Source: Hoeflea sp. IMCC20628
GTDB taxonomy: Bacteria; Pseudomonadota; Alphaproteobacteria; Rhizobiales; Rhizobiaceae
Length of the DNA: 64,000 nucleotides
Direction: 5' to 3'
Assembly (NCBI RefSeq): GCF_001011155.1
Contig: NZ_CP011479.1
Span: 3,118,501 to 3,182,500 of the forward strand
Shown here: positions 1 to 64,000 of the stretch, piece by piece
Position numbering within the stretch: position 1 is the first letter of the stretch
Layout: the number at the start of each line of letters is the position of its first letter
Made by a program: the position numbers and the translations under genes
Notes under the pieces: generated by a model
What the model was told of the DNA's origin: nothing
The model's database searches: none
Seen by the model: the letters and a program-made list of their open reading frames with translations, nothing else

Positions 1-1
1 C

Positions 2-712
2 GAGGGCGGCGAGGACCGCCCGACCTATCGCGACATCGCCTTTGAAATGGGCGCCACTGCACAGCGGCCCTACACCGGCGGAGATCCGAAACCATCGACC
101 GGCTGGCACAGCCAGTTCGCCGACATCAACAATGACACCATCACGGATCTGTTCATCGCCAAGGGCAATGTGCAGGCGATGCCGGATTTCGCCCAGTTCG
201 ATCCGGACAATCTGCTAATGGGCGGATTTGACGGCGTCTTTCACGAAAAGGGCGCGGAAGCCGGAATCGCGCTCGATACCCGTGGGCGCGGTGCGGTTGT
301 GGATGATTTCAACATGGACGGCATGCTTGATCTGCTGGTTGTCAACCGCGAGCACCCGGCAAGCCTGTTCCGCAACCTCGGCGCCAAAACGGCTTGGGGC
401 AACCGGTCCATGGGCAATTGGGTGAAAATCGAGCTGGACAACGGCAAGATCAATCCATCCGCAGTCGGATCGCTGATCTCCGTGCGCACCGGAACGCGCA
501 CCCAGACCCGCCGCATTCAGATCGGTGGCGGCCATGCCTCGGGCCAGGCCGGCTTCACTCATGTCGGGCTTGGCGTCGCCGAACGCGCAACCATCCGGGT
601 GCAATGGCCGGACGGTGAGTGGAGCCATCCCTACCGGGTGTTCGCCGACCAGCATGTCCGAATAATCCGTGGCGAAGCCAATGCCCGCTACTGGTACCCG
701 GCGCCACAATGA
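2..712 (+). CDS. CRTAC1-like protein with ASPIC/UnbV domain (5' partial)
   Basis: The reading frame is open from base 2, so the N-terminus lies outside the window and 236 residues are visible. The central part has FG-GAP/VCBS-type repeats: acidic calcium-loop-like stretches such as DINNDTITDLFIAKG and DFNMDGMLDLLVVN. The C-terminal ~80 residues match the ASPIC/UnbV domain, with GSLISVRTGTRTQTRRI and a VQWPDG strand. Such proteins are usually secreted or surface beta-propellers whose substrate is unknown. The following gene is about 160 bp away on the same strand. Family assignment is good; biological role is unknown. Confidence 0.75.
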   Translation, partial: EGGEDRPTYRDIAFEMGATAQRPYTGGDPKPSTGWHSQFADINNDTITDLFIAKGNVQAMPDFAQFDPDNLLMGGFDGVFHEKGAEAGIALDTRGRGAVVDDFNMDGMLDLLVVNREHPASLFRNLGAKTAWGNRSMGNWVKIELDNGKINPSAVGSLISVRTGTRTQTRRIQIGGGHASGQAGFTHVGLGVAERATIRVQWPDGEWSHPYRVFADQHVRIIRGEANARYWYPAPQ

Positions 713-753
713 CGCCGGTCGCTTTTGCAACTCGACAATCACCCGGAGAAGAG

Positions 754-774
754 TTGCCCGGCCGCGCCGGGCAA
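754..774 (+). terminator. Weak terminator-like hairpin after the ASPIC/UnbV gene
   Basis: An 8-bp perfect stem (TTGCCCGG / CCGGGCAA) with a 5-base loop lies 41 bp after the stop codon. There is no U-tract behind it, so it is either a weak or factor-assisted terminator or an mRNA 3'-end stabiliser. Confidence 0.35.
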
Positions 775-874
775 ACATCAAAACCCGCCTGTCCTATAGT
801 TTCGAGTTGTCGCAGCCCTTGATAAAGCCCTATTGTTTCAGACGAGGAAGAGGACGAAATCAAAGGGGAGTAAT

Positions 875-2503
875 ATGCTTGGAATGATGCAGGACTGGCC
901 GCTGCTTTGCCACAAGGTGATCGACCATGCCGCAACCTATCACGGCCAGAGGGAGGTTGTGTCGCGTTCGGTGGAAGGTCCCTTCCACAGGACCAATTAT
1001 GCAGAGGTTCGCGGCCGCTCGCTGAAACTTGCGCAACGGCTGGACCGGGATGGCTACGGCGTCGGCGACCGAATTGCGACGATGGCCTGGAACACCTGGC
1101 GGCATCTGGAGAGCTGGTACGGAATCCTGGGAATCGGGGCGATCTATCACACGCTCAATCCAAGGCTTTTTCCCGATCAGATCGCCTGGATCATGAACGA
1201 CGCCGAAGACAAGATGCTGTTTGTCGATCTCACCTTTGTCAAACTGGTCGAGATGATCGCACCGAAAGTGCCGAGCCTTGAGCGGATTGTGATCCTGACG
1301 GATGATGCGCATATGCCGGAAACCTCGCTCAAGAACGTGGTGTCTTACGAGAGCTACATTGCCGAGGCAGACGGCGATTTCGCCTGGGTGGACTTCGACG
1401 AGAGGACCGCTGCAGGCATGTGCTATACATCCGGCACCACCGGCGATCCAAAGGGCGTGGTCTATACCCACCGGTCCAATGTGCTGCATGCCATGGCAGC
1501 GCTTCAGCCCGACATGCTGAACCTGTCGTCGCGTGACCGGCTGATGCCGGTTGTCCCGCTGTTTCACGCCAATGGCTGGTCCACGGCCTTCTCCGCTCCG
1601 ATGGCCGGCTGTGCAATGGTGATGCCGGGCGCCGGGATGGACGGGGCCTCGATCTACGAAATTCTCACCAAAGAGAAAGTCACGATCACCGCAGCGGTGC
1701 CCACCATCTGGCTCATGCTGCTCCAGCACATGGAAAAACATGGCGGTGACCTGCCTGATCTGACTCGCGTGGTGATTGGCGGCTCGGCTTGTCCGCGCGC
1801 GATCACCCAGGCGTTCCAGGATACCTACGGGGTTGAGGTGATCCACGCCTGGGGTATGACGGAAATGAGTCCGCTTGGAACAGTATGCTCGGTAAAGCCG
1901 GACTATGCCCATCTTGAAGGCGAAGACAAACTTGACCTTCAGGCCAAGCAGGGCCATCCGCCGTTCACTGTCGAGATGAAGATCACCGATGACGAGAACC
2001 AGGAACTGCCTTGGGACGCAAAGACCTTCGGCCGGCTCAAGGTTCGCGGCCCGGCGGTCTCATCAGCCTACTACAAGGGACGCGGGGCCGAGCAGTTTGA
2101 CGCGGACAACTGGTTTGATACTGGCGATGTTGCCCATGTTGACCAGCATGGCTACATGCAGATCACCGATCGGGCCAAGGACGTGATCAAGTCAGGCGGC
2201 GAATGGATTTCCTCCATCGAAATCGAGAACCACGCGGTCGGACACCCCGAGGTGGCCGAAGCCGCCGTCATTGGCGTGGCTCACCCGAAATGGGATGAAC
2301 GTCCGCTGCTGGTAATCGTGGTCAAGGAGGGGCTGTCTCCCTCCAAACAATCGCTTCTGGACTTTCTTGAGGGAAAAATCGCCAAATGGTGGATGCCCAA
2401 CGACGTGGTGTTCGTGGATGAAATCCCGCACACCGCCACCGGCAAGATTTTGAAGACTGCGCTGCGCGATCAGCTCAAGGGCTACGCTCTGCCGATAGAT
2501 TGA
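875..2503 (+). CDS. Acyl-CoA ligase (AMP-binding), medium/long-chain or DmdB-like
   Basis: A 542-residue adenylate-forming ligase that activates a carboxylic acid to its acyl-CoA. The ATP/AMP signature [11 protein letters not shown] starts near residue 184. [10 protein letters not shown], the WFDTGD hinge region and the C-terminal TATGKILK with the catalytic lysine are all present. The N-terminus ([11 protein letters not shown]...DHAATYHG) resembles AlkK-type medium-chain ligases and the methylthiopropionate ligase DmdB, so the substrate could be a fatty acid or 3-methylthiopropionate. An ATG at 833 is in frame, but AAAGGGGAG at 862-870 sits at the right distance from the ATG at 875, which was chosen. 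No beta-oxidation genes flank it. Confidence 0.85.
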
Positions 2504-2526
2504 CCGGAACAAGTTACAACGAACTG

Positions 2527-2556
2527 GGCCCGAGAGCAGTTGTGCTTTCGGGCCTT
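2527..2556 (+). terminator. Rho-independent terminator of the acyl-CoA ligase gene
   Basis: A GGCCCGAGAG / CTTTCGGGCC hairpin followed by TTTGTT lies 23 bp after the ligase stop codon, between converging genes. It may also serve the minus-strand ATPase gene that ends at 2578. Confidence 0.65.
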
Positions 2557-2577
2557 TGTTGTGTGGAACCGGAGCGC

Positions 2578-3663
2578 TCAGCGCAGACGCAGGCCTGTTC
2601 CGGCTTCGAAAAGAAAAGCGCGCGCCGGATCAAAGCCGGTCTTGAGCACCTCACCTTCGCGCGCATCGCGGTTCTCGCGGATTTCGATGGTCAGCGGCTG
2701 CTCGAGGTGCGACCGCGAATAGGCAAAGGATGATCCGCCAAGATGCTCGATGACATCAATCGGCATCGACACCTGGACGCTGGCTGCAGCGTCAAAATGC
2801 TCCGGACGGATGCCGAGTTGCAACGCGGCCCCCACTTTCGGGTGTGTGTCGCGAACCGTCATCGGTACGTCAATCGCATCGAGATCATCAAGCCGTACGG
2901 TCAGCGTTTCATCGTTTGAACCGGTAACGGTGGCGGGCAGGAAATTCATCCGCGGCGAGCCGATGAAACCGGCCACAAAGGCATTGTCGGGATCATCATA
3001 CAGTGCCAGAGGCGAGCCTGTCTGCTCGATGATACCGGCGCGCAGCACGACGATCTTGTCGGCCAGCGTCATGGCTTCGACCTGGTCATGGGTCACGTAG
3101 ATCATGGTGGCGCCGAGCTCCTTGTGCAGCTTGGCGATTTCAAGCCGCATCTGCACGCGGAGTTCGGCATCGAGATTGGACAGAGGCTCATCGAACAGGA
3201 ACACTTCCGGCTGGCGGACGATGGCGCGACCGATGGCGACGCGCTGGCGCTGACCGCCGGACAAGGCCTTGGGCTTGCGCTTGAGCAACTCGTCGAGATG
3301 CAGAATGGATGAGGCGCGACTGACGCGCTCCTTGATCTCTGCTGCCGGATGGCCGGTCATCTTCAGGCCGAAGCCCATGTTCTCCTCGACCGTCATGTGC
3401 GGGTAGAGTGCATAGGACTGGAACACCATGGCCACGCCGCGATCAGCCGGTTCGACATGGGTGACGTCCTTGCCGCCGATCGACAGATTTCCACCGGTCG
3501 TTGCCTCCAGTCCCGCCACTAGCCGCAGCAAGGTCGACTTGCCGCAGCCCGAGGGGCCGACAAAGACGGTGAATTCGCCGTCCTCGATGGTCAGATCCAC
3601 ACCGTGGATGACATCGACATTGCCGAAGGATTTCTTCACCTGATGCAGTTCAAGTCCAGCCAT
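2578..3663 (-). CDS. CUT1 sugar ABC transporter ATP-binding protein (UgpC/MsmX/MalK-like)
   Basis: A 361-residue ATPase that would energise the carbohydrate importer encoded from 4881. In order it has Walker A GPSGCGKST, signature LSGGQRQRVAIGRA, Walker B VFLFDEPLSNLDA, switch VTHDQVEAM and a C-terminal TOBE/OB region (GIRPEHF). An in-frame ATG lies 15 bp upstream, but AAAGGGAGTG directly precedes the ATG at 3663, which was chosen. It lies 65 bp behind the IclR gene on the same strand and is probably cotranscribed with it, while the binding protein and permeases are divergent. Pairing with that importer is inferred from position and from the absence of another ATPase gene nearby. Confidence 0.9.
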   Translation of the reverse strand: MAGLELHQVKKSFGNVDVIHGVDLTIEDGEFTVFVGPSGCGKSTLLRLVAGLEATTGGNLSIGGKDVTHVEPADRGVAMVFQSYALYPHMTVEENMGFGLKMTGHPAAEIKERVSRASSILHLDELLKRKPKALSGGQRQRVAIGRAIVRQPEVFLFDEPLSNLDAELRVQMRLEIAKLHKELGATMIYVTHDQVEAMTLADKIVVLRAGIIEQTGSPLALYDDPDNAFVAGFIGSPRMNFLPATVTGSNDETLTVRLDDLDAIDVPMTVRDTHPKVGAALQLGIRPEHFDAAASVQVSMPIDVIEHLGGSSFAYSRSHLEQPLTIEIRENRDAREGEVLKTGFDPARAFLFEAGTGLRLR

Positions 3664-3728
3664 GACACTCCCTTTCACAACCCCGGCATGTGCCGGCTCC
3701 CGCGACCATTCGGCCGCCCATTCAATAA

Positions 3729-4556
3729 TCAGGTACGCGGTCCCAACCGCGCGCCCATATCGTCCATGATCGCCCCGGCGGCATCGCGCACCAGAACGGC
3801 CCAGCTTTCGAGCAAATCCGTGGAAATCCGGTAAGCCGGACCGGTGACCGACAGGCCACCGACGAAACTTCTGTCGGCCGAATAAATTGGCGCGGCCACA
3901 CAGCGGATGCCGGGCTCGTGCTCTTCGCGGTCATAGGCGTTGCCACTGGCGCGAATTTCCTCGATCTCGCTCAACAGCGCTTCCGGTGTGACCAGGGTCG
4001 ATTCGGTGAAGCGGCGAAACTTTATGGTGGCGACGACGGCGCGCAGATCGGCGTCAGGCAAAGCCGACAGCCCCGCCTTGCCGACGCCGGTGCAAAAGAC
4101 CGGTGAAGCGTTGCCGATCTGCGAATACATGCGCACTGCCTGGCGGCTTTCGACCTTGTCGAGATAGATCACCTCGCTGCCGCGCAGCACGCCCAGATGG
4201 ACGGTCTCGCCAGTGAGTTCGTGCAGCACACGCAGATGCGGTTCGGCGATGACGCGGAACTGGTTACCGGCCCAGGCCTTGGCGGCAAATTTCAAAAGTC
4301 GGATGCCGACGGAATAGGAATGATCGCGGCCGAGTGACAGCAAGCCCTCTTCGACCAGATTGGAGAGCTGGCGGTGCAGGGTGCCGCGGGGCTGGTTCGA
4401 CACGGCAAGAATGTCGGTGAAGCGCATCGGCTCATCAGCGGACGCGACAATGTCGAGCACATCGATGGCTTTGCCGAGCGTGCCGGTATCGACACGAATC
4501 CGGACCGGATCACCATCGGTGGTACCGGCGACGCCTCTGTGTGTGCTCTGTTCCAC
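3729..4556 (-). CDS. IclR-family transcriptional regulator of the galactoside operon
   Basis: A 275-residue regulator. The N-terminal winged helix-turn-helix covers about residues 25-85 (TLGKAIDVLDIVASADEPMR... RGTLHRQLSNLVEEG). The C-terminal IclR ligand domain includes HLGVLRGSEVIYLDKVES and FCTGVGKAGLSALP. An in-frame ATG at 4694 would give 321 residues, unusually long for the family and overlapping the putative operon promoter. The GTG at 4556, with GGGAGGG about 9 bases upstream, gives the normal length and was chosen. It diverges from the sugar operon, so it probably controls that operon in response to galactose or a pathway intermediate. Repressor versus activator cannot be read from sequence. 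Confidence 0.85.
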   Translation of the reverse strand: MEQSTHRGVAGTTDGDPVRIRVDTGTLGKAIDVLDIVASADEPMRFTDILAVSNQPRGTLHRQLSNLVEEGLLSLGRDHSYSVGIRLLKFAAKAWAGNQFRVIAEPHLRVLHELTGETVHLGVLRGSEVIYLDKVESRQAVRMYSQIGNASPVFCTGVGKAGLSALPDADLRAVVATIKFRRFTESTLVTPEALLSEIEEIRASGNAYDREEHEPGIRCVAAPIYSADRSFVGGLSVTGPAYRISTDLLESWAVLVRDAAGAIMDDMGARLGPRT

Positions 4557-4695
4557 GTGCTTCACGCCCTCCCGGCTTTGTGCGGCCCGCCCTGCGAGTG
4601 CGGATTTACGCCTTTTGCCAAATTCCCGACTCCTCCACCGGGCTTTCGCCTGTCCAAACCTGAGGCCAGCTGATGTGGCAGCCGGTTTTTCCACC

Positions 4696-4725
4696 TTGAC
4701 AAGCTCTACACCATAAGATGATAAT
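4696..4725 (+). promoter_or_regulatory. Putative sigma70 promoter of the galactoside operon
   Basis: TTGACA (4696-4701) and GATAAT (4720-4725) are separated by 18 bp, an almost consensus pair directed toward the binding-protein gene. The implied start near 4732 gives a leader of about 150 bases. Confidence 0.5.
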
Positions 4726-4742
4726 TCTAAATAGTCAAATTG

Positions 4743-4761
4743 AGTTCCGAATATTGGAACT
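4743..4761. promoter_or_regulatory. Dyad operator candidate, AGTTCC-N7-GGAACT
   Basis: A perfect 6-bp inverted repeat with a 7-base AT-rich centre. It resembles IclR-family operators, which tend to be TTCC/GGAA dyads, and lies just downstream of the predicted transcription start. Bound regulator there would block the divergent sugar operon. The assignment to the adjacent IclR protein is inferred from position. Confidence 0.5.
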
Positions 4762-4880
4762 TATATTGACGCTGTCGGGGCGATCTTGGAGGATTGCCTA
4801 CCCGGCGGGTGCAGCGGCCGGTGTTCACACCCCGCCACCAAGGGAACGGCAGTCTGGTCAACACTTGGGAGGTTATTCAT

Positions 4881-6122
4881 ATGAAGCATTCACTCAAAAC
4901 AACGCTGCTGTGCTCAGCCGCGATCGCCTTGATGGCGACGCAGGCAATGGCCGAACAGCGCACGCTGAAATATTACGCCGATTTCGATCCGGCGCCGCTG
5001 GCTGCCTTCGAAGCCGTGATCGCGGAATTCGAAGCTGCCAATCCCGACGTCGATGTGGTGCTGCAGAATTTCGACCACGAGGGCTACAAGACCTCGATCC
5101 GCAACTTCCTGTCGGCTGATTCACCGGATCTGGCCAACTGGTATGCCGGCAACCGCATGGCGCCCTTCGTCAATTCCGGCCAGTTTCAGGACGTTTCCGA
5201 TGTCTGGGCCGACAACAATCTCGGCGAGAGCCTGGCTTCGGCCAAGGGCTCGATGACCATCGACGGCAAGCAGTGGGGCGTGCCCTACACCTATTACCAG
5301 TGGGGCATCTACTACAACAAGGACGTCTACAAGCAGGTCGGCGTTGACGTTCCCGCAACCTGGGCCGAGTTCCTCGACAACTGCGCCAAGTTCAAGGAAG
5401 CCGGTATCGACTGCGTGACCACAGGCACCAAGGCGTTGTGGCCTGGAGCCGGCATCTTCGACTACATGAACCTGCGCACCAACGGCTATGACTTCCACAT
5501 GGAACTCACCGCAGGCAAGGTTGCCTGGACCGATGACCGGGTGAAGAACACGTTTGCCGAATGGGCCAAGCTGGTCGAACCTGGTTACCTGACTGCCAAC
5601 CACGCCGCACTCGAGTGGCAGGATGCAGCATCGCTGCTAGTACAGGGCAAGGCTGCCAACTACGTCATGGGCAACTTTGCCGTGGCCGTGTTCAAGGACG
5701 GCGGCATGACCAATGACACCCTGGGCTTCATGACCTTCCCGGAAATCACCCCTGGCATTCCGCGCGGCGAAGAAGCACCGACCGACACCATCCATATCCC
5801 GGCCGGTGCCAAGAATGTCGATGACGCCAAGAAGTTCCTGGCTTATGTCGCCACTGCGGACGTGCAGACCAAGCTCAACGAAGCACTCGGCCAGTTGCCG
5901 ATCAACAACCAGTCGAAGGTCGGCGACGATCCGTTCCTGCAGGCCGGTTTCGAGATGCTTTCGACGGCTGACGGCGGCATCGCCCAGTTCTTCGACCGTG
6001 ACGCCCCTGCCGAAATGGCCAAGATGGGCATGGAAGGCTTCCAGGAATTCATGGTCAAGCCAGAGAATGTCGATGCGATCCTCGCGCGCCTCGAAAAGGC
6101 ACGCGCACGCATCTACAAGTAA
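4881..6122 (+). CDS. Sugar ABC transporter periplasmic substrate-binding protein
   Basis: A 413-residue family 1 solute-binding protein. It begins with a signal peptide (positively charged MKHSLK, hydrophobic core, AMA cleavage motif near residue 24). The mature part opens with a YYADFDP strand and has the WGVPYTYYQWGIYYNKDVY region typical of maltose/oligosaccharide binders. The ATG at 4881 is preceded by GGGAGG; an in-frame upstream start at 4794 would put a non-signal extension before the leader and was rejected. It is the first gene of the importer/galactoside operon. The ligand is probably an alpha- or beta-galactoside, inferred from the glycosidases downstream. Confidence 0.9.
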   Translation: MKHSLKTTLLCSAAIALMATQAMAEQRTLKYYADFDPAPLAAFEAVIAEFEAANPDVDVVLQNFDHEGYKTSIRNFLSADSPDLANWYAGNRMAPFVNSGQFQDVSDVWADNNLGESLASAKGSMTIDGKQWGVPYTYYQWGIYYNKDVYKQVGVDVPATWAEFLDNCAKFKEAGIDCVTTGTKALWPGAGIFDYMNLRTNGYDFHMELTAGKVAWTDDRVKNTFAEWAKLVEPGYLTANHAALEWQDAASLLVQGKAANYVMGNFAVAVFKDGGMTNDTLGFMTFPEITPGIPRGEEAPTDTIHIPAGAKNVDDAKKFLAYVATADVQTKLNEALGQLPINNQSKVGDDPFLQAGFEMLSTADGGIAQFFDRDAPAEMAKMGMEGFQEFMVKPENVDAILARLEKARARIYK

Positions 6123-6130
6123 GCCAATCG

Positions 6131-6161
6131 ACCGGGCGGCATCATCTCTGCCGCCCGGTTT
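6131..6161 (+). terminator. Intercistronic hairpin behind the binding-protein gene
   Basis: A perfect 11-bp stem (ACCGGGCGGCA / TGCCGCCCGGT) with a 7-base loop and a short TTT lies 9 bp after the stop codon of the binding-protein gene and before the permeases. In many importer operons such a hairpin limits read-through and protects the upstream mRNA, giving excess binding protein over permease. Confidence 0.65.
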
Positions 6162-6231
6162 CACTGTTACCGCCTGAGACGTCCGGCAACGCCGGTATTG
6201 TTGTGAAGGCGGGCGGCACTGGGAGGCAGCC

Positions 6232-7164
6232 ATGACAGGTTCAGCGACACCGGCATTCGCCGGACCGCAAAGCGACACGCGCGGATTTTGGAAACGAAAC
6301 CAGCGCGCACTGGCACCGTGGATCTTTCTCGCTCCCGGCATCGCGATGTTCTCGCTCTATGTCGTCTATCCGATCATCGCCTCGATGTGGCTGAGCTTCT
6401 ACGACTGGGATGGCCTTGGCACCAAGGCCTGGCTCGGCTTTCAAAATTACATCGAACTCTTCGATGACGACGCTTTCTACACCTCGCTCTACAACAACAT
6501 CATCTGGCTGGTTCTCTACATGCTGGCGGTTCCGGCGGGGCTGTTCGTGGCGCTGTTTCTCAACCAGACCGTCACCGGCATACGCATCTACAAATCGCTG
6601 TTCTTCTTTCCCTTCGTCATCAGCCAGGTCGTAGTAGGTCTGATCTTCTCTTGGTTTTATGCGCCTAATTTCGGCCTGTTCTACAATCTGATCGAATGGA
6701 TCACAGGCACCGGCCTCGCCGTGCTCGCCGACGACCGCTACGTCACCTACGGCATCATCGCCGCCGGTCTGTGGCCGCAGATCGCCTATTGCATGATCCT
6801 GTATCTGACAGGCCTCAACACTGTTGCGCCCGACCAGGTGGAGGCCGCACGGCTCGACGGCGCCAGGGGTTGGAAAATGCTCTGGCATGTCATCCTGCCG
6901 CAACTCAGGCCCGCCACTTTCATTGCTGTCGTCGTCACCGTCATCGGTGCGCTCAGGTCCTTCGACCTCGTGTCGATCATGACCGATGGCGGTCCCTATG
7001 GCTCATCCCGCGTGCTCTCGTTCTACATGTATGAACAGGCGCTGTCGGAATATGGCTACCGGATGGGCTACGGCGCCGCGATCGCGGTCATTCTCTTTGC
7101 CATCATGATGATCTTCATCTCTGGTTTCATCTGGAAGATGGTCCGCGACGAAAGGGGCGTGTGA
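6232..7164 (+). CDS. Sugar ABC transporter permease, MalF/UgpA type
   Basis: A 310-residue inner-membrane permease with about six hydrophobic segments, beginning near residue 24 (LAPWIFLAPGIAMFSLYVVYPI). The EAA coupling loop EAARLDGARGWKMLWHVILPQLRP lies in the C-terminal half and would dock on the ATPase. The ATG at 6232 has GGGAGG seven bases upstream. Its TGA overlaps the ATG of the second permease (TGATG), so the two are translationally coupled. Confidence 0.92.
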   Translation: MTGSATPAFAGPQSDTRGFWKRNQRALAPWIFLAPGIAMFSLYVVYPIIASMWLSFYDWDGLGTKAWLGFQNYIELFDDDAFYTSLYNNIIWLVLYMLAVPAGLFVALFLNQTVTGIRIYKSLFFFPFVISQVVVGLIFSWFYAPNFGLFYNLIEWITGTGLAVLADDRYVTYGIIAAGLWPQIAYCMILYLTGLNTVAPDQVEAARLDGARGWKMLWHVILPQLRPATFIAVVVTVIGALRSFDLVSIMTDGGPYGSSRVLSFYMYEQALSEYGYRMGYGAAIAVILFAIMMIFISGFIWKMVRDERGV

Positions 7165-8012
7165 TGTTTCCCATTGCCATCGAAAAGGCCTCCCCCGCCA
7201 CGCAAATTCTCTACAAGCTGGCATTGCCTGTCGCGCTGATCCTCTGGCTGTTGCCGCTGCTGGGTGTCGCCATGACCTCGCTGAAACCGTCGAGCGACCT
7301 GGCTGCGGGCAATTATTTCGGGCTGCCGAGCTATCTCGCCTTCTCCAACTATGCCGACGTGTTCACCAATTCGCCGATCGCCAGCTACATCCTCAATTCC
7401 TTCAAGGTGACGATCCCGACCGTGATCGGCGCGGTGGCCATCGCCTGCCTGTCTGGCTTCGCGCTGGCCGTCTACCGCTTCAAGATGAACCTGGTGATCT
7501 TCTTCCTGTTCGTGGCCGGAAATTTCGTGCCGTTCCAGATCCTGATGGTGCCGGTGCGAGATCTCACGGTGTCGACAGGGCTCTACAACACCATCACCGG
7601 CCTGGCACTGTTCCACATCGCCTTTCAGTCGGGATTCTGCACGCTGTTCATGCGCAATTTCATCAAGGGGCTGCCTTTCGAGCTGATCGAATCCGCCCGT
7701 GTGGAAGGCGTCTCCGAATTCCGGATATTCTGGTACATCGTGCTGCCGCTGATGCGGCCTGCCATCGCTGCCTTGTCGGTTCTGGTCTTCACCTTCATCT
7801 GGAACGATTATTTCTGGGCCACGGTGCTGACCACCAGCGCCGAAACGCAGCCTGTCACTGCCGGGCTCTATTCGCTCAATGGGCAATGGATCGCGCAATG
7901 GCAACTGGTTTCGGCCGGCTCGATCATCGCCGCGATGCCGCCGGTGCTGATGTTCTTTCTGATGCAGAAGCATTTTATTGCCGGGCTGACGCTCGGGGCG
8001 ACAAAGGGATAA
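7164..8012 (+). CDS. Sugar ABC transporter permease, MalG/UgpE type
   Basis: A 282-residue partner permease. Its EAA loop reads ESARVEGVSEFRIFWYIVLPLMRP, and six hydrophobic segments are visible. A GTG lies three bases upstream of the ATG at 7164; the ATG overlaps the preceding stop codon and was chosen, with AAAGGGG at 7152-7157 as ribosome site. It forms the heterodimeric channel with the upstream gene product. It is followed after one base by the alpha-galactosidase gene, which ties transport to hydrolysis of the imported sugar. Confidence 0.92.
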   Translation: MFPIAIEKASPATQILYKLALPVALILWLLPLLGVAMTSLKPSSDLAAGNYFGLPSYLAFSNYADVFTNSPIASYILNSFKVTIPTVIGAVAIACLSGFALAVYRFKMNLVIFFLFVAGNFVPFQILMVPVRDLTVSTGLYNTITGLALFHIAFQSGFCTLFMRNFIKGLPFELIESARVEGVSEFRIFWYIVLPLMRPAIAALSVLVFTFIWNDYFWATVLTTSAETQPVTAGLYSLNGQWIAQWQLVSAGSIIAAMPPVLMFFLMQKHFIAGLTLGATKG

Positions 8013-8013
8013 A

Positions 8014-10158
8014 ATGAGCAGCGCAGACATGCCAGGCTTCGCGGTCACTCAGGTGTACCGGCTAGATGGACGCGACCGCACGGCCGCCTTCGCCAGCTTT
8101 GACAACGGCGTGCCGTGCCTTGTGCATTTCGGCGCGGCGCTGCCGGAGCGCGATGACATCGCTTCGCTGGCGATTGCCACCATCCCCAATGTCGGCGCCG
8201 GACAGATCGATCCGTTCCAGCCGCTGACGCTGTGCCCGCTGGCGATCACCGGCTGGCAGGGCCATCCCGGCATGATCCTGCAGAACGCCGATGGTCGTGA
8301 CTACCTGGCCAATCCGAAGCTGGTTTCGACAGAAGCCGACGGCAGCCATGGAGTTCGTTTCACGCTTGCCGATCGCGGCAAGGCCGCCGGTGTGAAGCTT
8401 GTGATCTCGGCCCGGCTCGATCCTGGGACCGGCATTCTGCATCTGCAACAGACGCTGAGCCTGCCGGAAGGGATGAGCTGCAGCTGGCTGGCGGCCCCTG
8501 CAGTCCCCGCCCCCACCGGCATGGGGCGCATCATCGATCATTCCGGACGCTGGTGCGGCGAGTTCCAGCGTCAGGAAACCCAATTCCGCACCGGAGCGCA
8601 TAGCCGTGAAAGCCGCGAGGGCCGTACCGGCCACGCGCATTTTCCCGGCGTCACTCTGGCCTCTACCGCTACCGGCGAAAATGCGGGGGCCTGCCTTGCG
8701 GCAACGCTAGCCTGGAGCGGTGGCCACAGGATGCTGGCCGAGGAACTGCCCGACGGGCGCAGACAGGTGCAGTTCGGTGTGCTCGACGATGCTCTGGCGT
8801 GCGGCGAAATCATCTCGCCTGAACTGATGCTGGCCTGGTCAGGTGACGGTCTGAACGAGGTCTCCCGGTCATTCCACCGGCATCTGCGCGCCATCCAGGC
8901 TCCGGTCAATGCGCGGCGCGGACGTGAACCGCATCCAGTGCATTACAATTGCTGGGAGGCTGTCTATTTCCGCCATTACCTCAGCGAACTCAAAGCCATC
9001 GCCTCGCTGGCTGCTGGTCTCGGCGCCGAACGTTTCGTGCTCGATGACGGCTGGTTCCGGGGCCGCAACGACGACACCTCTAGCCTGGGCGACTGGGAGA
9101 TTGACCGAACAAAATTCCCCGACGGGCTTACCCCGCTGATCGATCATGTTCACAGTGAAGGCATGCGCTTCGGTCTGTGGTTCGAACCCGAAATGGTCAA
9201 TCGTGACAGCGATCTGTTCCGCGCCTATCCTGGCTACATGCTCGGCCCCGACGACCAGCCCAGCGGCCGCAACCAGCATGTGCTCGACATGGCCAATCCG
9301 GCCGTGCGGGCGCATCTGTTTGGCCAGATCGATGCGATCCTGTCGTCGCACGCCATCGACTATGTCAAATGGGACCACAATCGGCCACTGACCGGTGGCG
9401 GACCGGAGCAGGCGCGCGGATTCCTCACATTGCTTGGCGATCTGGTCCGCGCCCACCCGGATGTCGATTTCGAAAGCTGCTCCTCTGGCGGTGGTCGCAT
9501 CGATTTCGGCGTGCTGGAGTTCGCCAGCCGGGTCTGGCTGTCGGATTCCAACGACGCGCTGGAACGGCTTCGCATGCAGCATGAGGCGAGCCGCTGGATT
9601 GCACCGGAGGTACAAGGTTCGCATGTCGGCCCGCGCCATTGCCATACTTCAGGTCGGGTGCTGTCGATGTCGTTTAGGGCCTGGGTGGCGGCGCAACGCC
9701 ACATGGGCTTCGAGATGGACCCGCGCGAATTGACGCCCGAGGAGGCGGCGACCCTCGCGCGCGTCACCGCATGGTGGAAGCTGAACCGCGACTTTCTGTT
9801 TTCGGGAGCCCTGTACCGGCTTGAAAGCGACGAGGTGGAAGTGTTCGCGGAGATGACGGTGGACGCTGGCGCGGACCGGTTCATCCTGTTTGCAGGACAG
9901 GCGGGAGCATCGGCGCAGATATTCCAGCGGCCATTGATTGCTGCAGGGCTTGACCCGGACGCGGTCTACGAGATCAAACTGGTCAATCCCGAGGATGTGA
10001 GCCGCCGCGCCAACCGTCGCATTGTCAACGCTCTACCGGATGGTGGAACAGTGCAGCTGTCTGGCGCATTCCTGATGAACCAGGGGCTCCGCTTGCCAAA
10101 TGCACAACCAGCCTCGATGACCGTGATTGAAGGCCACCGGATTGGCGCAGGAGATTGA
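8014..10158 (+). CDS. Alpha-galactosidase, glycoside hydrolase family 36
   Basis: A 714-residue GH36 enzyme that removes terminal alpha-linked galactose from melibiose- or raffinose-type sugars. The nucleophile motif YVKWDHNRP places Asp454 as catalytic. The likely acid/base is Asp511 in WLSDSND. The N-terminal beta-supersandwich, the central barrel (LDDGWFRGRNDD; FGLWFEPEM) and the substrate-binding ESCSSGGGRID are in the usual order, and the length is normal. No signal peptide is seen, so it should be cytoplasmic, acting after import. It lies tightly inside the operon. Confidence 0.92.
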   Translation: MSSADMPGFAVTQVYRLDGRDRTAAFASFDNGVPCLVHFGAALPERDDIASLAIATIPNVGAGQIDPFQPLTLCPLAITGWQGHPGMILQNADGRDYLANPKLVSTEADGSHGVRFTLADRGKAAGVKLVISARLDPGTGILHLQQTLSLPEGMSCSWLAAPAVPAPTGMGRIIDHSGRWCGEFQRQETQFRTGAHSRESREGRTGHAHFPGVTLASTATGENAGACLAATLAWSGGHRMLAEELPDGRRQVQFGVLDDALACGEIISPELMLAWSGDGLNEVSRSFHRHLRAIQAPVNARRGREPHPVHYNCWEAVYFRHYLSELKAIASLAAGLGAERFVLDDGWFRGRNDDTSSLGDWEIDRTKFPDGLTPLIDHVHSEGMRFGLWFEPEMVNRDSDLFRAYPGYMLGPDDQPSGRNQHVLDMANPAVRAHLFGQIDAILSSHAIDYVKWDHNRPLTGGGPEQARGFLTLLGDLVRAHPDVDFESCSSGGGRIDFGVLEFASRVWLSDSNDALERLRMQHEASRWIAPEVQGSHVGPRHCHTSGRVLSMSFRAWVAAQRHMGFEMDPRELTPEEAATLARVTAWWKLNRDFLFSGALYRLESDEVEVFAEMTVDAGADRFILFAGQAGASAQIFQRPLIAAGLDPDAVYEIKLVNPEDVSRRANRRIVNALPDGGTVQLSGAFLMNQGLRLPNAQPASMTVIEGHRIGAGD

Positions 10159-10159
10159 A

Positions 10160-10930
10160 ATGACTGAACAGACGACGGTATATCCCGACCTGAAGGGCGC
10201 CTCGGTGCTGATCACCGGCGGCGGCTCCGGCATCGGTGCGGCGCTGACCGAGGGCTTTGCCCGGCAGGGTGCGCGCGTCGCCTTTATCGACATCGCTAGT
10301 GAAGTCAGCCAGGCGCTGGTGGAACGGCTCGCCGGTCAGGTCGACCACGCGCCGCTGTTCCTCCACGCCGACCTTAGCGACCTCGACCAGTTGCGCAATG
10401 CCTGCGCCAAGGCCGACGAAGCCCATGGTGCGGTCACCGTGCTGGTGTCCAATGCCGCACTCGACGACCGCCATGATCTCCTGGAGATGAGCGGCGACTA
10501 TTGGGACGCCAACCAGGCGATCAATCTCAGGCCCGCAGCCTTTGCCGCCCAGGCGGTGGCGCCGGGGATGATTGCAGCCGGTAACGGTGCCATCGTCAAT
10601 TTCACCTCGACGTCCTACATGCTCAATATCGGCGCCATGCCGTCTTACACCGCGGCAAAGGCGGGTATTGTCGGGTTGACCAAGGGACTTGCCGGCCGGC
10701 TTGGCCCGCACGGCATCCGCGTCAACGCGATTGCGCCGGGCTGGGTGATGACCGAGCGGCAGAAGAAACTGTGGGTGACCGAGGAAGGTCTGAACGCGAT
10801 GATCGACCGCCAGTGCCTGAAGGAAGCTATCCAGCCCGAAGACATGGTCGGCCCCTGCCTCTTCCTTTCCTCCAATGCCGCACGCATGATCACCGCCCAG
10901 GTGCTGATTGCCGACGGGGGTATGATGTGA
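10160..10930 (+). CDS. SDR-family sugar dehydrogenase, probably D-galactose 1-dehydrogenase
   Basis: A 256-residue classical short-chain dehydrogenase. The dinucleotide motif TGGGSGIG covers residues 19-26. Ser150, Tyr163 and Lys167 form the catalytic set (YTAAK), and SNAAL carries the structural NAA motif. By pathway position it should oxidise D-galactose to galactono-lactone; the family itself does not prove the substrate. An in-frame upstream start at 10127 would overlap the alpha-galactosidase gene; the ATG at 10160 follows GCAGGAG and was chosen. Its TGA overlaps the GTG start of the kinase gene. Confidence 0.8.
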   Translation: MTEQTTVYPDLKGASVLITGGGSGIGAALTEGFARQGARVAFIDIASEVSQALVERLAGQVDHAPLFLHADLSDLDQLRNACAKADEAHGAVTVLVSNAALDDRHDLLEMSGDYWDANQAINLRPAAFAAQAVAPGMIAAGNGAIVNFTSTSYMLNIGAMPSYTAAKAGIVGLTKGLAGRLGPHGIRVNAIAPGWVMTERQKKLWVTEEGLNAMIDRQCLKEAIQPEDMVGPCLFLSSNAARMITAQVLIADGGMM

Positions 10931-11859
10931 GCACATCACCCTGCCTTGTTGCCGTTGACTGGGGAACCTCGAGTTTCCGGCTCTGGCTGATGTCCCGGGA
11001 CGGCACGGTTCTGGCCGAACATCGAAGTAAAGAGGGCATGAGTGAGGTTGCGGAACGCGGCTTTGAACTGGTTCTGGAAAGCCATTTGAGCACTTTGGCC
11101 GTTCCCCAGGATATTCCCGTTGTGATTTGCGGCATGGCCGGATCCCGGCAGGGATGGGTCGAAGCCGGTTACATCGACATCCCGGCAGACCTCACCATCA
11201 TCGGCCAGAATGCGACGATTGTGCCCGGTACAGCGCGCCGGATCATCATTCTTCCGGGCCTGGCGGTGCGCAGCCTGAGCGAGCCAGATGTGATGCGCGG
11301 CGAGGAAACGCAGTTGCTTGGCGCTCACTTCGAGATGCCGAGTGGGACCTGCTACTGCATGCCGGGGACGCACTCGAAATGGGTCAGCATGGACGGGGCA
11401 ACAGTCTCCGGATTTGAGACCTTCATGACCGGCGAGCTGTTTGCCACCATCAACGCCAAAACAATTCTGGCTCATTCGACCGGCGGCAAAGGCGATGTCG
11501 ACGCTCATGATCCGGCCTTCCTCACAGGTGTGCGCGATGGCTGGACCCGGCCTGAGAAAACCACACATCATCTGTTTTCGATCCGGGCCGGACAATTGCT
11601 GTACGGTCACGGCCTTGATGAGAGTCGGGCGCGGCTTTCCGGATTGCTGATCGGTGCAGAACTTGCTGGCGCAGGCATAAATGGCGGTGAACAGATAGGC
11701 CTGGTGGCAAGCGGCGTGCTGCAACGGCTTTATCACGCAGCACTGTCGGAATGCGGCGTCAATGTTCGCGACATCGATGCAGATGTTGCAGTTCGACGCG
11801 GCCTGATCGAATCCTGGCAGCATTTTTCCAACACGAGCGGAGATCAAAAACGCCCATGA
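10927..11859 (+). CDS. dgoK: 2-dehydro-3-deoxygalactonokinase
   Basis: A 310-residue DgoK-family kinase that phosphorylates 2-keto-3-deoxygalactonate at C6. The ATP-binding opening VAVDWGTSSFRLWLM is at the N-terminus, and RGEETQLLGAH and PGTHSKWV are typical family motifs. The frame is open from 10771, but the extension is out-of-frame read-through of the dehydrogenase gene. The GTG at 10927 overlaps the dehydrogenase stop (GTGA) and gives the usual length. It feeds the aldolase encoded immediately downstream, with which it also overlaps. Confidence 0.92.
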   Translation: MSTSPCLVAVDWGTSSFRLWLMSRDGTVLAEHRSKEGMSEVAERGFELVLESHLSTLAVPQDIPVVICGMAGSRQGWVEAGYIDIPADLTIIGQNATIVPGTARRIIILPGLAVRSLSEPDVMRGEETQLLGAHFEMPSGTCYCMPGTHSKWVSMDGATVSGFETFMTGELFATINAKTILAHSTGGKGDVDAHDPAFLTGVRDGWTRPEKTTHHLFSIRAGQLLYGHGLDESRARLSGLLIGAELAGAGINGGEQIGLVASGVLQRLYHAALSECGVNVRDIDADVAVRRGLIESWQHFSNTSGDQKRP

Positions 11860-12494
11860 TACGGATCAAATTTCCCTCCATGAAACGCAGCCTTGTGGCG
11901 ATCCTGCGCGGCATCAAGCCAGAAGAAACCGCCGATATCGTCGACGGTCTGATGGCCGCCGGGTTCACGGCTATCGAGATTCCGCTCAATTCGCCAGACC
12001 CATTCCGCTCCATCGAGATCGCCGTCAAACGCGCTCCGAAAGATGTGCTGATCGGCGCGGGGACCGTGCTGAGCGTCGAAGACGTCGAACGGCTCAACAG
12101 CGTCGGCGGCCGGCTGATGGTCAGTCCGAATGTCGACAGGGAGGTGATTGCACATGCCGCCTCGCACGGGATGGTGACGATGCCGGGCGTTTTCACGCCG
12201 ACCGAAGCGTTGGCCGCCTGCGCTGCCGGGGCCTCGGCGCTCAAATTCTTTCCGGCAAGTGTGCTTGGGCCATCAGGCATCAACGCCATCAGGGCGATCC
12301 TGCCGAAGGATGTTCCTGTTGGCGCTGTGGGCGGCGTGTCCAATGATGATTTTGCCGCTTACGCCAAGGTCGGCGTCAAGACTTTCGGCCTCGGCTCGAG
12401 CCTTTACAAAGCCGGGATGGATGCAGCAGAAGTGTCGCGGCGCGGCCAAGCTGCGATTACGGCCTTTGACGCGCTGGCGGAGGCTGGGCTGTGA
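11856..12494 (+). CDS. dgoA: 2-dehydro-3-deoxy-6-phosphogalactonate aldolase
   Basis: A 212-residue class I KDPG/KDPGal aldolase that splits KDPGal into pyruvate and glyceraldehyde 3-phosphate. Schiff-base Lys130 is in ALKFFPAS; Arg18 in ILRGI and Glu41 in IEIPLNSP are the other active-site residues. PGVFTPTEALAACAAG is a family motif. The ATG at 11856 overlaps the kinase stop (ATGA); a second ATG eight codons in is possible. Galactonate specificity rather than gluconate specificity is inferred from the linked kinase and galactosidases. Confidence 0.92.
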   Translation: MIRIKFPSMKRSLVAILRGIKPEETADIVDGLMAAGFTAIEIPLNSPDPFRSIEIAVKRAPKDVLIGAGTVLSVEDVERLNSVGGRLMVSPNVDREVIAHAASHGMVTMPGVFTPTEALAACAAGASALKFFPASVLGPSGINAIRAILPKDVPVGAVGGVSNDDFAAYAKVGVKTFGLGSSLYKAGMDAAEVSRRGQAAITAFDALAEAGL

Positions 12495-13381
12495 CCGTGG
12501 AGACCGTAGCCTATTCGGGGGCCATCTTGAACACGCCGGCCTGCATTCTGGGCGAAGGCCCTACCTACGATCCGCACACCGGCACGGCGTGGTGGTTTGA
12601 TATCCTTGGGTGCAAGCTTGTTGAATATGTGCTCGCATCGGATACCGCCACAATCCACGATCTGCCGGAGATGGGCAGCGTTCTGGCGCGGGTTGATGGC
12701 GAGCGGCAGGTCATAGCCACTGAGACCGGCCTGCATCTGCGCGATATCGCGTCGGGTAAACTGGAGCTGATCACGCCGATTGAGGCGGACAACACCATCA
12801 CCAGGTCCAATGACGGGCGGGTTCACGCCTGCGGGGCTCTCTGGTTCGGTACCATGGGCAAGAAAGCCGAACCCGGCGCAGGCGCGATCTATCATGTGGC
12901 GCGCGGCGTGGTGGCGACGCTGTTCCCGGATATCTCCATCCCCAACGCGATCTGCTTCTCGCCAGACGGCAGCATCGCCTATTTCACGGACACGGCTGAT
13001 GGCAGGCTGATGCGCGTGGCCATCGACCCGGCAACCGCACTGCCCGTGAGCGAGCCAATGGTGTTTTTTGATCATCGCGGTGGTGACGGTGGGCTTGATG
13101 GTGCGGTGTGCGACCAGGACGGCGTGATCTGGAACGCCCGCTGGGGTCCTGGCTGCGTCGATGCCTATTCGCCCGAGGGCAAGCGGATCATCTCGCTTAA
13201 AGTACCTGCCGGCAAGACAACCTGCCCTGCCTTTGTCGGTCCGAATGCTGATCGTCTGCTTGTCACATCCGCCAGTGAGGGTATGTCCGCAGAACAACTC
13301 GCCTCAGATCCCGGTGCCGGCTCGACGTTCCTGCTTGAGCATCCGGTCAAGGGCCGCTTCGAGCCTGACTATATCCTCTGA
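12491..13381 (+). CDS. SMP-30/gluconolactonase-family sugar lactonase (probable galactonolactonase)
   Basis: A 296-residue six-bladed propeller lactonase. The metal-binding Glu is in ILGEGPTYDP, and typical blade motifs are RSNDGRVHACGALWFGTMG, PNAICFSPDG and DGGLDGAVCDQDG. It should hydrolyse the galactono-lactone made by the upstream dehydrogenase. GTG at 12491 overlaps the aldolase stop by four bases, so it is coupled. L-arabinolactonase activity is possible, because these enzymes are broad and the same pathway handles arabinose in some bacteria. Confidence 0.85.
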   Translation: MTVETVAYSGAILNTPACILGEGPTYDPHTGTAWWFDILGCKLVEYVLASDTATIHDLPEMGSVLARVDGERQVIATETGLHLRDIASGKLELITPIEADNTITRSNDGRVHACGALWFGTMGKKAEPGAGAIYHVARGVVATLFPDISIPNAICFSPDGSIAYFTDTADGRLMRVAIDPATALPVSEPMVFFDHRGGDGGLDGAVCDQDGVIWNARWGPGCVDAYSPEGKRIISLKVPAGKTTCPAFVGPNADRLLVTSASEGMSAEQLASDPGAGSTFLLEHPVKGRFEPDYIL

Positions 13382-13400
13382 TCCTGAAGAGAGTGCCGCG

Positions 13401-15374
13401 ATGCAACGCACACTTGGTGTTTGCTATTACCCTGAACATTGGCCCGAAACACAGTGGGCTGAAGACGCAGCGCGCATGGCGGCGCTCGGCCTGACTTTCG
13501 TGCGCATCGGTGAATTCGCCTGGTCGCGGCTTGAGCCTAAACGCGGCGCCTATGATTTCGACTGGCTGGAGCGTTCCATCAACACGCTGCATGCGGCAGG
13601 TTTGAAGGTAGTTCTGGGAACGCCGACGGCGACGCCACCGAAATGGCTGGTGGATGAAATGCCCGACATGCTGCCGGTTGGCGCTGACGGGCTGGTGCGG
13701 AAATTCGGCTCACGCCGTCATTATGATTTTTCCCATGACGGCTATCTTGAAGAATGCAAGCGGATCACGCTGGCACTGGCCAAGGCATTTGGCGCGCATC
13801 CGGGCGTGGCCGCCTGGCAGACCGACAATGAGTATGATTGCCACAACACCACGCTGTCCTATTCGCCTGCTGCCCGCGCCGGATTCCAAGCTTGGCTGCA
13901 GCAGAAATACCAATCCCCGAATGCGCTCAACCGCGCCTGGGGCAATGTGTTCTGGTCGATGGAGTTGTCGGACTTTGGCGAAATCGACCTGCCCAACCTG
14001 ACCGTCACCGAGGCCAATCCGGCCCATGTGATGGATTTCCGGCGGTATGCGTCAGATATGGTGGTGCGCTTCAACAAGGCGCAGGCCGATATCATCCGGA
14101 CGCATTCGCCGGGCCGGGATGTGATCCACAACTTCATGGGCCGGACACTGGCTTTCGATCATTTCGCCGTCGGCGCGGATCTCGACATTTCCAGCTGGGA
14201 TTCCTATCCGCTCGGATTTCTGGAAGACCGGTCCGATCAGGGTGATGCGTGGAAGCAGACATTCGCCCGTGCAGGCGATCCGGATTTTCAGGCCTTCCAT
14301 CATGATCTCTACCGCGCCACCTCGAAGGGCCGCTGGTGGGTGATGGAGCAGCAGCCCGGGCCAGTGAACTGGGCGCCGCACAACCCCGCCCCGCGCGACG
14401 GCATGGTGCGGCTGTGGAGCTGGGAGGCTTTCGCGCACGGTGCGGAAACCGTGAGTTATTTCCGCTGGCGGCAGGCACCGTTTGCGCAGGAGCAGATGCA
14501 TGCCGGCCTACTGAGGCCGGATTCGAGCGAGGCTGAGGGGTATGACGAGGCGGCACAGGTGGCAGCGGATCTCGGGGCCCTGGATGCTGTGCTCGATGTG
14601 CAGCCCGGCAAGGCCGATGTGGCAATCGTCTTTGACTATCCCTCCGGCTGGGCGTGGGAGATCCAGCCGCAGGGCCGTGAGTTTGACTACTTCCGGCTGG
14701 TGTTCGATTTCTACAGATCCCTACGAAAGCTGGGACTTTCCGTGGATATCGTCCCGGCCAGTGCGCCGCAGTTTGCCGGATACCCTCTCGTTGTCATACC
14801 CGGCCTATTCAGCTGGTCTGCGGAGCTGATTGCGGCGCTCCGTGCGTATGAAGGGGCTCTGCTGATAGGCCCGCGGTCGGGCTCGAAAACCGTTGACTTT
14901 GCCATTCCAGATGGCCTGCCACCGGCCCTGCCGCGCGACATCCTCGATATGCGCGTCACCCGCATCGAGACTTTGCGGGCGGATACACCGGTGCAAGTGA
15001 CCGAAGACGGAATGCTTCAGTTCTGGCGGGAATTTATTGAGACCGGAAGCGGTGCGAAAACCATTTTCAGTGCCGATGACGGCATCCCGGCCTTGGTCAA
15101 ACAAGGCAACCTGCACTATCTCGGCGGCTGGCCCGATCAGCCTCTGATGCATGACATCCTGCAGAAGCTGGCCAATGGCGCTGGCCTGCTCACCAACAAA
15201 TTGAATGATGGCGTCCGCCTGCGCCGACACGGGAACCACATCTTCGCGTTCAATTACGGTGCATCTTCTTTTGACCTGTCCCAGCTTGGTTGGACCAACG
15301 AACCGTTGCTGGGCAAGCTCGTGCTCGAGCCTTCGGGCGTCGCCGTAGCGCCGCTTCAATTCGCGGGGTATTGA
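13401..15374 (+). CDS. Beta-galactosidase, glycoside hydrolase family 42
   Basis: A 657-residue GH42 enzyme. The acid/base is Glu144 in WQTDNEYDC and the nucleophile is Glu316 in VMEQQPGPVNW, the spacing expected for the family. The order is TIM barrel (from YYPEHWPETQW), a trimerisation domain and a small C-terminal beta domain. No signal peptide, so it acts on imported beta-galactosides. The frame is open from 13161 through the lactonase gene, but the ATG at 13401 fits the family N-terminus. It is the last gene of the operon. Confidence 0.92.
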   Translation: MQRTLGVCYYPEHWPETQWAEDAARMAALGLTFVRIGEFAWSRLEPKRGAYDFDWLERSINTLHAAGLKVVLGTPTATPPKWLVDEMPDMLPVGADGLVRKFGSRRHYDFSHDGYLEECKRITLALAKAFGAHPGVAAWQTDNEYDCHNTTLSYSPAARAGFQAWLQQKYQSPNALNRAWGNVFWSMELSDFGEIDLPNLTVTEANPAHVMDFRRYASDMVVRFNKAQADIIRTHSPGRDVIHNFMGRTLAFDHFAVGADLDISSWDSYPLGFLEDRSDQGDAWKQTFARAGDPDFQAFHHDLYRATSKGRWWVMEQQPGPVNWAPHNPAPRDGMVRLWSWEAFAHGAETVSYFRWRQAPFAQEQMHAGLLRPDSSEAEGYDEAAQVAADLGALDAVLDVQPGKADVAIVFDYPSGWAWEIQPQGREFDYFRLVFDFYRSLRKLGLSVDIVPASAPQFAGYPLVVIPGLFSWSAELIAALRAYEGALLIGPRSGSKTVDFAIPDGLPPALPRDILDMRVTRIETLRADTPVQVTEDGMLQFWREFIETGSGAKTIFSADDGIPALVKQGNLHYLGGWPDQPLMHDILQKLANGAGLLTNKLNDGVRLRRHGNHIFAFNYGASSFDLSQLGWTNEPLLGKLVLEPSGVAVAPLQFAGY

Positions 15375-15384
15375 TTACCCCGCG
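15362..15384. terminator. Hairpin at the 3' end of the galactoside operon
   Basis: A perfect 9-bp stem (CGCGGGGTA / TACCCCGCG) with a 5-base loop straddles the beta-galactosidase stop codon, between converging genes. There is no U-tract on either strand, so it may block exonucleases or terminate weakly in both directions. Confidence 0.4.
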
Positions 15385-15400
15385 ACCGAACCACCAGATT

Positions 15401-17467
15401 CTAGATATCCTTCATAAGCCTCAGCGCGTCATAGATTGCCGCGTGGGTATTTCTCGCCGCCACCGCATCGCCGATGCGGAACAGCTGGAAACCGTTAGAG
15501 CCTGACTCCTCCGCAGCGGATGCCGGACCACCGTTCAATGTTTGCGGGTTACCGGCAATAAATGCCTCGTAATCGACCTGACCAAGATTACTCGAGTGCG
15601 GCTTCAGGTCAAAATAGAGATTATCAAGCGGCAATGTGCCGTGATTGATGACGATCTGATCGAAGTGCTGTTCCTTGGCGAGCGGCATGTAATCGCTGCC
15701 GATGGTGGCTTTGAGGCGGTTGCCATCGCGTTCGACCGAGGTCAGCCGGTAGGTGACGGTGAAGGTTACATCCTTGTCCTGCAGCGAACGCATATAGGGC
15801 ACCAGGTTCATCGCCATGACATCCGGTGCAAAGCTGCGGTCCGGCGTCATGATCTCGACCGCAGCTCCGTCCATGGCCGCCACTTCCGCGGCCTGCAGTC
15901 CGGCATGATCGCCGGCGTCATCATAGACCAGAACTGACTTGCCCGGCTTCACGTCACCCGAGATCAGATCCCAGCTTGAAACCACCAACTCGTTGCCCGA
16001 TTCCAGCACCTCGGTGTGCGGCAGACCGCCGGTGGCGATGATCACCACGTCAGGCTCTTCAGCTATCACATCTTCGACTTCAGCCCAGGTATTGAAGCGG
16101 AACTCGACGTCACGCGCTGCGCATTGCGCCATGCGCCACTCGATGATGCCGATCATCTCCTTGCGGCGCTTATTTTGAGCGGTGAGGCGGATCTGGCCGC
16201 CCGGATCAGGCTGCGCCTCAAACACTGTGACCTGATGTCCGCGTTCAGCGGCAACACGAGCCGCTTCCAAGCCCGCAGGCCCTGCCCCGATGATCACCAC
16301 CCGCTTTTTCGTAACCGCCGGCTCAATTGTGTGCGGCATTGTCAGTTCGCGACCGGTAGCCGGGTTGTGGATGCAGAGCGCGTCCCCGGCCTGGTAGATC
16401 CGGTCAAGACAATAGGTGGCGCCAACGCAGGGTCGGATGTCGTGCTCGCGGCCTTCCATGATCTTTCTGACCAAATGGGGGTCCGCCATGTGGGCGCGGG
16501 TCATGCCGACCATGTCGAGCTTGCCATCGGCGATGGCATGACGTGCAGTGGCCACATCCGGAATTCGGGCGGCATGGAAGGTCGGCATGCCGACCTCGGC
16601 GCGAATGCGTCCGGCGAAATCGAGATGCGGCGCCGATTTCATCCCCTGCACCGGGATCACATCGGTCATCGCCGGATCGGTGTGGATCTGGCCACGGATG
16701 ACATTGAGAAAGTCCACATGGCCCGAAGCTTTGAACAGGTGGCCGATGGCAACGCCTTCGTCTTCGCTGATGCCGCCTTTGGCGGTCTCGTCGGCGGTAT
16801 AGCGAACGCCGACCAGCAGCTTGTCGCCGACCCGCGCCTTGATTGCGGCAACCACATCGAGCGCAAAGCGGGCGCGGTTTTCAAGGCTCCCTCCATAGGG
16901 GCCGTCCAGTTCATTGGTCAGTGGCGACATGAACTGGTCCATCAAATGGCCGTAGCATTCGAGCTCGACACCATCTAGGCCGGCTGCGGCCATGCGCTCG
17001 GCAGCATCGGCATAATCGGCGATCACCCGGGCGATGTCCCAGTCTTCCATCTTCTTGGGGAAGGCGCGGTGGGAGGGTTCACGGCGGTGGCTGGGTGAGA
17101 TGGCCGGCAACCAGTCGCCCTTGTTCCAATGGGTGCGACGGCCGAGATGGGTCAGCTGGATCATCACTGCGCAGCCATGGTCGTGGCATTCGTCGGTGAG
17201 TTGCTTCATCCAGCCGACAACCTCGTCCTTGTAGGCGAGCACATTGTTGAACACCGGCGGGCTGTCTTTCGATACAGCCGCAGAACCAGCCGTCATGGTC
17301 ATGGCGATGCCGGCCTTGGCGCGCTCGACATGATAGGCGCGGTAGCGATCCTTGGGCATGCCGTCTTCGGGATAGGCCGGTTCGTGGCTGGTGGTCATGA
17401 TGCGATTTTTCAGCGTCAGATGTTTGAGCTGATAGGGCTGCAGCAGCGGATCATTGACTTGCACCAT
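15401..17467 (-). CDS. StcD-like flavin oxidoreductase / N-methylproline-demethylase-type flavoprotein
   Basis: A 688-residue fusion of an Old Yellow Enzyme-type FMN barrel (residues about 1-380) with an FAD/NAD(P) domain (GAGPAG at 394-399), the layout of trimethylamine dehydrogenase, dienoyl-CoA reductase and N-methylproline demethylase StcD. VELECYGHLMDQFMSP and DGPYGGSLENRARF are barrel motifs. The Fe-S region has Cys347, Cys353 and Cys365 (C-X5-C-X11-C), whereas the classical pattern is C-X2-C-X3-C-X11-C, so one ligand is absent. The ribosome site CCAGGAG precedes the ATG. With an MttB homologue upstream on the same strand, oxidative demethylation of an N-methylated amine or betaine is the best guess. 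Confidence 0.75.
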   Translation of the reverse strand: MVQVNDPLLQPYQLKHLTLKNRIMTTSHEPAYPEDGMPKDRYRAYHVERAKAGIAMTMTAGSAAVSKDSPPVFNNVLAYKDEVVGWMKQLTDECHDHGCAVMIQLTHLGRRTHWNKGDWLPAISPSHRREPSHRAFPKKMEDWDIARVIADYADAAERMAAAGLDGVELECYGHLMDQFMSPLTNELDGPYGGSLENRARFALDVVAAIKARVGDKLLVGVRYTADETAKGGISEDEGVAIGHLFKASGHVDFLNVIRGQIHTDPAMTDVIPVQGMKSAPHLDFAGRIRAEVGMPTFHAARIPDVATARHAIADGKLDMVGMTRAHMADPHLVRKIMEGREHDIRPCVGATYCLDRIYQAGDALCIHNPATGRELTMPHTIEPAVTKKRVVIIGAGPAGLEAARVAAERGHQVTVFEAQPDPGGQIRLTAQNKRRKEMIGIIEWRMAQCAARDVEFRFNTWAEVEDVIAEEPDVVIIATGGLPHTEVLESGNELVVSSWDLISGDVKPGKSVLVYDDAGDHAGLQAAEVAAMDGAAVEIMTPDRSFAPDVMAMNLVPYMRSLQDKDVTFTVTYRLTSVERDGNRLKATIGSDYMPLAKEQHFDQIVINHGTLPLDNLYFDLKPHSSNLGQVDYEAFIAGNPQTLNGGPASAAEESGSNGFQLFRIGDAVAARNTHAAIYDALRLMKDI

Positions 17468-17533
17468 CGGTGGCGGCTCCTGGGATTTGGGTTATCCGGA
17501 AATGGCAAAAGCCGTCCCCGGATCGTTGTCAGT

Positions 17534-17974
17534 TCATTTGCAGCTCATGGCCGAGACACGCCAGTCGTTGGTGTCGGAGGCAATGTCACTAACCTGCCAT
17601 CCCGCAGCACTTTGTGAAAGCATCCATTCCACCACGGTGGACAGACCGAAATTGTTGAATTGCGCGACCACATGGGCAGTGTCGCCATCGACCGTCTCAT
17701 CCAGTTTAAGGGTTCTGGCGATTTCCGCCTCATCGAAATCCTGGGCGTCGATCGCGAAACCGAATTCGATGCAGTTGGTTTCATCGCGGATCCAGGCAGC
17801 GTCTGCAGCATTGAGGAAATCGAGTGCCGGGCCAGTGAACCGGCCGCGGTTTTCAAACTCGGATTCCGCACCAAGATGATCATAGAAATATCTGACTGCG
17901 TCGGACGGAGTACCGGCAAAGGCAGGCGTTGAGGAAAGCGCAAGCGCAGACAAAAAGACAAGATGCTTCAGCAT
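17534..17974 (-). CDS. Small secreted protein, DUF3828-like
   Basis: A 146-residue protein with a clear signal peptide (MLKHLVFLSALALSSTPAFA, cleavage near residue 20). The mature part is acidic, begins TPSDAVRYFYDHLG and ends in a WRVSAMSCK tail; two cysteines could pair. It resembles DUF3828-type periplasmic proteins, whose function is unknown. It lies between the MttB homologue (30 bp upstream) and the StcD-like gene (66 bp downstream), all on the minus strand, so it may belong to the same transcript. Confidence 0.6.
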   Translation of the reverse strand: MLKHLVFLSALALSSTPAFAGTPSDAVRYFYDHLGAESEFENRGRFTGPALDFLNAADAAWIRDETNCIEFGFAIDAQDFDEAEIARTLKLDETVDGDTAHVVAQFNNFGLSTVVEWMLSQSAAGWQVSDIASDTNDWRVSAMSCK

Positions 17975-18004
17975 CGGATGACTCCGTTTTTAAGGTACGG
18001 ATTC

Positions 18005-19576
18005 TCAATACCATGCGTCGGCCAATTTGGCTTTGGTCTGGTCGACAAATTCCACCAACGCCTCGTCAGTCGCTTCATCCATCTGCGGCGGCTGATAATC
18101 TGCCAGCATCTGCTTCCAGCGCAGGTTGGCGCGTGTCGCTGCATCGGTCTGTCCGGCTATTTCCCATTTCTCGAATGGTTCATTGTCGGCGACCCCGGAA
18201 TCCCAAAATGCTGTCTGGTAGTTCTCCATTGTGTGGGCGCAGCCGAGAAAATGCTTGCCGACGCCGACTTCACGAAACGCATCCAGGGCGAGCGAGTTGT
18301 CGTCAACCACGACACCGGCAAGATAGGAGTGCAGCGCGCCGCAGAAATCCGCGTCCATGATGAATTTCTCGTAGGACATAGACAACAACCCATCGAGGAA
18401 CCCTGCCGAATGGAGAATGAAATTGGCTCCTGAATGCACAGCCGACAGCATCGACATGGTGCCTTCGTTCATTGCCTGGGCGTCCGGCAGTTTCGAATTG
18501 GAGAAGTTGCCGGCGCATCTAAGCGGCAGATTGAGTCGTCGCGCCAATTGTCCAATCACCATCGAGCCGATGGCAGGCTCCGGCGTTCCAAAGGTCGGTG
18601 AGCCTGTCCGCAATGACATCGACGACAGGAAGTTGCCGAAGATCACTGGCGCGCCCTTGCGTTCCAGCTGGGTCAGCGCACAGCCGGCCATGGTTTCAGC
18701 CAGCGATTGCGCAATGGCGCCGGCATTTGTCACCGGTCCCATGGCGCCGCCAAGGATGAAAGGCACGATGATTGCCGCCTGGTTGGCTCGGGCATAAGTG
18801 CGCAGCACATTGGTCATGGTGCCATCCCAGACCAGTGGCGAGTTGACGTTGACATTGCCGAGTATGACGCAGTTTTGGTCGACGAAATCGCGGCCAAAGA
18901 CGATCCGCGCCATTTCGATGGATTCCTCGGCACGGCTTTCCGCCGTCACCGAGCCCATGAAGGCCCGATCGGAGTATTTGAGATGCGAATAGACCATGTC
19001 GAGATGGCGCTTGTTGACCGGCACATCGACCGGCTCGCAAATGGTGCCACCGGAATGGTGCAGCCAGGGGCTGGATTGGGCCAGCTTGATGAAGTTGCGA
19101 AAATCCTCGATCGTGCCGTAACGGCGCCCCTTGTCGAGATCCATCACGAAAGGCGAACCGTAAGCCGGAGCAAACACAACGCTTTTGCCGCCAATTTCGA
19201 CACTGTTTGCGGGATTGCGCGCATGCTGGGTAAAGCTGGACGGCGCGGATTTCAGAATTTCGCGCAGCATTCCGGGCTCGAACTTTACCAGAAGGCCATC
19301 AACATCGGCTCCTGCCCGTTTCCAGTGCTGCAACGCCACAGCGTCATCGCGGAACTCAATTCCAACCTCGGCCAAGATCCGGTCGGCTGTGACCTCGATC
19401 TTGAGGAGGTTTTCCTCTCCGAGGATATCGTAAGTCGGAATGTTGCGGATGATATAGGGCGCCGTTCGGTGCGGTGGCTCCGCCCCCTGTCCCGCGCGGC
19501 GGCCATCGCGCCCGCCAGCCCTTTCCCGTTTACGTCCCTGTGAAACCTTTGGTTCGGCGAAATCTGCAGTGTCCAT
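18005..19576 (-). CDS. MttB-family methyltransferase without pyrrolysine
   Basis: A 523-residue member of the trimethylamine methyltransferase (MttB) superfamily, whose known members move a methyl group from a quaternary or tertiary amine to a corrinoid protein. The barrel is recognisable in FAPAYGSPFVMDLDKGRR, GAMGPVTNAGAIAQ and SGANFILHSAGFLDG. There is no in-frame amber codon, so it belongs to the large non-pyrrolysine group (glycine-betaine and proline-betaine type). The first ~37 residues are basic and Gly-rich. An in-frame start at 19744 would run into the divergent LysR gene; the ATG at 19576 follows GGAGGA and was chosen. No corrinoid protein gene lies nearby. Confidence 0.85.
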   Translation of the reverse strand: MDTADFAEPKVSQGRKRERAGGRDGRRAGQGAEPPHRTAPYIIRNIPTYDILGEENLLKIEVTADRILAEVGIEFRDDAVALQHWKRAGADVDGLLVKFEPGMLREILKSAPSSFTQHARNPANSVEIGGKSVVFAPAYGSPFVMDLDKGRRYGTIEDFRNFIKLAQSSPWLHHSGGTICEPVDVPVNKRHLDMVYSHLKYSDRAFMGSVTAESRAEESIEMARIVFGRDFVDQNCVILGNVNVNSPLVWDGTMTNVLRTYARANQAAIIVPFILGGAMGPVTNAGAIAQSLAETMAGCALTQLERKGAPVIFGNFLSSMSLRTGSPTFGTPEPAIGSMVIGQLARRLNLPLRCAGNFSNSKLPDAQAMNEGTMSMLSAVHSGANFILHSAGFLDGLLSMSYEKFIMDADFCGALHSYLAGVVVDDNSLALDAFREVGVGKHFLGCAHTMENYQTAFWDSGVADNEPFEKWEIAGQTDAATRANLRWKQMLADYQPPQMDEATDEALVEFVDQTKAKLADAWY

Positions 19577-19627
19577 GGCCAATCCTCCGACGTGGAAGTC
19601 TAGGAGGATCCCCAGGCGATGTAATGC

Positions 19628-19639
19628 TGGAAAATTCCA
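19628..19639. promoter_or_regulatory. Small palindrome in the MttB/LysR divergent region
   Basis: TGGAA-AA-TTCCA lies in the 85-bp gap between the divergent MttB and LysR genes. Its position suits a LysR-type recognition site that governs both promoters, but it is short and could be chance. Confidence 0.25.
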
Positions 19640-19661
19640 TTGCATTGGATAAGGTGAGCTT

Positions 19662-20579
19662 ATGGGAAATCTCCGCCACCTCCTGCCCTCGGCAGGCAAT
19701 CTGATCGTTTTTGAAGCCGCCGGACGGCAGCTAAGCTTCACCAAGGCCGGGTATGAACTGGGGATGACACAGGCCGCAGTCAGTTACGCGATTCGGTCTC
19801 TGGAAACCCAACTTGGCGCAGCGCTTTTTCATCGTGCGCATCGTGCGGTGTCGCTGACCGAAGCTGGCCGGCGGTTTCACGCCGATGTCACGCTTGGCTT
19901 GAGCCACATTCGCAAATCTGCCGAGGATATTAGGTCCCGTGGCCGCTCAAACAGCGTCACGCTGGCTGCATCGACAGCTTTCGCCTCCCTCTGGATGCTG
20001 CCAAGGCTGCACCGGCTGCGTGACGAATTGCCTGATGTTGATCTGCGAATCCAGACAGCCGACCGGGATCTCGACATCCACAACGAGTCCATAGAACTGG
20101 GCGTGCGTGGCGGCCGCCCGGAGGATTGGCCTGACTATGACAGCGCGCTGATCGCGCCTGAAGTGATTGAAGCCGTGGCCAGCGCCGCCTATCTAGAGAA
20201 GCACGGTGTACCCGAGAGCGTCGCCCACCTCACGCAACACAGACTGATCCATCTCGAGGAACCGATTCGCAGTGCGTGTGACTGGCGGCAATGGTTCCTG
20301 AGCGCCGGCGTCAACGGAATCATGGCGAACCGCGGGCTCGCAATCAATGACTACGTGCTGGTGATTCAGGCTGTGATGGAAGGCCAAGGCGTAGCACTAA
20401 GCTGGCGGCATTTGACCGAACGGCTGGTCAAGTCCGGGCTGTTGCAAAAGGTCACGGACCACAGGCTGGAAACCGGGGCTGCGTTTCATGTGATCTGGCC
20501 AAAAGCACGGCCGTTGTCGCCGCAGGCCGAAATGGTTCTGGATTGGCTGACAAAGGAAGGACGCGAGATCAGCGATTGA
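19662..20579 (+). CDS. LysR-family transcriptional regulator (GcvA-like)
   Basis: A 305-residue LysR regulator. The winged helix-turn-helix spans about residues 18-75 (LSFTKAGYELGMTQAAVSYAI...FHRAHR), followed by a two-lobed effector domain from about residue 95. AAGGTGAG precedes the ATG. It is divergent from the MttB homologue with an 85-bp gap, so it probably activates that gene in response to the amine substrate and represses itself. Its 3' end overlaps the 3' end of the GGDEF-EAL gene by 11 bp. Confidence 0.9.
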   Translation: MGNLRHLLPSAGNLIVFEAAGRQLSFTKAGYELGMTQAAVSYAIRSLETQLGAALFHRAHRAVSLTEAGRRFHADVTLGLSHIRKSAEDIRSRGRSNSVTLAASTAFASLWMLPRLHRLRDELPDVDLRIQTADRDLDIHNESIELGVRGGRPEDWPDYDSALIAPEVIEAVASAAYLEKHGVPESVAHLTQHRLIHLEEPIRSACDWRQWFLSAGVNGIMANRGLAINDYVLVIQAVMEGQGVALSWRHLTERLVKSGLLQKVTDHRLETGAAFHVIWPKARPLSPQAEMVLDWLTKEGREISD

Positions 20580-21936
20580 CACCGAAGGGATTGGCCGGAT
20601 TTCCGTTGGCCAATTCCTGGGCTTCGATGAGAGCCATGGCAGCGGCCGCGTCGACGGCCTTGCCATAGAGCCAGCCCTGCCCGGTCTTGCACCCAAGCTC
20701 CCTGAGTTTGGCTGCCTGCTCTTCGGTTTCGATGCCTTCCGCGATAACCTTGAGATTGAGCCCTTCGCACATCGCCAGGATGGCACGCACAATATGCTCG
20801 GCTGATTTGTCTATGGTGATTTCGCTGACAAAACTCTGGTCGATCTTGACCTTGTTGAAAGCGAAATCGCGCAAACGTCCCAGACTTGACTGGCCGGTGC
20901 CGAAATCGTCCAGCGAAACCCGGATGCCGACACTGCGCAACTCGCTGACAACCTTGGCGGCAACTTCCGGGTCGGTCATCATCGCGGTTTCGGTGATTTC
21001 CAGCTCGAGGCGGCGAGGATCAAGGCCGACACGATTGATAACTGCCAGGACATTGAAAGCCGTTGCCGGATCAACCAATTGCGCGGAGGAAAGGTTGAAT
21101 GACAGGAACAGGTCTGCCGGCCAATGCTTGGCTGTTTCCGCAGCTTTCTTGAGCAAGGTCTCGGTCAGCGAATCGATGAAGCCGCGTTCCTCGGCCAGCG
21201 GAATGAAGACGGCAGGAGAAATGAAACCCAATTCCTTATCCGTCCAACGCGCCAAGGCTTCAAATCCCTGAATAGCCCCATCAGCCAGGTTGACGATCGG
21301 CTGGAAGTGGACCGCCACTTCGTCGGCGATGATGGCTCTGCGCAGGGCCTGTTCGACCTGCGTACCGCGGCGCATTTCTTCGGCGATTTCCTCGGAATAG
21401 ACGGTGATCTGTCCGCGACCGCGGCGTTTTGATCTATACAGCGCCGTATCAGCGCTTTTGAGCAACTCGGCGAATTGCTCACCGGCGAAGGGATAGACAG
21501 CAAACCCGAAGGACGCGGAAAGCCGCACATTCCTGTCGCCAAGATCATAGGGGGCTGACAACACGTCCTTGAACATCCGGCCTATTTTTTCAGCACCCTT
21601 TTTCTCGAATACCAGCGGCAGTACAAATGCAAATTCGTCGCTTTCGATGCGGGCAACAAAGCCGCCATCCGGCAAGCAGGCGCGTAATCTGTGCGCCACC
21701 TGGCAAAGTATCTCATCCCCGGCTGCGTGGCCGAAAAGATCGTTGATCGGCTTGAAACCGTCGATATTGGCAATGCCGATGGTAAATGGAGCCGGATCGT
21801 CAGCACGTTCGGCGGCCAATTTGCGGATCTTGTCCATAAGGCGGCGGCGATTACCCAGACCAGTCAAAGGGTCTGTGTAAGCAATCGCTTTTGGATTGGT
21901 TTGCACCATATCGATGTTTTCAGTTTCTGAGGTCAT
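20569..21936 (-). CDS. GGDEF-EAL protein, predicted c-di-GMP phosphodiesterase with degenerate GGDEF
   Basis: A 455-residue cytosolic protein with no sensor domain. The GGDEF domain (DPLTGLGNRRRL...) has the signature changed to ESDEF, so diguanylate cyclase activity is unlikely. The EAL domain looks active: EALARW, SFNLSSAQL, EITETAM, DDFGTG, KIDQSF and AEGIETEEQ are all present. Net function is therefore probably c-di-GMP breakdown, perhaps with GTP as regulator. The frame is open to 22026; the ATG at 21936 was preferred because the longer start covers a perfect inverted repeat, but the ribosome site is weak either way. The PAS-receiver gene lies just upstream on the same strand. Confidence 0.88.
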   Translation of the reverse strand: MTSETENIDMVQTNPKAIAYTDPLTGLGNRRRLMDKIRKLAAERADDPAPFTIGIANIDGFKPINDLFGHAAGDEILCQVAHRLRACLPDGGFVARIESDEFAFVLPLVFEKKGAEKIGRMFKDVLSAPYDLGDRNVRLSASFGFAVYPFAGEQFAELLKSADTALYRSKRRGRGQITVYSEEIAEEMRRGTQVEQALRRAIIADEVAVHFQPIVNLADGAIQGFEALARWTDKELGFISPAVFIPLAEERGFIDSLTETLLKKAAETAKHWPADLFLSFNLSSAQLVDPATAFNVLAVINRVGLDPRRLELEITETAMMTDPEVAAKVVSELRSVGIRVSLDDFGTGQSSLGRLRDFAFNKVKIDQSFVSEITIDKSAEHIVRAILAMCEGLNLKVIAEGIETEEQAAKLRELGCKTGQGWLYGKAVDAAAAMALIEAQELANGNPANPFGVNR

Positions 21937-21996
21937 CAAAAAAAGCTGTTCCGCCCGTATGATAGTGCCCCGAAGATGCCGCAGATATCTTAATAT

Positions 21997-22013
21997 TGTC
22001 CTATTGTAGGACA
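21997..22013. promoter_or_regulatory. Perfect dyad TGTCCTA-TTG-TAGGACA
   Basis: A 7-3-7 inverted repeat in the 115-bp gap between the PAS-receiver gene and the GGDEF-EAL gene. It has no U-tract in either direction, so an operator near a private promoter of the GGDEF-EAL gene is more likely than a terminator. Confidence 0.4.
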
Positions 22014-22051
22014 GGTGAGAAACCAATGGTGGTTTTAAAGCCAGCCGTTAC

Positions 22052-23770
22052 TCAACCCACAGCCAAAACCGTTTCGGAATTGCCAAGCCATTTCTCGATG
22101 ACAGATTCCAATTTCTCCGGGCTCACCGGTTTGGACAAATAGTCGTCCATTCCAGCGGCGAAACAGCGCTCTTTGTCACCATTCATGGCGTGAGCAGTTA
22201 CCGCAATGATGGGAACATGAGCGCCAGGCTTGTTTCCGACCGATTCAGCGTCGCGAATAGCCTGTGTGGCCTGCAATCCGTTCATTCCCGGCATGGAAAT
22301 ATCCATCAGAATAAGATCGGGCACCGCAGCCTCCCAGGCGGCGACGGCTTCGTGACCATTGGTCACGATGCGAAAATCCACTCCGATTGCTTCAAGAATT
22401 TGCTCGAAAACTATCTGATTGACGTCATTGTCCTCCGCAACGAGCACCCGGGTGCGTCCCCTTGGCGGGCTGACGCCCTTATGCTTGTCGGACCCGGTCA
22501 AGCCTTCGGCTGCTTGTTGTGCTGGTTCCAGGGTCGCAACCGGATCGGCAACTTCGACAGCAAGCTTGGGCTGTTCGGCTGAAACCGTTGGCCGTGTGGT
22601 TCCTTCTGCGATCCTTCGTTCGACCGCATGTTTGAGCAAGCTGTGACGAGCGGAGAACGCCATGCCTGACAGCTTTATCGCCATCCCCGTTGATATTTCC
22701 ACATCACTGATGTCGAGATTGGCGGACCTGACCGCGTCGAGGAAAGCGACGATTTCTTCCGCATTGGCAATAGCCACCGCGTCGGAGCCTGCCGACTTCA
22801 ATTCCGCCACGCGGATCGCTGACCGATGGCGATTTTCGTCGAGTACCAGTACCCGTTCCGTTGGACCAGATTGCGAAGCAGACGAAACCTGCTTATGCGG
22901 TGACCTGGCTGTCGCAGGCATATCCTTGTCATACCTTGATATGGACTTTGGTTGGAACATTCCACTTTCCACAAAGGCGCTGACATCATCGAATGAAATC
23001 GTGACGTAGTAATTCCCGGGCGTGCCTGAACGGCGCACGCGGGTGATGGCGTGCATAACGGAGCCATCAGCACGGTAAATGTCCTCGACGACTTCATAAG
23101 GCACTCCGGTCTCAAGCACCTCGCCTTCGATTCTCTCAAATCGGGCCGCGAGTTCGGGCTCCACCAGTTCGCCTGCGGTCCGGCCCAGGACCTGCTTGGG
23201 GTGCAACCCGGGAATCCGGCAAAAGGCATCATTGACGACAACGTAACGCAGCTGGGAATCCTTGACCATCACAGGGTTGGCGAGGTTATCCAGAATGTGC
23301 TGGGCGAGTTCGGCTTGGTGCCGTATCCGCGAAAGCTCCGCCTCCTGGTGCTTGTGATTGGTGACATCGGCAATTGTGCTGATCAGGACGCCATCGGACA
23401 TCCGACGTTTGCACAGCCGGACCCAACGCCCATCAACGAGCTTTTCGATACTTTCATAGCGTTCGCGCCAATGAACCGCGATCCGTTCGGCAATCCAGTC
23501 TTCACGGGAAATATTGCGGGGCTTGCCGTTCGATGAACCGAGAACCCCGGCACCGACATCATAGGTGGCGCTGAAAAGATCCCGAAGCCGGGCACCGGGT
23601 GCGAGGACTTCAGGAGGAACATCAAAAAACCGCCGAACCTGAGAGCTTGCGGCGGTCAGCGTATCGTTTCGATCATAAATCAGGATGCCGATATCGAGGG
23701 CCAGGGCCAGTCCCTCGATGGTTTTGGCTTCGCAGGAGCGTTGTTGATGTCCGCTTTCGCTCAATGCCAT
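22052..23770 (-). CDS. PAS-PAS-receiver signalling protein without kinase domain
   Basis: A 572-residue protein. Residues about 20-120 form a divergent PAS (DIGILIYDRNDTLTAAS), about 150-270 a clear PAS (ILDNLANPVMVKDSQLRYVVVNDAF), then a weak receiver-like stretch (RVLVLDENRHRSA) and a canonical C-terminal receiver: VLVAEDNDVN, phospho-acceptor Asp490 in LILMDISMPGMNG, VTAHAM and the SKP lysine. There is no HisKA or ATPase domain, so a partner kinase or phosphotransferase must supply phosphate. The next gene encodes a GGDEF-EAL protein, which suggests control of c-di-GMP. A CtrA box lies 130 bp upstream. Confidence 0.8.
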   Translation of the reverse strand: MALSESGHQQRSCEAKTIEGLALALDIGILIYDRNDTLTAASSQVRRFFDVPPEVLAPGARLRDLFSATYDVGAGVLGSSNGKPRNISREDWIAERIAVHWRERYESIEKLVDGRWVRLCKRRMSDGVLISTIADVTNHKHQEAELSRIRHQAELAQHILDNLANPVMVKDSQLRYVVVNDAFCRIPGLHPKQVLGRTAGELVEPELAARFERIEGEVLETGVPYEVVEDIYRADGSVMHAITRVRRSGTPGNYYVTISFDDVSAFVESGMFQPKSISRYDKDMPATARSPHKQVSSASQSGPTERVLVLDENRHRSAIRVAELKSAGSDAVAIANAEEIVAFLDAVRSANLDISDVEISTGMAIKLSGMAFSARHSLLKHAVERRIAEGTTRPTVSAEQPKLAVEVADPVATLEPAQQAAEGLTGSDKHKGVSPPRGRTRVLVAEDNDVNQIVFEQILEAIGVDFRIVTNGHEAVAAWEAAVPDLILMDISMPGMNGLQATQAIRDAESVGNKPGAHVPIIAVTAHAMNGDKERCFAAGMDDYLSKPVSPEKLESVIEKWLGNSETVLAVG

Positions 23771-23899
23771 GTCACTTCTATCCGATGCAGGAACAGGTGG
23801 CCGGGATACTCATTTTTTTGACTGACCCAGCCGGTTTCGAAACACGTTTCCCTTCGAACAAGCACCCAGATAACGTCGCCCGACTATCGCATTGGAGGG

Positions 23900-23916
23900 T
23901 TAATCCATATTTAACC
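23900..23916. promoter_or_regulatory. CtrA box, TTAA-N7-TTAACC
   Basis: An exact match to the bipartite CtrA site (TTAA-N7-TTAAC) in the 282-bp gap between the PAS-receiver gene (start 130 bp away) and mutL (start 137 bp away). CtrA is the cell-cycle master regulator of alphaproteobacteria, so one of the two genes is probably cell-cycle controlled; the signalling gene is the likelier target. Confidence 0.6.
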
Positions 23917-24052
23917 ACGACAACCAAAAATTCCTTGGTGGAATGTGGTGTGCCTGCCCGCAGGAACCAGCACAGACGACTGGAAACAGGTTTTTCCAGT
24001 CCGCAACGCCGTCAATCATTGCGTTGCACGGCGAATCCCTCAACATGGCCCT

Positions 24053-25894
24053 ATGCGCATTCATCAACTGCCAGAGACCCTGATCAACCAGATCGCCGCC
24101 GGTGAAGTCATCGAGCGGCCCGCGAGCGTTGTGAAGGAGCTTGTCGAAAACGCTATCGACGCCGGCGCGCACAGGGTTGAAATTGCCACGGCGGTCGGCG
24201 GCAAGGCGCTTGTGCGGGTTGTCGACGATGGCCTTGGCATGGACGCCGACGATCTCGCGCTCGCCGTGCGCCGCCATTGCACCTCGAAGCTTGACCAGCG
24301 GCTTGACGACATTCGCACGCTCGGATTTCGGGGCGAAGCACTGCCGTCGATCGGTTCGGTTGCGCGGCTGACACTCAGATCCCGTCCAAAGGACGCACCG
24401 CACGCCAATGAAGTCTCGCTGGCGGGCGGCGTTCCGACACCACTCAAACCAGCAGCCGCCAATCAGGGAACGACTGTGGAAGTGCGGGATTTGTTTTTCG
24501 CAACACCTGCACGGTTGAAATTTCTCAAATCCGATCGGGCGGAAACAGCGGCGATCACCGAAGTTGTGCGACGTATCGCCATCGCCTTTCCGTCCGTGCG
24601 GTTCACCCTGTCTGGACCGGACCGCTCGACACTCGACCTGCCCGCAACAGGCGAAGACCGGCTGGCCCGCATCGCCCAGGTGCTTGGCACGGAGTTTGCG
24701 GCCAACACGATCGCAGTTGACGCCGTGCGCGAGGAGGTTGGCCTGTCCGGCCATGTTGGACTGCCAACCTGGAACAAGGCCAACTCGCTGTCGCAATATG
24801 CCTTCGTCAATGGACGCCCGGTTCAGGACAAGCAGATCCTGACAGCCATTCGTGCCGCCTATTCCGACACATTGCCGCGCGGGCGCTATCCGGTCGCGGT
24901 GCTGTGGATCACGCTTGATCCCGCGCTGGTGGATGTCAACGTGCATCCGGCAAAGGCCGATGTCAGGTTCAGGGATCCGGGTCTGGTCAGAGGCCTCATT
25001 ATCGGTGCTATCCGGCAGGCGTTGACCGCAGAAGGCGATCGCGCCTCCCCGTCGGCCAGTGTCAGCCTGGCACAGGCCTTCCGATCGACCGAACCAAGCG
25101 CGACAATCCAAACGCAGACTCCCTGGAATCAGAACCGTTTTGGCGGATCAGCCCGTCCGTCCGCCAGTGCCGGGTGGCAGATGGACCATTCCCCCTCCCG
25201 GCCGTTGGATGCTCCCGGGCGGGGGTTTGGCGAACAGGACCAATCTGACATCGTCGGCGCGGCCATGCCCTCGGCGCGTCCAGGTGATCTGGAGAGCGAC
25301 CAATCCGCCATTGGCCATCCGCTGGGTGCTGCGCGGACACAAATTCACGAGAATTATATTGTCGCCCAAACCCTCGACGGGCTGGTGCTGGTTGACCAGC
25401 ACGCAGCACATGAACGACTGGTCTTCGAGCGGTTCAAGAAAGCGCTTCAGGCAGGGAATGTGCCGTCGCAGATCCTGCTGCTGCCTGAGATTGTCGACCT
25501 GCCTGAAGACGATTGCGACCGCCTGGCCGACCGCGCTGCGGATCTGGCGGAATTCGGTCTGGTTCTCGAACGATTTGGACCAGGAGCAATTGCCGTGCGC
25601 GAAACGCCGTCGATGCTGGGGGAAACAGATGTTGCTGGATTGGTGCGGGACCTGGCCGATGAAATCGCCGAATGGAACAGTGCTGACGGGTTGCGCGATC
25701 GGTTGGAAGCCGTAGCTTCGACGATGGCCTGCCATGGATCGGTGCGATCTGGACGACGGCTGATGCCTGAGGAAATGAACGCGCTGTTGCGAGAAATGGA
25801 GCGCACGCCCGGTTCAGGGCAATGCAATCACGGCCGCCCGACCTACATTGAATTGAAGCTCGCCGATATCGAAAAACTGTTTTCTCGCCGCTGA
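24053..25894 (+). CDS. mutL: DNA mismatch repair protein MutL
   Basis: A 613-residue MutL. The N-terminal GHKL ATPase has [24 protein letters not shown] and GFRGEAL. The C-terminal dimerisation domain carries the endonuclease motif [12 protein letters not shown] (DQHA-X2-E-X4-E), with ACHGSVRSG and GQCNHGRP, so it should be a nicking-type MutL that finds the new strand after MutS. The linker (about residues 340-420) is Ser/Pro/Gln-rich. The frame is open from 23945, but the ATG at 24053 gives the family N-terminus [19 protein letters not shown]. Confidence 0.96.
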
Positions 25895-25998
25895 CGATCA
25901 TGTGGTTCAAGACGTGAAAGGCGCAATCTTGCATTTCAGATGACGAGGCCGCATACAGCGGTCTGCGTCTATGTTGAACCAAACGGGAGCAGTCTGGC

Positions 25999-26226
25999 AT
26001 GAACCGTTTTGAAGGCCCCGGTGATCGACCGGCGAAAGTTCGTTATCTCGATGGAGATTTTCAGATCCTCATGCCGGGCAACCACGTGGTGTGCGCTGTC
26101 ACCGGCGAAATCATTCCGATCGAGGAGCTGAAATACTGGAGTGTGGCGCGACAGGAAGCCTATGTTGACGTCCATGCATCCGTGACCGCAGACCAGCGCG
26201 CCGGGTTGCTGCCAAGCCGGGCGTAA
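25999..26226 (+). CDS. DUF2093 domain protein
   Basis: A 75-residue protein matching DUF2093 (VRYLDGDFQILMPGNHVVCAVTG... IPIEELKYWSV), a short domain found mainly in alphaproteobacteria. Two features stand out: a central hydrophobic stretch with one Cys, and a conserved EELKYWSV box. Function is unknown. It converges with lpxK, five bases apart, as in many Rhizobiales genomes. Confidence 0.8.
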   Translation: MNRFEGPGDRPAKVRYLDGDFQILMPGNHVVCAVTGEIIPIEELKYWSVARQEAYVDVHASVTADQRAGLLPSRA

Positions 26227-26231
26227 CCGCT

Positions 26232-27260
26232 TCAGGCGCTGGTGCGACGCCGTTTGAATGCAACGACTGCCGCATCAATGATTGCGTCAGGAACCTCCGG
26301 ACTGTCGAAGATCATATCAATTTTCAGAACGGCGGTCTTTTTGATGAGATCGAGCGCCCGCCCATGGCCCGCTTGCAGGCGGACATGGTCCTTTTCCGTG
26401 GTGATCAGATCGAGACCATACAACTCGGATTCCGAGAGAAGATCATTGATCTCATCATCGGTGAAAGGATGATGGTCGGGAAAGCCCTGACATCGCGCCA
26501 ATAGGACATGCGCCTGTTCAAGCGTTGCAAAGAATTTTTCAGGATCGCCGATGGCGGCGAAGGCAAGACAATTCCGGTTTAAGAATTGAGCCGCATTTCG
26601 CGGCTGGAGACGGGCCAGATGGATCGGCTTGGCTGCACGAGCCGCGAGCCGGATCATCGCATCAGCGCCCTTCCCCTCACCCACGACAATCAACGCATTA
26701 GCATGACGCACCTGATCAATGATCGGTGCGCGAACAGGGCCGGCGGGAAACACGCAACCATTGCCGACTCCGCGGCGCGCGTCCACCACCAGCAAAGCCT
26801 GATCGAAAACCAGCCTGGCGCTTTGAAAGCCGTCATCCATGATGATCAGGTCCGCGCCGCTTTCAACCAGCAGCTCGGCGCCTTCCACCCGATTGGCCGA
26901 CACCACCGTCATTGCCTTGGCAGCGAGCAGCATCGGTTCGTCCCCGACAAGCCGTGCAGTGTCCCTGGCCGGATCAACGACTGTTGCGTGGCGCACTCCG
27001 CCGCCATATCCCCGCGATAGAAATCCAGGCTTGAACCCGCGTGCAATCGCTGTGTCGGCCAGTGCCAACGCAGTTGGCGTCTTGCCCGATCCGCCAACCG
27101 TGAAATTGCCAACACAGATGACCGGCACAGGGACGGCCTTGCGCTCACGGTGATCCATGATGCGGCGCGCCACACGGCCATAAACCCAGCCGAAAGGCGA
27201 CAACAGCGCGGACTGGACACCGGCAGGTTCCCACCAGAATGGAGGAGCTTCACTTACCAT
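26232..27260 (-). CDS. lpxK: Tetraacyldisaccharide 4'-kinase (lipid A)
   Basis: A 342-residue LpxK that phosphorylates the 4' position of the lipid A disaccharide at the inner membrane. The Walker A-like P-loop is GNFTVGGSGKTPTALAL. DEPMLLA, VVSANRVEGAE and IMDDGFQ are family motifs. The hydrophobic N-terminus (SALLSPFGWVYGRV) is the membrane anchor. The ATG overlaps the end of waaA, so the two are coupled and belong to one lipid A/core operon. Confidence 0.95.
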   Translation of the reverse strand: MVSEAPPFWWEPAGVQSALLSPFGWVYGRVARRIMDHRERKAVPVPVICVGNFTVGGSGKTPTALALADTAIARGFKPGFLSRGYGGGVRHATVVDPARDTARLVGDEPMLLAAKAMTVVSANRVEGAELLVESGADLIIMDDGFQSARLVFDQALLVVDARRGVGNGCVFPAGPVRAPIIDQVRHANALIVVGEGKGADAMIRLAARAAKPIHLARLQPRNAAQFLNRNCLAFAAIGDPEKFFATLEQAHVLLARCQGFPDHHPFTDDEINDLLSESELYGLDLITTEKDHVRLQAGHGRALDLIKKTAVLKIDMIFDSPEVPDAIIDAAVVAFKRRRTSA

Positions 27261-28597
27261 TGGCCGCCCGCCCGGTTCTCCGCATTCTCGTTTTCGCGCG
27301 GCAAGAGCCGGGCTTTGACGGTTAAAGGGTTTATGTAAGGCTCAAGCGCACGAATAGTGGCCTTGAGCGCGCCGCGCATGTCGCGCAGGGTTTTCTCGCC
27401 GCCCTCAGCCATGGTCTGGCGCGCCTGCGGATTGGACAACAGAAAATGCACACCCTTGGCCAGCATTTCGCCGTCGCGAACAAACCGTGCGCCACCATTC
27501 TTGATCAGCTTGGCATAACTTTCCCGGAAATTTTCCACATTGCTGCCCGACAGCACCGAACAACCGAGCATGGCGGGTTCAAGAGGATTCTGGCCGCCTC
27601 CGCCCTTGAGAGACTTTCCGACAAAGGCAACCTCGGTCAAGTTCAGATACAGTCCCATCTCGCCGATCGTATCGCCAAGAAACACATCGGTCGAAGCCTC
27701 GATCGTGTCTCCGCGCGACCGGCGGACAACTGTCAGCCCCCGTGCCACCAGCATGGCTTCGATGGCGTCGGCGCGATCAGGGTGCCGGGGAACAAGAATG
27801 GTCAGCTGTTTGTGACGCGGTTTGAGCGCACGATGAACCGCCGCGACGATCTCGTCCTCTCCCTCAAATGTTGAAATTGCCGCCCATGTGGGCCGATTGC
27901 CTATTTGCGCCGTGAGCCTGGCCAATTCATCAACGTCCCATGGCGGCGCAGTCGTATCCACCTTGAGGTTGCCTGATACACTGACCGGTCTTGCTCCCAG
28001 CGCCAGAAAGCGCTCCGCATCGAGGTCCGACTGGGCAATGACGTGGGAAAGGTTTTCAAACAGGGCGTCGGCGAGACTGGGCCGTTTGCTCCAGCGTGCA
28101 AAAGATCGATCCGACAAACGGCCGTTGACCAGCACCTGCGGCGTTCTTCGCACACCCAGTTCAAGGATGGTCATCGGCCAGATTTCGGACTCTGCAATGA
28201 TTGCCAGATCAGGCAGCCAATGATCGAGGAATCGCGAAACAGCAGGCTTCAGATCAAGCGGCACATACTGGTGAATGACGGTATCACCAAGCCGCTCGCG
28301 CGCCAGGCCTGCCGAGGTCACGGTTCCGGTGGTCAAGACCACCGAGATGCCGCGCCGCCGCACTTCCTTGATCAAGGGAATAACCGCCGAGGTTTCGCCG
28401 ACACTGGCGGCGTGAAACCAGACAAGCGGTCCAACGGGCCTTTCGATGTCGGAGCGGCCGTACCGCTCCTTGCGGCGGGTTCGCTCTTCCTTGCCCTTGG
28501 CTGCGCGGATGGCAAGATAAGGTCCAAGCAGGGGATACAGGCCGGCACCGAACCAGCGGTAGCCGACCAGCGCCGCGCGTGCCCAGCCGCGGCTCAT
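27254..28597 (-). CDS. waaA: 3-deoxy-D-manno-octulosonic acid (Kdo) transferase
   Basis: A 447-residue GT30 Kdo transferase that adds Kdo to lipid IVA on the cytoplasmic face. It has an N-terminal membrane anchor (AALVGYRWFGAGLYPLLGPYLAI), then FHAASVGETSAVIPL (family catalytic region) and LVNGRLSDRSFARW. The C-terminal GGGQNPLEPAMLGCSVLSG binds the nucleotide sugar. It overlaps the acyltransferase gene upstream by four bases and lpxK downstream. Confidence 0.95.
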   Translation of the reverse strand: MSRGWARAALVGYRWFGAGLYPLLGPYLAIRAAKGKEERTRRKERYGRSDIERPVGPLVWFHAASVGETSAVIPLIKEVRRRGISVVLTTGTVTSAGLARERLGDTVIHQYVPLDLKPAVSRFLDHWLPDLAIIAESEIWPMTILELGVRRTPQVLVNGRLSDRSFARWSKRPSLADALFENLSHVIAQSDLDAERFLALGARPVSVSGNLKVDTTAPPWDVDELARLTAQIGNRPTWAAISTFEGEDEIVAAVHRALKPRHKQLTILVPRHPDRADAIEAMLVARGLTVVRRSRGDTIEASTDVFLGDTIGEMGLYLNLTEVAFVGKSLKGGGGQNPLEPAMLGCSVLSGSNVENFRESYAKLIKNGGARFVRDGEMLAKGVHFLLSNPQARQTMAEGGEKTLRDMRGALKATIRALEPYINPLTVKARLLPRENENAENRAGGQW

Positions 28598-29361
28598 GAA
28601 TTGGCCTCGACGGCGCGCATCGCTTCTTCGGTGATGCGATTGAGTTCAGCGGTTACCTGCATGCGTTTCTCAGCCAGTTCTTCTTTTCCGGCCTTGGCGG
28701 GAACGAAAATGGGTGGAGCAAGCCGAACGCTACGGGTGCCGAAAGGCAAATTGATGGTGGTCTTGTCCCAGGTTTTTTCAAGCACATGACGGCGGCTTGT
28801 TGCCAATGCCACCGGAACAATCGGCCGTCCCGAAATTCGTGCCAACGCGATAATTCCCTCGCCGGCCAGACGTGCCTCGCCCTTGGAAATATCGGCAATC
28901 ATGACGACATTGACTCCGTTCCGGAGCGCGTCACGCATGCCGAAGAGAGCCTTGACGCCGCCTTTTTCGGTTACCATACGCGTCTCGCGTCCGCCCGAAC
29001 CACGGATCACCTCTATCCCGGCGCGCGTGAGCACCCGCGCATTGATCTCTGCGTCAGCGCTGCGCGATACCAGCGAGGTGAATTTCCGGTCACGTGGCGC
29101 AGCATAGGGAACCAGCAGATGCTGGCCATGCCAAAGCGCGAAGATCGCCGGCCATTCACCCTCAATCAAAGCTTCCCAATCGGTGGAGGTCTTGTTGTCG
29201 CGGTTGCTCCGCCAGATCGCACCCAGCGTCCAGTGGATCAAAGCCGATCCAGCGCGCTGAACCCATTCGGACTGCAACAGTTTCTTGCCCAGACGACGCC
29301 GGTTCATCTTCTCGCTAAGCTTATGAAGCCTAGGCGCTGCCTCAGCGTCCGGTTTGGTCAT
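28594..29361 (-). CDS. DUF374 lysophospholipid-acyltransferase-like protein
   Basis: A 255-residue DUF374 protein, a relative of glycerol-phosphate and lipid A acyltransferases. IFALWHGQHLLVPY carries the catalytic His in this family; SLVSRSADAEINARVL, VIRGSGGRETRM and IVPVALATSRRH follow. An in-frame start at 29415 would overlap the DUF4170 gene by 35 bp; the ATG at 29361 avoids this and is preferred, though no strong ribosome site marks either. Located directly upstream of waaA, it probably modifies lipid A or a related envelope lipid. Substrate is unknown. Confidence 0.8.
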   Translation of the reverse strand: MTKPDAEAAPRLHKLSEKMNRRRLGKKLLQSEWVQRAGSALIHWTLGAIWRSNRDNKTSTDWEALIEGEWPAIFALWHGQHLLVPYAAPRDRKFTSLVSRSADAEINARVLTRAGIEVIRGSGGRETRMVTEKGGVKALFGMRDALRNGVNVVMIADISKGEARLAGEGIIALARISGRPIVPVALATSRRHVLEKTWDKTTINLPFGTRSVRLAPPIFVPAKAGKEELAEKRMQVTAELNRITEEAMRAVEANS

Positions 29362-29380
29362 CTTGTCTTTCGTCCGAGCC

Positions 29381-29629
29381 CTAAGACGCGGTTTTGCTAT
29401 CGTCATGCGGATCAAGCATCCGATGCATATGCACGATGAAATACCGCATATGGGCGTTGTCCACGGTCATTTGCGCCTTGGACTTCCAAGCATCGAGAGC
29501 TTTGGCATAGTTGGGGAATATCCCGACGATGTCGAGCGCATCCAGATCCCTGAAGTCCATGGACTCGAGATCCTTGAGTTCGCCGCCAAATACAAGATGT
29601 AAAAGTTGCTTCTTTTCGCCATCGGCCAT
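29381..29629 (-). CDS. DUF4170 domain protein
   Basis: An 82-residue protein (MADGEKKQLLHLVFGGEL... DIVGIFPNYAKALDAWKSKAQMTVDNAHMRYFIVHMHRML) matching DUF4170, a small soluble alphaproteobacterial family found beside lipid A genes. The frame is open to 29689, but GTGGAGTG sits before the ATG at 29629. Function is unknown; its fixed position between the phosphatase and acyltransferase genes suggests an envelope-linked task. Confidence 0.75.
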   Translation of the reverse strand: MADGEKKQLLHLVFGGELKDLESMDFRDLDALDIVGIFPNYAKALDAWKSKAQMTVDNAHMRYFIVHMHRMLDPHDDSKTAS

Positions 29630-29695
29630 GGTGTCACTCCACGAATAAACGGTGCTGCCTATCAAAGCGCGGTTTGCGGCAATTCCCAAGAAAGG

Positions 29696-30502
29696 TCAAT
29701 GCCCGTTTGCAGGCTTCAACAAGCCCAGCAGACCCGGTGTCTGTTCAAACGACGCAGCAACCAGCAGACCGCGCGATGGATCTGGTGCATTGTAGACCAT
29801 GCGCGCGCCATCCCTGTCGACAAGAACATGACCGGTTTCAGCCAGCATGACATCGGCAGCGGCCAGATCCCATTCACTGGATCGCGGACGAATGAAAAGC
29901 CCGTCAAGGCCGCCTTGCGCCACCGCAGCCACACGAAGCGCCAGGGAGGGCCCCCCAGCGACTTTTTCCAGACTTTCCTCTGCACCAGGATAAATTTCCT
30001 TGGCGACCACGTCGGGAACCGCAATACGCAAAGGGGCCTGCGACAGGCCTGTATCATTTGCTGCGAGTTGAACCCCATTGAGGAATGCGCCGCCGCCCAG
30101 GTGAGCACGCCAGACTTCGCCGCGCGCCGGTGCCGCGAGCACGCCGGCGACCGGTATTCCATCCTCGACAAGTCCGATGCTGACACACCAGTCGGGCCGG
30201 CCGGAAACATAGGCGCGGGTGCCGTCGATCGGATCGATGATGAAAACGCGCCGGTGCGAGAGCCGCTCCTCGGTATCCACAGCCTCCTCGGAAAGCCAGC
30301 CATAGTCCGGTCTGGCATCAATCAGCATTTTGCGAAGCAACAGGTCGATGGCAATGTCGGCTTCGCTGACCGGTGAGCGGCCCTCGTTCTTGTACCAGAC
30401 CTCCGGATCCTTGCGGAAATGGGACATGGCGATATCCGCCGCCAGACGCGACGCTGCGAGCATCAGGGCCAGGTCGTCGGCATGTTCCCTAGTCGCCTGC
30501 AA
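29696..30502 (-). CDS. Inositol-monophosphatase-family phosphatase, CysQ-like
   Basis: A 268-residue lithium-sensitive-type phosphatase. The metal-binding motifs are WLSEEA, DPIDGTRAYVSG and EWDLAAADVML. CysQ (3',5'-bisphosphate nucleotidase, which clears PAP from sulfate assimilation) is the closest guess; inositol or sugar phosphate is an alternative. It overlaps the end of the PmbA gene by 14 bp and is therefore coupled to it. Confidence 0.82.
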   Translation of the reverse strand: MQATREHADDLALMLAASRLAADIAMSHFRKDPEVWYKNEGRSPVSEADIAIDLLLRKMLIDARPDYGWLSEEAVDTEERLSHRRVFIIDPIDGTRAYVSGRPDWCVSIGLVEDGIPVAGVLAAPARGEVWRAHLGGGAFLNGVQLAANDTGLSQAPLRIAVPDVVAKEIYPGAEESLEKVAGGPSLALRVAAVAQGGLDGLFIRPRSSEWDLAAADVMLAETGHVLVDRDGARMVYNAPDPSRGLLVAASFEQTPGLLGLLKPANGH

Positions 30503-31823
30503 GCGTCATACCTTCCACCGCAATGGTCGGCGCCGCCACCGAATATTTGGGATCAATGTCATTGGCCAGAACCATGCGCTTGAACATGTCCTTGAGATTG
30601 GACGCTATGGTGACTTCCGACACTGCAAATGTCAGTTCACCATTCTCGATCCAGAAGCCCGAAGCGCCACGGCTGTATTCGCCGGTGATGGCGTTGACGC
30701 CCTGTCCGATCAGTTCGGTGACGTAAAAACCATTGCCGACAGACGCAATAAGTTCCTTCGCGGACTGAGGACCCGGATTGACGATGACATTGCTTGATGA
30801 CGGTCCGCCCCGGCCAGCACGGCCGTTGCTTTTCAAGCCCAATTCACGCGCAACCGACGTCGTCAGATACCACTGCTGCAGCACGCCATCCTCGACCATG
30901 GTCAAGGGGCCTTCCGAAACGCCTTCGCCATCAAAGGGACGGGAACCCGATCCACGGAGAACGAAGGGATCATCGACAAGAGTCAGTCCCTTTATCGCCA
31001 CCTGCTTGCCCATCATGTCACGGAGAAAACTGGTTTTCCGTGCAACTGACGCACCGTTGATGGCCGACACAAGATGCCCGATAAAGCCGCGTGCCACCCG
31101 CGGATCAAAAACCACGGTCACATTGGATGCGGTCTTGACCTTGCGCGGGTTGACCTTGGCAACCGTTCGTTCCCCAGCGCGCCGGCCGATGGTTGCGGCG
31201 TCGTCGAGATCGGCCAGGAAAACACGGCTGTCAAAATCGTAATCGCGTTCCATCTTGACGCCTTCGCCAGCGATCACGCTGACCGACGTCGAGAACCCGG
31301 ACCTCTCAAAGGCGCCCGAAAAGCCATGCGAAGTGGCCAGCACCATGCCGAAGAGCCCTGTTCCCGCACCGGCACCAATGGAACTAGCCACCCCAGACAC
31401 ACCTAGGGCGGCGGCTTCAGCGGCAATTGCAGCTTCCACCAGGGATTCGGCCGGAGGCTCTGTGGGATCAAACAGATCCAGATCAGGCCAGGTTTTGGCG
31501 AGCCTGTCAGCGTCAGCAAGGCAGGCATAGGGGTCTTCAGGCGACACACGCGCCATGGCGACAGCACGAGTAGCAAGAGCCTCCTCGTCTGCGCCCTGCC
31601 CGGCTTGGACAGTTGCGACTTTCTGGCCAACGAAAACCCGGAGACTGAAATCATCCGATTCGGACGATTCGGTGTTTTCCACCTGGCCGTTGCGCACGGA
31701 AGCAGACCGTGACCGGCGGCGGACCACCACTGCGTCCGCCTGATCGGCGCCTGCGGCGCGAGCGCGCTCGATTAATCGCTCAGCTGTCGCCAGCAAGCCT
31801 TCAGATTGTTTGGAATCGCTCAT
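30489..31823 (-). CDS. pmbA: PmbA/TldE-type metalloprotease-family protein
   Basis: A 444-residue TldD/PmbA family member. In E. coli the TldD-TldE(PmbA) pair trims peptides such as microcin B17 and the CcdA antitoxin; TldE is the partner that lacks the metal-binding HExxxH motif. None is visible here, which agrees with the PmbA side. Characteristic segments are VRNGQVENTESSESDDFSL near the N-terminus and FWIENGELTFAVSEVTIASNL near the C-terminus. First gene of the minus-strand block, divergent from the antiporter gene. No tldD is in the window. Confidence 0.88.
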   Translation of the reverse strand: MSDSKQSEGLLATAERLIERARAAGADQADAVVVRRRSRSASVRNGQVENTESSESDDFSLRVFVGQKVATVQAGQGADEEALATRAVAMARVSPEDPYACLADADRLAKTWPDLDLFDPTEPPAESLVEAAIAAEAAALGVSGVASSIGAGAGTGLFGMVLATSHGFSGAFERSGFSTSVSVIAGEGVKMERDYDFDSRVFLADLDDAATIGRRAGERTVAKVNPRKVKTASNVTVVFDPRVARGFIGHLVSAINGASVARKTSFLRDMMGKQVAIKGLTLVDDPFVLRGSGSRPFDGEGVSEGPLTMVEDGVLQQWYLTTSVARELGLKSNGRAGRGGPSSSNVIVNPGPQSAKELIASVGNGFYVTELIGQGVNAITGEYSRGASGFWIENGELTFAVSEVTIASNLKDMFKRMVLANDIDPKYSVAAPTIAVEGMTLAGD

Positions 31824-31924
31824 GTTTTTTGGCCTTTCGCTTGGCTCTCATGTATTGTCCCGACCGTCAAGCATCAAGCCCATCATGGTCCGGGCGGACC
31901 GGATTCGAAAACGGAGCATCTGGA

Positions 31925-33742
31925 ATGGTCGCAGGCGAAGCCAACCTTTACACTGAAGGTCTTATCCTGCTGTGCGGAGCCACCATCGCTGCTCCCCTGT
32001 TCAAGAAGATAGGGCTTGGCACCGTGCTCGGCTACCTTTCTGCCGGAATCGTGATTGGCCCGCTGCTGCGTATCATCACCGATGGCGAGGGAATCCTGCA
32101 TTTTGCCGAGCTTGGCGTGGTGTTGCTGCTGTTCATCATCGGGCTGGAACTCAAGCCGTCGCGGCTGTGGCAATTGCGCCGTGATATTTTCGGTCTCGGG
32201 CTGGTGCAGGTCATGGTGTCGGCTCTCGCGCTGTTTGCGGCAACCTTTGCATTCGGCGGGGAATCCTGGGCCGCGGCAACCGTGATCGGGTTCGGTCTGG
32301 CGCTGTCCTCCACTGCTTTTGGCATCCAGATCCTGGAAGAGCGCGGCGATCTCAACACCAGATACGGCCAGCAATCGTTCTCGATCCTGTTGTTTCAGGA
32401 TCTGGCCATCGTGCCGATTCTGGCGCTGGTGCCACTTGTCACGCCGACGACGGCTGATCATGGCGGATCAATCCTGAGCGACATCGCCATCACCGTCGGT
32501 GCCATCGCCGCTCTGCTTGTCGCAGGGCGATATCTGCTTAATCCTTTGTTCCAGCTGATTGCAGGAACCGGCGCCAAGGAAGCCATGATTGCAGCAGCCC
32601 TGTTTGTTGTGCTTGGCTCGGGAACGCTGATGCAGGTCGCAGGCCTGTCGATGGCGCTCGGCGCCTTTATCGCTGGTGTGATGCTGGCAGAATCGTCCTA
32701 CAGGCATGAACTCGAAGCCGATATCGAGCCCTTTCGCGGCATCCTGCTCGGTTTGTTTTTCATGGCGGTGGGGCTGTCGCTGGATCTTGCGGTGATCGCA
32801 GACAACATCCTCATCATACTGATTGCCGTGCCGGTTCTGATGATCATCAAGGCGCTAGTGATCTATGGTGCATGCCGGATCTTTGGCTCAAGCCACAATA
32901 CCAGCGTCGAAATCGCGGGATTGTTGCCGCAGGGCGGAGAATTCGGGTTTGTCATTTTCAGTGCCGCTGCGGCTGCTGGCGTATTCGCCCAGGCTACCGC
33001 TTCGCTGCTGGTGGCGATCGTCACCATATCGATGGCGTTGACGCCGCTGGCGGCGCTACTGGCAAAGCGGCTGATGCAGACTGAGACTGACGAGCAAATG
33101 GACGAGGATTTTGCTGGTGCAGGCTCCGACGTTCTGATGATCGGATTTTCTCGCTTTGGTCAGATTGCGTCTCAGATTCTGCTTGCTGGCGGGTCGGACG
33201 TCACCATCATCGACCAGTCCCCGGAGCGGATCCGCTCGGCTTCCAAATTCGGATTCAGGATTTATTTTGGCGATGGCACCCGCAAGGATGTTCTGGTCGC
33301 TGCCGGCATCAAGCGGGCAAAGATTGTGGCCGTCTGCACGCACAAGCAGGAGATCACCGACAAGATTGTCGATTTGATTCAGGCCGAGTTTCCCACCGCC
33401 CGCATATTTGCCCGCGCTTATGACAGGACACACACCTTGTCGTTGCGGGCCCGAGGCGTTGACTATGAGGCGCGAGAAACTTTTGAATCCGGCATGTTGT
33501 TTGGACGAAAGACCTTGGAATCACTTGGCACATCGGAAGATCAGGCGCTCGAGATCAGCCTTGACGTGCGCCGTCTCGACGAGGAACGGCTGGCGATGCA
33601 GGCCGTGGAGGGGCTTTTGGCCGGGCAGGACAAATTGCATACCCGCCCCGTGACACCGGAACCGCTGATCAGACCGAAACGCGAATCCGAACGTCTGGAC
33701 AAACCACTCAAACCGGATCACACATTGTCAGATCCCGCCTGA
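31925..33742 (+). CDS. CPA2-family cation:proton antiporter with TrkA-N domain (KefB/C-like)
   Basis: A 605-residue membrane protein. The first ~390 residues form about twelve transmembrane helices (LGTVLGYLSAGIVIGPLL; GVVLLLFIIGLELKPSRLW). From about residue 400 a TrkA-N dinucleotide-binding domain follows (MIGFSRFGQIASQILLAGG, then IIDQS), which gates potassium or cation efflux in Kef systems. The tail is charged and Pro-rich. The frame is open from 31709 across the pmbA promoter; GGAG at 31914 supports the ATG at 31925. No KefF/G ancillary gene is adjacent. Confidence 0.9.
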   Translation: MVAGEANLYTEGLILLCGATIAAPLFKKIGLGTVLGYLSAGIVIGPLLRIITDGEGILHFAELGVVLLLFIIGLELKPSRLWQLRRDIFGLGLVQVMVSALALFAATFAFGGESWAAATVIGFGLALSSTAFGIQILEERGDLNTRYGQQSFSILLFQDLAIVPILALVPLVTPTTADHGGSILSDIAITVGAIAALLVAGRYLLNPLFQLIAGTGAKEAMIAAALFVVLGSGTLMQVAGLSMALGAFIAGVMLAESSYRHELEADIEPFRGILLGLFFMAVGLSLDLAVIADNILIILIAVPVLMIIKALVIYGACRIFGSSHNTSVEIAGLLPQGGEFGFVIFSAAAAAGVFAQATASLLVAIVTISMALTPLAALLAKRLMQTETDEQMDEDFAGAGSDVLMIGFSRFGQIASQILLAGGSDVTIIDQSPERIRSASKFGFRIYFGDGTRKDVLVAAGIKRAKIVAVCTHKQEITDKIVDLIQAEFPTARIFARAYDRTHTLSLRARGVDYEARETFESGMLFGRKTLESLGTSEDQALEISLDVRRLDEERLAMQAVEGLLAGQDKLHTRPVTPEPLIRPKRESERLDKPLKPDHTLSDPA

Positions 33743-33767
33743 CCATCGACAGCCAGAAAGACAAATC

Positions 33768-34187
33768 ATGACACCGTTTCACCTTGCCTTTCCGATCCGC
33801 GACATTGAAGAGACCCGCCATTTTTATGGTGAGCTGCTTGGCTGTCCGATGGGTCGTTTTACCGACAGCTGGATCGATTTCGATCTATTCGGCCACCAGA
33901 TGTCGGGCCATGTCCGCCCGGATGCGGGCAAAGCGGCTGAGTCCGGCGCGGTGGATGGTCATTCAGTGCCGATCCCGCATTTTGGCGCGGTCCTTCGGAT
34001 GGAAGACTGGAAAGCGCTCGCCGAAAAGCTTGAGATGACCGAAGAGAAGATAGACTGGATCATGAAGCCGACCTTGCGGTTTGAAGGACAACCCGGCGAG
34101 CAGGCTACCTTGTTTATTCGCGATCCGTCCGGAAACGCTCTGGAATTCAAGGGGTTTGCGGATCTGGGACAAGTCTTCGCCTCGTGA
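33768..34187 (+). CDS. VOC/glyoxalase-fold protein
   Basis: A 139-residue vicinal-oxygen-chelate protein. HLAFPIRDIEETRHFYGELLGCP opens the first module and FIRDPSGNALEFKGF closes the second, with metal-ligand candidates His5 and Glu near the end. Substrate is unknown. Its end overlaps the GTG of the MATE gene (GTGA), so they are probably cotranscribed. Confidence 0.8.
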   Translation: MTPFHLAFPIRDIEETRHFYGELLGCPMGRFTDSWIDFDLFGHQMSGHVRPDAGKAAESGAVDGHSVPIPHFGAVLRMEDWKALAEKLEMTEEKIDWIMKPTLRFEGQPGEQATLFIRDPSGNALEFKGFADLGQVFAS

Positions 34188-35635
34188 ACGGCGCCAAACC
34201 AAAGCCATCCATGACTGCTGCGGTACGCGGCGATTCGGCGAAATTTGTCACCGGCTCAACCATGCGTCACGTGGTGACCATGACCGCGACCGGATCGGTT
34301 GGGCTGGTGGCGATCTTTATCGTCGATGCGCTCAACCTGTTTTACATTTCGCTGCTCGGGCAACAGGAACTTGCCGCCGCGATTGGCTACGCCGGGACGC
34401 TGTTGTTCTTCAGCACGTCAATTGCCATCGGCCTTTCCATTGCTGCAACCGCATTGACGTCACGCGCGCTCGGTCGGGGCGCCCGGGCCGAGGCCCGGGA
34501 AATCGCCGGCGCGTCGATCGCCTATATGCTGATCCTGATGATAGCCACTGTCGCTGTAACCTACCCGTTTTTGGGCAAGCTTGTACGGATGATGGGAGCT
34601 CAGGGCCAGACAGCGGAGCTGGCAACGGAATTCATGCAGATCGTGCTGCCGTCATTGCCGGTCCTGGGCACCGGCATGTGCCTTGGCGCCTTGCTCCGGG
34701 CCGTCGGTGACGCCAAACGATCAATGTATGTCACTCTCGGGGCCGGCGCGCTGACTGCGATGCTTGATCCTATCTTCATCTTCTGGTTTGACCTTGGCAT
34801 CCATGGCGCGGCCATTGCCACGGTGATTTCCCGTTTCGCGCTGGTCGGCATCGGTCTGTATGCGCTTATCCGGGTGCACAATCTCATTGCCATGCCGTCA
34901 AGAGCAGTGATTTCGCGGGAAATCACCCCGTTTCTCGCAATCGGGCTGCCCGCATTGATGACGCAGATCGCCACCCCTGTGGGCAACACCTTCGTGACCA
35001 CGACCATGGCACAACACGGCGATGCGGCTGTCGCCGGCTGGGCTGTGGTCGGGCGGCTGATCCCGGTGGCATTCGGCGCCCTGTTCGCGCTGTCAGGTGC
35101 TGTGGGCCCGATCCTCGGGCAGAATTTCGGTGCGAAGCGCTATGACCGACTGACCTCGACCATGCGTGACAGCCTCGTCTTCATCATCATTTACACCCTG
35201 GCTGCCTGGGCACTGTTGGCGTTGTTTCGCAATCAGATTGCCGATCTTTTTGGCGCGGTTGGTGATGCCCGCGAGGTCATCGTGTTTTTCTGCCTGTTTG
35301 TCGCCGGCAGCTTCATTTTCAACGCCATGCTGTTTGTCGCCAATGCCGCGTTCAACAATCTCGGCTTCGCGCTTTATTCCACCGTGTTCAACTGGAGCCG
35401 CTCAACGCTTGGCGTGATACCGTTCGTCTGGCTAGGATCAAGCTGGTACGGCGCCACCGGCGCGCTGGCCGGCTATGGCCTGGGCGCGGTGGTGTTCGGC
35501 ATTGCCGCCGTCATCGTCAGTTTCAGGGTGGTTGCGAATATTGGCGATAAGGATGGCGGCGGTCCCGACATGATCCCGGTTGCAGTGCCACCGGCGGGAC
35601 AATCCGCATTCACCAGCGGCAAGGCGTCCATTTAA
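34184..35635 (+). CDS. MATE-family multidrug efflux transporter
   Basis: A 483-residue MATE exporter with twelve hydrophobic segments in two pseudo-repeats, for example MTATGSVGLVAIFIVDALNLFYIS and LAIGLPALMTQIATPVGNTFV. Such transporters expel cationic drugs in exchange for sodium or protons. GTG at 34184 overlaps the VOC gene stop. The last ~30 residues are a soluble tail. It converges with the patatin-like gene 11 bp away. Confidence 0.9.
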   Translation: MNGAKPKPSMTAAVRGDSAKFVTGSTMRHVVTMTATGSVGLVAIFIVDALNLFYISLLGQQELAAAIGYAGTLLFFSTSIAIGLSIAATALTSRALGRGARAEAREIAGASIAYMLILMIATVAVTYPFLGKLVRMMGAQGQTAELATEFMQIVLPSLPVLGTGMCLGALLRAVGDAKRSMYVTLGAGALTAMLDPIFIFWFDLGIHGAAIATVISRFALVGIGLYALIRVHNLIAMPSRAVISREITPFLAIGLPALMTQIATPVGNTFVTTTMAQHGDAAVAGWAVVGRLIPVAFGALFALSGAVGPILGQNFGAKRYDRLTSTMRDSLVFIIIYTLAAWALLALFRNQIADLFGAVGDAREVIVFFCLFVAGSFIFNAMLFVANAAFNNLGFALYSTVFNWSRSTLGVIPFVWLGSSWYGATGALAGYGLGAVVFGIAAVIVSFRVVANIGDKDGGGPDMIPVAVPPAGQSAFTSGKASI

Positions 35636-35646
35636 GGATTGTCACT

Positions 35647-36543
35647 CTACCCGACTTTGAAAAATGCGAACGCAGCATCAAGGTCACGCTTGAGCTGTTC
35701 GGCAACATTTTGTGATTCCGCGAGGATTTCCTTGGCCTTGAGGAAATCCAGAACGCGAAATTGGTGTACTTCGGGTCTGAGAAGAATGTGTGGTGGATGG
35801 GCCTGGCGCTTCATCTCGATGATGGATTGCATCATCAGCTGGCTTGCACCGAACATCATGTCGACGGTGGACGGCACCTGACCTGGCGTTCCCGAAGGCA
35901 GCCCCACCACGTCAACGCCGATGACAATGTCGGCCAACCCGTTCAATTGATCGAATGGCACCGGATTGAAGATGCCGCCGTCGATCATGATCCTGTCGCC
36001 AATCGTCACGGGGCGGAAGACTGCCGGGATTGCGGCGGAGGCGGCAAGTGCCGGGCGCAAATCACCTTCCGTGCATACCACTTCACAATGCCCGTAATAA
36101 TCGGTGACCATGATTTTGGTCGGAATCTTGAGATCTTCGAACCGATGCGCCACGGTGTCGGGCAGGAAAGCTTCGAGAATGCGTTCAATATTGAACTGAC
36201 CCAACCGAAGCCCGCCTTCCATGGCGTCCTTGACGCCGCGTGGGCGGGCCGCTTTCCATATCCGGCCAATCGCGTTTGAAGGCTTTCCGATCGTGGCCAG
36301 AGTGTGAGCGCGGATTTCCTCACCGGATAACCCTGAGGCCATCGACGCGCCCATGATGGCGCCAATTGACGATCCCGAAATCGCCACGGGTTGAATGCCC
36401 ATGGCGTTGAGGGTTTCGATAATGTGGATATGGGCAATCCCGCGCGCACCGCCGCCGCCAAATGCGATTGCGACAGTCGGGTCGGAAGATCGAACCGGAT
36501 GATCCGGAATGGCGGTTATTGCGTCACTCATTGTCGAGACCAT
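35647..36543 (-). CDS. Patatin-like phospholipase
   Basis: A 298-residue patatin-domain hydrolase. The oxyanion box is FGGGGARGIAH, nucleophile Ser59 is in GSSIGA, and the catalytic Asp is in MIDGGIFNPVP, so the Ser-Asp dyad is complete. It resembles RssA-type cytosolic proteins without signal peptide. An alternative ATG lies 12 bp downstream at 36531. Its start overlaps the end of rsmD by about 20 bp. Confidence 0.85.
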   Translation of the reverse strand: MVSTMSDAITAIPDHPVRSSDPTVAIAFGGGGARGIAHIHIIETLNAMGIQPVAISGSSIGAIMGASMASGLSGEEIRAHTLATIGKPSNAIGRIWKAARPRGVKDAMEGGLRLGQFNIERILEAFLPDTVAHRFEDLKIPTKIMVTDYYGHCEVVCTEGDLRPALAASAAIPAVFRPVTIGDRIMIDGGIFNPVPFDQLNGLADIVIGVDVVGLPSGTPGQVPSTVDMMFGASQLMMQSIIEMKRQAHPPHILLRPEVHQFRVLDFLKAKEILAESQNVAEQLKRDLDAAFAFFKVG

Positions 36544-37144
36544 TGTTGGCGATGGCCGGGTTCAGATTTTCAGCACCGGACCGGCCGGCTGCATTATAGC
36601 GAAAAATGCGCATGATCGTGTCACCAAATGCGCGGCTCTCCAACAATTCGAACGCCGCTCCGGGATCAGGAGAGGCAGCAGCCTCTTCTTCGAGAACAAT
36701 CAGCGCGCCGTCGCCCAGCCAGCCGCCTCGGGCGGCCGACGTGAGCGCATCATCGCCCAGACCCCGGCCATAGGGCGGATCGGCGAAAACCAGATCAAAC
36801 TGTCCCATTGTGCCGCAGGGCCCGAGTTTGGTGGCATCGCGGCGATACAATCGGGCGCGACCCTGCAACCCGAGGGTCTCGATGTTTTGCTGGATGATCC
36901 CGCGGCCTTCGACGCCATTTTCCACAAACAGCGCAGAGCGGCAGCCGCGCGACAAGGCTTCCAGCCCCAGCGCGCCGGTGCCTGCGAACAGGTCAAGCAC
37001 GCGGGTTCCATCGAGCGCCTCGGCATAGCCATGGCTCAGGATATTGAACAGGCTTTCGCGGCTCCGGTCCGTGGTGGGGCGGATTGACTGGGTTTTGGGT
37101 GCGGCAAGGTTTCTGCCGCGAAACTCACCGCCGACGATCCGCAC
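36524..37144 (-). CDS. rsmD: 16S rRNA (guanine(966)-N2)-methyltransferase
   Basis: A 206-residue Rsm[13 protein letters not shown] opens the protein, [15 protein letters not shown] follows, then the SAM motif [19 protein letters not shown] and the catalytic FADPPYGRG. The GTG at 37144 gives exactly the family N-terminus; the frame extends to 37261 but only through the rluB tail. It overlaps the 3' end of rluB by 20 bp, so the rRNA modification genes are coupled. Confidence 0.93.
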
Positions 37145-38675
37145 CGGGTCCACGTCCCTTGCCGGAAGCTGGCTTGCCACCGCGATCGCCTGAAGGTCTG
37201 CCTTCCGGCGCCTTGCCGGGACCCTTGCTGAAACTCTTGCCCGGGCCCTTCGAAGGACCATCGAACGATTTGCCGCCGCCTGGTTTGCCGGACGGCTTCA
37301 TTCCGGGCTTGCCGCCGGGCTTCTTGAAGTCCCGCTCTGGCCTGGCTTCAGCGCCTTCGGCTGCGGGACGGGGTTTGGATCGACCCTTGGGAAAGCTGCC
37401 GCGGCGGGTATCTGCACGCTGATCGGCGCGGGCGGGCTTGCCGGAGCTGCGTTCGCCGTCGCCCTTTTTCTCGTCCGCGACCGGACGTGCGCCCGGCGCC
37501 ATCCAGACATTGGTGGCGCGGCTGCGCTGGACAAAGCTGCGCTTGGCAGGCTTGCCACCAGGCTCCTCGTTACGTCCGCCGCCTGGCCGTTCTCCTTTCG
37601 GAGCGCCAAAAGGCTTGCGGTCTCCGCGATCACGGTCCGGGGCACGGTCGCGATCCTTGCCAAACGATTTTCCGTCGCGCTCGGGCCGTCCGGGCTTGGT
37701 GTCCAGACGGGCCCGTGCGCGCTCAGTCTTTTCCGAAGCTGAGATCCATTCGCGCTGCGCCGGTTTGGCGGGCGCCTTGGGCTTGGCTTCAGGTTTCGGC
37801 GGCGGAAGATGCTCGCTCAGCGGCGCCTCGAAATTGGCGCCAGATTCCTCGATCATGCGCTCGCCGAGCTGTTCGCGCAGGATCCGGCTCTTGATTTCGA
37901 AAACTTCGCCTTCGCGAATATCGCCAAGCTGAAAGGGTCCGAAGGAAATGCGGATCAGGCGATTGACGTCGAGACCGAGGGCGCCGAGCACATTCTTGAT
38001 CTCGCGGTTCTTGCCTTCGCGCAAGCCCATGGTGATCCAGACATTGTGGCCCTGCTTGCGATCCAGCGTCGCCTCGATGGCGCCATAAAGCACGCCCTCG
38101 ACGGCAATGCCGTCTTTCAGCTCATCAAGCCGGGCCTGATCAATATCGCCATAGGCGCGGACGCGGTAGCGTCGCAGCCAGCCGGTCTGAGGCAGTTCCA
38201 GCGTCCGGGCCAAGCCGCCATCATTGGTCAGCAGCAACAGCCCTTCTGTATTGATGTCGAGCCGGCCGACGGTCAGGACGCGCGGCAGATGATTAGGCAA
38301 TCTGTCGAAAACGGTTTCGCGGCCCTCGGGATCCTTGTTGGTCGTCACCAGGCCCGCAGGCTTGTTGTAAACCCAAAGCCGGGTGCGCTCGATCCCGTCA
38401 ATTACCTCGTTATCAACCTCTATCCGGTCGGACATGGAAACAACGATGGCCGGACTTTCAAGGACCTTGCCGTTGACCTTGACTCGTCCCTCGGCGACCA
38501 TCCGCTCGATATCGCGGCGCGACGCCACGCCGGCACGGGCCAGGATCTTGGCGATACGGCCGCTATCGGCGGCGGGCTCTGTTGTTTCCGGCGGGGCCTT
38601 ACGGGGCGATGCCTTGTCTGGCGTCGCCGTATCGGAGTGCGGTTTGCCGGGTTTGGGCTTGTCTTGTTCTGTCAT
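37125..38675 (-). CDS. rluB: 23S rRNA pseudouridine synthase RluB-like, with long disordered C-terminal tail
   Basis: A 516-residue RsuA/RluB-family synthase. An S4 RNA-binding domain (about residues 45-105; [20 protein letters not shown]) precedes the synthase domain with catalytic Asp in [13 protein letters not shown]. After about residue 290 comes a ~220-residue tail made of Lys, Arg, Gly, Pro, Ser and Asp (for example [19 protein letters not shown]), plainly disordered and basic. Such tails occur in Rhizobiales RluB and may bind rRNA. Start ATG 38675 follows GGCAGG; the extension to 38786 was rejected. Confidence 0.9.
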
Positions 38676-38846
38676 TTGTTGTCTGCCTGCCTCTACAGCG
38701 CGTTCTTCGATCTTTCCAGATTGCAAGGGCACTGTAACATGTTTGGTTTGGCGATACGTCGTTCGACAGATCGGTTCTGTTGTCATGGGGGTATGGCCGC
38801 TTAGATCGCTGTCTATCAGGTTGAACGAGCCGGGTTAAGGGGTTTC

Positions 38847-39323
38847 ATGCATGGTCTTACTGCAGCAGGACGTTTCGTGATCAGCAAGGGCTTTATGGAC
38901 CTGGCGCTTGACGAGGCGCGGGCGGCGGCCTCGCGCGGTGAAGTGCCGGTGGGCGCGGTGGTGGTTCGCGACGGTGTGGTGGTATCGCGTGCAGGCAACC
39001 GGACCCGCGAGCTCAACGACGTGACCGCCCATGCTGAAATTCTAGCCATCAGACAAGCTGCAGAAAGCCTCGGAACCGAGCGGCTGACCGACGCCGACCT
39101 CTATGTCACGCTTGAACCCTGCACCATGTGCGCAGCGGCGATCTCGTTTGCCAGATTGCGGCGGTTGTATTTCGGGGCTGAAGACCAAAAGGGCGGCGCC
39201 GTAACAAGCGGCGTGCGGTTCTTCAACCAACCCACCTGCCACCACAGCCCCGATATCTATCCCGGCATGGCATCCAGTGACGCCACGCATCTGCTCAAGG
39301 GATTTTTCAAGGATCGTCGCTAA
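38847..39323 (+). CDS. tadA: tRNA-specific adenosine deaminase
   Basis: A 158-residue cytidine-deaminase-fold enzyme. The zinc site is HAEILAIRQ (catalytic Glu) with PCTMCAAAI, and EVPVGAVVV is typical of TadA, which converts A34 to inosine in tRNA-Arg. AAGGGG precedes the ATG at 38847; a shorter start at 38895 is possible. It is divergent from rluB, a conserved neighbour in Rhizobiales. Confidence 0.9.
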   Translation: MHGLTAAGRFVISKGFMDLALDEARAAASRGEVPVGAVVVRDGVVVSRAGNRTRELNDVTAHAEILAIRQAAESLGTERLTDADLYVTLEPCTMCAAAISFARLRRLYFGAEDQKGGAVTSGVRFFNQPTCHHSPDIYPGMASSDATHLLKGFFKDRR

Positions 39324-39332
39324 ATCAAGCGC

Positions 39333-39992
39333 TTACCAAGGCCACCAGGTTCTTTTCCCAGTGCCAGCTTTTTTGGCTTCGGAAATGCGCCGCCGTTCCT
39401 TGACGCGCTCGGGCTCGCCAAGTTCGCCCGCCGGGGCAGAGGCAGCCGGCTGGCGATAGGTCAGCGGCGGATCGGACAAAAAGCGGCGGCGGTCGGAATA
39501 AGCACCTTGCTGGATCTTCCTTGCCTGCTGATAGTTCTCACGCTGTTTCTGCAGCTTGAGAATTTCAGACGGGCTCGGTGGCCCATCACCTGCACCGCCA
39601 GAATTCGGCATACTGCCTCCTGAAGACGCAACCCGCTTGGCCAAGGGAGAGCTGTAATTCGCGCCACCGGAGTCAGCCTCTGCAATCAACCGCTTGCGGG
39701 TATCCTCAGGTGATTCAACCCATGCAGGGTTGTTTTCGGCAAGATTTTGCTGAGGCGCCGGAAGGCTTGCAGTATCACCCGGCTTCACAATTGCAGGGCG
39801 CGGCTTGTACTCGATACCCGCTCCCTTGTTGCTCTTGCCGATCGACGCAATGTTGCCAATGTCATCAATAAGTTGCGCGGTCGCCGTCTTGTCAGTGCCA
39901 TAGGTTGGACCAAGACAGCCCGACACGGTCAGGCTGGCTGCAATGAGGGCGCCGATGGTCACGCAGGCGCGATACTCTGTCTTCATTGTCAT
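39333..39992 (-). CDS. Conserved lipoprotein
   Basis: A 219-residue protein with a lipoprotein signal: basic start, hydrophobic IGALIAASL and lipobox VSGC near residue 26. The mature part is hydrophilic, low in order, Pro/Ser/Gly/Lys-rich, with SPSEILKLQKQRENYQQARKI as a probable helix and a WWPW tail. It looks like the uncharacterised outer-membrane or periplasmic lipoproteins common in Rhizobiales. A second ATG two codons in is possible. It converges with tadA ten bases away. Confidence 0.7.
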   Translation of the reverse strand: MTMKTEYRACVTIGALIAASLTVSGCLGPTYGTDKTATAQLIDDIGNIASIGKSNKGAGIEYKPRPAIVKPGDTASLPAPQQNLAENNPAWVESPEDTRKRLIAEADSGGANYSSPLAKRVASSGGSMPNSGGAGDGPPSPSEILKLQKQRENYQQARKIQQGAYSDRRRFLSDPPLTYRQPAASAPAGELGEPERVKERRRISEAKKAGTGKRTWWPW

Positions 39993-40149
39993 ACGCGGGG
40001 TCCCGTCTCAGACAGTCACTTGGAATTCAAACTGCTTGTCGTCGCACAATCCGGCCATTTTCAGGCAGACCGGACGTATTCAGCGGAGGTTTTATCGGAT
40101 CGGCGCAGCAAGGGCAATTGACCCCGCGAATTTTGCTCCAGAACAATAC

Positions 40150-40180
40150 AGCGCCAGGCTCCGGAGCCTGGCGCTTTTTT
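40150..40180. terminator. Perfect palindromic terminator at the end of ileS
   Basis: A 26-bp perfect palindrome (AGCGCCAGGCTCC with its complement) touches the ileS stop codon. The T6 run lies on the plus-strand side, while the minus-strand (ileS) side continues with a looser TGTATTGTTCT. It may end ileS transcription and also stop plus-strand antisense transcription. Confidence 0.6.
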
Positions 40181-43112
40181 ACAGTCGGCCCAGCTTTTTG
40201 AGTTCCTGCAGGGCAGCGGCATCCCGGGCCGACACATCCGGAAATGCCGGATCGGAGCCGACATCGTCGGTAATGCGCCATGAACGGGCACATTTCACCC
40301 CTTCTGCAAGCGCAGGCACAACAGCGACGGCGCTGACATCGTCAATCCGGAACGCGGAGTCAGGCCCTGGAGTCGTCTCAACCTTCACACCCGAGGTGAT
40401 GCAGATTTCGGCAAAATCGCAATCTCCGATCGCCTCCACCAGTGCCGAGTCGGTGATATGGACCACAGGCGCGGCCTCCAGCGACGAGCCGATGCGCTTT
40501 TCACGCCGCTCGATTTCAAGCGCACCGGTGACGACACGCCGTACGGTGCGGATTTTTTTCCACTTGGCCGCCAGAGCGTCGTCGCGCCATTCACCTGGCA
40601 CCTCGGGGAACTGTTCGAGATGAACCGATTCGGCATCCGGCTTGTTGGAAAGCCATGCCTCTTCCATGGTGAAGGGCAGCATTGGCGCCAGCCATGTCAC
40701 CAGGCAATCGAAGATGGTGCGAATCACCTGAAGCGACGCGTGTCGGCGCTGGCTCGATGGTGCATCGCAGTAGAGCGCGTCCTTGCGGATATCGAAGTAG
40801 AACGCGGAAAGCTCGATATTGGCAAAATCGGTGAGTGCGCGGGAGATGCGCTTGAAATCGAAATTGTCGTAACCGGTGCGCACCAGCACATCCAGCTCGG
40901 CAAGCCGATGCAGCATCAGCCGCTCCAGTTCTGGCATATCAGCTGGCGCAACCGTGTCACCCGCGTCGTGGGACAGGGTGCCCAGCATCCAGCGGATGGA
41001 ATTGCGCAGCTTGCGATAGGCATCGATATTGGTCTGGATGACCGTCTTGCCGAGACGCTGATCCTCCCAATAATCGGTGTTCATCACCCACAAGCGCAAA
41101 ATGTCAGCGCCGGACTTGTTCATGATGTCCTGCGGGAACACCTGATTGTTCAGCGATTTTGACATCTTGCGGCCGTCTTCGGCCATGGTGAAGCCATGGG
41201 TGATGACCGCATCATAGGGTGCGCGGCCGCGGGTGGCGCAGCTTTCGAGCAGCGAGGAATGGAACCAGCCGCGGTGCTGATCGGAACCTTCCAAATAGAC
41301 ATCTGCCGGCCATTTGAGATCCGGGCGATCCTCCAGCGTGAACACATGGGTACAACCCGAATCAAACCAGACATCGAGAATGTCAGTGACCTGGAGCCAT
41401 TTCGGATCGCTGGCCTTGTCGCCGAGGAAGCGCTCGCGGGCGCCCTGTGCAAACCAAGCGTCCGAGCCTTCAGCTTCAAAAGCTTCGAGAATGCGGGCAT
41501 TGACCGCATCATCGTCGAGCACGACGCCATCAACATCGGCGAAGACGCAGATCGGCACGCCCCAGGCGCGCTGGCGCGACAGCACCCAGTCGGGCCGGTC
41601 CTCGATCATGCCGCGCAGGCGGTTCTGTCCGGCGGCCGGCACGAAACGGGTGTCCTCGATGCCTTTCAGCGCACGCGACCGAAGCGTGGTGCCGTCGCCG
41701 AAATCCTTGTCCATGTAGACAAACCATTGCGGCGTGTTGCGGAAGATGATCGGCTTCTTTGACCGCCAGGAATGCGGATAGTCATGCTTGATACGGCCTC
41801 GAGCAAACAGATTGCCGGCCTCGATCAGCGCAGTGATCACGGCCTGATTGGCGTCGCCCTTCTTGCCCTTGTCATCGATCACCCGTGCCGGCCCGCCTTC
41901 GCGGTCCGGTCCCAGACCCGGTACATCCTTGGTGTAGAAGCCGGCGTCATCGACGGTGAACGGGATAGCTGACGAGATGCCGCGGGCCTCGATGTCACGC
42001 GCGGCATCCATCCAGGCTTCAAAGTCTTCGCGACCATGGCCGGGCGCGGTGTGGACAAAGCCGGTACCAGCATCATCGGTGACGTGATCACCGGCGATCA
42101 GCGGAACGCCAAACTCGTAGCCGCCGCCGAGGCCCTTGAGCGGGTGAGCGCAGACCATGCCTTCCAGATCGCTGGAGTTGACGTCGGAGAAGCGTTTGTA
42201 CTGAAGCTTGGCCTTGGCGAAACATTCTTCAGCCAGTGCATCGGCAAAGATCAGTCTCTCGCCCGCTTGCGGACCGAAATCATTCTCCGCTGCAGTGACC
42301 TCATAAAGGCCGTAGCCGATGCGGGTGGAGAATGAGACAGCACGGTTGCCGGGGATGGTCCAGGGGGTCGTCGTCCAGATAACCACGGCGGCGTCGGCAA
42401 ATTCGCTCGAACCACCAGACGCAATCGGGAACTTCACCCAGATCGTGTCACTCTCAACCACTTGATACTCGACCTCGGCCTCGGCCAAAGCCGTGCGTTC
42501 GACCACCGACCACATGATCGGCTTGGAACCGCGATAAAGCTGGCCTGATTTGGCGATCTTCAGCAGTTCACCGGCGATCCGCGCTTCGGCGTGGAAATCC
42601 ATGGTCTTGTAGGGATTGTCGAAATCGCCCTCGATGCCGAGACGCTTGAACTCCTCGGACTGCACATCAACCCAATGCTGGGCCCAGTTGCGGCATTCCT
42701 TGCGGAATTCCAGCATCGCAGCAGGATCTTTCAGGTCCGGCTTTTCCTTGCCCTTGGAGCGGTAGTTCTCTTCCTCGATCTTCCATTCGATCGGCAGACC
42801 GTGGCAATCCCATCCCGGCACATAATTGGAATCAAATCCGCGCATCTGGAACGAGCGGGTGATGACGTCCTTGAGGATCTTGTTGAGCGCATGGCCGATA
42901 TGGATGTTGCCGTTGGCGTAGGGCGGGCCGTCATGCAGCACGTATTTGGGACGTCCGGCGGAGGTTTCACGCAGCTTGTCGTAAAGCCGCATTTCCTGCC
43001 AACGGGCAACCAGTTCGGGCTCCATCTTGGGAAGGCCGCCGCGCATCGGGAATTCGGTTTCAGGCAGATTGAGCGTCTTGGAGTAATCGAGCTTGTCGTT
43101 GGTGTCGGTCAT
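40179..43112 (-). CDS. ileS: Isoleucyl-tRNA synthetase
   Basis: A 977-residue class I synthetase. The HIGH motif is in [14 protein letters not shown] near residue 70, the editing domain CP1 follows ([12 protein letters not shown]), and KMSKS is in [11 protein letters not shown]. The C-terminal zinc knuckle of the E. coli enzyme (KCERCW...CGRC) is eroded to KCARSW and SARDA, so only one Cys remains. It has 253 bp of upstream space for its own promoter. Confidence 0.96.
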
Positions 43113-43365
43113 GGTGTCGCAATCTTTTGGGCCAATGGCCCGTGGTGGACATAGTATCGAAGAATTCGGAAGCGGACGCGGAGTTCACGCCAAAATGCCC
43201 GGTCTCCTGCGAGCTCTGCTCAGCGGGAAACCGGGACCATAATTCGTATCGGCGGCGAGCCTGTGATCGGGACAACCGTGGTCATGGGTCGGGTTCATAC
43301 TGGTTTTTGCGCTGCATGAAAAGAACATTGCGTGCCGCAAATGCTTCATGTTCAGGTTCCTGCCC

Positions 43366-44118
43366 TCAAGACTTGAGCCGATCATAAATCAATCGTCGCA
43401 TCAAAGCCGTCACCGGCTTGGGTAAAATCCTGCCCGTGAATGCAATAGCCCGGTTTGGCAAACCGGGAATTGATGTCTTCCTGCCCGCAAGCACGTCAGC
43501 CATGATGAGGCTTGCCGCCAGGTCCGGAGCCATGCGTTTGCTGGCATCTGCGCCTTGCGGCGCGTGCGTTTCGGCATGATCGGTGCGCAGGGGACCCGGA
43601 AATGCCACAGTAATCGTCACGCCTTTGGTTTTGGCCAGTTTGCGCATGCTCTTGGCATAGATCGCCAGCGCATCTTTGGAGGCGGCATAGCTGGCAGCAC
43701 CCGGATAGCCTGTGAAATGCGACAGCGACGAGACAAAGACCATTGCCGCACCGGGTGCAAGTGCGTCGGCCGCGAACAGACTGGCCGTGATCACCATTGG
43801 TGCTTCGGTGTTGACGCGCAGCAGATCAATATGCGCCTGAGCGGACAATGTCTCGAACCGGCCAGTGGCGTTGATTCCGGCATTGAGGACAACCAGATCA
43901 TAGGGACCGGAATCCACAAGTCTGGGCATGATCCGGTCAAGCTGGTCGCGGCTGGTCAGATCACACTGAACGAAATCAACCGGTCCACTGGTCAATTGCG
44001 GCGTATCGCGATCCAGCACGACCGCATCATAGCCGTTGGCCAACAGCCAGCCGACAGTTGCTGCACCCAGCCCGGAACTGCCTCCGGTAACAAGCGCACG
44101 CTTTGAAGCCCGGATCAC
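43366..44118 (-). CDS. SDR-family oxidoreductase
   Basis: A 250-residue short-chain dehydrogenase. TGGSSGLG is the cofactor motif, LNAG follows, and Ser plus YAASK form the active site. GTG at 44118 overlaps the end of the preceding SDR gene (GTGA). Substrate is unknown; it is the last gene of the HAD-ribF-SDR-SDR operon. Confidence 0.82.
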   Translation of the reverse strand: MIRASKRALVTGGSSGLGAATVGWLLANGYDAVVLDRDTPQLTSGPVDFVQCDLTSRDQLDRIMPRLVDSGPYDLVVLNAGINATGRFETLSAQAHIDLLRVNTEAPMVITASLFAADALAPGAAMVFVSSLSHFTGYPGAASYAASKDALAIYAKSMRKLAKTKGVTITVAFPGPLRTDHAETHAPQGADASKRMAPDLAASLIMADVLAGRKTSIPGLPNRAIAFTGRILPKPVTALMRRLIYDRLKS

Positions 44119-44834
44119 AGCCGCCTCCCCGTAAAGGCGCCACCATTGAGATAGCGCACCCAGGACAAATTGACGGGAGACCGGCGCGCGGCAATGGCCG
44201 AAGCCATCATCGCCGCCACATCATCGGCTTCGAGAAACACCGACCGCATGCGGCCGGGATCATAACCGGCCTTGTCATGCATGTCAGTTTTCGCCGCACC
44301 AGGATGCAGAACCTGAACCGACACCTGCCCCTTCCACTCCGACCGCAGTGCGCGGGCCAGTCCGTGCAAGCCTGCCTTGGAGGCGGCATAGACTGGAATC
44401 GTCGCCGAGCCGGAACGGGCAACAGAACCGATCAATGTCAGGGTTCCCTTGGATTTCTTGAGCAAAGGAAAAAGAGCCCGCGCCTGCAGGATGGCCGAAA
44501 GAAGATTGACATCGAGGGTCTGGCGAATTGCCTCGGTGCTGTCGATGCCGTTGAGTGGCGCTATTCCGGTACCGGCATTAAGCACCACATTGTCGAGACC
44601 GTCCCAGCCGTGATCGCGAATACCATTGACCAGTGCCTGAGCCGAAAGCTGCGGATCATTCTGGTCGGCAACGACATATCCGGCGCCCTGCGGCAGCATG
44701 TCCGCGACGTCGGCTTGAGATTTGCGCCCGGACAGAAGCAGACTGTGGCGACGTGACAATTTCTTTGCCAGCGCCAGCCCCAGGCCGGTATTTCCGCCGG
44801 TAATCAGAATGCGGCGCGGCTTGGCGCCGATCAT
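44115..44834 (-). CDS. SDR-family oxidoreductase
   Basis: A 239-residue short-chain dehydrogenase with TGGNTGLG (cofactor), LNAGTG and YAASKAG (catalytic Tyr/Lys, with Ser in IGSVARSG). Its ATG overlaps the ribF stop by four bases. It is distinct in sequence from the next SDR, so the pair looks like functional partners rather than a recent duplication. Substrate is unknown. Confidence 0.82.
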   Translation of the reverse strand: MIGAKPRRILITGGNTGLGLALAKKLSRRHSLLLSGRKSQADVADMLPQGAGYVVADQNDPQLSAQALVNGIRDHGWDGLDNVVLNAGTGIAPLNGIDSTEAIRQTLDVNLLSAILQARALFPLLKKSKGTLTLIGSVARSGSATIPVYAASKAGLHGLARALRSEWKGQVSVQVLHPGAAKTDMHDKAGYDPGRMRSVFLEADDVAAMMASAIAARRSPVNLSWVRYLNGGAFTGRRL

Positions 44835-45820
44835 CCTGCGGGCTCAAATGTCATGGCCCGATCCAGCGGAGACAGCGGCGTCAGGTGCCCCAGAACAGCA
44901 CGCGCTTCGGCCTCGTCGATCTTCATCTGCGCCACCAACTCATCCAGTCCATCGAACTTTTCCTCGCCACGAAGCCTCGAGACAAACGAGACCGTGCATG
45001 TCTCGCCGTAGAGATCGCCGGAAAAATCGAACAGCACCGTTTCAAGAACCAATGCAGCGTTGTCATCGTCAACGGTTGGTCGACGGCCAAAACTTGCCAC
45101 GCCGTCGTAAACTGTTCCGTCAGCCTTGCGGAACCGGACTGCGTAGATTCCGGGCAGCAAGGTCGTTTCCGGCGGCAACGACATATTCGCGGTCGGATAG
45201 CCCAGTGTGCGGCCCAGTTTCTTGCCGTGAAGCACTTCGGAGGAGATTGCATAGCGATAGCCGAGCAATCCGGCAGCTTCAGCGACATCGCCAAGCGCCA
45301 GCGCCGCGCGGATGCGGCTCGACGAAACCACCTCGGCGTTTTCATCCTGGAATTGCTCAATCAGGGTGACATCAAATCCATGTCTGTCTCCGGCCTTCAT
45401 CAGAAAGTCCGGATTGCCTTCACGCCCCTTGCCGAAATGAAAATCATAGCCGGTGAAGACATGACGTACGCCAAGCTGGTTGCACAGGATGGCGGTGACA
45501 AACTCTTCCGCGCTTTGGGCGGAAAAGGCCTTGTCGAAGGGCTGCTCCACCACGGCATCAAAGCCGAGCTGCCCGAGGATGGCGGCTTTCATTGGCGCTG
45601 GGGTCAAGCGGAAGACCGGTTGCTCTGGACGAAAGACTGTTCGCGGATGCGGCTCGAAGGTGAGCACGACCGCCGAAACGCCCAATGCTTGCGATGCTTC
45701 GGTGGCGCGCGCCAGAACCGCCTGATGTCCACGATGCACGCCGTCAAAATTGCCGATAGCCACGACGCCGCCCTTAAGTTCGTCCGGGAAGCTTTCGACA
45801 TCATGGAACCGTTGCGCCAT
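44831..45820 (-). CDS. ribF: Bifunctional riboflavin kinase / FAD synthetase
   Basis: A 329-residue RibF that makes FMN and FAD from riboflavin. The FAD synthetase half has GNFDGVHRGHQAVL; the kinase half has LGRTLGYPTANMSLP and GVASFGRRPTV. The frame is open to 45877, but GGTGAGGA marks the ATG at 45820. It follows the HAD gene by 22 bp and leads into two SDR genes. Confidence 0.94.
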   Translation of the reverse strand: MAQRFHDVESFPDELKGGVVAIGNFDGVHRGHQAVLARATEASQALGVSAVVLTFEPHPRTVFRPEQPVFRLTPAPMKAAILGQLGFDAVVEQPFDKAFSAQSAEEFVTAILCNQLGVRHVFTGYDFHFGKGREGNPDFLMKAGDRHGFDVTLIEQFQDENAEVVSSSRIRAALALGDVAEAAGLLGYRYAISSEVLHGKKLGRTLGYPTANMSLPPETTLLPGIYAVRFRKADGTVYDGVASFGRRPTVDDDNAALVLETVLFDFSGDLYGETCTVSFVSRLRGEEKFDGLDELVAQMKIDEAEARAVLGHLTPLSPLDRAMTFEPAG

Positions 45821-45842
45821 CGTGTTCCTCACCTGGCGCCGC

Positions 45843-46691
45843 TCAGGCAAGCCATTCCATCCAGTAAGCCGGGGCAACTCCTGCTGTGTCCAGGAAGGAA
45901 TTCAGCCGCGCCTCGTCGGTACTGCGGCCGTCGATATATTGGCGCGCGTGGATCCCGCGGGCAATGAATATAGCGTCGATGCCATTGTCCAGTGCGCCCC
46001 GAATATCGGTGGTGACACCATCGCCTATGGCCAGGGTGCGCCCCAGATCGACGTCGCCGCGCAAGGCGCGCGCCCGCGCCATGGCTTCAATATAAATAGG
46101 CGCATGTGGTTTGCCGGCGATCCGGGTTTGGCCGCCGAGCTTTACATAAAGATCAGCCAGGGCTCCGGCGCAAGGAACCAGACGGTCGCCGCGCTCGACT
46201 TCACGATCAGGATTGGCGCAGATAAACGGCAGGCCACGGGCCTGAAACCCTGCCAGCAAGGCCCGGTAATCGTCGGCAGTCTCTTCCTCGTCATTGAGAA
46301 GTCCGGTGCACAGCACGGCGTCGGCGGCACCAGCCTCAACCAGATCGATATCCAGTCCATCGACCAATGGCATATCCCGCTCAGGTCCGAGAAAATAGAT
46401 GGCGCGCGGCGCATCCTGAACCAGTCGACGGGTCACGTCGCCTGACGTCACAATGTCATCCCAGCAGTCCGGATCGACACCGATGGTATCAAACTGACGG
46501 ATCACATCGTTCGCAGGCCGTGGTGAATTGGTGATCAGAATGACCGTCTGGCCGCGGGCGCGGGCGGACTTCAAGGCCTCCACTGACAAAAGAAACGGAT
46601 TGACGCCATTATGGATGACACCCCATACATCGCACAACAGAACGTCGGCGCGATCGGTCAACTGATCAAGGTCGGTAATTCTGCGTGGCAT
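45843..46691 (-). CDS. HAD-superfamily hydrolase, TIGR01459-type
   Basis: A 282-residue class IIA HAD phosphatase. Motif I is LLCDVWGVIHNG, where the second catalytic Asp of DxD is replaced by Trp-Gly as in this subfamily's DVWGV. Motif II is LITNSPRPA and the C-terminal GDGVTTDI binds magnesium. AAAAGGA supports the ATG at 46691; the upstream extension was rejected. The physiological substrate is unknown. The association with ribF is common in Rhizobiales. Confidence 0.82.
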   Translation of the reverse strand: MPRRITDLDQLTDRADVLLCDVWGVIHNGVNPFLLSVEALKSARARGQTVILITNSPRPANDVIRQFDTIGVDPDCWDDIVTSGDVTRRLVQDAPRAIYFLGPERDMPLVDGLDIDLVEAGAADAVLCTGLLNDEEETADDYRALLAGFQARGLPFICANPDREVERGDRLVPCAGALADLYVKLGGQTRIAGKPHAPIYIEAMARARALRGDVDLGRTLAIGDGVTTDIRGALDNGIDAIFIARGIHARQYIDGRSTDEARLNSFLDTAGVAPAYWMEWLA

Positions 46692-46808
46692 TGCGGCTGG
46701 TTCCTTTTCAGCCCACCGATGTCGCCCAGCTTGCCTCCGAATACAAGTCCCCGCCGGAAAATTGCGCCCTGGGCGCAAAAACATCAAGCTGCAATGCTCT
46801 CCAATATC

Positions 46809-46837
46809 TTGACTCTTGGTCTCTGCGCTCTTATCTC
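46809..46837 (+). promoter_or_regulatory. Putative groESL promoter
   Basis: TTGACT (46809-46814) and TATCTC (46832-46837) are 17 bp apart, directly upstream of the CIRCE element, placing the start close to the element. A heat-shock sigma (RpoH) contribution cannot be judged by eye. Confidence 0.4.
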
Positions 46838-46844
46838 GGCTTCG

Positions 46845-46871
46845 CTAGCACTCGACAGAGGTGAGTGCCAG
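46845..46871. promoter_or_regulatory. CIRCE element (HrcA operator)
   Basis: CTAGCACTC-N9-GAGTGCCAG, close to the consensus TTAGCACTC-N9-GAGTGCTAA; the outer bases deviate. It lies 66 bp before groES, so HrcA should repress groESL until heat stress. hrcA itself is not in the window. Confidence 0.85.
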
Positions 46872-46937
46872 CTTCATCTCCGTGAGGCCCAAATGAGGCC
46901 TCAGTTGCTTCTGTCATTCGATCAAGGAATATAGACA

Positions 46938-47234
46938 ATGGCAAAAACCACGTTCCGTCCCCTCCACGACCGCGTTGTCGTTCGTCGTGTTGAGTCCGAA
47001 GAAAAAACAAAGGGTGGCATCATCATTCCTGATACCGCCAAGGAAAAGCCGCAGGAAGGCGAAATCATCGCCATCGGTTCCGGCATCCGCGACGAAGCCG
47101 GCAAACTTGTGCCGCTCGACGTCAAGTCCGGCGACCGCGTGCTGTTCGGCAAATGGTCCGGCACTGAAATCAAGCTTGATGGCGAAGACCTTCTGATCAT
47201 GAAGGAAAGCGACATCATGGGCGTCCTCGGCTAA
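46938..47234 (+). CDS. groES: Co-chaperonin GroES
   Basis: A 98-residue GroES of standard length. [17 protein letters not shown] opens the barrel, [16 protein letters not shown] is the mobile loop that contacts GroEL, and the C-terminal [15 protein letters not shown] is typical. CAAGGAATATAG precedes the ATG. First gene of the CIRCE-controlled chaperonin operon, 70 bp ahead of groEL. Confidence 0.98.
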
Positions 47235-47304
47235 GCCGAAATTCCGCCTGAACAAATCCAATCTGCCTCAACACGATGGGCCTCAGGCCCGGGAGTTAAG
47301 TTAA

Positions 47305-48949
<1,645 letters not shown>

Positions 48950-48951
<2 letters not shown>

Positions 48952-49029
48952 TAAGGCTTCTGCCTTATTGCACCGACCACAACGCTTCGCCATGAACCAC
49001 AAAACTTCAGGCCGGCAAACGGCCTGAAG
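48950..49029 (+). terminator. Two hairpins behind groEL
   Basis: AATAAGGC-TTCT-GCCTTATT (48950-48969) starts at the groEL stop codon, and CTTCAGGCC-N7-GGCCTGAAG (49005-49029) follows. Neither has a U-tract, so they may protect the mRNA end or pause transcription ahead of the true terminator. Confidence 0.45.
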
Positions 49030-49082
49030 CAGTGGTATGAGCGGTATCATGCAATGCGGCTTTGGCCGTAGTGCAAACAATC

Positions 49083-49108
49083 AAGGCGGTCATTTGACCG
49101 CCTTTTTT
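49083..49108 (+). terminator. Rho-independent terminator of groESL
   Basis: AAGGCGGTCA-TT-TGACCGCCTT followed by TTTT: a perfect 10-bp stem with U-tract, 132 bp after the groEL stop. Confidence 0.85.
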
Positions 49109-49448
49109 GTTATTCCGGGACCTGATGAAATTGTCGCAGAACCGTTCCGACGTTTGATGTCTAAAGTAAATTTGCTAAACTTGGTTAATGAATTTGCCAT
49201 TAACCGAAAATAGAGGATAGGTTTGATTAAATGACTTATTGAACCTAATTGATAGCCAGCGAAAGCCTGTACCTGCATGACGTCCCAATGATGCGGCATG
49301 CTGATCACCGGATATTTCCCGACCTCCAGCCGTTGGTCAGATCAGTTAATGCTTTATTCATAGTCTACCCGAGTGGCGCTAGAAGCTCAGCTCGGGCGGA
49401 CATGAAATTGCAGGCACACGAATTCATCACGTATCGCCGAGGCCGACA
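49109..49448. other. AT-rich intergenic region before the PAS-like gene
   Basis: This gene-free stretch is more AT-rich than its surroundings. It holds one perfect inverted repeat (49183-49205) and no convincing ORF; short frames on both strands lack family features and ribosome sites. A small RNA cannot be excluded. Confidence 0.4.
49183..49205. promoter_or_regulatory. Inverted repeat GGTTAATG-N7-CATTAACC
   Basis: A perfect 8-bp dyad with a 7-base spacer in the AT-rich region upstream of the PAS-like gene. It contains TTAAC but the TTAA halves are 11 bp apart, so it is not a standard CtrA box. A regulator-binding site is the simplest reading. Confidence 0.4.
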
Positions 49449-49895
49449 TTGTTTAAGATTACAAAAGCGGACAGCATATCAAGGTTTGGCGCGCAGCCGC
49501 AGGGCTTCATCGCACCTGATCACGAACTCCTCTCACATTATTGCCAGATTGAGAGCTGGACCGCCGACCTTTCAACGGGCGTATTCCATCTCGGCCCGGC
49601 CGCCCGTCACCATCACGGCCTTTCCGAAGACGGTGATTTCGGGCTGTTCAATCTGATGCAGTGTTATGATTCCCAATACCGGCAGCATGTGCTGGAACTT
49701 TACGAGGTGGCAGCCATGAGCCCCTCCTCGTTCTGCTTCTCCACAACGATCGTTCACAGCGATGGAAGCCAGGTCCCGGTGATGTGCATCGGCGAATCCT
49801 CGAATTTCTCCGATGACGGCAGTGGCGCCATCAATGGCGTCTTCGTATTCCCTACATTCAGACTGAATGACAAGGCGCAGCCTTACAGCCAGTGA
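49449..49895 (+). CDS. Small PAS-like protein (TTG start)
   Basis: A 148-residue soluble protein. IESWTADLSTGVFHLGPAARHHHGL and FCFSTTIVHSDGSQVPVMCIGES resemble a single PAS fold, with alternating strands and a central helix (NLMQCYDSQYRQHVLELYEVA). No effector domain follows. The frame has no ATG; TTG at 49449, with GAGG eight bases upstream, is the only sensible start before an in-frame stop at 49380. It stands alone and could be a stand-alone sensor module. Confidence 0.55.
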   Translation: MFKITKADSISRFGAQPQGFIAPDHELLSHYCQIESWTADLSTGVFHLGPAARHHHGLSEDGDFGLFNLMQCYDSQYRQHVLELYEVAAMSPSSFCFSTTIVHSDGSQVPVMCIGESSNFSDDGSGAINGVFVFPTFRLNDKAQPYSQ

Positions 49896-50096
49896 CGACA
49901 GTCACCGGCGAACATCCCTCGGCCAGACGTCCTGACATTGTAACGGACCGCAGCCAAACACCCCTATAGCCACCTGACTGATCGACTGCCTCGTCAATCG
50001 CCACCAAAATGTGAACAATTCGTCCACCATTGTTCATCTATTTGCGCGACCCAAATACCGGTATGGCTGATGGCAGATTGAAATCAGGAAACAACC

Positions 50097-50525
50097 ATGT
50101 CAACGAATCTCACACTTCTCATCGCCCGCATCCTGCTCAGCTTCATGTTCATCATGTCCGGTTTTGGCAAGCTGGCTGATCCTGCCGCGACCGCCGGCAT
50201 GATTTCCGGTGCTGGCCTGCCGGCCGCATCTCTGCTTGCCTATCTTGCAGGTGCATTCGAGCTCATCGCCGGTCTTGCCGTTCTTGTTGGTTTTCAGACC
50301 AAGATCGTCGGCTGGGCACTGGCTGCATTCTGCATTTTCACCGGTGCCGTCTTTCACTCCGGCACAGTCGCCATTGACGGCTGGCCTGAAGCTGCTCTTG
50401 GCTGGATCAACACGCTGAACATGATCATGATGATGAAGAACTTCACTCTGGCAGGCGGTTACATCCTGCTCGCCACGACGGGCGCTGGCGCATGGTCGAT
50501 CGACGCGCGCCGCAAGGCGGCCTGA
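50097..50525 (+). CDS. DoxX-family membrane protein
   Basis: A 142-residue DoxX protein with four hydrophobic helices (ILLSFMFIMSGFGKLADP at the start; LLAYLAGAFELIAGLAVLVGF). The FMFIMSGFGKL motif is the family hallmark. Its exact role is unknown; relatives act in thiosulfate:quinone oxidation or as parts of membrane redox complexes. CAGGAAAC precedes the ATG, and a strong terminator follows. Confidence 0.85.
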   Translation: MSTNLTLLIARILLSFMFIMSGFGKLADPAATAGMISGAGLPAASLLAYLAGAFELIAGLAVLVGFQTKIVGWALAAFCIFTGAVFHSGTVAIDGWPEAALGWINTLNMIMMMKNFTLAGGYILLATTGAGAWSIDARRKAA

Positions 50526-50557
50526 GTTAAAACCACAAGCCTTTTGGCTCAATCCAT

Positions 50558-50588
50558 AGCCCGGCGTGTCACCACGCCGGGCTTTTTT
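50558..50588. terminator. Bidirectional terminator between doxX-like gene and membrane-protein gene
   Basis: AGCCCGGCGTG-TCAC-CACGCCGGGCT followed by T6: an 11-bp perfect stem between two converging genes. Confidence 0.85.
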
Positions 50589-50589
50589 G

Positions 50590-50907
50590 CTATTCGGTCT
50601 GCACATGGTCCGTGAACTGACCAGCCGGCATACGGTTGACCAGCTTGCGGATGCCCCAGAAGGCGACAATGCCAAAACCGACGATCACCAGCATCTCGAC
50701 CAGGCGGGATGCCATATAGCTTTCGCCGCCAAAGACCATCGCTAAAAGCCCGATCACCAAGCCACCGGTCACCAGCACTGACAACAATGCAGGTAACAGA
50801 TCCCCCCGAAGCACCGCCGCATTAGGATTGCTGGCGGCCAGCCGCGCCAGGATGGCAAGCAAGAGCATCGACGACAGAAAGATCACTGCACCAACAGAAA
50901 ATTGCAT
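50590..50907 (-). CDS. Small integral membrane protein
   Basis: A 105-residue protein with three predicted transmembrane helices (FSVGAVIFLSSMLLLAILARLAA; LLPALLSVLVTGGLVIGLLAMVF; LVEMLVIVGFGIVAFWGIRKLV). I recognise no family. A GTG at 50919 is an alternative start. It stands alone on the minus strand, facing the DoxX gene. Confidence 0.6.
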   Translation of the reverse strand: MQFSVGAVIFLSSMLLLAILARLAASNPNAAVLRGDLLPALLSVLVTGGLVIGLLAMVFGGESYMASRLVEMLVIVGFGIVAFWGIRKLVNRMPAGQFTDHVQTE

Positions 50908-51173
50908 GGGAATCACCAAAATCCAAAACCATCCCGAAGCCTGGGACGAGGCTGAACCGGTGGAGAAACGGCTTTGTGGTTGGCGGAGCCGTTCGCCCGG
51001 ATCAGTGCCAACTGGTCAAGGACGAAGGACGCGTGCAGGCCGGGTCTGTCCCGGGTTCCGTCATCTTGGCTCAGTTTACGGAAAACGCAAGATCCCGGCT
51101 GATCGCGCGAACACTATTTCCGTCTTGACCTAAATATAACCAGACGCAGATGGCGCACGGACCGGCAAACCGC

Positions 51174-51872
51174 TCAGGCGACGGCGCCGCGTACGGCTTT
51201 GAGGATCGCGGCCATGCGCGGATCCTGATCATGTTCGGGCTTGCGGGCGCGAACCAGGCAGGCCTCGGATCTCAGGATCACGCCGTCAGACAGAACCCGC
51301 AAGTGATTGGCGGTCAGTGTCGATCCGGTCGAGGTGATGTCAACGATGATGTCGGCAGCACCTGATGCCGGCGCACCTTCGGTGGCGCCCAGGCTTTCCA
51401 CGATGCGGTAGAGCTGGATGCCGTGACGGGTGGAGAAGAAACTCTGCGTCAGCCGCCAGTATTTGGTGGCAATTGCAAGCCTGCGGCCATGGCGGGCGCG
51501 GAAATCAGCCGCGACATCGCCAAGATCGGCCATGGTGTCGACATCCTTCCAGATGTCAGGCACTGCAACCACCACATCAGCATTGCCGAAGCCGAGGCGG
51601 GCGGCAATTTCCACGCGCTCATCGGCGCGAGCGAGGCTTTCGCGCACCAGATCTTCGCCGGTGACGCCAAAATCAACAGCGCCGGCGCCCAATTCCCGGG
51701 CGATCTCGGAAGCCGACAGGAATGCTACTTCGACGCCGTCCAACCCTTCGACCCGGCCACGATAGCTGCGATCATTGCCGATGGCCGAGATGGCGAGCCC
51801 GGCGCGGTCAAACACCGCGATGGCGTCGTCCTTCATCCGGCCCTTGGATGGCAGCGCGATGGTCAGGGTCAT
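51174..51872 (-). CDS. hisG: ATP phosphoribosyltransferase, short-form catalytic subunit
   Basis: A 232-residue HisG of the short type, which lacks the C-terminal regulatory domain and needs HisZ. It catalyses the first step of histidine synthesis. [15 protein letters not shown] opens the protein and [22 protein letters not shown] binds PRPP. It overlaps hisZ by four bases, so the two subunits are made together. Confidence 0.95.
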
Positions 51873-52990
51873 GGCTGCGCCCTCACGGTTTCAATGCGAT
51901 CAAGCCAGAGCGAGAAACCCACGGCGGGAATTGGTTGTTGCGCGCCGAGCAGCGTCATCAAACGGTCGTAACGGCCACCGCCGGCCAGCGCCGCGTCGCC
52001 CTCGCCTGCAGAGATCTCGAAGACCAGACCGGTGTAATAATCCAGCGGTCGGCCAAAGGCTGCGCGCCAGCGCATGGCTGACAGATCCTCGCCGCGATCC
52101 GAGAGCGCTGCGAGACGGGCCTCGAATTGTTTGCGGGCCGCGCGGATATCGAGCCCGGCATGATCGGCGAAGTCAGCCAGCGCCTGACCGGCACAATCAA
52201 GCGGCACATCCAGTGCGAGGAAGGTCTTCAGCGCGTCCAGCGATGCCGACGGCAGCCGGGTGGCGTCGAGCGATTGCTTGTCCATCAGCCGGGCGGTGAT
52301 TTCGGCGGGCGTGCGGCTGGCATTGGTGGAGTAGCCGGTGGCCTGCATGACGCTTTCGATGTGAGCTTCAAGCCCGCCAGCGTCGCCCTTGGCAAGAAAG
52401 TCCGCAACCGAAGGATCGGGCGTTGCAGAGGCGTCCGGACTGGCCAGCCGCGCAATCATGGTGGTGAGGGCGGCTTCATTGCCGAAGGCGTGGATCAGTC
52501 GTTTTTGCCAACCGGCGGGAAGTCCGAGACCGGCGACGACCGCTTCAAACACCGACTGGTCGCCAAGGACAATCGACAGGCTTGCAGCGGGCGCAAATTC
52601 TGCGATCAGAGCGCGGGCTTCGGACAGGGCGCGGGCATCGGCGCTGGCTTCGTCAGTCTCGCCGAGATCCTCGACGCCGGCCTGATAGAACTCGTTGCCG
52701 CCCTCGCGGCGCTGGCGGAACACCTCACCGAGATAGGAATAGCGGCGCGGGGTGGCGACATTTTCGGCAATATGGGCGCGGCACACCGGAATGGTGAATT
52801 CGGGCCTGAGGCAGAGGCTCTCGCCGGTCTCGGATTCGGTCAGAAAAATGCGGCGGCGCAGATCCTCTCCGGCCATGTCGAGAAACGGCTCAGCCGGCTG
52901 GATCACCGGGATGTCGACGCGTGGCGCCTGCAGCGCCTCAAGCGCGCGGGCAAGGTCAGCGGCGAAAACGGGAGCTCCGGCCTGAGGCAT
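51869..52990 (-). CDS. hisZ: ATP phosphoribosyltransferase regulatory subunit
   Basis: A 373-residue HisZ, a class II synthetase paralogue that has lost tRNA charging and serves as the allosteric partner of short HisG. The synthetase-like core shows in [14 protein letters not shown] (motif 2 region) and [16 protein letters not shown]. It lies five bases after hisS, its evolutionary relative. Confidence 0.93.
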
Positions 52991-52995
52991 GTGGT

Positions 52996-54690
52996 TCAGC
53001 CCTGCCCTTTGGCTGCATAGGCAGCCTGCGCTTCAAGAATACTTTTCACTGTCGACACCAGTTCAGCCTCAGCGACCAGATGTTCGCCGGCCTTGGCTTC
53101 GCGCCATTCGGCATTGTCGGTGATGGTCTCGGCGATGCGCTTGCCCTCGATCAGGTCCTTGACGATGATCTGACCCAATTCCTTCTCGTTGCCGCCCTGA
53201 ATGATGGCAATCGGTGCGCCGCGCCGGTCGGCATAACGCAGCTGTTTCGGGAAATCCTTGGGATTGCCCTGAAACAGTTCGACCGGAATGGTCGGTCCAA
53301 GCGGCTGGCCGTCATCATCGAGCGGGTTGAGGGCGGTGCGCAGTTCCTGCGCCATTTTCGCGTAATCGCCGATGCGGTCGCGGTCCATGATGGTGATCAG
53401 GATCGGGCCGCTGGCTGCGTCGCCGGATAGCTTGCCGAGGTTTTTCAGTGCCGTCATCAACCGCGAGACGCCGATGGAGAAACCTGTTGCCGGTACCGGC
53501 TGGCCCATGAAGCGCGACACCAGCCCATCGTAACGGCCCCCGCCGCCGACGGAACCGAACTGGACCTTCTGGCCCTTCTCGTTGGTGACATCGAACAGAA
53601 GCTCGGCTTCGTATACCGGCCCGGTGTAATATTCGAGGCCTCGGACGACAGAGGGGTCGATCTTGATGCGGTCTTCAGAATAACCTGCACCTGTTATCAT
53701 ATTATAGATCGACAACAATTCACCGATTCCGGCGGTCCCTGCCGAAGCATCGCCGATTGGGTCTGCCAGCGCTAAAACAATTGGAAGCGTCCAAAAAGCC
53801 TCTGAGCTTTTTGCATCAGCTTCATCGAAAATGGGCTTCCCATCGACTTTGAAACTACTGAGATACTCTGCCCAAGTCTGGGAAAACGAGACGATCTCCT
53901 CCCCAAACCCAACTCGCATGTTTTCTTCTAATCCACTGAGCAAAACCGGCGTTTCAAACAATCGTGCAAGTTTGTTTGCAGAATCCGATGAGAGGCCAGC
54001 ACCGGCAGTGAAGTCGCCACTGTCATCTTTCCGTCCGGTGGTCAAAAGCTCGATAACCCCTGAACGCCCGAATTTATCAAATTTATCAAGACTTCTAAGG
54101 ACAGTAAGCTTTTGAGCCTCGGTTACGCCCCGCGCTTCCATCACGCCATCGAGCACTTTGCGGTTATTGACGCGGATCACATAGTCGCCGCGCGGGATGC
54201 CGAGCGCTTCCATGGTGTCGGCCATCATCATGCACATTTCGGCATCGGCCTGGACGCCGGGCGCGCCGACGATGTCGGCGTCGAACTGCATGAACTGGCG
54301 GAAGCGGCCGGGGCCGGGCTTTTCGTTGCGGAACACCCAGCCTGAGCGATAGCTGCGGTAGGGCAGTTGAATGTCGTTGAAATTTTCGGCCACATGACGC
54401 GCCAGCGGCGCTGTCAGATCATAGCGCAGGCTCAGCCACTGATCGTCGTCATCCTGAAACGAGAACACGCCCTCATTGGGACGGTCCTGATCCGGCAGGA
54501 ATTTACCCAGCGCATCGGTGTATTCGACAAAAGGCGTTTCCACCGGCTCGAAACCGAAGCGTTCATAGACGGTTCTGATCTTGGCCATCATCTGATCGGT
54601 GGCGCGGATATCAGAGGCCGAGCGATCAGGAAAACCGCGCACCAGACGGGCTTTGAGTTTCTGGGGCTTCTTTTGCTTCTTGTCGGACAT
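52996..54690 (-). CDS. hisS: Histidyl-tRNA synthetase, with AT-rich central segment
   Basis: A 564-residue class II synthetase. [16 protein letters not shown] is in the first part, [18 protein letters not shown] is motif 2, [17 protein letters not shown] is the histidine-binding region, and the anticodon domain is C-terminal. The start ATG 54690 was chosen over 54777; the N-terminal [15 protein letters not shown] is basic. Residues about 190-335 are encoded by DNA of only 45-50 % GC, against 68-72 % on both sides, yet the frame stays open. First gene of hisS-hisZ-hisG. Confidence 0.95.
53690..54115. other. AT-rich mosaic segment inside hisS
   Basis: Counting 60-base lines gives GC of about 53, 48, 45, 48, 48, 57 and 38 % from 53701 to 54120, compared with 68-72 % in hisS lines on either side. 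The reading frame is intact. Change at third codon positions is the simplest description; recombination with a lower-GC relative is one explanation. Confidence 0.6.
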
Positions 54691-54815
54691 GAAAACGGCC
54701 TGGGAAAGGAGAAACGCTATGCTCGCGCTTCTCCTAACCGACACGCCGTTTTGCTGCAAGGCTTGGGCAACGATCAAACCTGACCATCACCCGGGATCAG
54801 AGGTATTTGCCCGGC

Positions 54816-55289
54816 TCAGTAATAGGGCGATCGGCATTCGCGACGGCCGCCTTGATAGGGCTGGAACGAATTGTCCCGCTCCCGGTAGGACCGGTATTTG
54901 TTGTAACACCAACCAACATGCTGCGGGTTGGAATAGCCCGGCCGCACATAGCCATTGTTACCGTTGTTGTTGAGCGCGCCGCCGATTATTGCGCCAAGTG
55001 CAAAAGCAGCAGGCGGGAACCAGTAGCCGTTGTGTTGACGGTAACCCCGGCGCTGGTGACGGTAGCCGCGGTGACCGTTGTAATAACCGCGATTGTTCTG
55101 GCGGTAGAAGCCACGGTTGCGGTTGTTGCGGTACATTTTACCATGTTTGCCGCTTTCCACCGGAACCACCAAACTGGATGGGGCTTCTATCTGAGCGGCC
55201 GGCTTTTGCAGCGGCACTGCGGATGCAGGCATAATCATGGTCAGGCAGAAAGATACAGAGATAAGGGCTCTAACGGTAGTTTTCAGCAT
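54816..55289 (-). CDS. BA14K-family secreted protein
   Basis: A 157-residue protein with a signal peptide ([24 protein letters not shown]). The mature N-terminal part is an Asn/Arg/Tyr/Gly-rich low-complexity stretch ([20 protein letters not shown]). A short hydrophobic [12 protein letters not shown] follows, and the C-terminal [22 protein letters not shown] matches the BA14K domain (Brucella lectin-like immunoreactive protein). GAGGAGTG precedes the ATG. Probably periplasmic or surface exposed. Confidence 0.8.
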
Positions 55290-55492
55290 GTCTCACTCCT
55301 CGAGTTTGATGGCGGAATTCCCTTCAGGACATAAACGCTCTGCTCGGTTGATGGTTCCAACCATACCACTCCCGTTGTACGTGTAAAGTCAGCAAACACC
55401 CTCTGCTACAGTCGACAAGCGATGCAAAACGGCGGATAGATCTGGCGGTTCAAACCTCGCATTTCCATTCTGCCCACGAAAGCTGGCCGCCC

Positions 55493-56362
55493 TTGCGACT
55501 TATCCTTTTGACAACCCTGACATTGATAGCTTTTGCGGCCAATTCCGTGCTCGGACGGATGGCTATAGGAGCGGGCGAAGCGCCGTTGATCGATCCGGCG
55601 AGCTATTCCGCCGTCAGACTGGCGAGCGGCGCGGTGATGCTGGCGGTGCTGGTTGCACTGACCGGCTCGGGGCAGAACCGGTCGATGCGCCTCCGTTCAG
55701 GCTCGTGGATCTCTGCATTCGCGCTGTTTGTCTACGCGGTGGCGTTTTCCTATGCCTATGTTGCACTCGATACCGGCATTGGCGCGTTGATCCTGTTTGC
55801 TTGTGTGCAAGCCACCATGATCGGCTGGAGTCACAAGGAGGGCGACCGGCCGTCCAAGCTTGAATGGCTGGGACTGATAACCGCCTTCGGCGCCTTTGTC
55901 TGGCTGGTCTCGCCGGGCCTGTCGGCACCTGACCCACTGGCCGCAAGCGCCATGGCTCTGTCGGGCGTGGCCTGGGGTGTCTATTCGCTGCGTGGCAGAG
56001 GCCTGCCTGACCCGCTCAAGGCAACGGCGGACAACTTCGTTCGCTCGGTGGCGTTTTTATTGCCACTCGGCCTGATCGTTCAGATTGCACAACTGCCAGT
56101 ACACGTCAGCTCCCGGGGCCTGTTGCTGGCCACGCTGTCCGGCGCGATCACCTCGGGGCTTGGCTACGCGCTGTGGTACCAGGTGCTCAGGCAAATCGGT
56201 GCAACCCAGGGCGCAATTCTGCAACTGATCGTGCCGGTGATGGCCGCGGTCGGCGGAACACTGTTTCTGGCCGAGGGCTGGACCTTGCGGCTGGTCGTTT
56301 CATCGCTGCTCATTCTCGGCGGTGTCGGGCTTGCCATTGTCGCCAAACAGAGGCGGGTTTGA
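55493..56362 (+). CDS. EamA/DMT-family transporter
   Basis: A 289-residue membrane protein with ten hydrophobic segments in two EamA repeats (LRLILLTTLTLIAFAANSVLG; GYALWYQVLRQIGATQGAILQLIVPVMAAVGG). Such exporters handle amino acids or metabolites; substrate is unknown. The only early start is TTG at 55493. It converges with the DUF1801 gene three bases away. Confidence 0.85.
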   Translation: MRLILLTTLTLIAFAANSVLGRMAIGAGEAPLIDPASYSAVRLASGAVMLAVLVALTGSGQNRSMRLRSGSWISAFALFVYAVAFSYAYVALDTGIGALILFACVQATMIGWSHKEGDRPSKLEWLGLITAFGAFVWLVSPGLSAPDPLAASAMALSGVAWGVYSLRGRGLPDPLKATADNFVRSVAFLLPLGLIVQIAQLPVHVSSRGLLLATLSGAITSGLGYALWYQVLRQIGATQGAILQLIVPVMAAVGGTLFLAEGWTLRLVVSSLLILGGVGLAIVAKQRRV

Positions 56363-56364
56363 CG

Positions 56365-56718
56365 CTAGCCTGTTTTGGCCCGCTTGCGCAGCTTGTAGGT
56401 CAGCGCCAGAGCGATGCAATGCGACAGTGCCTCCCGGTCAAGCTCGCTGTCTTTTTCCAGCACGATGGCGCGGTTGCCTTCGTAAGTCAGCGCCTCCGGA
56501 TAGAGCGCCCGGAATTCCTCGACCAGATTTGTGTGGCAGATGAACATCAACGCTGCATTGCCATCCTCGCGAGGTTGAATTCTCACCGAACTGCCAATAT
56601 TGCGCTTTGCCGGGGTAAAGCTCTGCTCGCCCCATTTGAGGCTTTCTTCCAGCCGGCCGATTTCCGGCATATCAGCCGCGACCTGCTGTATCAGAGCCTT
56701 GATTTCGTCGGGCGTCAT
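56365..56718 (-). CDS. DUF1801 domain protein
   Basis: A 117-residue YdhG-like protein. LEESLKWGEQSFTP and DGNAALMFICHTNLVEEFRALYP mark the DUF1801 fold, related to frataxin-like iron chaperones. Its ATG overlaps the stop of tag (ATGA), which suggests a joint operon but not a known joint function. Confidence 0.8.
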   Translation of the reverse strand: MTPDEIKALIQQVAADMPEIGRLEESLKWGEQSFTPAKRNIGSSVRIQPREDGNAALMFICHTNLVEEFRALYPEALTYEGNRAIVLEKDSELDREALSHCIALALTYKLRKRAKTG

Positions 56719-57350
56719 GCCGGGCGCACCAATGCAGTGCGCAAAGCCTCGACCTCGGCCCGGCAGCAGCAGCCTTCGAGGTGGTCATTGACCAGCCCCA
56801 TGGCCTGCATGAAGGCATAGACTGTCGTTGGACCAACAAAGCTCCAGCCGCGTTTCTTCAGATCCTTGGAGATGCGGGTCGATACCGCGGTTGTCGGATT
56901 GGCGGTCAGCGTGAAGTAGTCCACCGTCGCAGGCCGCTCGTCGGGACCCGGCTCATGGCTCCAGAAATAGGCGGCAAGCGAACCGAACTCATCGACCACC
57001 TCGATGGCGCGATGGGCATTGTTGATGGTCGAAACGATCTTGCCGCGATGCCGGACAATGCCCTTGTCTGCAACCAGCCGTTCGATATCGGCATCGTCAA
57101 ACAGCGCTACCTTGCGGAAATCAAAACCGGCGAAACCGGCACGAAAACTCTCGCGCTTGCGCAGGATGGTCAGCCAGGAAAGGCCTGCCTGGAACCCCTC
57201 CAGGCAGATCTTTTCAAACAGGCGGATATCATTGGTAACCGGCCTGCCCCACTCGTCGTCATGATAGGCGAGATAGTCTGGCAGGTTGCTGGGCCAGAAG
57301 CAGCGGGTGCGGCCATCATCTCCGGTGATCAGGCCGTTTTCATGCGCCAT
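56715..57350 (-). CDS. tag: DNA-3-methyladenine glycosylase I
   Basis: A 211-residue Tag that removes 3-methyladenine from DNA in base excision repair. RCFWPSNLPDYLAYHDDEWGRP holds the Cys and His of the zinc snap, LFEKICLEGFQAGLSWLTILRKR is the signature, and the C-terminal MGLVNDHLEGCCCR supplies further zinc ligands. Length is normal. Coupled to the DUF1801 gene. Confidence 0.93.
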   Translation of the reverse strand: MAHENGLITGDDGRTRCFWPSNLPDYLAYHDDEWGRPVTNDIRLFEKICLEGFQAGLSWLTILRKRESFRAGFAGFDFRKVALFDDADIERLVADKGIVRHRGKIVSTINNAHRAIEVVDEFGSLAAYFWSHEPGPDERPATVDYFTLTANPTTAVSTRISKDLKKRGWSFVGPTTVYAFMQAMGLVNDHLEGCCCRAEVEALRTALVRPA

Positions 57351-57588
57351 GGGGTCGCTCTTGTCATGGTTAATCGGGAATCGACGGCAATTAAGCGGTC
57401 GTTCACTGCGTTTGGCAAGGCAGCGATAACCCTAAGCAGAGCTTTCTACCCAAACGGGCATTTTAGGCGTTTGGATTCACCAATTGATTCCACTCTAGCC
57501 TCACCATGAGCCTTGCACACAGGGCCATTGCCGCAAAACCGGCGATGGCGTCCTGTTCAAATCAGACGAAAGGTATTGGGTCCGTCCG

Positions 57589-58356
57589 ATGAAAAAACTT
57601 GCAATCCTAGTCCTGTCAGGCGCGGCGCTAAGCCTCGCCTCCATCACTGCCCCGGCAATCGCGGGCGAACGCTATGGCCAGCGCCCGCCGGTTGTATTGA
57701 GCCCGGATCTGACTGCTCCCTGGGTGCTGCAGCTTGGTGGCCACGCGGCACCGCGTGGCGGCGTGGTCTACCGGACCCAGCCGAAGGTTGCCCGGGCGCC
57801 GGTCTATCAGAGCCGCTCACTCAAGGTTGAACCGCGGCGGGTTACCAATGTGGCGCTGGCCGCACCACGCGTCAAAGCCGCGCCTACCCGCCAGATCGGC
57901 TCGCAATTCCTGCCGCAGATGGTGTCTTACGACGGCAACCAGAAGCCCGGCACGATCATTATCAACACCAGCGAACGTTATCTCTATTTCGTCACCGGCA
58001 ATGGCCAGGCGCGACGCTACGGTGTTGGCGTAGGCAAGGAAGGCCATGCCTGGAGCGGCACCGAGAAAATCACCCGCAAAGCAGAGTGGCCGGGCTGGAC
58101 GCCGCCCGCCGAAATGATCAAGCGAGTGCGCGAAAAGGAAGGTCGAATTCTGCCGGCCCATATGAAAGGCGGCCCGGAAAACCCCCTCGGCGCCCGGGCG
58201 CTCTACCTCGGCTCGACGCTTTACCGGATACACGGCACCAACCAGCCCTGGACCATCGGCAAGGCGGTCTCATCGGGCTGTATCCGGATGCGAAATGAAG
58301 ATGTCACCGACCTCTATGAGCAGGTAAAAGTGGGCGCCAAAGTTATCGTCATATGA
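57589..58356 (+). CDS. L,D-transpeptidase (YkuD domain), paralogue 1
   Basis: A 255-residue periplasmic protein with a signal peptide (MKKLAILVLSGAALSLASITAPAIAG). The YkuD domain covers about residues 115-255, with catalytic HGTNQPWTIGKAVSSGCIRM (His and Cys). It should make 3-3 peptidoglycan cross-links or attach proteins to the wall. The N-terminal ~90 residues are a Pro/Arg-rich linker. A second paralogue follows 162 bp downstream. Confidence 0.9.
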   Translation: MKKLAILVLSGAALSLASITAPAIAGERYGQRPPVVLSPDLTAPWVLQLGGHAAPRGGVVYRTQPKVARAPVYQSRSLKVEPRRVTNVALAAPRVKAAPTRQIGSQFLPQMVSYDGNQKPGTIIINTSERYLYFVTGNGQARRYGVGVGKEGHAWSGTEKITRKAEWPGWTPPAEMIKRVREKEGRILPAHMKGGPENPLGARALYLGSTLYRIHGTNQPWTIGKAVSSGCIRMRNEDVTDLYEQVKVGAKVIVI

Positions 58357-58381
58357 TCAGCCAAAAATATACCGAGATATC

Positions 58382-58418
58382 AAACCCGGTCCGGCGCCAG
58401 CGCCGCGGCCGGGTTTTT
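58382..58418 (+). terminator. Terminator behind L,D-transpeptidase 1
   Basis: AAACCCGG...CCGGGTTT with an internal GC-rich hairpin and TTTTT, 25 bp after the stop codon. It separates the two transpeptidase genes into their own transcripts. Confidence 0.75.
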
Positions 58419-58518
58419 CATGTCCGGGTGCAATTGTTTTGCCCGCCGTAACGGTTGATCCCCTGAAAAACGGTGGTACCTTTGCCTTCAGGGGCCGAAG
58501 CACGAACAAGGGGACACC

Positions 58519-59229
58519 ATGATCTTTCCACGACTCTCAACCCGATTTGCCATTATCGCAGCGAGCGCCTTGACGTTTCTGATCGCGCCTGCGCTGCCGG
58601 ATGCGTCGGCCATGCCGCGGAGCGCGGCACCTGCAGCAACCGAAACGGCGTTGCCGATCGTGCAGATCGCGCAATCGAAAAAGCCGAAGTCGAAATTCTG
58701 GCGCAAGAAGGTCAGGCTGCAGACGGACCAGAAACCCGGCACCATCATCATCGATACCAACACCAAATATCTCTATTATGTCGAAGGTAAGAACCGAGCC
58801 ACTCGCTATGGCGTCGGCGTCGGTCGCGAGGGATTTGGTTGGTCAGGAACCGTGAAAGTTGGCCGCAAGGCCGAATGGCCGGGCTGGACTCCACCCGCCA
58901 CCATGATTGCGCGTGAACGCAAGAAGGGGCGCCATTTGCCGGCTCATATGAAAGGCGGGCCCAACAATCCGCTCGGCGCGCGCGCGCTGTACCTCTACAA
59001 GGGTGGACGCGACACCATCTTCCGCATTCACGGCACCAATCAGCCCTGGACGATAGGCCTGAACATGTCGTCAGGCTGCATCCGGATGATGAACGAGGAT
59101 GTCGAGCATCTCTACAGCCGCGCTGGTATCGGCTCCAAGGTCATCGTGATCGGCCCCAAAGGCAAAGGCTCGGAGAAACTCTACACCGACCGCGGGATGG
59201 ATTTCTTCGGCTCGCTGTTCGGCGGTTGA
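58519..59229 (+). CDS. L,D-transpeptidase (YkuD domain), paralogue 2
   Basis: A 236-residue protein with a signal peptide or membrane anchor (STRFAIIAASALTFLIAPALPDASA). The YkuD domain follows, with HGTNQPWTIGLNMSSGCIRM, nearly identical around the catalytic Cys to paralogue 1. PGTIIIDTNTKYLYYVEG matches the first gene's PGTIIINTSERYLYFVTG. AAGGGGA precedes the ATG. A C-terminal addition after the domain (GKGSEKLYTDRGMDFFGSLFGG) distinguishes it. Confidence 0.9.
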   Translation: MIFPRLSTRFAIIAASALTFLIAPALPDASAMPRSAAPAATETALPIVQIAQSKKPKSKFWRKKVRLQTDQKPGTIIIDTNTKYLYYVEGKNRATRYGVGVGREGFGWSGTVKVGRKAEWPGWTPPATMIARERKKGRHLPAHMKGGPNNPLGARALYLYKGGRDTIFRIHGTNQPWTIGLNMSSGCIRMMNEDVEHLYSRAGIGSKVIVIGPKGKGSEKLYTDRGMDFFGSLFGG

Positions 59230-59272
59230 GCCTGCGGTTTCATCGCATCTGCTGTAAGCGGCATTGACAGAC

Positions 59273-59301
59273 AAGGCGGCGTTTTGGGACGCCGCCTTTT
59301 T
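59273..59301 (+). terminator. Rho-independent terminator behind L,D-transpeptidase 2
   Basis: AAGGCGGCGT-N6-ACGCCGCCTT followed by TTT: a perfect 10-bp stem with U-tract between converging genes. Confidence 0.8.
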
Positions 59302-59332
59302 CGTTAGAGCATCAGAAATCCGCTTCGGAGCC

Positions 59333-60670
59333 CTATTCGGCGGCTTCCAGCCGCACCGTCTTGACTGCGATTGGCAATCCGACGGGTTTTTCGCCGCCAT
59401 AGACCCAGTCGAGCAATTCCACCGTGTGGATGATCGGGATATCGGTGCCGCCGGCGATCTGGGTCATGCAGCCGATGTTGCCGGTGGCGATCAGGTCCGG
59501 CTTGGTGCTTTCGATGTTTTTCACCTTGCGGTCACGCAGCGTGCGGGCAATCTCGGGCTGCATGATGTTGTAGGTGCCAGCCGATCCACAGCACAGATGG
59601 CCCTCGGGCGGGTCCTTGACGGTAAAGCCCGCAGCCTTGAGCAGCGCCTTGGGCTGCACCGTGATCTTCTGGCCATGCTGCATCGAACAGGCCGAATGAT
59701 AGGCCACGACCATGTTTGCGCCATTGACTGGAGCTGGCATCCCGATGGTGGCAAGGTATTCGGTGATGTCCTTGGCGAGCGCGGACACGACGGCGGCCTT
59801 TTGCGCATAGGCCGGGTCCTCACGCAACATGAAGCCATAATCCTTGATCGTCGTGCCACAGCCCGATGCAGTGATGATGATGGCATCCAGACCGCCATTG
59901 TCGATTGCCCGCGTCCAGACGTCGACATTGTTGCGCGCGGCGTCGAGCGCATCGTGCTCGCGGCCCATGTGATGCACCAGCGCGCCGCAACAGCCCTCGC
60001 CTTCCGGCACCACCACTTCGACACCAATGCGGTTGAGCAACCGGATTGTCGCCTCGTTGATGCCGGGCTTGAGCACCGGCTGCGCGCAACCGGTGAGGAT
60101 GGCGACACGGCCACGGCGTACAGCGGAAGCGGCATGGGTTCCCGGTTTGGCGAATTTCGACGGCTCGGGTACGGAAGCCGGCGCAAGTTCCAGCATCGCG
60201 GCCACCGGTTTCATGCCGGGCAGCACCTTGAACAGCGGCGCGAATGGACGGCCGATGCGGGCGGCGTAAAGCGAAGCGCGGAAGCGTCCTGGATAAGGCA
60301 AAACAAGCGCCAGCAATCCACGGATCAACCGGTCGGTGAGCGGCCGCTTGTAGGTCTTTTCGATATGGGCGCGGGCATGGTCCACCAGATGCATGTAATT
60401 GACGCCCGACGGGCATGTGGTCATGCAAGCCAGGCAGGACAGGCAGCGGTCGATATGGGTGACCACCTGCTTGTCGGCGGGCCGGTCATTTTCCAGCATG
60501 TCCTTGATCAGATAGATCCGGCCACGCGGGCTGTCGAGTTCATTGCCGAGCGTCACATAGGTTGGGCAGGTGGCGGTACAGAAACCGCAATGGACGCATT
60601 TTCTGAGGATCTTTTCGGATTCGGCGACACCGGGGTCTTGGAGTTGCTCGACGGTGAAATTGGTCTGCAT
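59333..60670 (-). CDS. glcF: Glycolate oxidase iron-sulfur subunit
   Basis: A 445-residue GlcF that passes electrons from the GlcD/GlcE flavin part to the respiratory chain. Two 4Fe-4S motifs are present: CVHCGFCTATCPTY and CLSCLACMTTCPSG. Two CCG-type domains follow (GCCGALVHHMG; LCCGSAGTYN). The ATG at 60670 overlaps the receiver gene's stop (TGATG), with GGGGAAAAG in that gene as ribosome site, so its translation now depends on the inserted gene. Confidence 0.94.
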   Translation of the reverse strand: MQTNFTVEQLQDPGVAESEKILRKCVHCGFCTATCPTYVTLGNELDSPRGRIYLIKDMLENDRPADKQVVTHIDRCLSCLACMTTCPSGVNYMHLVDHARAHIEKTYKRPLTDRLIRGLLALVLPYPGRFRASLYAARIGRPFAPLFKVLPGMKPVAAMLELAPASVPEPSKFAKPGTHAASAVRRGRVAILTGCAQPVLKPGINEATIRLLNRIGVEVVVPEGEGCCGALVHHMGREHDALDAARNNVDVWTRAIDNGGLDAIIITASGCGTTIKDYGFMLREDPAYAQKAAVVSALAKDITEYLATIGMPAPVNGANMVVAYHSACSMQHGQKITVQPKALLKAAGFTVKDPPEGHLCCGSAGTYNIMQPEIARTLRDRKVKNIESTKPDLIATGNIGCMTQIAGGTDIPIIHTVELLDWVYGGEKPVGLPIAVKTVRLEAAE

Positions 60671-61098
60671 CAACTTTTCCCCGCGTATTTTTCAACAAAC
60701 TTCACAACGGAAACACTTGAACTGACGACATCTTCTGCTCCAGCCTCCATTAGTTTCGCTCGGCTACCTAAACCTCTCGCGCCAGCGAATATCAGAACCG
60801 GCATTTTTTCATCAATTTTTCGAATCAGTTTAAGCAACTCCAATCCGGCAAATTTGTTATCGAATCCGTTCTCCATTCTTCCTAAATCTGAAATTACTGC
60901 TGAATAATCTAAACTTGAAATTTTGCTTAATGCGTCTTCCGTACTAATGGACAGATCAATGTCTACCCCCTTCTCCTTGAATGACTCAATCAAGTGGGCA
61001 TTGTTTATCGGGAAATCATCTACCCACAAAACTCTCCGGGAGCTCCCTATAGCAGCAGAAAATTCTTTTTCCTCTATAAACGCTTCGCCATTTTCCAT
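60670..61098 (-). CDS. Atypical response-regulator receiver protein in the AT-rich insert
   Basis: A 142-residue stand-alone receiver fold with no output domain. The acidic pair Asp27-Asp28 (VLWVDDFP) and phospho-acceptor Asp71 (VISDLG) are present. The Thr/Ser of strand 4 is Ala105 (LIFAGARG) and the conserved strand-5 Lys is Ser (EDVVSSS), so normal phosphoryl signalling is doubtful. GC is about 40 %. Four bases after the small membrane protein gene and overlapping glcF by one base. Could be a pseudo-receiver adaptor; function unknown. Confidence 0.75.
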   Translation of the reverse strand: MENGEAFIEEKEFSAAIGSSRRVLWVDDFPINNAHLIESFKEKGVDIDLSISTEDALSKISSLDYSAVISDLGRMENGFDNKFAGLELLKLIRKIDEKMPVLIFAGARGLGSRAKLMEAGAEDVVSSSVSVVKFVEKYAGKS

Positions 61099-61320
61099 CT
61101 TCTATACTCTTTCCTGAATATCAAAAATATCTTTCCTAAAATTTTCGGCCATCTCTTGCGCTGTGATCTCAAAACCAGCGAATTTTATAGTCATATTACT
61201 CTTCTTGAATATTGATTTTATAAATGGTTGAAGTCGAAAAAAGACGACCATAAAAGCTATTGGCCAAGCTAGCGAAGCAACTGCAGACCAGAATTCAGCT
61301 TCTATAAATAAATCAGCCAT
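60690..61320. other. AT-rich two-gene insert within the glycolate oxidase operon
   Basis: GC over 60-base lines here runs 28-53 % (mostly 32-45 %), against 60-70 % in glcF, glcE and glcD. The insert holds only the membrane protein and receiver genes, begins directly after the DUF4870 stop and ends at the glcF start. No direct repeats, integrase or insertion-sequence ends were found at the edges. Typical acquisition by homologous replacement or illegitimate recombination is inferred. Confidence 0.7.
61102..61320 (-). CDS. Small single-pass membrane protein in the AT-rich insert
   Basis: A 72-residue protein. One transmembrane helix covers about residues 10-30 (FWSAVASLAWPIAFMVVFF); a basic KSIFKKSN follows, then a cytosolic amphipathic tail (IKFAGFEITAQEMAENFRKDIFDIQERV). 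The frame is open upstream to 61386, but the ATG at 61320 lies one base after the DUF4870 stop and was chosen. With the receiver gene four bases downstream, it may be the receiver's membrane partner. No family is recognised. Confidence 0.65.
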   Translation of the reverse strand: MADLFIEAEFWSAVASLAWPIAFMVVFFRLQPFIKSIFKKSNMTIKFAGFEITAQEMAENFRKDIFDIQERV

Positions 61321-61321
61321 G

Positions 61322-61699
61322 TCAGAGCAGCCAGCTTTGCGGATTGGCGATGGATTCGTTGCGGCCAAGTTTCTGGAGACCCACAACGGTGCGGACGATG
61401 ACCCAGATTGCGACCAGGATCATTGTCAGCATGCCGATCATGACGATCATCAGCAGCCCGCTGATAAACACACCCAGAAGGCCGAGCCAGAAGGTTCTGA
61501 TTGCCCAGGTGTAATGGCTCTCGAGCCAGGGCTCCGATTTGCCGCGATTGAGGTGGGCCAGCACAATGCCGACGATGCCGGTGATTCCGATGACGAAACT
61601 CGCCAGATACAGGATGTAGATGACCTGCAGATTGGCCTTGCCGGGTTCGAGCCAGCGATCTGTCTGGCGCGGTTCAGGGGCGTGGTCCGGATTGCTCAT
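61322..61699 (-). CDS. DUF4870-type membrane protein
   Basis: A 125-residue protein with three hydrophobic helices (VIYILYLASFVIGITGIVGIVLAHL; FWLGLLGVFISGLLMIVMIGMLTMILVAIWVIV). It has a soluble N-terminus (SNPDHAPEPRQTDRW) and matches DUF4870/Tic20-like membrane proteins of unknown function. GAAGGAGC precedes the ATG. It lies 46 bp after glcE and is part of the glycolate operon by position. Confidence 0.75.
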   Translation of the reverse strand: MSNPDHAPEPRQTDRWLEPGKANLQVIYILYLASFVIGITGIVGIVLAHLNRGKSEPWLESHYTWAIRTFWLGLLGVFISGLLMIVMIGMLTMILVAIWVIVRTVVGLQKLGRNESIANPQSWLL

Positions 61700-61745
61700 T
61701 GCGTGCTCCTTCGTTTGAAACTGGATCTTAAACCGCGATAATCTA

Positions 61746-62963
61746 TCACATGGTGTCGGTCATGCGACCCGGATTGAGAATGCCGCCGGGATCGAACTGG
61801 TCCTTGATGCGCCGTGCCAGGGCCTCCAGCGGTTTGGGCTGTGGTTCGAACACCGGCACCGTTGTCCGGATGGCTGCATCGGCGCGCACCAGCGTAGCGT
61901 GACCGCCGCCAAGCGCCTTGATGTATTGGCGGATCAAATCGGCCTCGGGATCGGCTTCCATGCACAGCCAGACCAGACCTCCCTGCCAATCGTAAAACGC
62001 ATTGACGCCGGTCTTGAGCCGCAGCGCCGCGACCAGTTGGTGGCCGGCGCTTGGGGCGACAGACACCCGCCAGACCGGCTTCATGCTGCCATCGGCAAAG
62101 GGTTTCACATCGCGGATGTCGCGCCAGAGATCGCGGGATCCTTCAGTCGCAAGCACTGTGACCTCGCCGCGACGGCTCATTTCCGCAACCAGCCGTTCGG
62201 TACGCACCGTGACAGACGGGATCAGGCCTTCGAGCCGCAGAACGGTCGCCGGGCCGCCGGGGAGACCACTGCCTGCGAACTTATGAATCACGCTTTCAGG
62301 CAGATGCGCCGCCCCCGACACTTCCACTGACATGGTCATGGCTGCGGCCATAGCTTCGGCGGCTTGTGCATCATTGAGACCGGACACAACAATCGAGACG
62401 GAGGTTTCAGGCTTCGGCAGTACCTTGAAAATGACTTCACAGAGAACTCCGAGTGTGCCCCAGGAGCCCGCCAGCAGCTTGACCAGATCGAGACCGGTGA
62501 CATTTTTCATCACCCGGCCACCGCTTTTGACTAATTCGCCGGAGCCGTTGACGAAGCGGACGCCAAGCAGACTGTCACGTGCTGCACCTGCAAGGATACG
62601 CCGCGGGCCCGCGATGTTTGCGGCAAACACGCCGCCAATGGTTGGCTCGCCAGTTGAGCCGAGCAGTGGCCGGTAATCCATCGGCTCAAAGGTGAGCATC
62701 TGGTTGTTGGCATCGAGCGCCGCCTCGATTTCGGCAAGCGGCGTGCCGGCGCGGGCTGCCATCACCAATTCCGATGGATCGTAATTGGTGATGCCGCTGA
62801 GCCTTGCCAGCGACAGCGTCGCGGCGGATTGCACCGGCCGGCCAAAGCTCAGCTTGGTGCCGCTGCCCCTGATCTCGATCGGCTGCTTGGCGGCGTTTGC
62901 CTCGGTGACGATACGCGCCACATCGTCTTCGGTTTCGGGATACTGGATGTCCACCGCACTCAT
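61746..62963 (-). CDS. glcE: Glycolate oxidase FAD-binding subunit
   Basis: A 405-residue GlcE with the PCMH-type FAD-binding fold: EIRGSGTKLSFGRP, LGSTGEPTIGGVFAANIAGPRRI and GSWGTLGVLCEVIFKVLP. It lacks the long substrate domain of GlcD and pairs with it. The ATG overlaps the glcD stop by four bases. Confidence 0.94.
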   Translation of the reverse strand: MSAVDIQYPETEDDVARIVTEANAAKQPIEIRGSGTKLSFGRPVQSAATLSLARLSGITNYDPSELVMAARAGTPLAEIEAALDANNQMLTFEPMDYRPLLGSTGEPTIGGVFAANIAGPRRILAGAARDSLLGVRFVNGSGELVKSGGRVMKNVTGLDLVKLLAGSWGTLGVLCEVIFKVLPKPETSVSIVVSGLNDAQAAEAMAAAMTMSVEVSGAAHLPESVIHKFAGSGLPGGPATVLRLEGLIPSVTVRTERLVAEMSRRGEVTVLATEGSRDLWRDIRDVKPFADGSMKPVWRVSVAPSAGHQLVAALRLKTGVNAFYDWQGGLVWLCMEADPEADLIRQYIKALGGGHATLVRADAAIRTTVPVFEPQPKPLEALARRIKDQFDPGGILNPGRMTDTM

Positions 62964-64000
62964 GCTGCTGTCCTGCCTTTATCGGCAGCGCTTTGATTGC
63001 CCGGCTGGCTGCCATTGCGACGGTCCAGGGGAAACACCTTGGACGGATTGAGGATCCATTTGGGATCGAAGGCGGCGCGCACGCGCATCTGCTGGGCCAG
63101 ATCTATATCGGAATATTGGTGCCGCATGAGATCCCGCTTTTCGATGCCGACGCCATGTTCACCGGTCAGGCAGCCGCCGGCGTCGACGCACAGTTTGAGA
63201 ATGTCGTTGCCCGCCATTTCGGCTTTCAGGCTTTCCTCGGGATCATTGGCATCAAACAGAATCAGCGGATGCATGTTGCCGTCGCCGGCATGAAACACAT
63301 TGGCGACGCGCAGTCCGTAACGGTCGATGATCTCGCTGGTCTTGGCCAGCACATGGGACAGTTGCCCGAGCGGCACGGTGCCGTCCATGCAGATATAGTC
63401 GGCGATGCGGCCGGTGGCGCCGAAAGCCGATTTCCGGCCCTTCCAGATCAGCGCCGCTTCCGTCGCTGACTGGCTTTCCCGGATTGTCTTGACGCCATGC
63501 TTGCCGGCAATCGCAATGATGCGCTCCAGCATGGCGTCCATTTCTGCGTCCGAACCCTCGACCTCGACGATCAGCAACGCCTCGACATCCATCGGGTAAC
63601 CGGCATGAGCAAAGGCTTCGCAAATTTCGATGGCCGGCTTGTCCATGAATTCGATGGCAACAGGAATGATGCCCGAGCCGATGATGTCGGTAACACATGC
63701 CCCGGCGGCCACGGAGGTTTCAAAACCGAACAGCACCGGACGCGCTCCTTCGGGCTTGGCAATCAGCCTGACGGTTGCTTCAGTGACAATACCGAGTTGG
63801 CCTTCCGAGCCGCAGATCAGCCCCAGCAGATCGTATCCTGCCGAATCCAGCGCCTTGCCGCCAATGTCGACGACAGAGCCATCGAACATCACCATCTTGA
63901 CGCCCATCAGATTGTTGGTGGTGACGCCATATTTGAGGCAGTGGGCGCCACCGGAGTTCATCCCGATATTTCCGCCGATGGTGCAGGCCAGCTGCGAACT
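62960..64000 (-). CDS. glcD: Glycolate oxidase catalytic flavoprotein subunit (5' partial)
   Basis: The C-terminal 346 residues of GlcD are visible; the frame runs off the window edge at base 64000. GGNIGMNSGGAHCLKYGVTTNN is FAD-domain sequence, and HAGDGNMHPLILFD with GCLTGEHGVGIEKRDLM belongs to the substrate domain with catalytic His. It oxidises glycolate (or lactate) to glyoxylate. First gene of the glc operon, glcD-glcE-DUF4870-insert-glcF. Confidence 0.94.
   Translation of the reverse strand, partial: SSQLACTIGGNIGMNSGGAHCLKYGVTTNNLMGVKMVMFDGSVVDIGGKALDSAGYDLLGLICGSEGQLGIVTEATVRLIAKPEGARPVLFGFETSVAAGACVTDIIGSGIIPVAIEFMDKPAIEICEAFAHAGYPMDVEALLIVEVEGSDAEMDAMLERIIAIAGKHGVKTIRESQSATEAALIWKGRKSAFGATGRIADYICMDGTVPLGQLSHVLAKTSEIIDRYGLRVANVFHAGDGNMHPLILFDANDPEESLKAEMAGNDILKLCVDAGGCLTGEHGVGIEKRDLMRHQYSDIDLAQQMRVRAAFDPKWILNPSKVFPLDRRNGSQPGNQSAADKGRTAA

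Follow-up and report, generated by a model that had tools for sequence, protein, structure and literature searches.

The Detocs protein DtcB is a stand-alone receiver that lacks a DNA-binding output and belongs to a defence setting. Two papers deal with receivers that keep their aspartates outside histidine-kinase systems and are linked to NAD-type or ternary conflict systems: kinase-independent receivers of conflict systems have been proposed as nucleotide-responsive switches (PMC8195603), and cRec domains have been linked to NAD+/ADP-ribose enzymes (PMC7824862). Searches for accessory and defence genes usually concentrate on islands and prophage edges. Here we describe a receiver gene that lies in the glycolate oxidase operon of Hoeflea sp. 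IMCC20628, within a 64,000-nucleotide stretch of DNA that was analysed as a whole (the window). With a probability of roughly 0.6, we read it as one TM-receiver gene, encoding a membrane (TM) module and an atypical receiver, that is interrupted by an amber codon, was acquired horizontally as operon cargo and acts in its intact relatives as a kinase-independent switch of conflict type. Our literature search, which covered subscription journals in part, found neither this TM-receiver gene nor a glcDEF insertion slot described.

The gene occupies 651 bases (60670-61320, minus strand) in an operon whose other members we take to be glcD, glcE and glcF, together with a DUF4870-like gene that scored 23.4 bits in Pfam against the 25 required (Table 1). 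The first open reading frame begins one base past the stop of the DUF4870-like gene. The second ends in TGATG, where the TGA of the receiver and the ATG of glcF have one base in common. Both spacings had been described in an earlier, sequence-only reading of this DNA. That reading also gave the insert about 40% GC, in line with the 39.2% that we measured (34.7% in the membrane half, 41.5% in the receiver half), and the flanks about 65%, which was too high: the DUF4870-like gene, glcE and glcF have 57.9%, 62.4% and 61.4%. A GGGGA a few bases 5' of the glcF start could be its ribosome-binding site. No histidine kinase stands beside the receiver, the operon neighbours being those named above, and the absence of a neighbouring kinase or output domain thus holds for the window operon. 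The genome contains no second copy; its two other matches were 30% identical parts of larger frames.

Table 1. Features of the window locus, and accessory genes read at glcD-glcE junctions
Feature	Position or junction	Strand	Basis
TM half (helix, hairpin, coiled helix), 72 codons, closing at in-frame TAG 61102-61104	61102..61320	-	translation; alignment to L032, L027
Amber TAG and one AAG codon between the two open halves, one frame	61099..61104	-	in-frame translation
C-terminal half, atypical receiver domain, 142 codons	60670..61098	-	PF00072; AlphaFold model; near relatives
Receiver acidic pair D27-D28 (metal site)	61015..61020	-	family alignment, 86/86
Acceptor aspartate D71 within S-D-L-G-R motif	60886..60888	-	D in 85/86, R74 in 86/86
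Receiver stop/glcF start overlap, GGGGAAAAGTTGATG	60668..60682	-	sequence
glcF, glycolate oxidase iron-sulphur subunit, host operon	59333..60670	-	translation
DUF4870-like membrane protein gene	61322..61699	-	PF09685, E 6.2e-5, below cut-off
glcE, host operon	61746..62963	-	FAD_binding_4, E 1.8e-25
glcD, truncated by window end, host operon	62960..64000	-	open frame
DUF559	glcD-glcE		L152 by Pfam; L130, L134, L167, L193, L200 by eye
PIN	glcD-glcE		L162 by Pfam; L185 by eye
MazE-type antitoxin	glcD-glcE		L145, Pfam
SLATT-like gene	glcD-glcE		L155, sub-threshold
L188, no type named	glcD-glcE		

The two open reading frames had been taken for two genes, a receiver with a tiny membrane partner. Their lengths were given correctly; their number was not. 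In-frame translation showed one continuous frame with a single internal stop, in which the TAG is followed by AAG and by the ATG of the receiver, and no further stop or frame break across the 651 bases. Intact relatives of the close clade are single genes that encode a membrane helix, a hairpin, a coiled helix, a linker and an atypical receiver. Residues 1-72 of the TM-half protein align to 72 residues at the N-terminus of two such relatives, L032 (44%) and L027 (39%). One frame, a single TAG and fused close relatives together identify a TM-receiver gene interrupted by an amber codon, and both open reading frames are halves of one gene family. A mobile two-gene system and a toxin-antitoxin pair were also considered as candidates and were ruled out by the common frame and the fused relatives. 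The domain layout of the L032 model places the TAG near the border between membrane module and linker: by alignment, it interrupts the coiled helix within its final turns, immediately before the linker. A sequencing or assembly error in an intact gene would likewise leave a single lesion. However, this lesion is a stop codon without a frame shift in a 3-contig, 99.99% complete assembly, and we consider an error very unlikely.

To place the gene in its family, we drew on one scan of genome contigs with a single receiver alignment. The pattern matched 500 stretches, of which 468 encode a relative; the best 80 of these and five loci from other searches gave the 85 loci that were read. Most of these loci encode the receiver as one section of a longer single protein. 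Judged by eye, the commonest N-terminus has a hydrophobic helix, then an IKIAGxELTxE...DLQ-type segment and a linker, and others carry TIR, DUF4062-like or larger modules. TIR-receiver fusions were identified by Pfam in the three loci scanned (L074, L090, L092) and by eye in two more (L097, L100). The DUF4062-like fusion (L096) was sub-threshold and matched PADLOC PDC-S60 at 1.7e-27. Other receivers were fused to trypsin-like and TPR domains (L048) or to GAF (L024), and the N-terminus of L279 is presumably DNA-binding-like. The window receiver half was 41-49% identical to nine near relatives, and its nearest relatives stand at 43-50% identity. A close-clade model found 4 of 385 genomes in a class-wide search at E <= 1e-14, the window included. 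An order-wide search at E <= 1e-8 found 4 of 297, the window and G046 included.

Base composition was compared for the 76 of the 85 loci that span at least 6000 bases. The TM-receiver gene was AT-richer than its flanks in 58, with a median of -2.5 points, and the offset fell below -5 points in 38% of the 76 loci versus 14% of 306 control genes. The list includes nine close-clade loci (L027, L029-L036), every one of them below -5 points. As a family-wide trait, AT-richness was upheld only in part. Outside the close clade the offset is mostly slight and contexts are mixed, which weighs against our reading of the gene.

The receiver half matched Pfam PF00072 above cut-off (E 1.4e-10), and its AlphaFold model was confident, with pLDDT block means of 93-98 over residues 21-140. 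The model of intact L032 (216 aa, 25 rows; mean pLDDT 87.3) comprised a helix (8-39), a hairpin (44-53) and a second helix (54-78), followed by a poorly defined linker and a confident receiver; its hairpin and coiled helix were weak (pLDDT blocks 61-69). Foldseek matched the L032 model to the solved receivers 6ont, 5uic and 1zh2 at E 1.5e-7 to 6e-7, with TM about 0.8 by target length for the top receivers. Both models, L032 and the window receiver half, have an extra hairpin after the acceptor strand.

Site chemistry, with sites placed by alignment, departs from that of a standard receiver. The window copy keeps D27, D28 and D71; at its Thr/Ser and Lys sites it has Ala105 and Ser127. The sequence-only reading had correctly noted the missing Lys and Thr, and the same is largely true of the family: the Lys site holds Ser in 67, Arg in 7 and Lys in 1 of 84 aligned receivers, and the Thr/Ser site holds Thr or Ser in 16 of 85. 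The acidic pair is constant across all 86 aligned receivers, but the search pattern had required it; the near-universal Asp71 and Arg74 (Table 1) were not demanded by that pattern. An orphan response regulator of a canonical two-component system, served by a remote kinase, would account for the PF00072 match and the retained Asp triad. It would not be expected from the residue counts at the Lys and Thr/Ser sites, nor from loci in which the receiver is fused to membrane helices, TIR and the like, and we judge it quite improbable.

Residue 125, Thr in 77 of 85 aligned receivers, is Val in the window copy, which bears on the state of the interrupted gene. In the window copy, translation would end at the TAG, and ribosomes could reinitiate at the ATG that lies three bases further along, so that a membrane peptide and a soluble receiver would be made as separate products. 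The gene might then be in the course of loss, with coupling to glcF holding the second half open, or the split form might still work. Cooperation between peptide and free receiver, which comes near to the receiver and membrane partner of the sequence-only reading, would suit a TAG that lies just before the linker, with an ATG close behind and no other lesion. However, the same split was found in no second genome among the 85 loci read, the open second half may merely serve glcF coupling, and the family's usual Thr is lost. Other interrupted copies also break elsewhere, L036 by an in-frame stop in the membrane helix and L026, L052 and L095 by frame breaks, which suggests that the gene is dispensable. 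L052 and L095 both come from metagenome bins, and their frame breaks may be assembly faults. A single lesion near a domain border with an ATG three bases on fits early loss and a working split alike. We regard the functional two-protein form as possible but doubtful; Val125, together with the broken copies elsewhere, suggests that the window copy may be non-functional, and it may be dying.

We then looked for the gene among relatives of the host. A search of 61 genomes, the host's and those of 60 relatives that include 17 congeners, gave one strong match to the receiver half besides the host's own copy, in G046 (locus L004). Another 21 genomes had weaker matches (E 5e-8 to 8e-6, about 30% identity), which we take to be conventional response regulators. 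In the 17 congener species, of which two are represented by genomes only 75-77% complete, matches at E <= 1e-5 were about 31-33% identical and look to be of this conventional type. The TM half had no match in 100 other genomes, these 17 species included. By comparison, glcF was present in 17 of 18 genomes of the genus, with full-length orthologues 82-92% identical in 15 congeners. Of the 17 congener glcE-glcF loci, 13 contained the DUF4870-like gene only, one was empty, two combined the DUF4870-like gene with a different insert and one was unusable. The DUF4870-like gene thus occurred in 15 of 16 usable congener loci, and in 43 of 80 loci surveyed across the family; the TM-receiver occurred in none of either set. 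In the nearest congener by GlcF (92%), a short leader with a purine-rich stretch precedes the glcF start, and the window insert stands in the place of this leader. Composition and empty sites point to acquisition, and the earlier suggestion of foreign origin agrees with the AT-rich composition and the lack of any relative found in the 17 congener species. Absence in congeners could instead reflect repeated loss.

The closest copies elsewhere were found in several unrelated settings. The gene directly precedes glcF in eight genomes, the window and L004, L027, L028, L029, L032, L034 and L035. Upstream, glcE was seen in six of these (L004, L027, L029, L032, L034, L035), and the L028 contig begins inside the gene region. 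In L032 a DUF4870-like gene precedes the TM-receiver gene, as in the window. Sharing of this place with ordinary GC in most relatives had been named as an observation that would speak against a foreign module. Seven other genomes do share the junction, but they belong to other genera and all seven copies are AT-richer than the measured glc genes (41.5-67.1% versus 63.7-78.7% GC), which is unlike a resident part of the glycolate operon. Two further copies (L030, L033) belong to the S10 ribosomal operon, with rplP on one side and rpmC-rpsQ on the other; there S17 of L030 and L16 of L033 were identified by Pfam and the remaining ribosomal genes by eye. Another (L031) lies 24 bases behind tyrS (Pfam), and that of L036 follows a frame that we take to be the end of EF-Tu (tuf). 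Occurrence of relatives at unrelated loci, which had been proposed as a check, is therefore the case.

A receiver tree of 86 rows, built on only 127 columns and with a bootstrap that had not settled, related these locations to one another. The Phaeobacter glc copy L034, 69-70% identical to the S10 copies L030 and L033, is nested with them (100/84) inside a group with L036 (100/95). Supported branches require the glc label to change at least twice, by gain or by loss; they force changes of location, not entries as such. Nesting of a glc copy among S10 and tuf-like copies indicates that the gene reached the glc junction at least twice, or else left it. These results bear on the idea that the protein is devoted to regulating glycolate oxidase, as a receiver anchored in the membrane to tune there how GlcDEF is assembled or how active it is. 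Eight genomes with the gene before glcF would suit such a role, as would the nearest five tree rows to the window by path, four of which are glc copies. The identity of L034 to the S10 copies, the copies behind tyrS and apparently tuf, the absence of the gene from the congener and family loci counted above and the use of the junction by unrelated cargo all argue against it. We consider a glycolate-specific regulator unlikely, and the close copies in S10, tyrS and tuf-like contexts led us to reject it as the main reading.

Other genes also occupy the glc junctions. In congeners L110 and L121 the glcE-glcF insert has 44.6-45.7% GC and encodes a nuclease (NucS_C domain in L110, E 7e-10) that matches PADLOC candidate models PDC-S02 (2e-15). 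Its stop lies three bases before glcF in both, and the nuclease gene of L121 now has in front of it a leader like the native one of glcF. The family survey covered 80 genomes out of at least 217 with a match. Of its glcE-glcF junctions, 42 contained the DUF4870-like gene only and 26 nothing over 120 bases, while three had a gap of 167-202 bases without a nameable gene. Seven held a DUF433-like gene and a partner (in one case besides DUF4870), one DUF433 and the nuclease, and one a 156-codon gene of 48% GC. L129 and L198 both have the DUF4870-like gene. DUF433 was assigned by Pfam in L148 only and by similarity in the others; the partner is presumably PIN-like, and the one tested had no Pfam match. 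Accessory genes other than the DUF4870-like gene occupied 13 of 124 glcE-glcF junctions, the window included, and 12 of the 13 exceed 560 bases. This count takes in 27 order-search loci, one with an accessory gene that we take to be a CDF-type transporter. L206, L207 and L213, without a glcE-glcF insert, are counted in it; L208 and L209 were left out as genome repeats and L124 as lacking the glcF start.

At the neighbouring glcD-glcE junction, among 92 loci where glcD was reached, 16 junctions measured at least 600 bases, and all 16 were read (Table 1). Five of them (L127, L128, L159, L190, L199) have genes that are presumably ASCH-like, a type for which the one example tested (L127) had no Pfam match. 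Many accessory genes at either glc junction lie close to the next gene. As a control we measured 28 hisS-hisZ and 30 hisZ-hisG junctions in 30 family genomes, the host's own included. None of these 58 had a gap of at least 560 bases, the longest being 350-397 bases in three hisS-hisZ junctions. Against this control, one compact biosynthetic operon chosen post hoc, compared by gap length only and in genomes that differ from the 80, Fisher p was 0.010 for glcE-glcF, 0.018 without the window and 0.0012 for both glc junctions.

A broader scheme, which we offer tentatively and think rather improbable as a whole, would join these observations. Single-gene conflict cargo would insert seamlessly at or before start codons in strongly expressed housekeeping operons (glcDEF, S10, tyrS, tuf), supply the ribosome-binding site of the next gene and be retained by translational coupling, not by a toxin. 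Since its 3' end would supply that site, the host gene would come to depend on translation of the cargo. In the same scheme glcDEF would offer a common docking site, occupied in turn by receivers, TA-like pairs and nucleases.

More distant members of the family occur in defence-like settings. A two-helix form of the receiver gene is present in 26 of 5426 E. coli genomes; at the two loci read, yfgI, an AAA ATPase and an integrase remnant lie on one side and prophage genes on the other. Viral contigs gave 11 loci, four with the same match, the gene found beside the prophage in E. coli. Phage records contained no match to the window receiver half or to L241. Of 90 plasmid records that match the receiver half, none covered 80% of the query, and the best two are chromosome-size Proteus mirabilis records. 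On a Rhizobium phaseoli plasmid typed as conjugative, a receiver 38% identical to L235 lies within a SAV_2336-type protein that adjoins a MoxR ATPase, with a trypsin-like peptidase near. PADLOC had no match for the TM half or for L032, and for the receiver half only PDC-M49A at E 0.0084. The earlier description of the insert as a defence-like module is thus apt for distant relatives, with their TIR fusions, MoxR/SAV_2336 plasmid locus and E. coli prophage side, and finds no counterpart at the window.

The TIR, MoxR/SAV_2336 and prophage contexts, taken with what PMC8195603 and PMC7824862 propose, lead us to prefer a conflict-type switch to two-component signalling. With its acidic pocket and acceptor Asp kept, the receiver of intact relatives would probably be a kinase-independent switch that answers a ligand or phosphate. 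Its effector or anchor would be the module at the N-terminus, which is TM in this gene and TIR, DUF4062-like or another type in relatives. Such a layout would follow the logic of conflict or defence proteins rather than that of two-component signalling. We infer that the window gene encodes an orphan, kinase-independent receiver of this type and came by horizontal transfer, as one of those single-gene cargoes that travel within expressed operons. The host promoter would drive its transcription, its translation would be coupled to that of glcF, and clean loss of the gene would therefore probably be costly.

If so, the locus offers a testable case of a foreign gene that is difficult to shed because it has commandeered the start site of a useful neighbouring gene. 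This compact family appears to move among unrelated housekeeping operons, sharing its slot with TA-like and nuclease genes, and island-based searches could miss it there. It also presents a family of receivers without kinases.

Compared with a canonical receiver (PF00072, CheY-like fold), the window copy has the same fold, acidic pair and acceptor Asp. It differs in the loss of the Thr/Ser and Lys sites, in the extra hairpin and in having no neighbouring kinase, and its relatives are fused to a membrane helix. Detocs DtcB, to which we liken it by description only, is similarly a receiver without a DNA-binding output, whereas the window gene has no partner kinase or effector gene. The TA-like and nuclease cargo (DUF433 with PIN-like, NucS_C, DUF559, PIN) likewise consists of small accessory genes in glc junctions, but its proteins are unrelated to the TM-receiver, and the junctions with DUF433/PIN-like pairs have 56-64% GC. 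From the conflict receivers of PMC8195603 and PMC7824862, to which we liken it by description, the window gene differs as a lone TM-receiver in a metabolic operon. Like them, it has conserved aspartates outside histidine-kinase systems. TIR fusions and one MoxR/SAV_2336 context occur in its wider family, and neither occurs at the window.

Small accessory genes recurred in both junctions of the glcDEF operon, glcD-glcE and glcE-glcF, among loci of the window's family (L126-L205). Their cargo comprised pairs of DUF433 and PIN-like genes, NucS_C and DUF559 nucleases, PIN/MazE, and a SLATT-like gene (sub-threshold), with DUF559 and PIN assigned partly by eye. At one locus (L155), inserts occupied both junctions. 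The glcE-glcF junction of another (L182) contained a 156-codon ORF of 48% GC ending directly at glcF; its product had no Pfam match, and it is a candidate further cargo gene. At the congener locus L121, the inserted nuclease gene is now preceded by a leader similar to the native glcF leader. This arrangement looks as if the start codon of glcF had been the point of insertion.

Two metagenome bins, both alphaproteobacterial, have an S10 ribosomal operon that is broken after rplP and before rpmC by the TM-receiver gene and others. Accompanying genes encode a 2OG-Fe(II) oxygenase (by Pfam in L030, a similar frame in L033) and, in L033, an ion channel (Pfam).

In E. coli (L280), yfgI and a prophage end flank a small accessory block made up of a receiver gene of the two-helix form, an AAA ATPase, and the remnant of an integrase. 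Of 5426 E. coli genomes, 26 carry this receiver gene at 99% identity or more, with surroundings read in two.

Coordinates of features within each locus
Locus	Position	Feature
L030	4192-7281	S10 operon insertion
L033	1920-9701	S10 operon insertion
L048	3300-7664	Saprospiraceae protein, 1454 aa
L121	1-4332	Nuclease gene with leader
L280 (NZ_CP082776.1)	10033-12777	E. coli accessory block

In the Saprospiraceae protein, a trypsin-like domain and TPRs accompany two receiver stretches, and part of the protein is matched by the PADLOC RT-Protease models.
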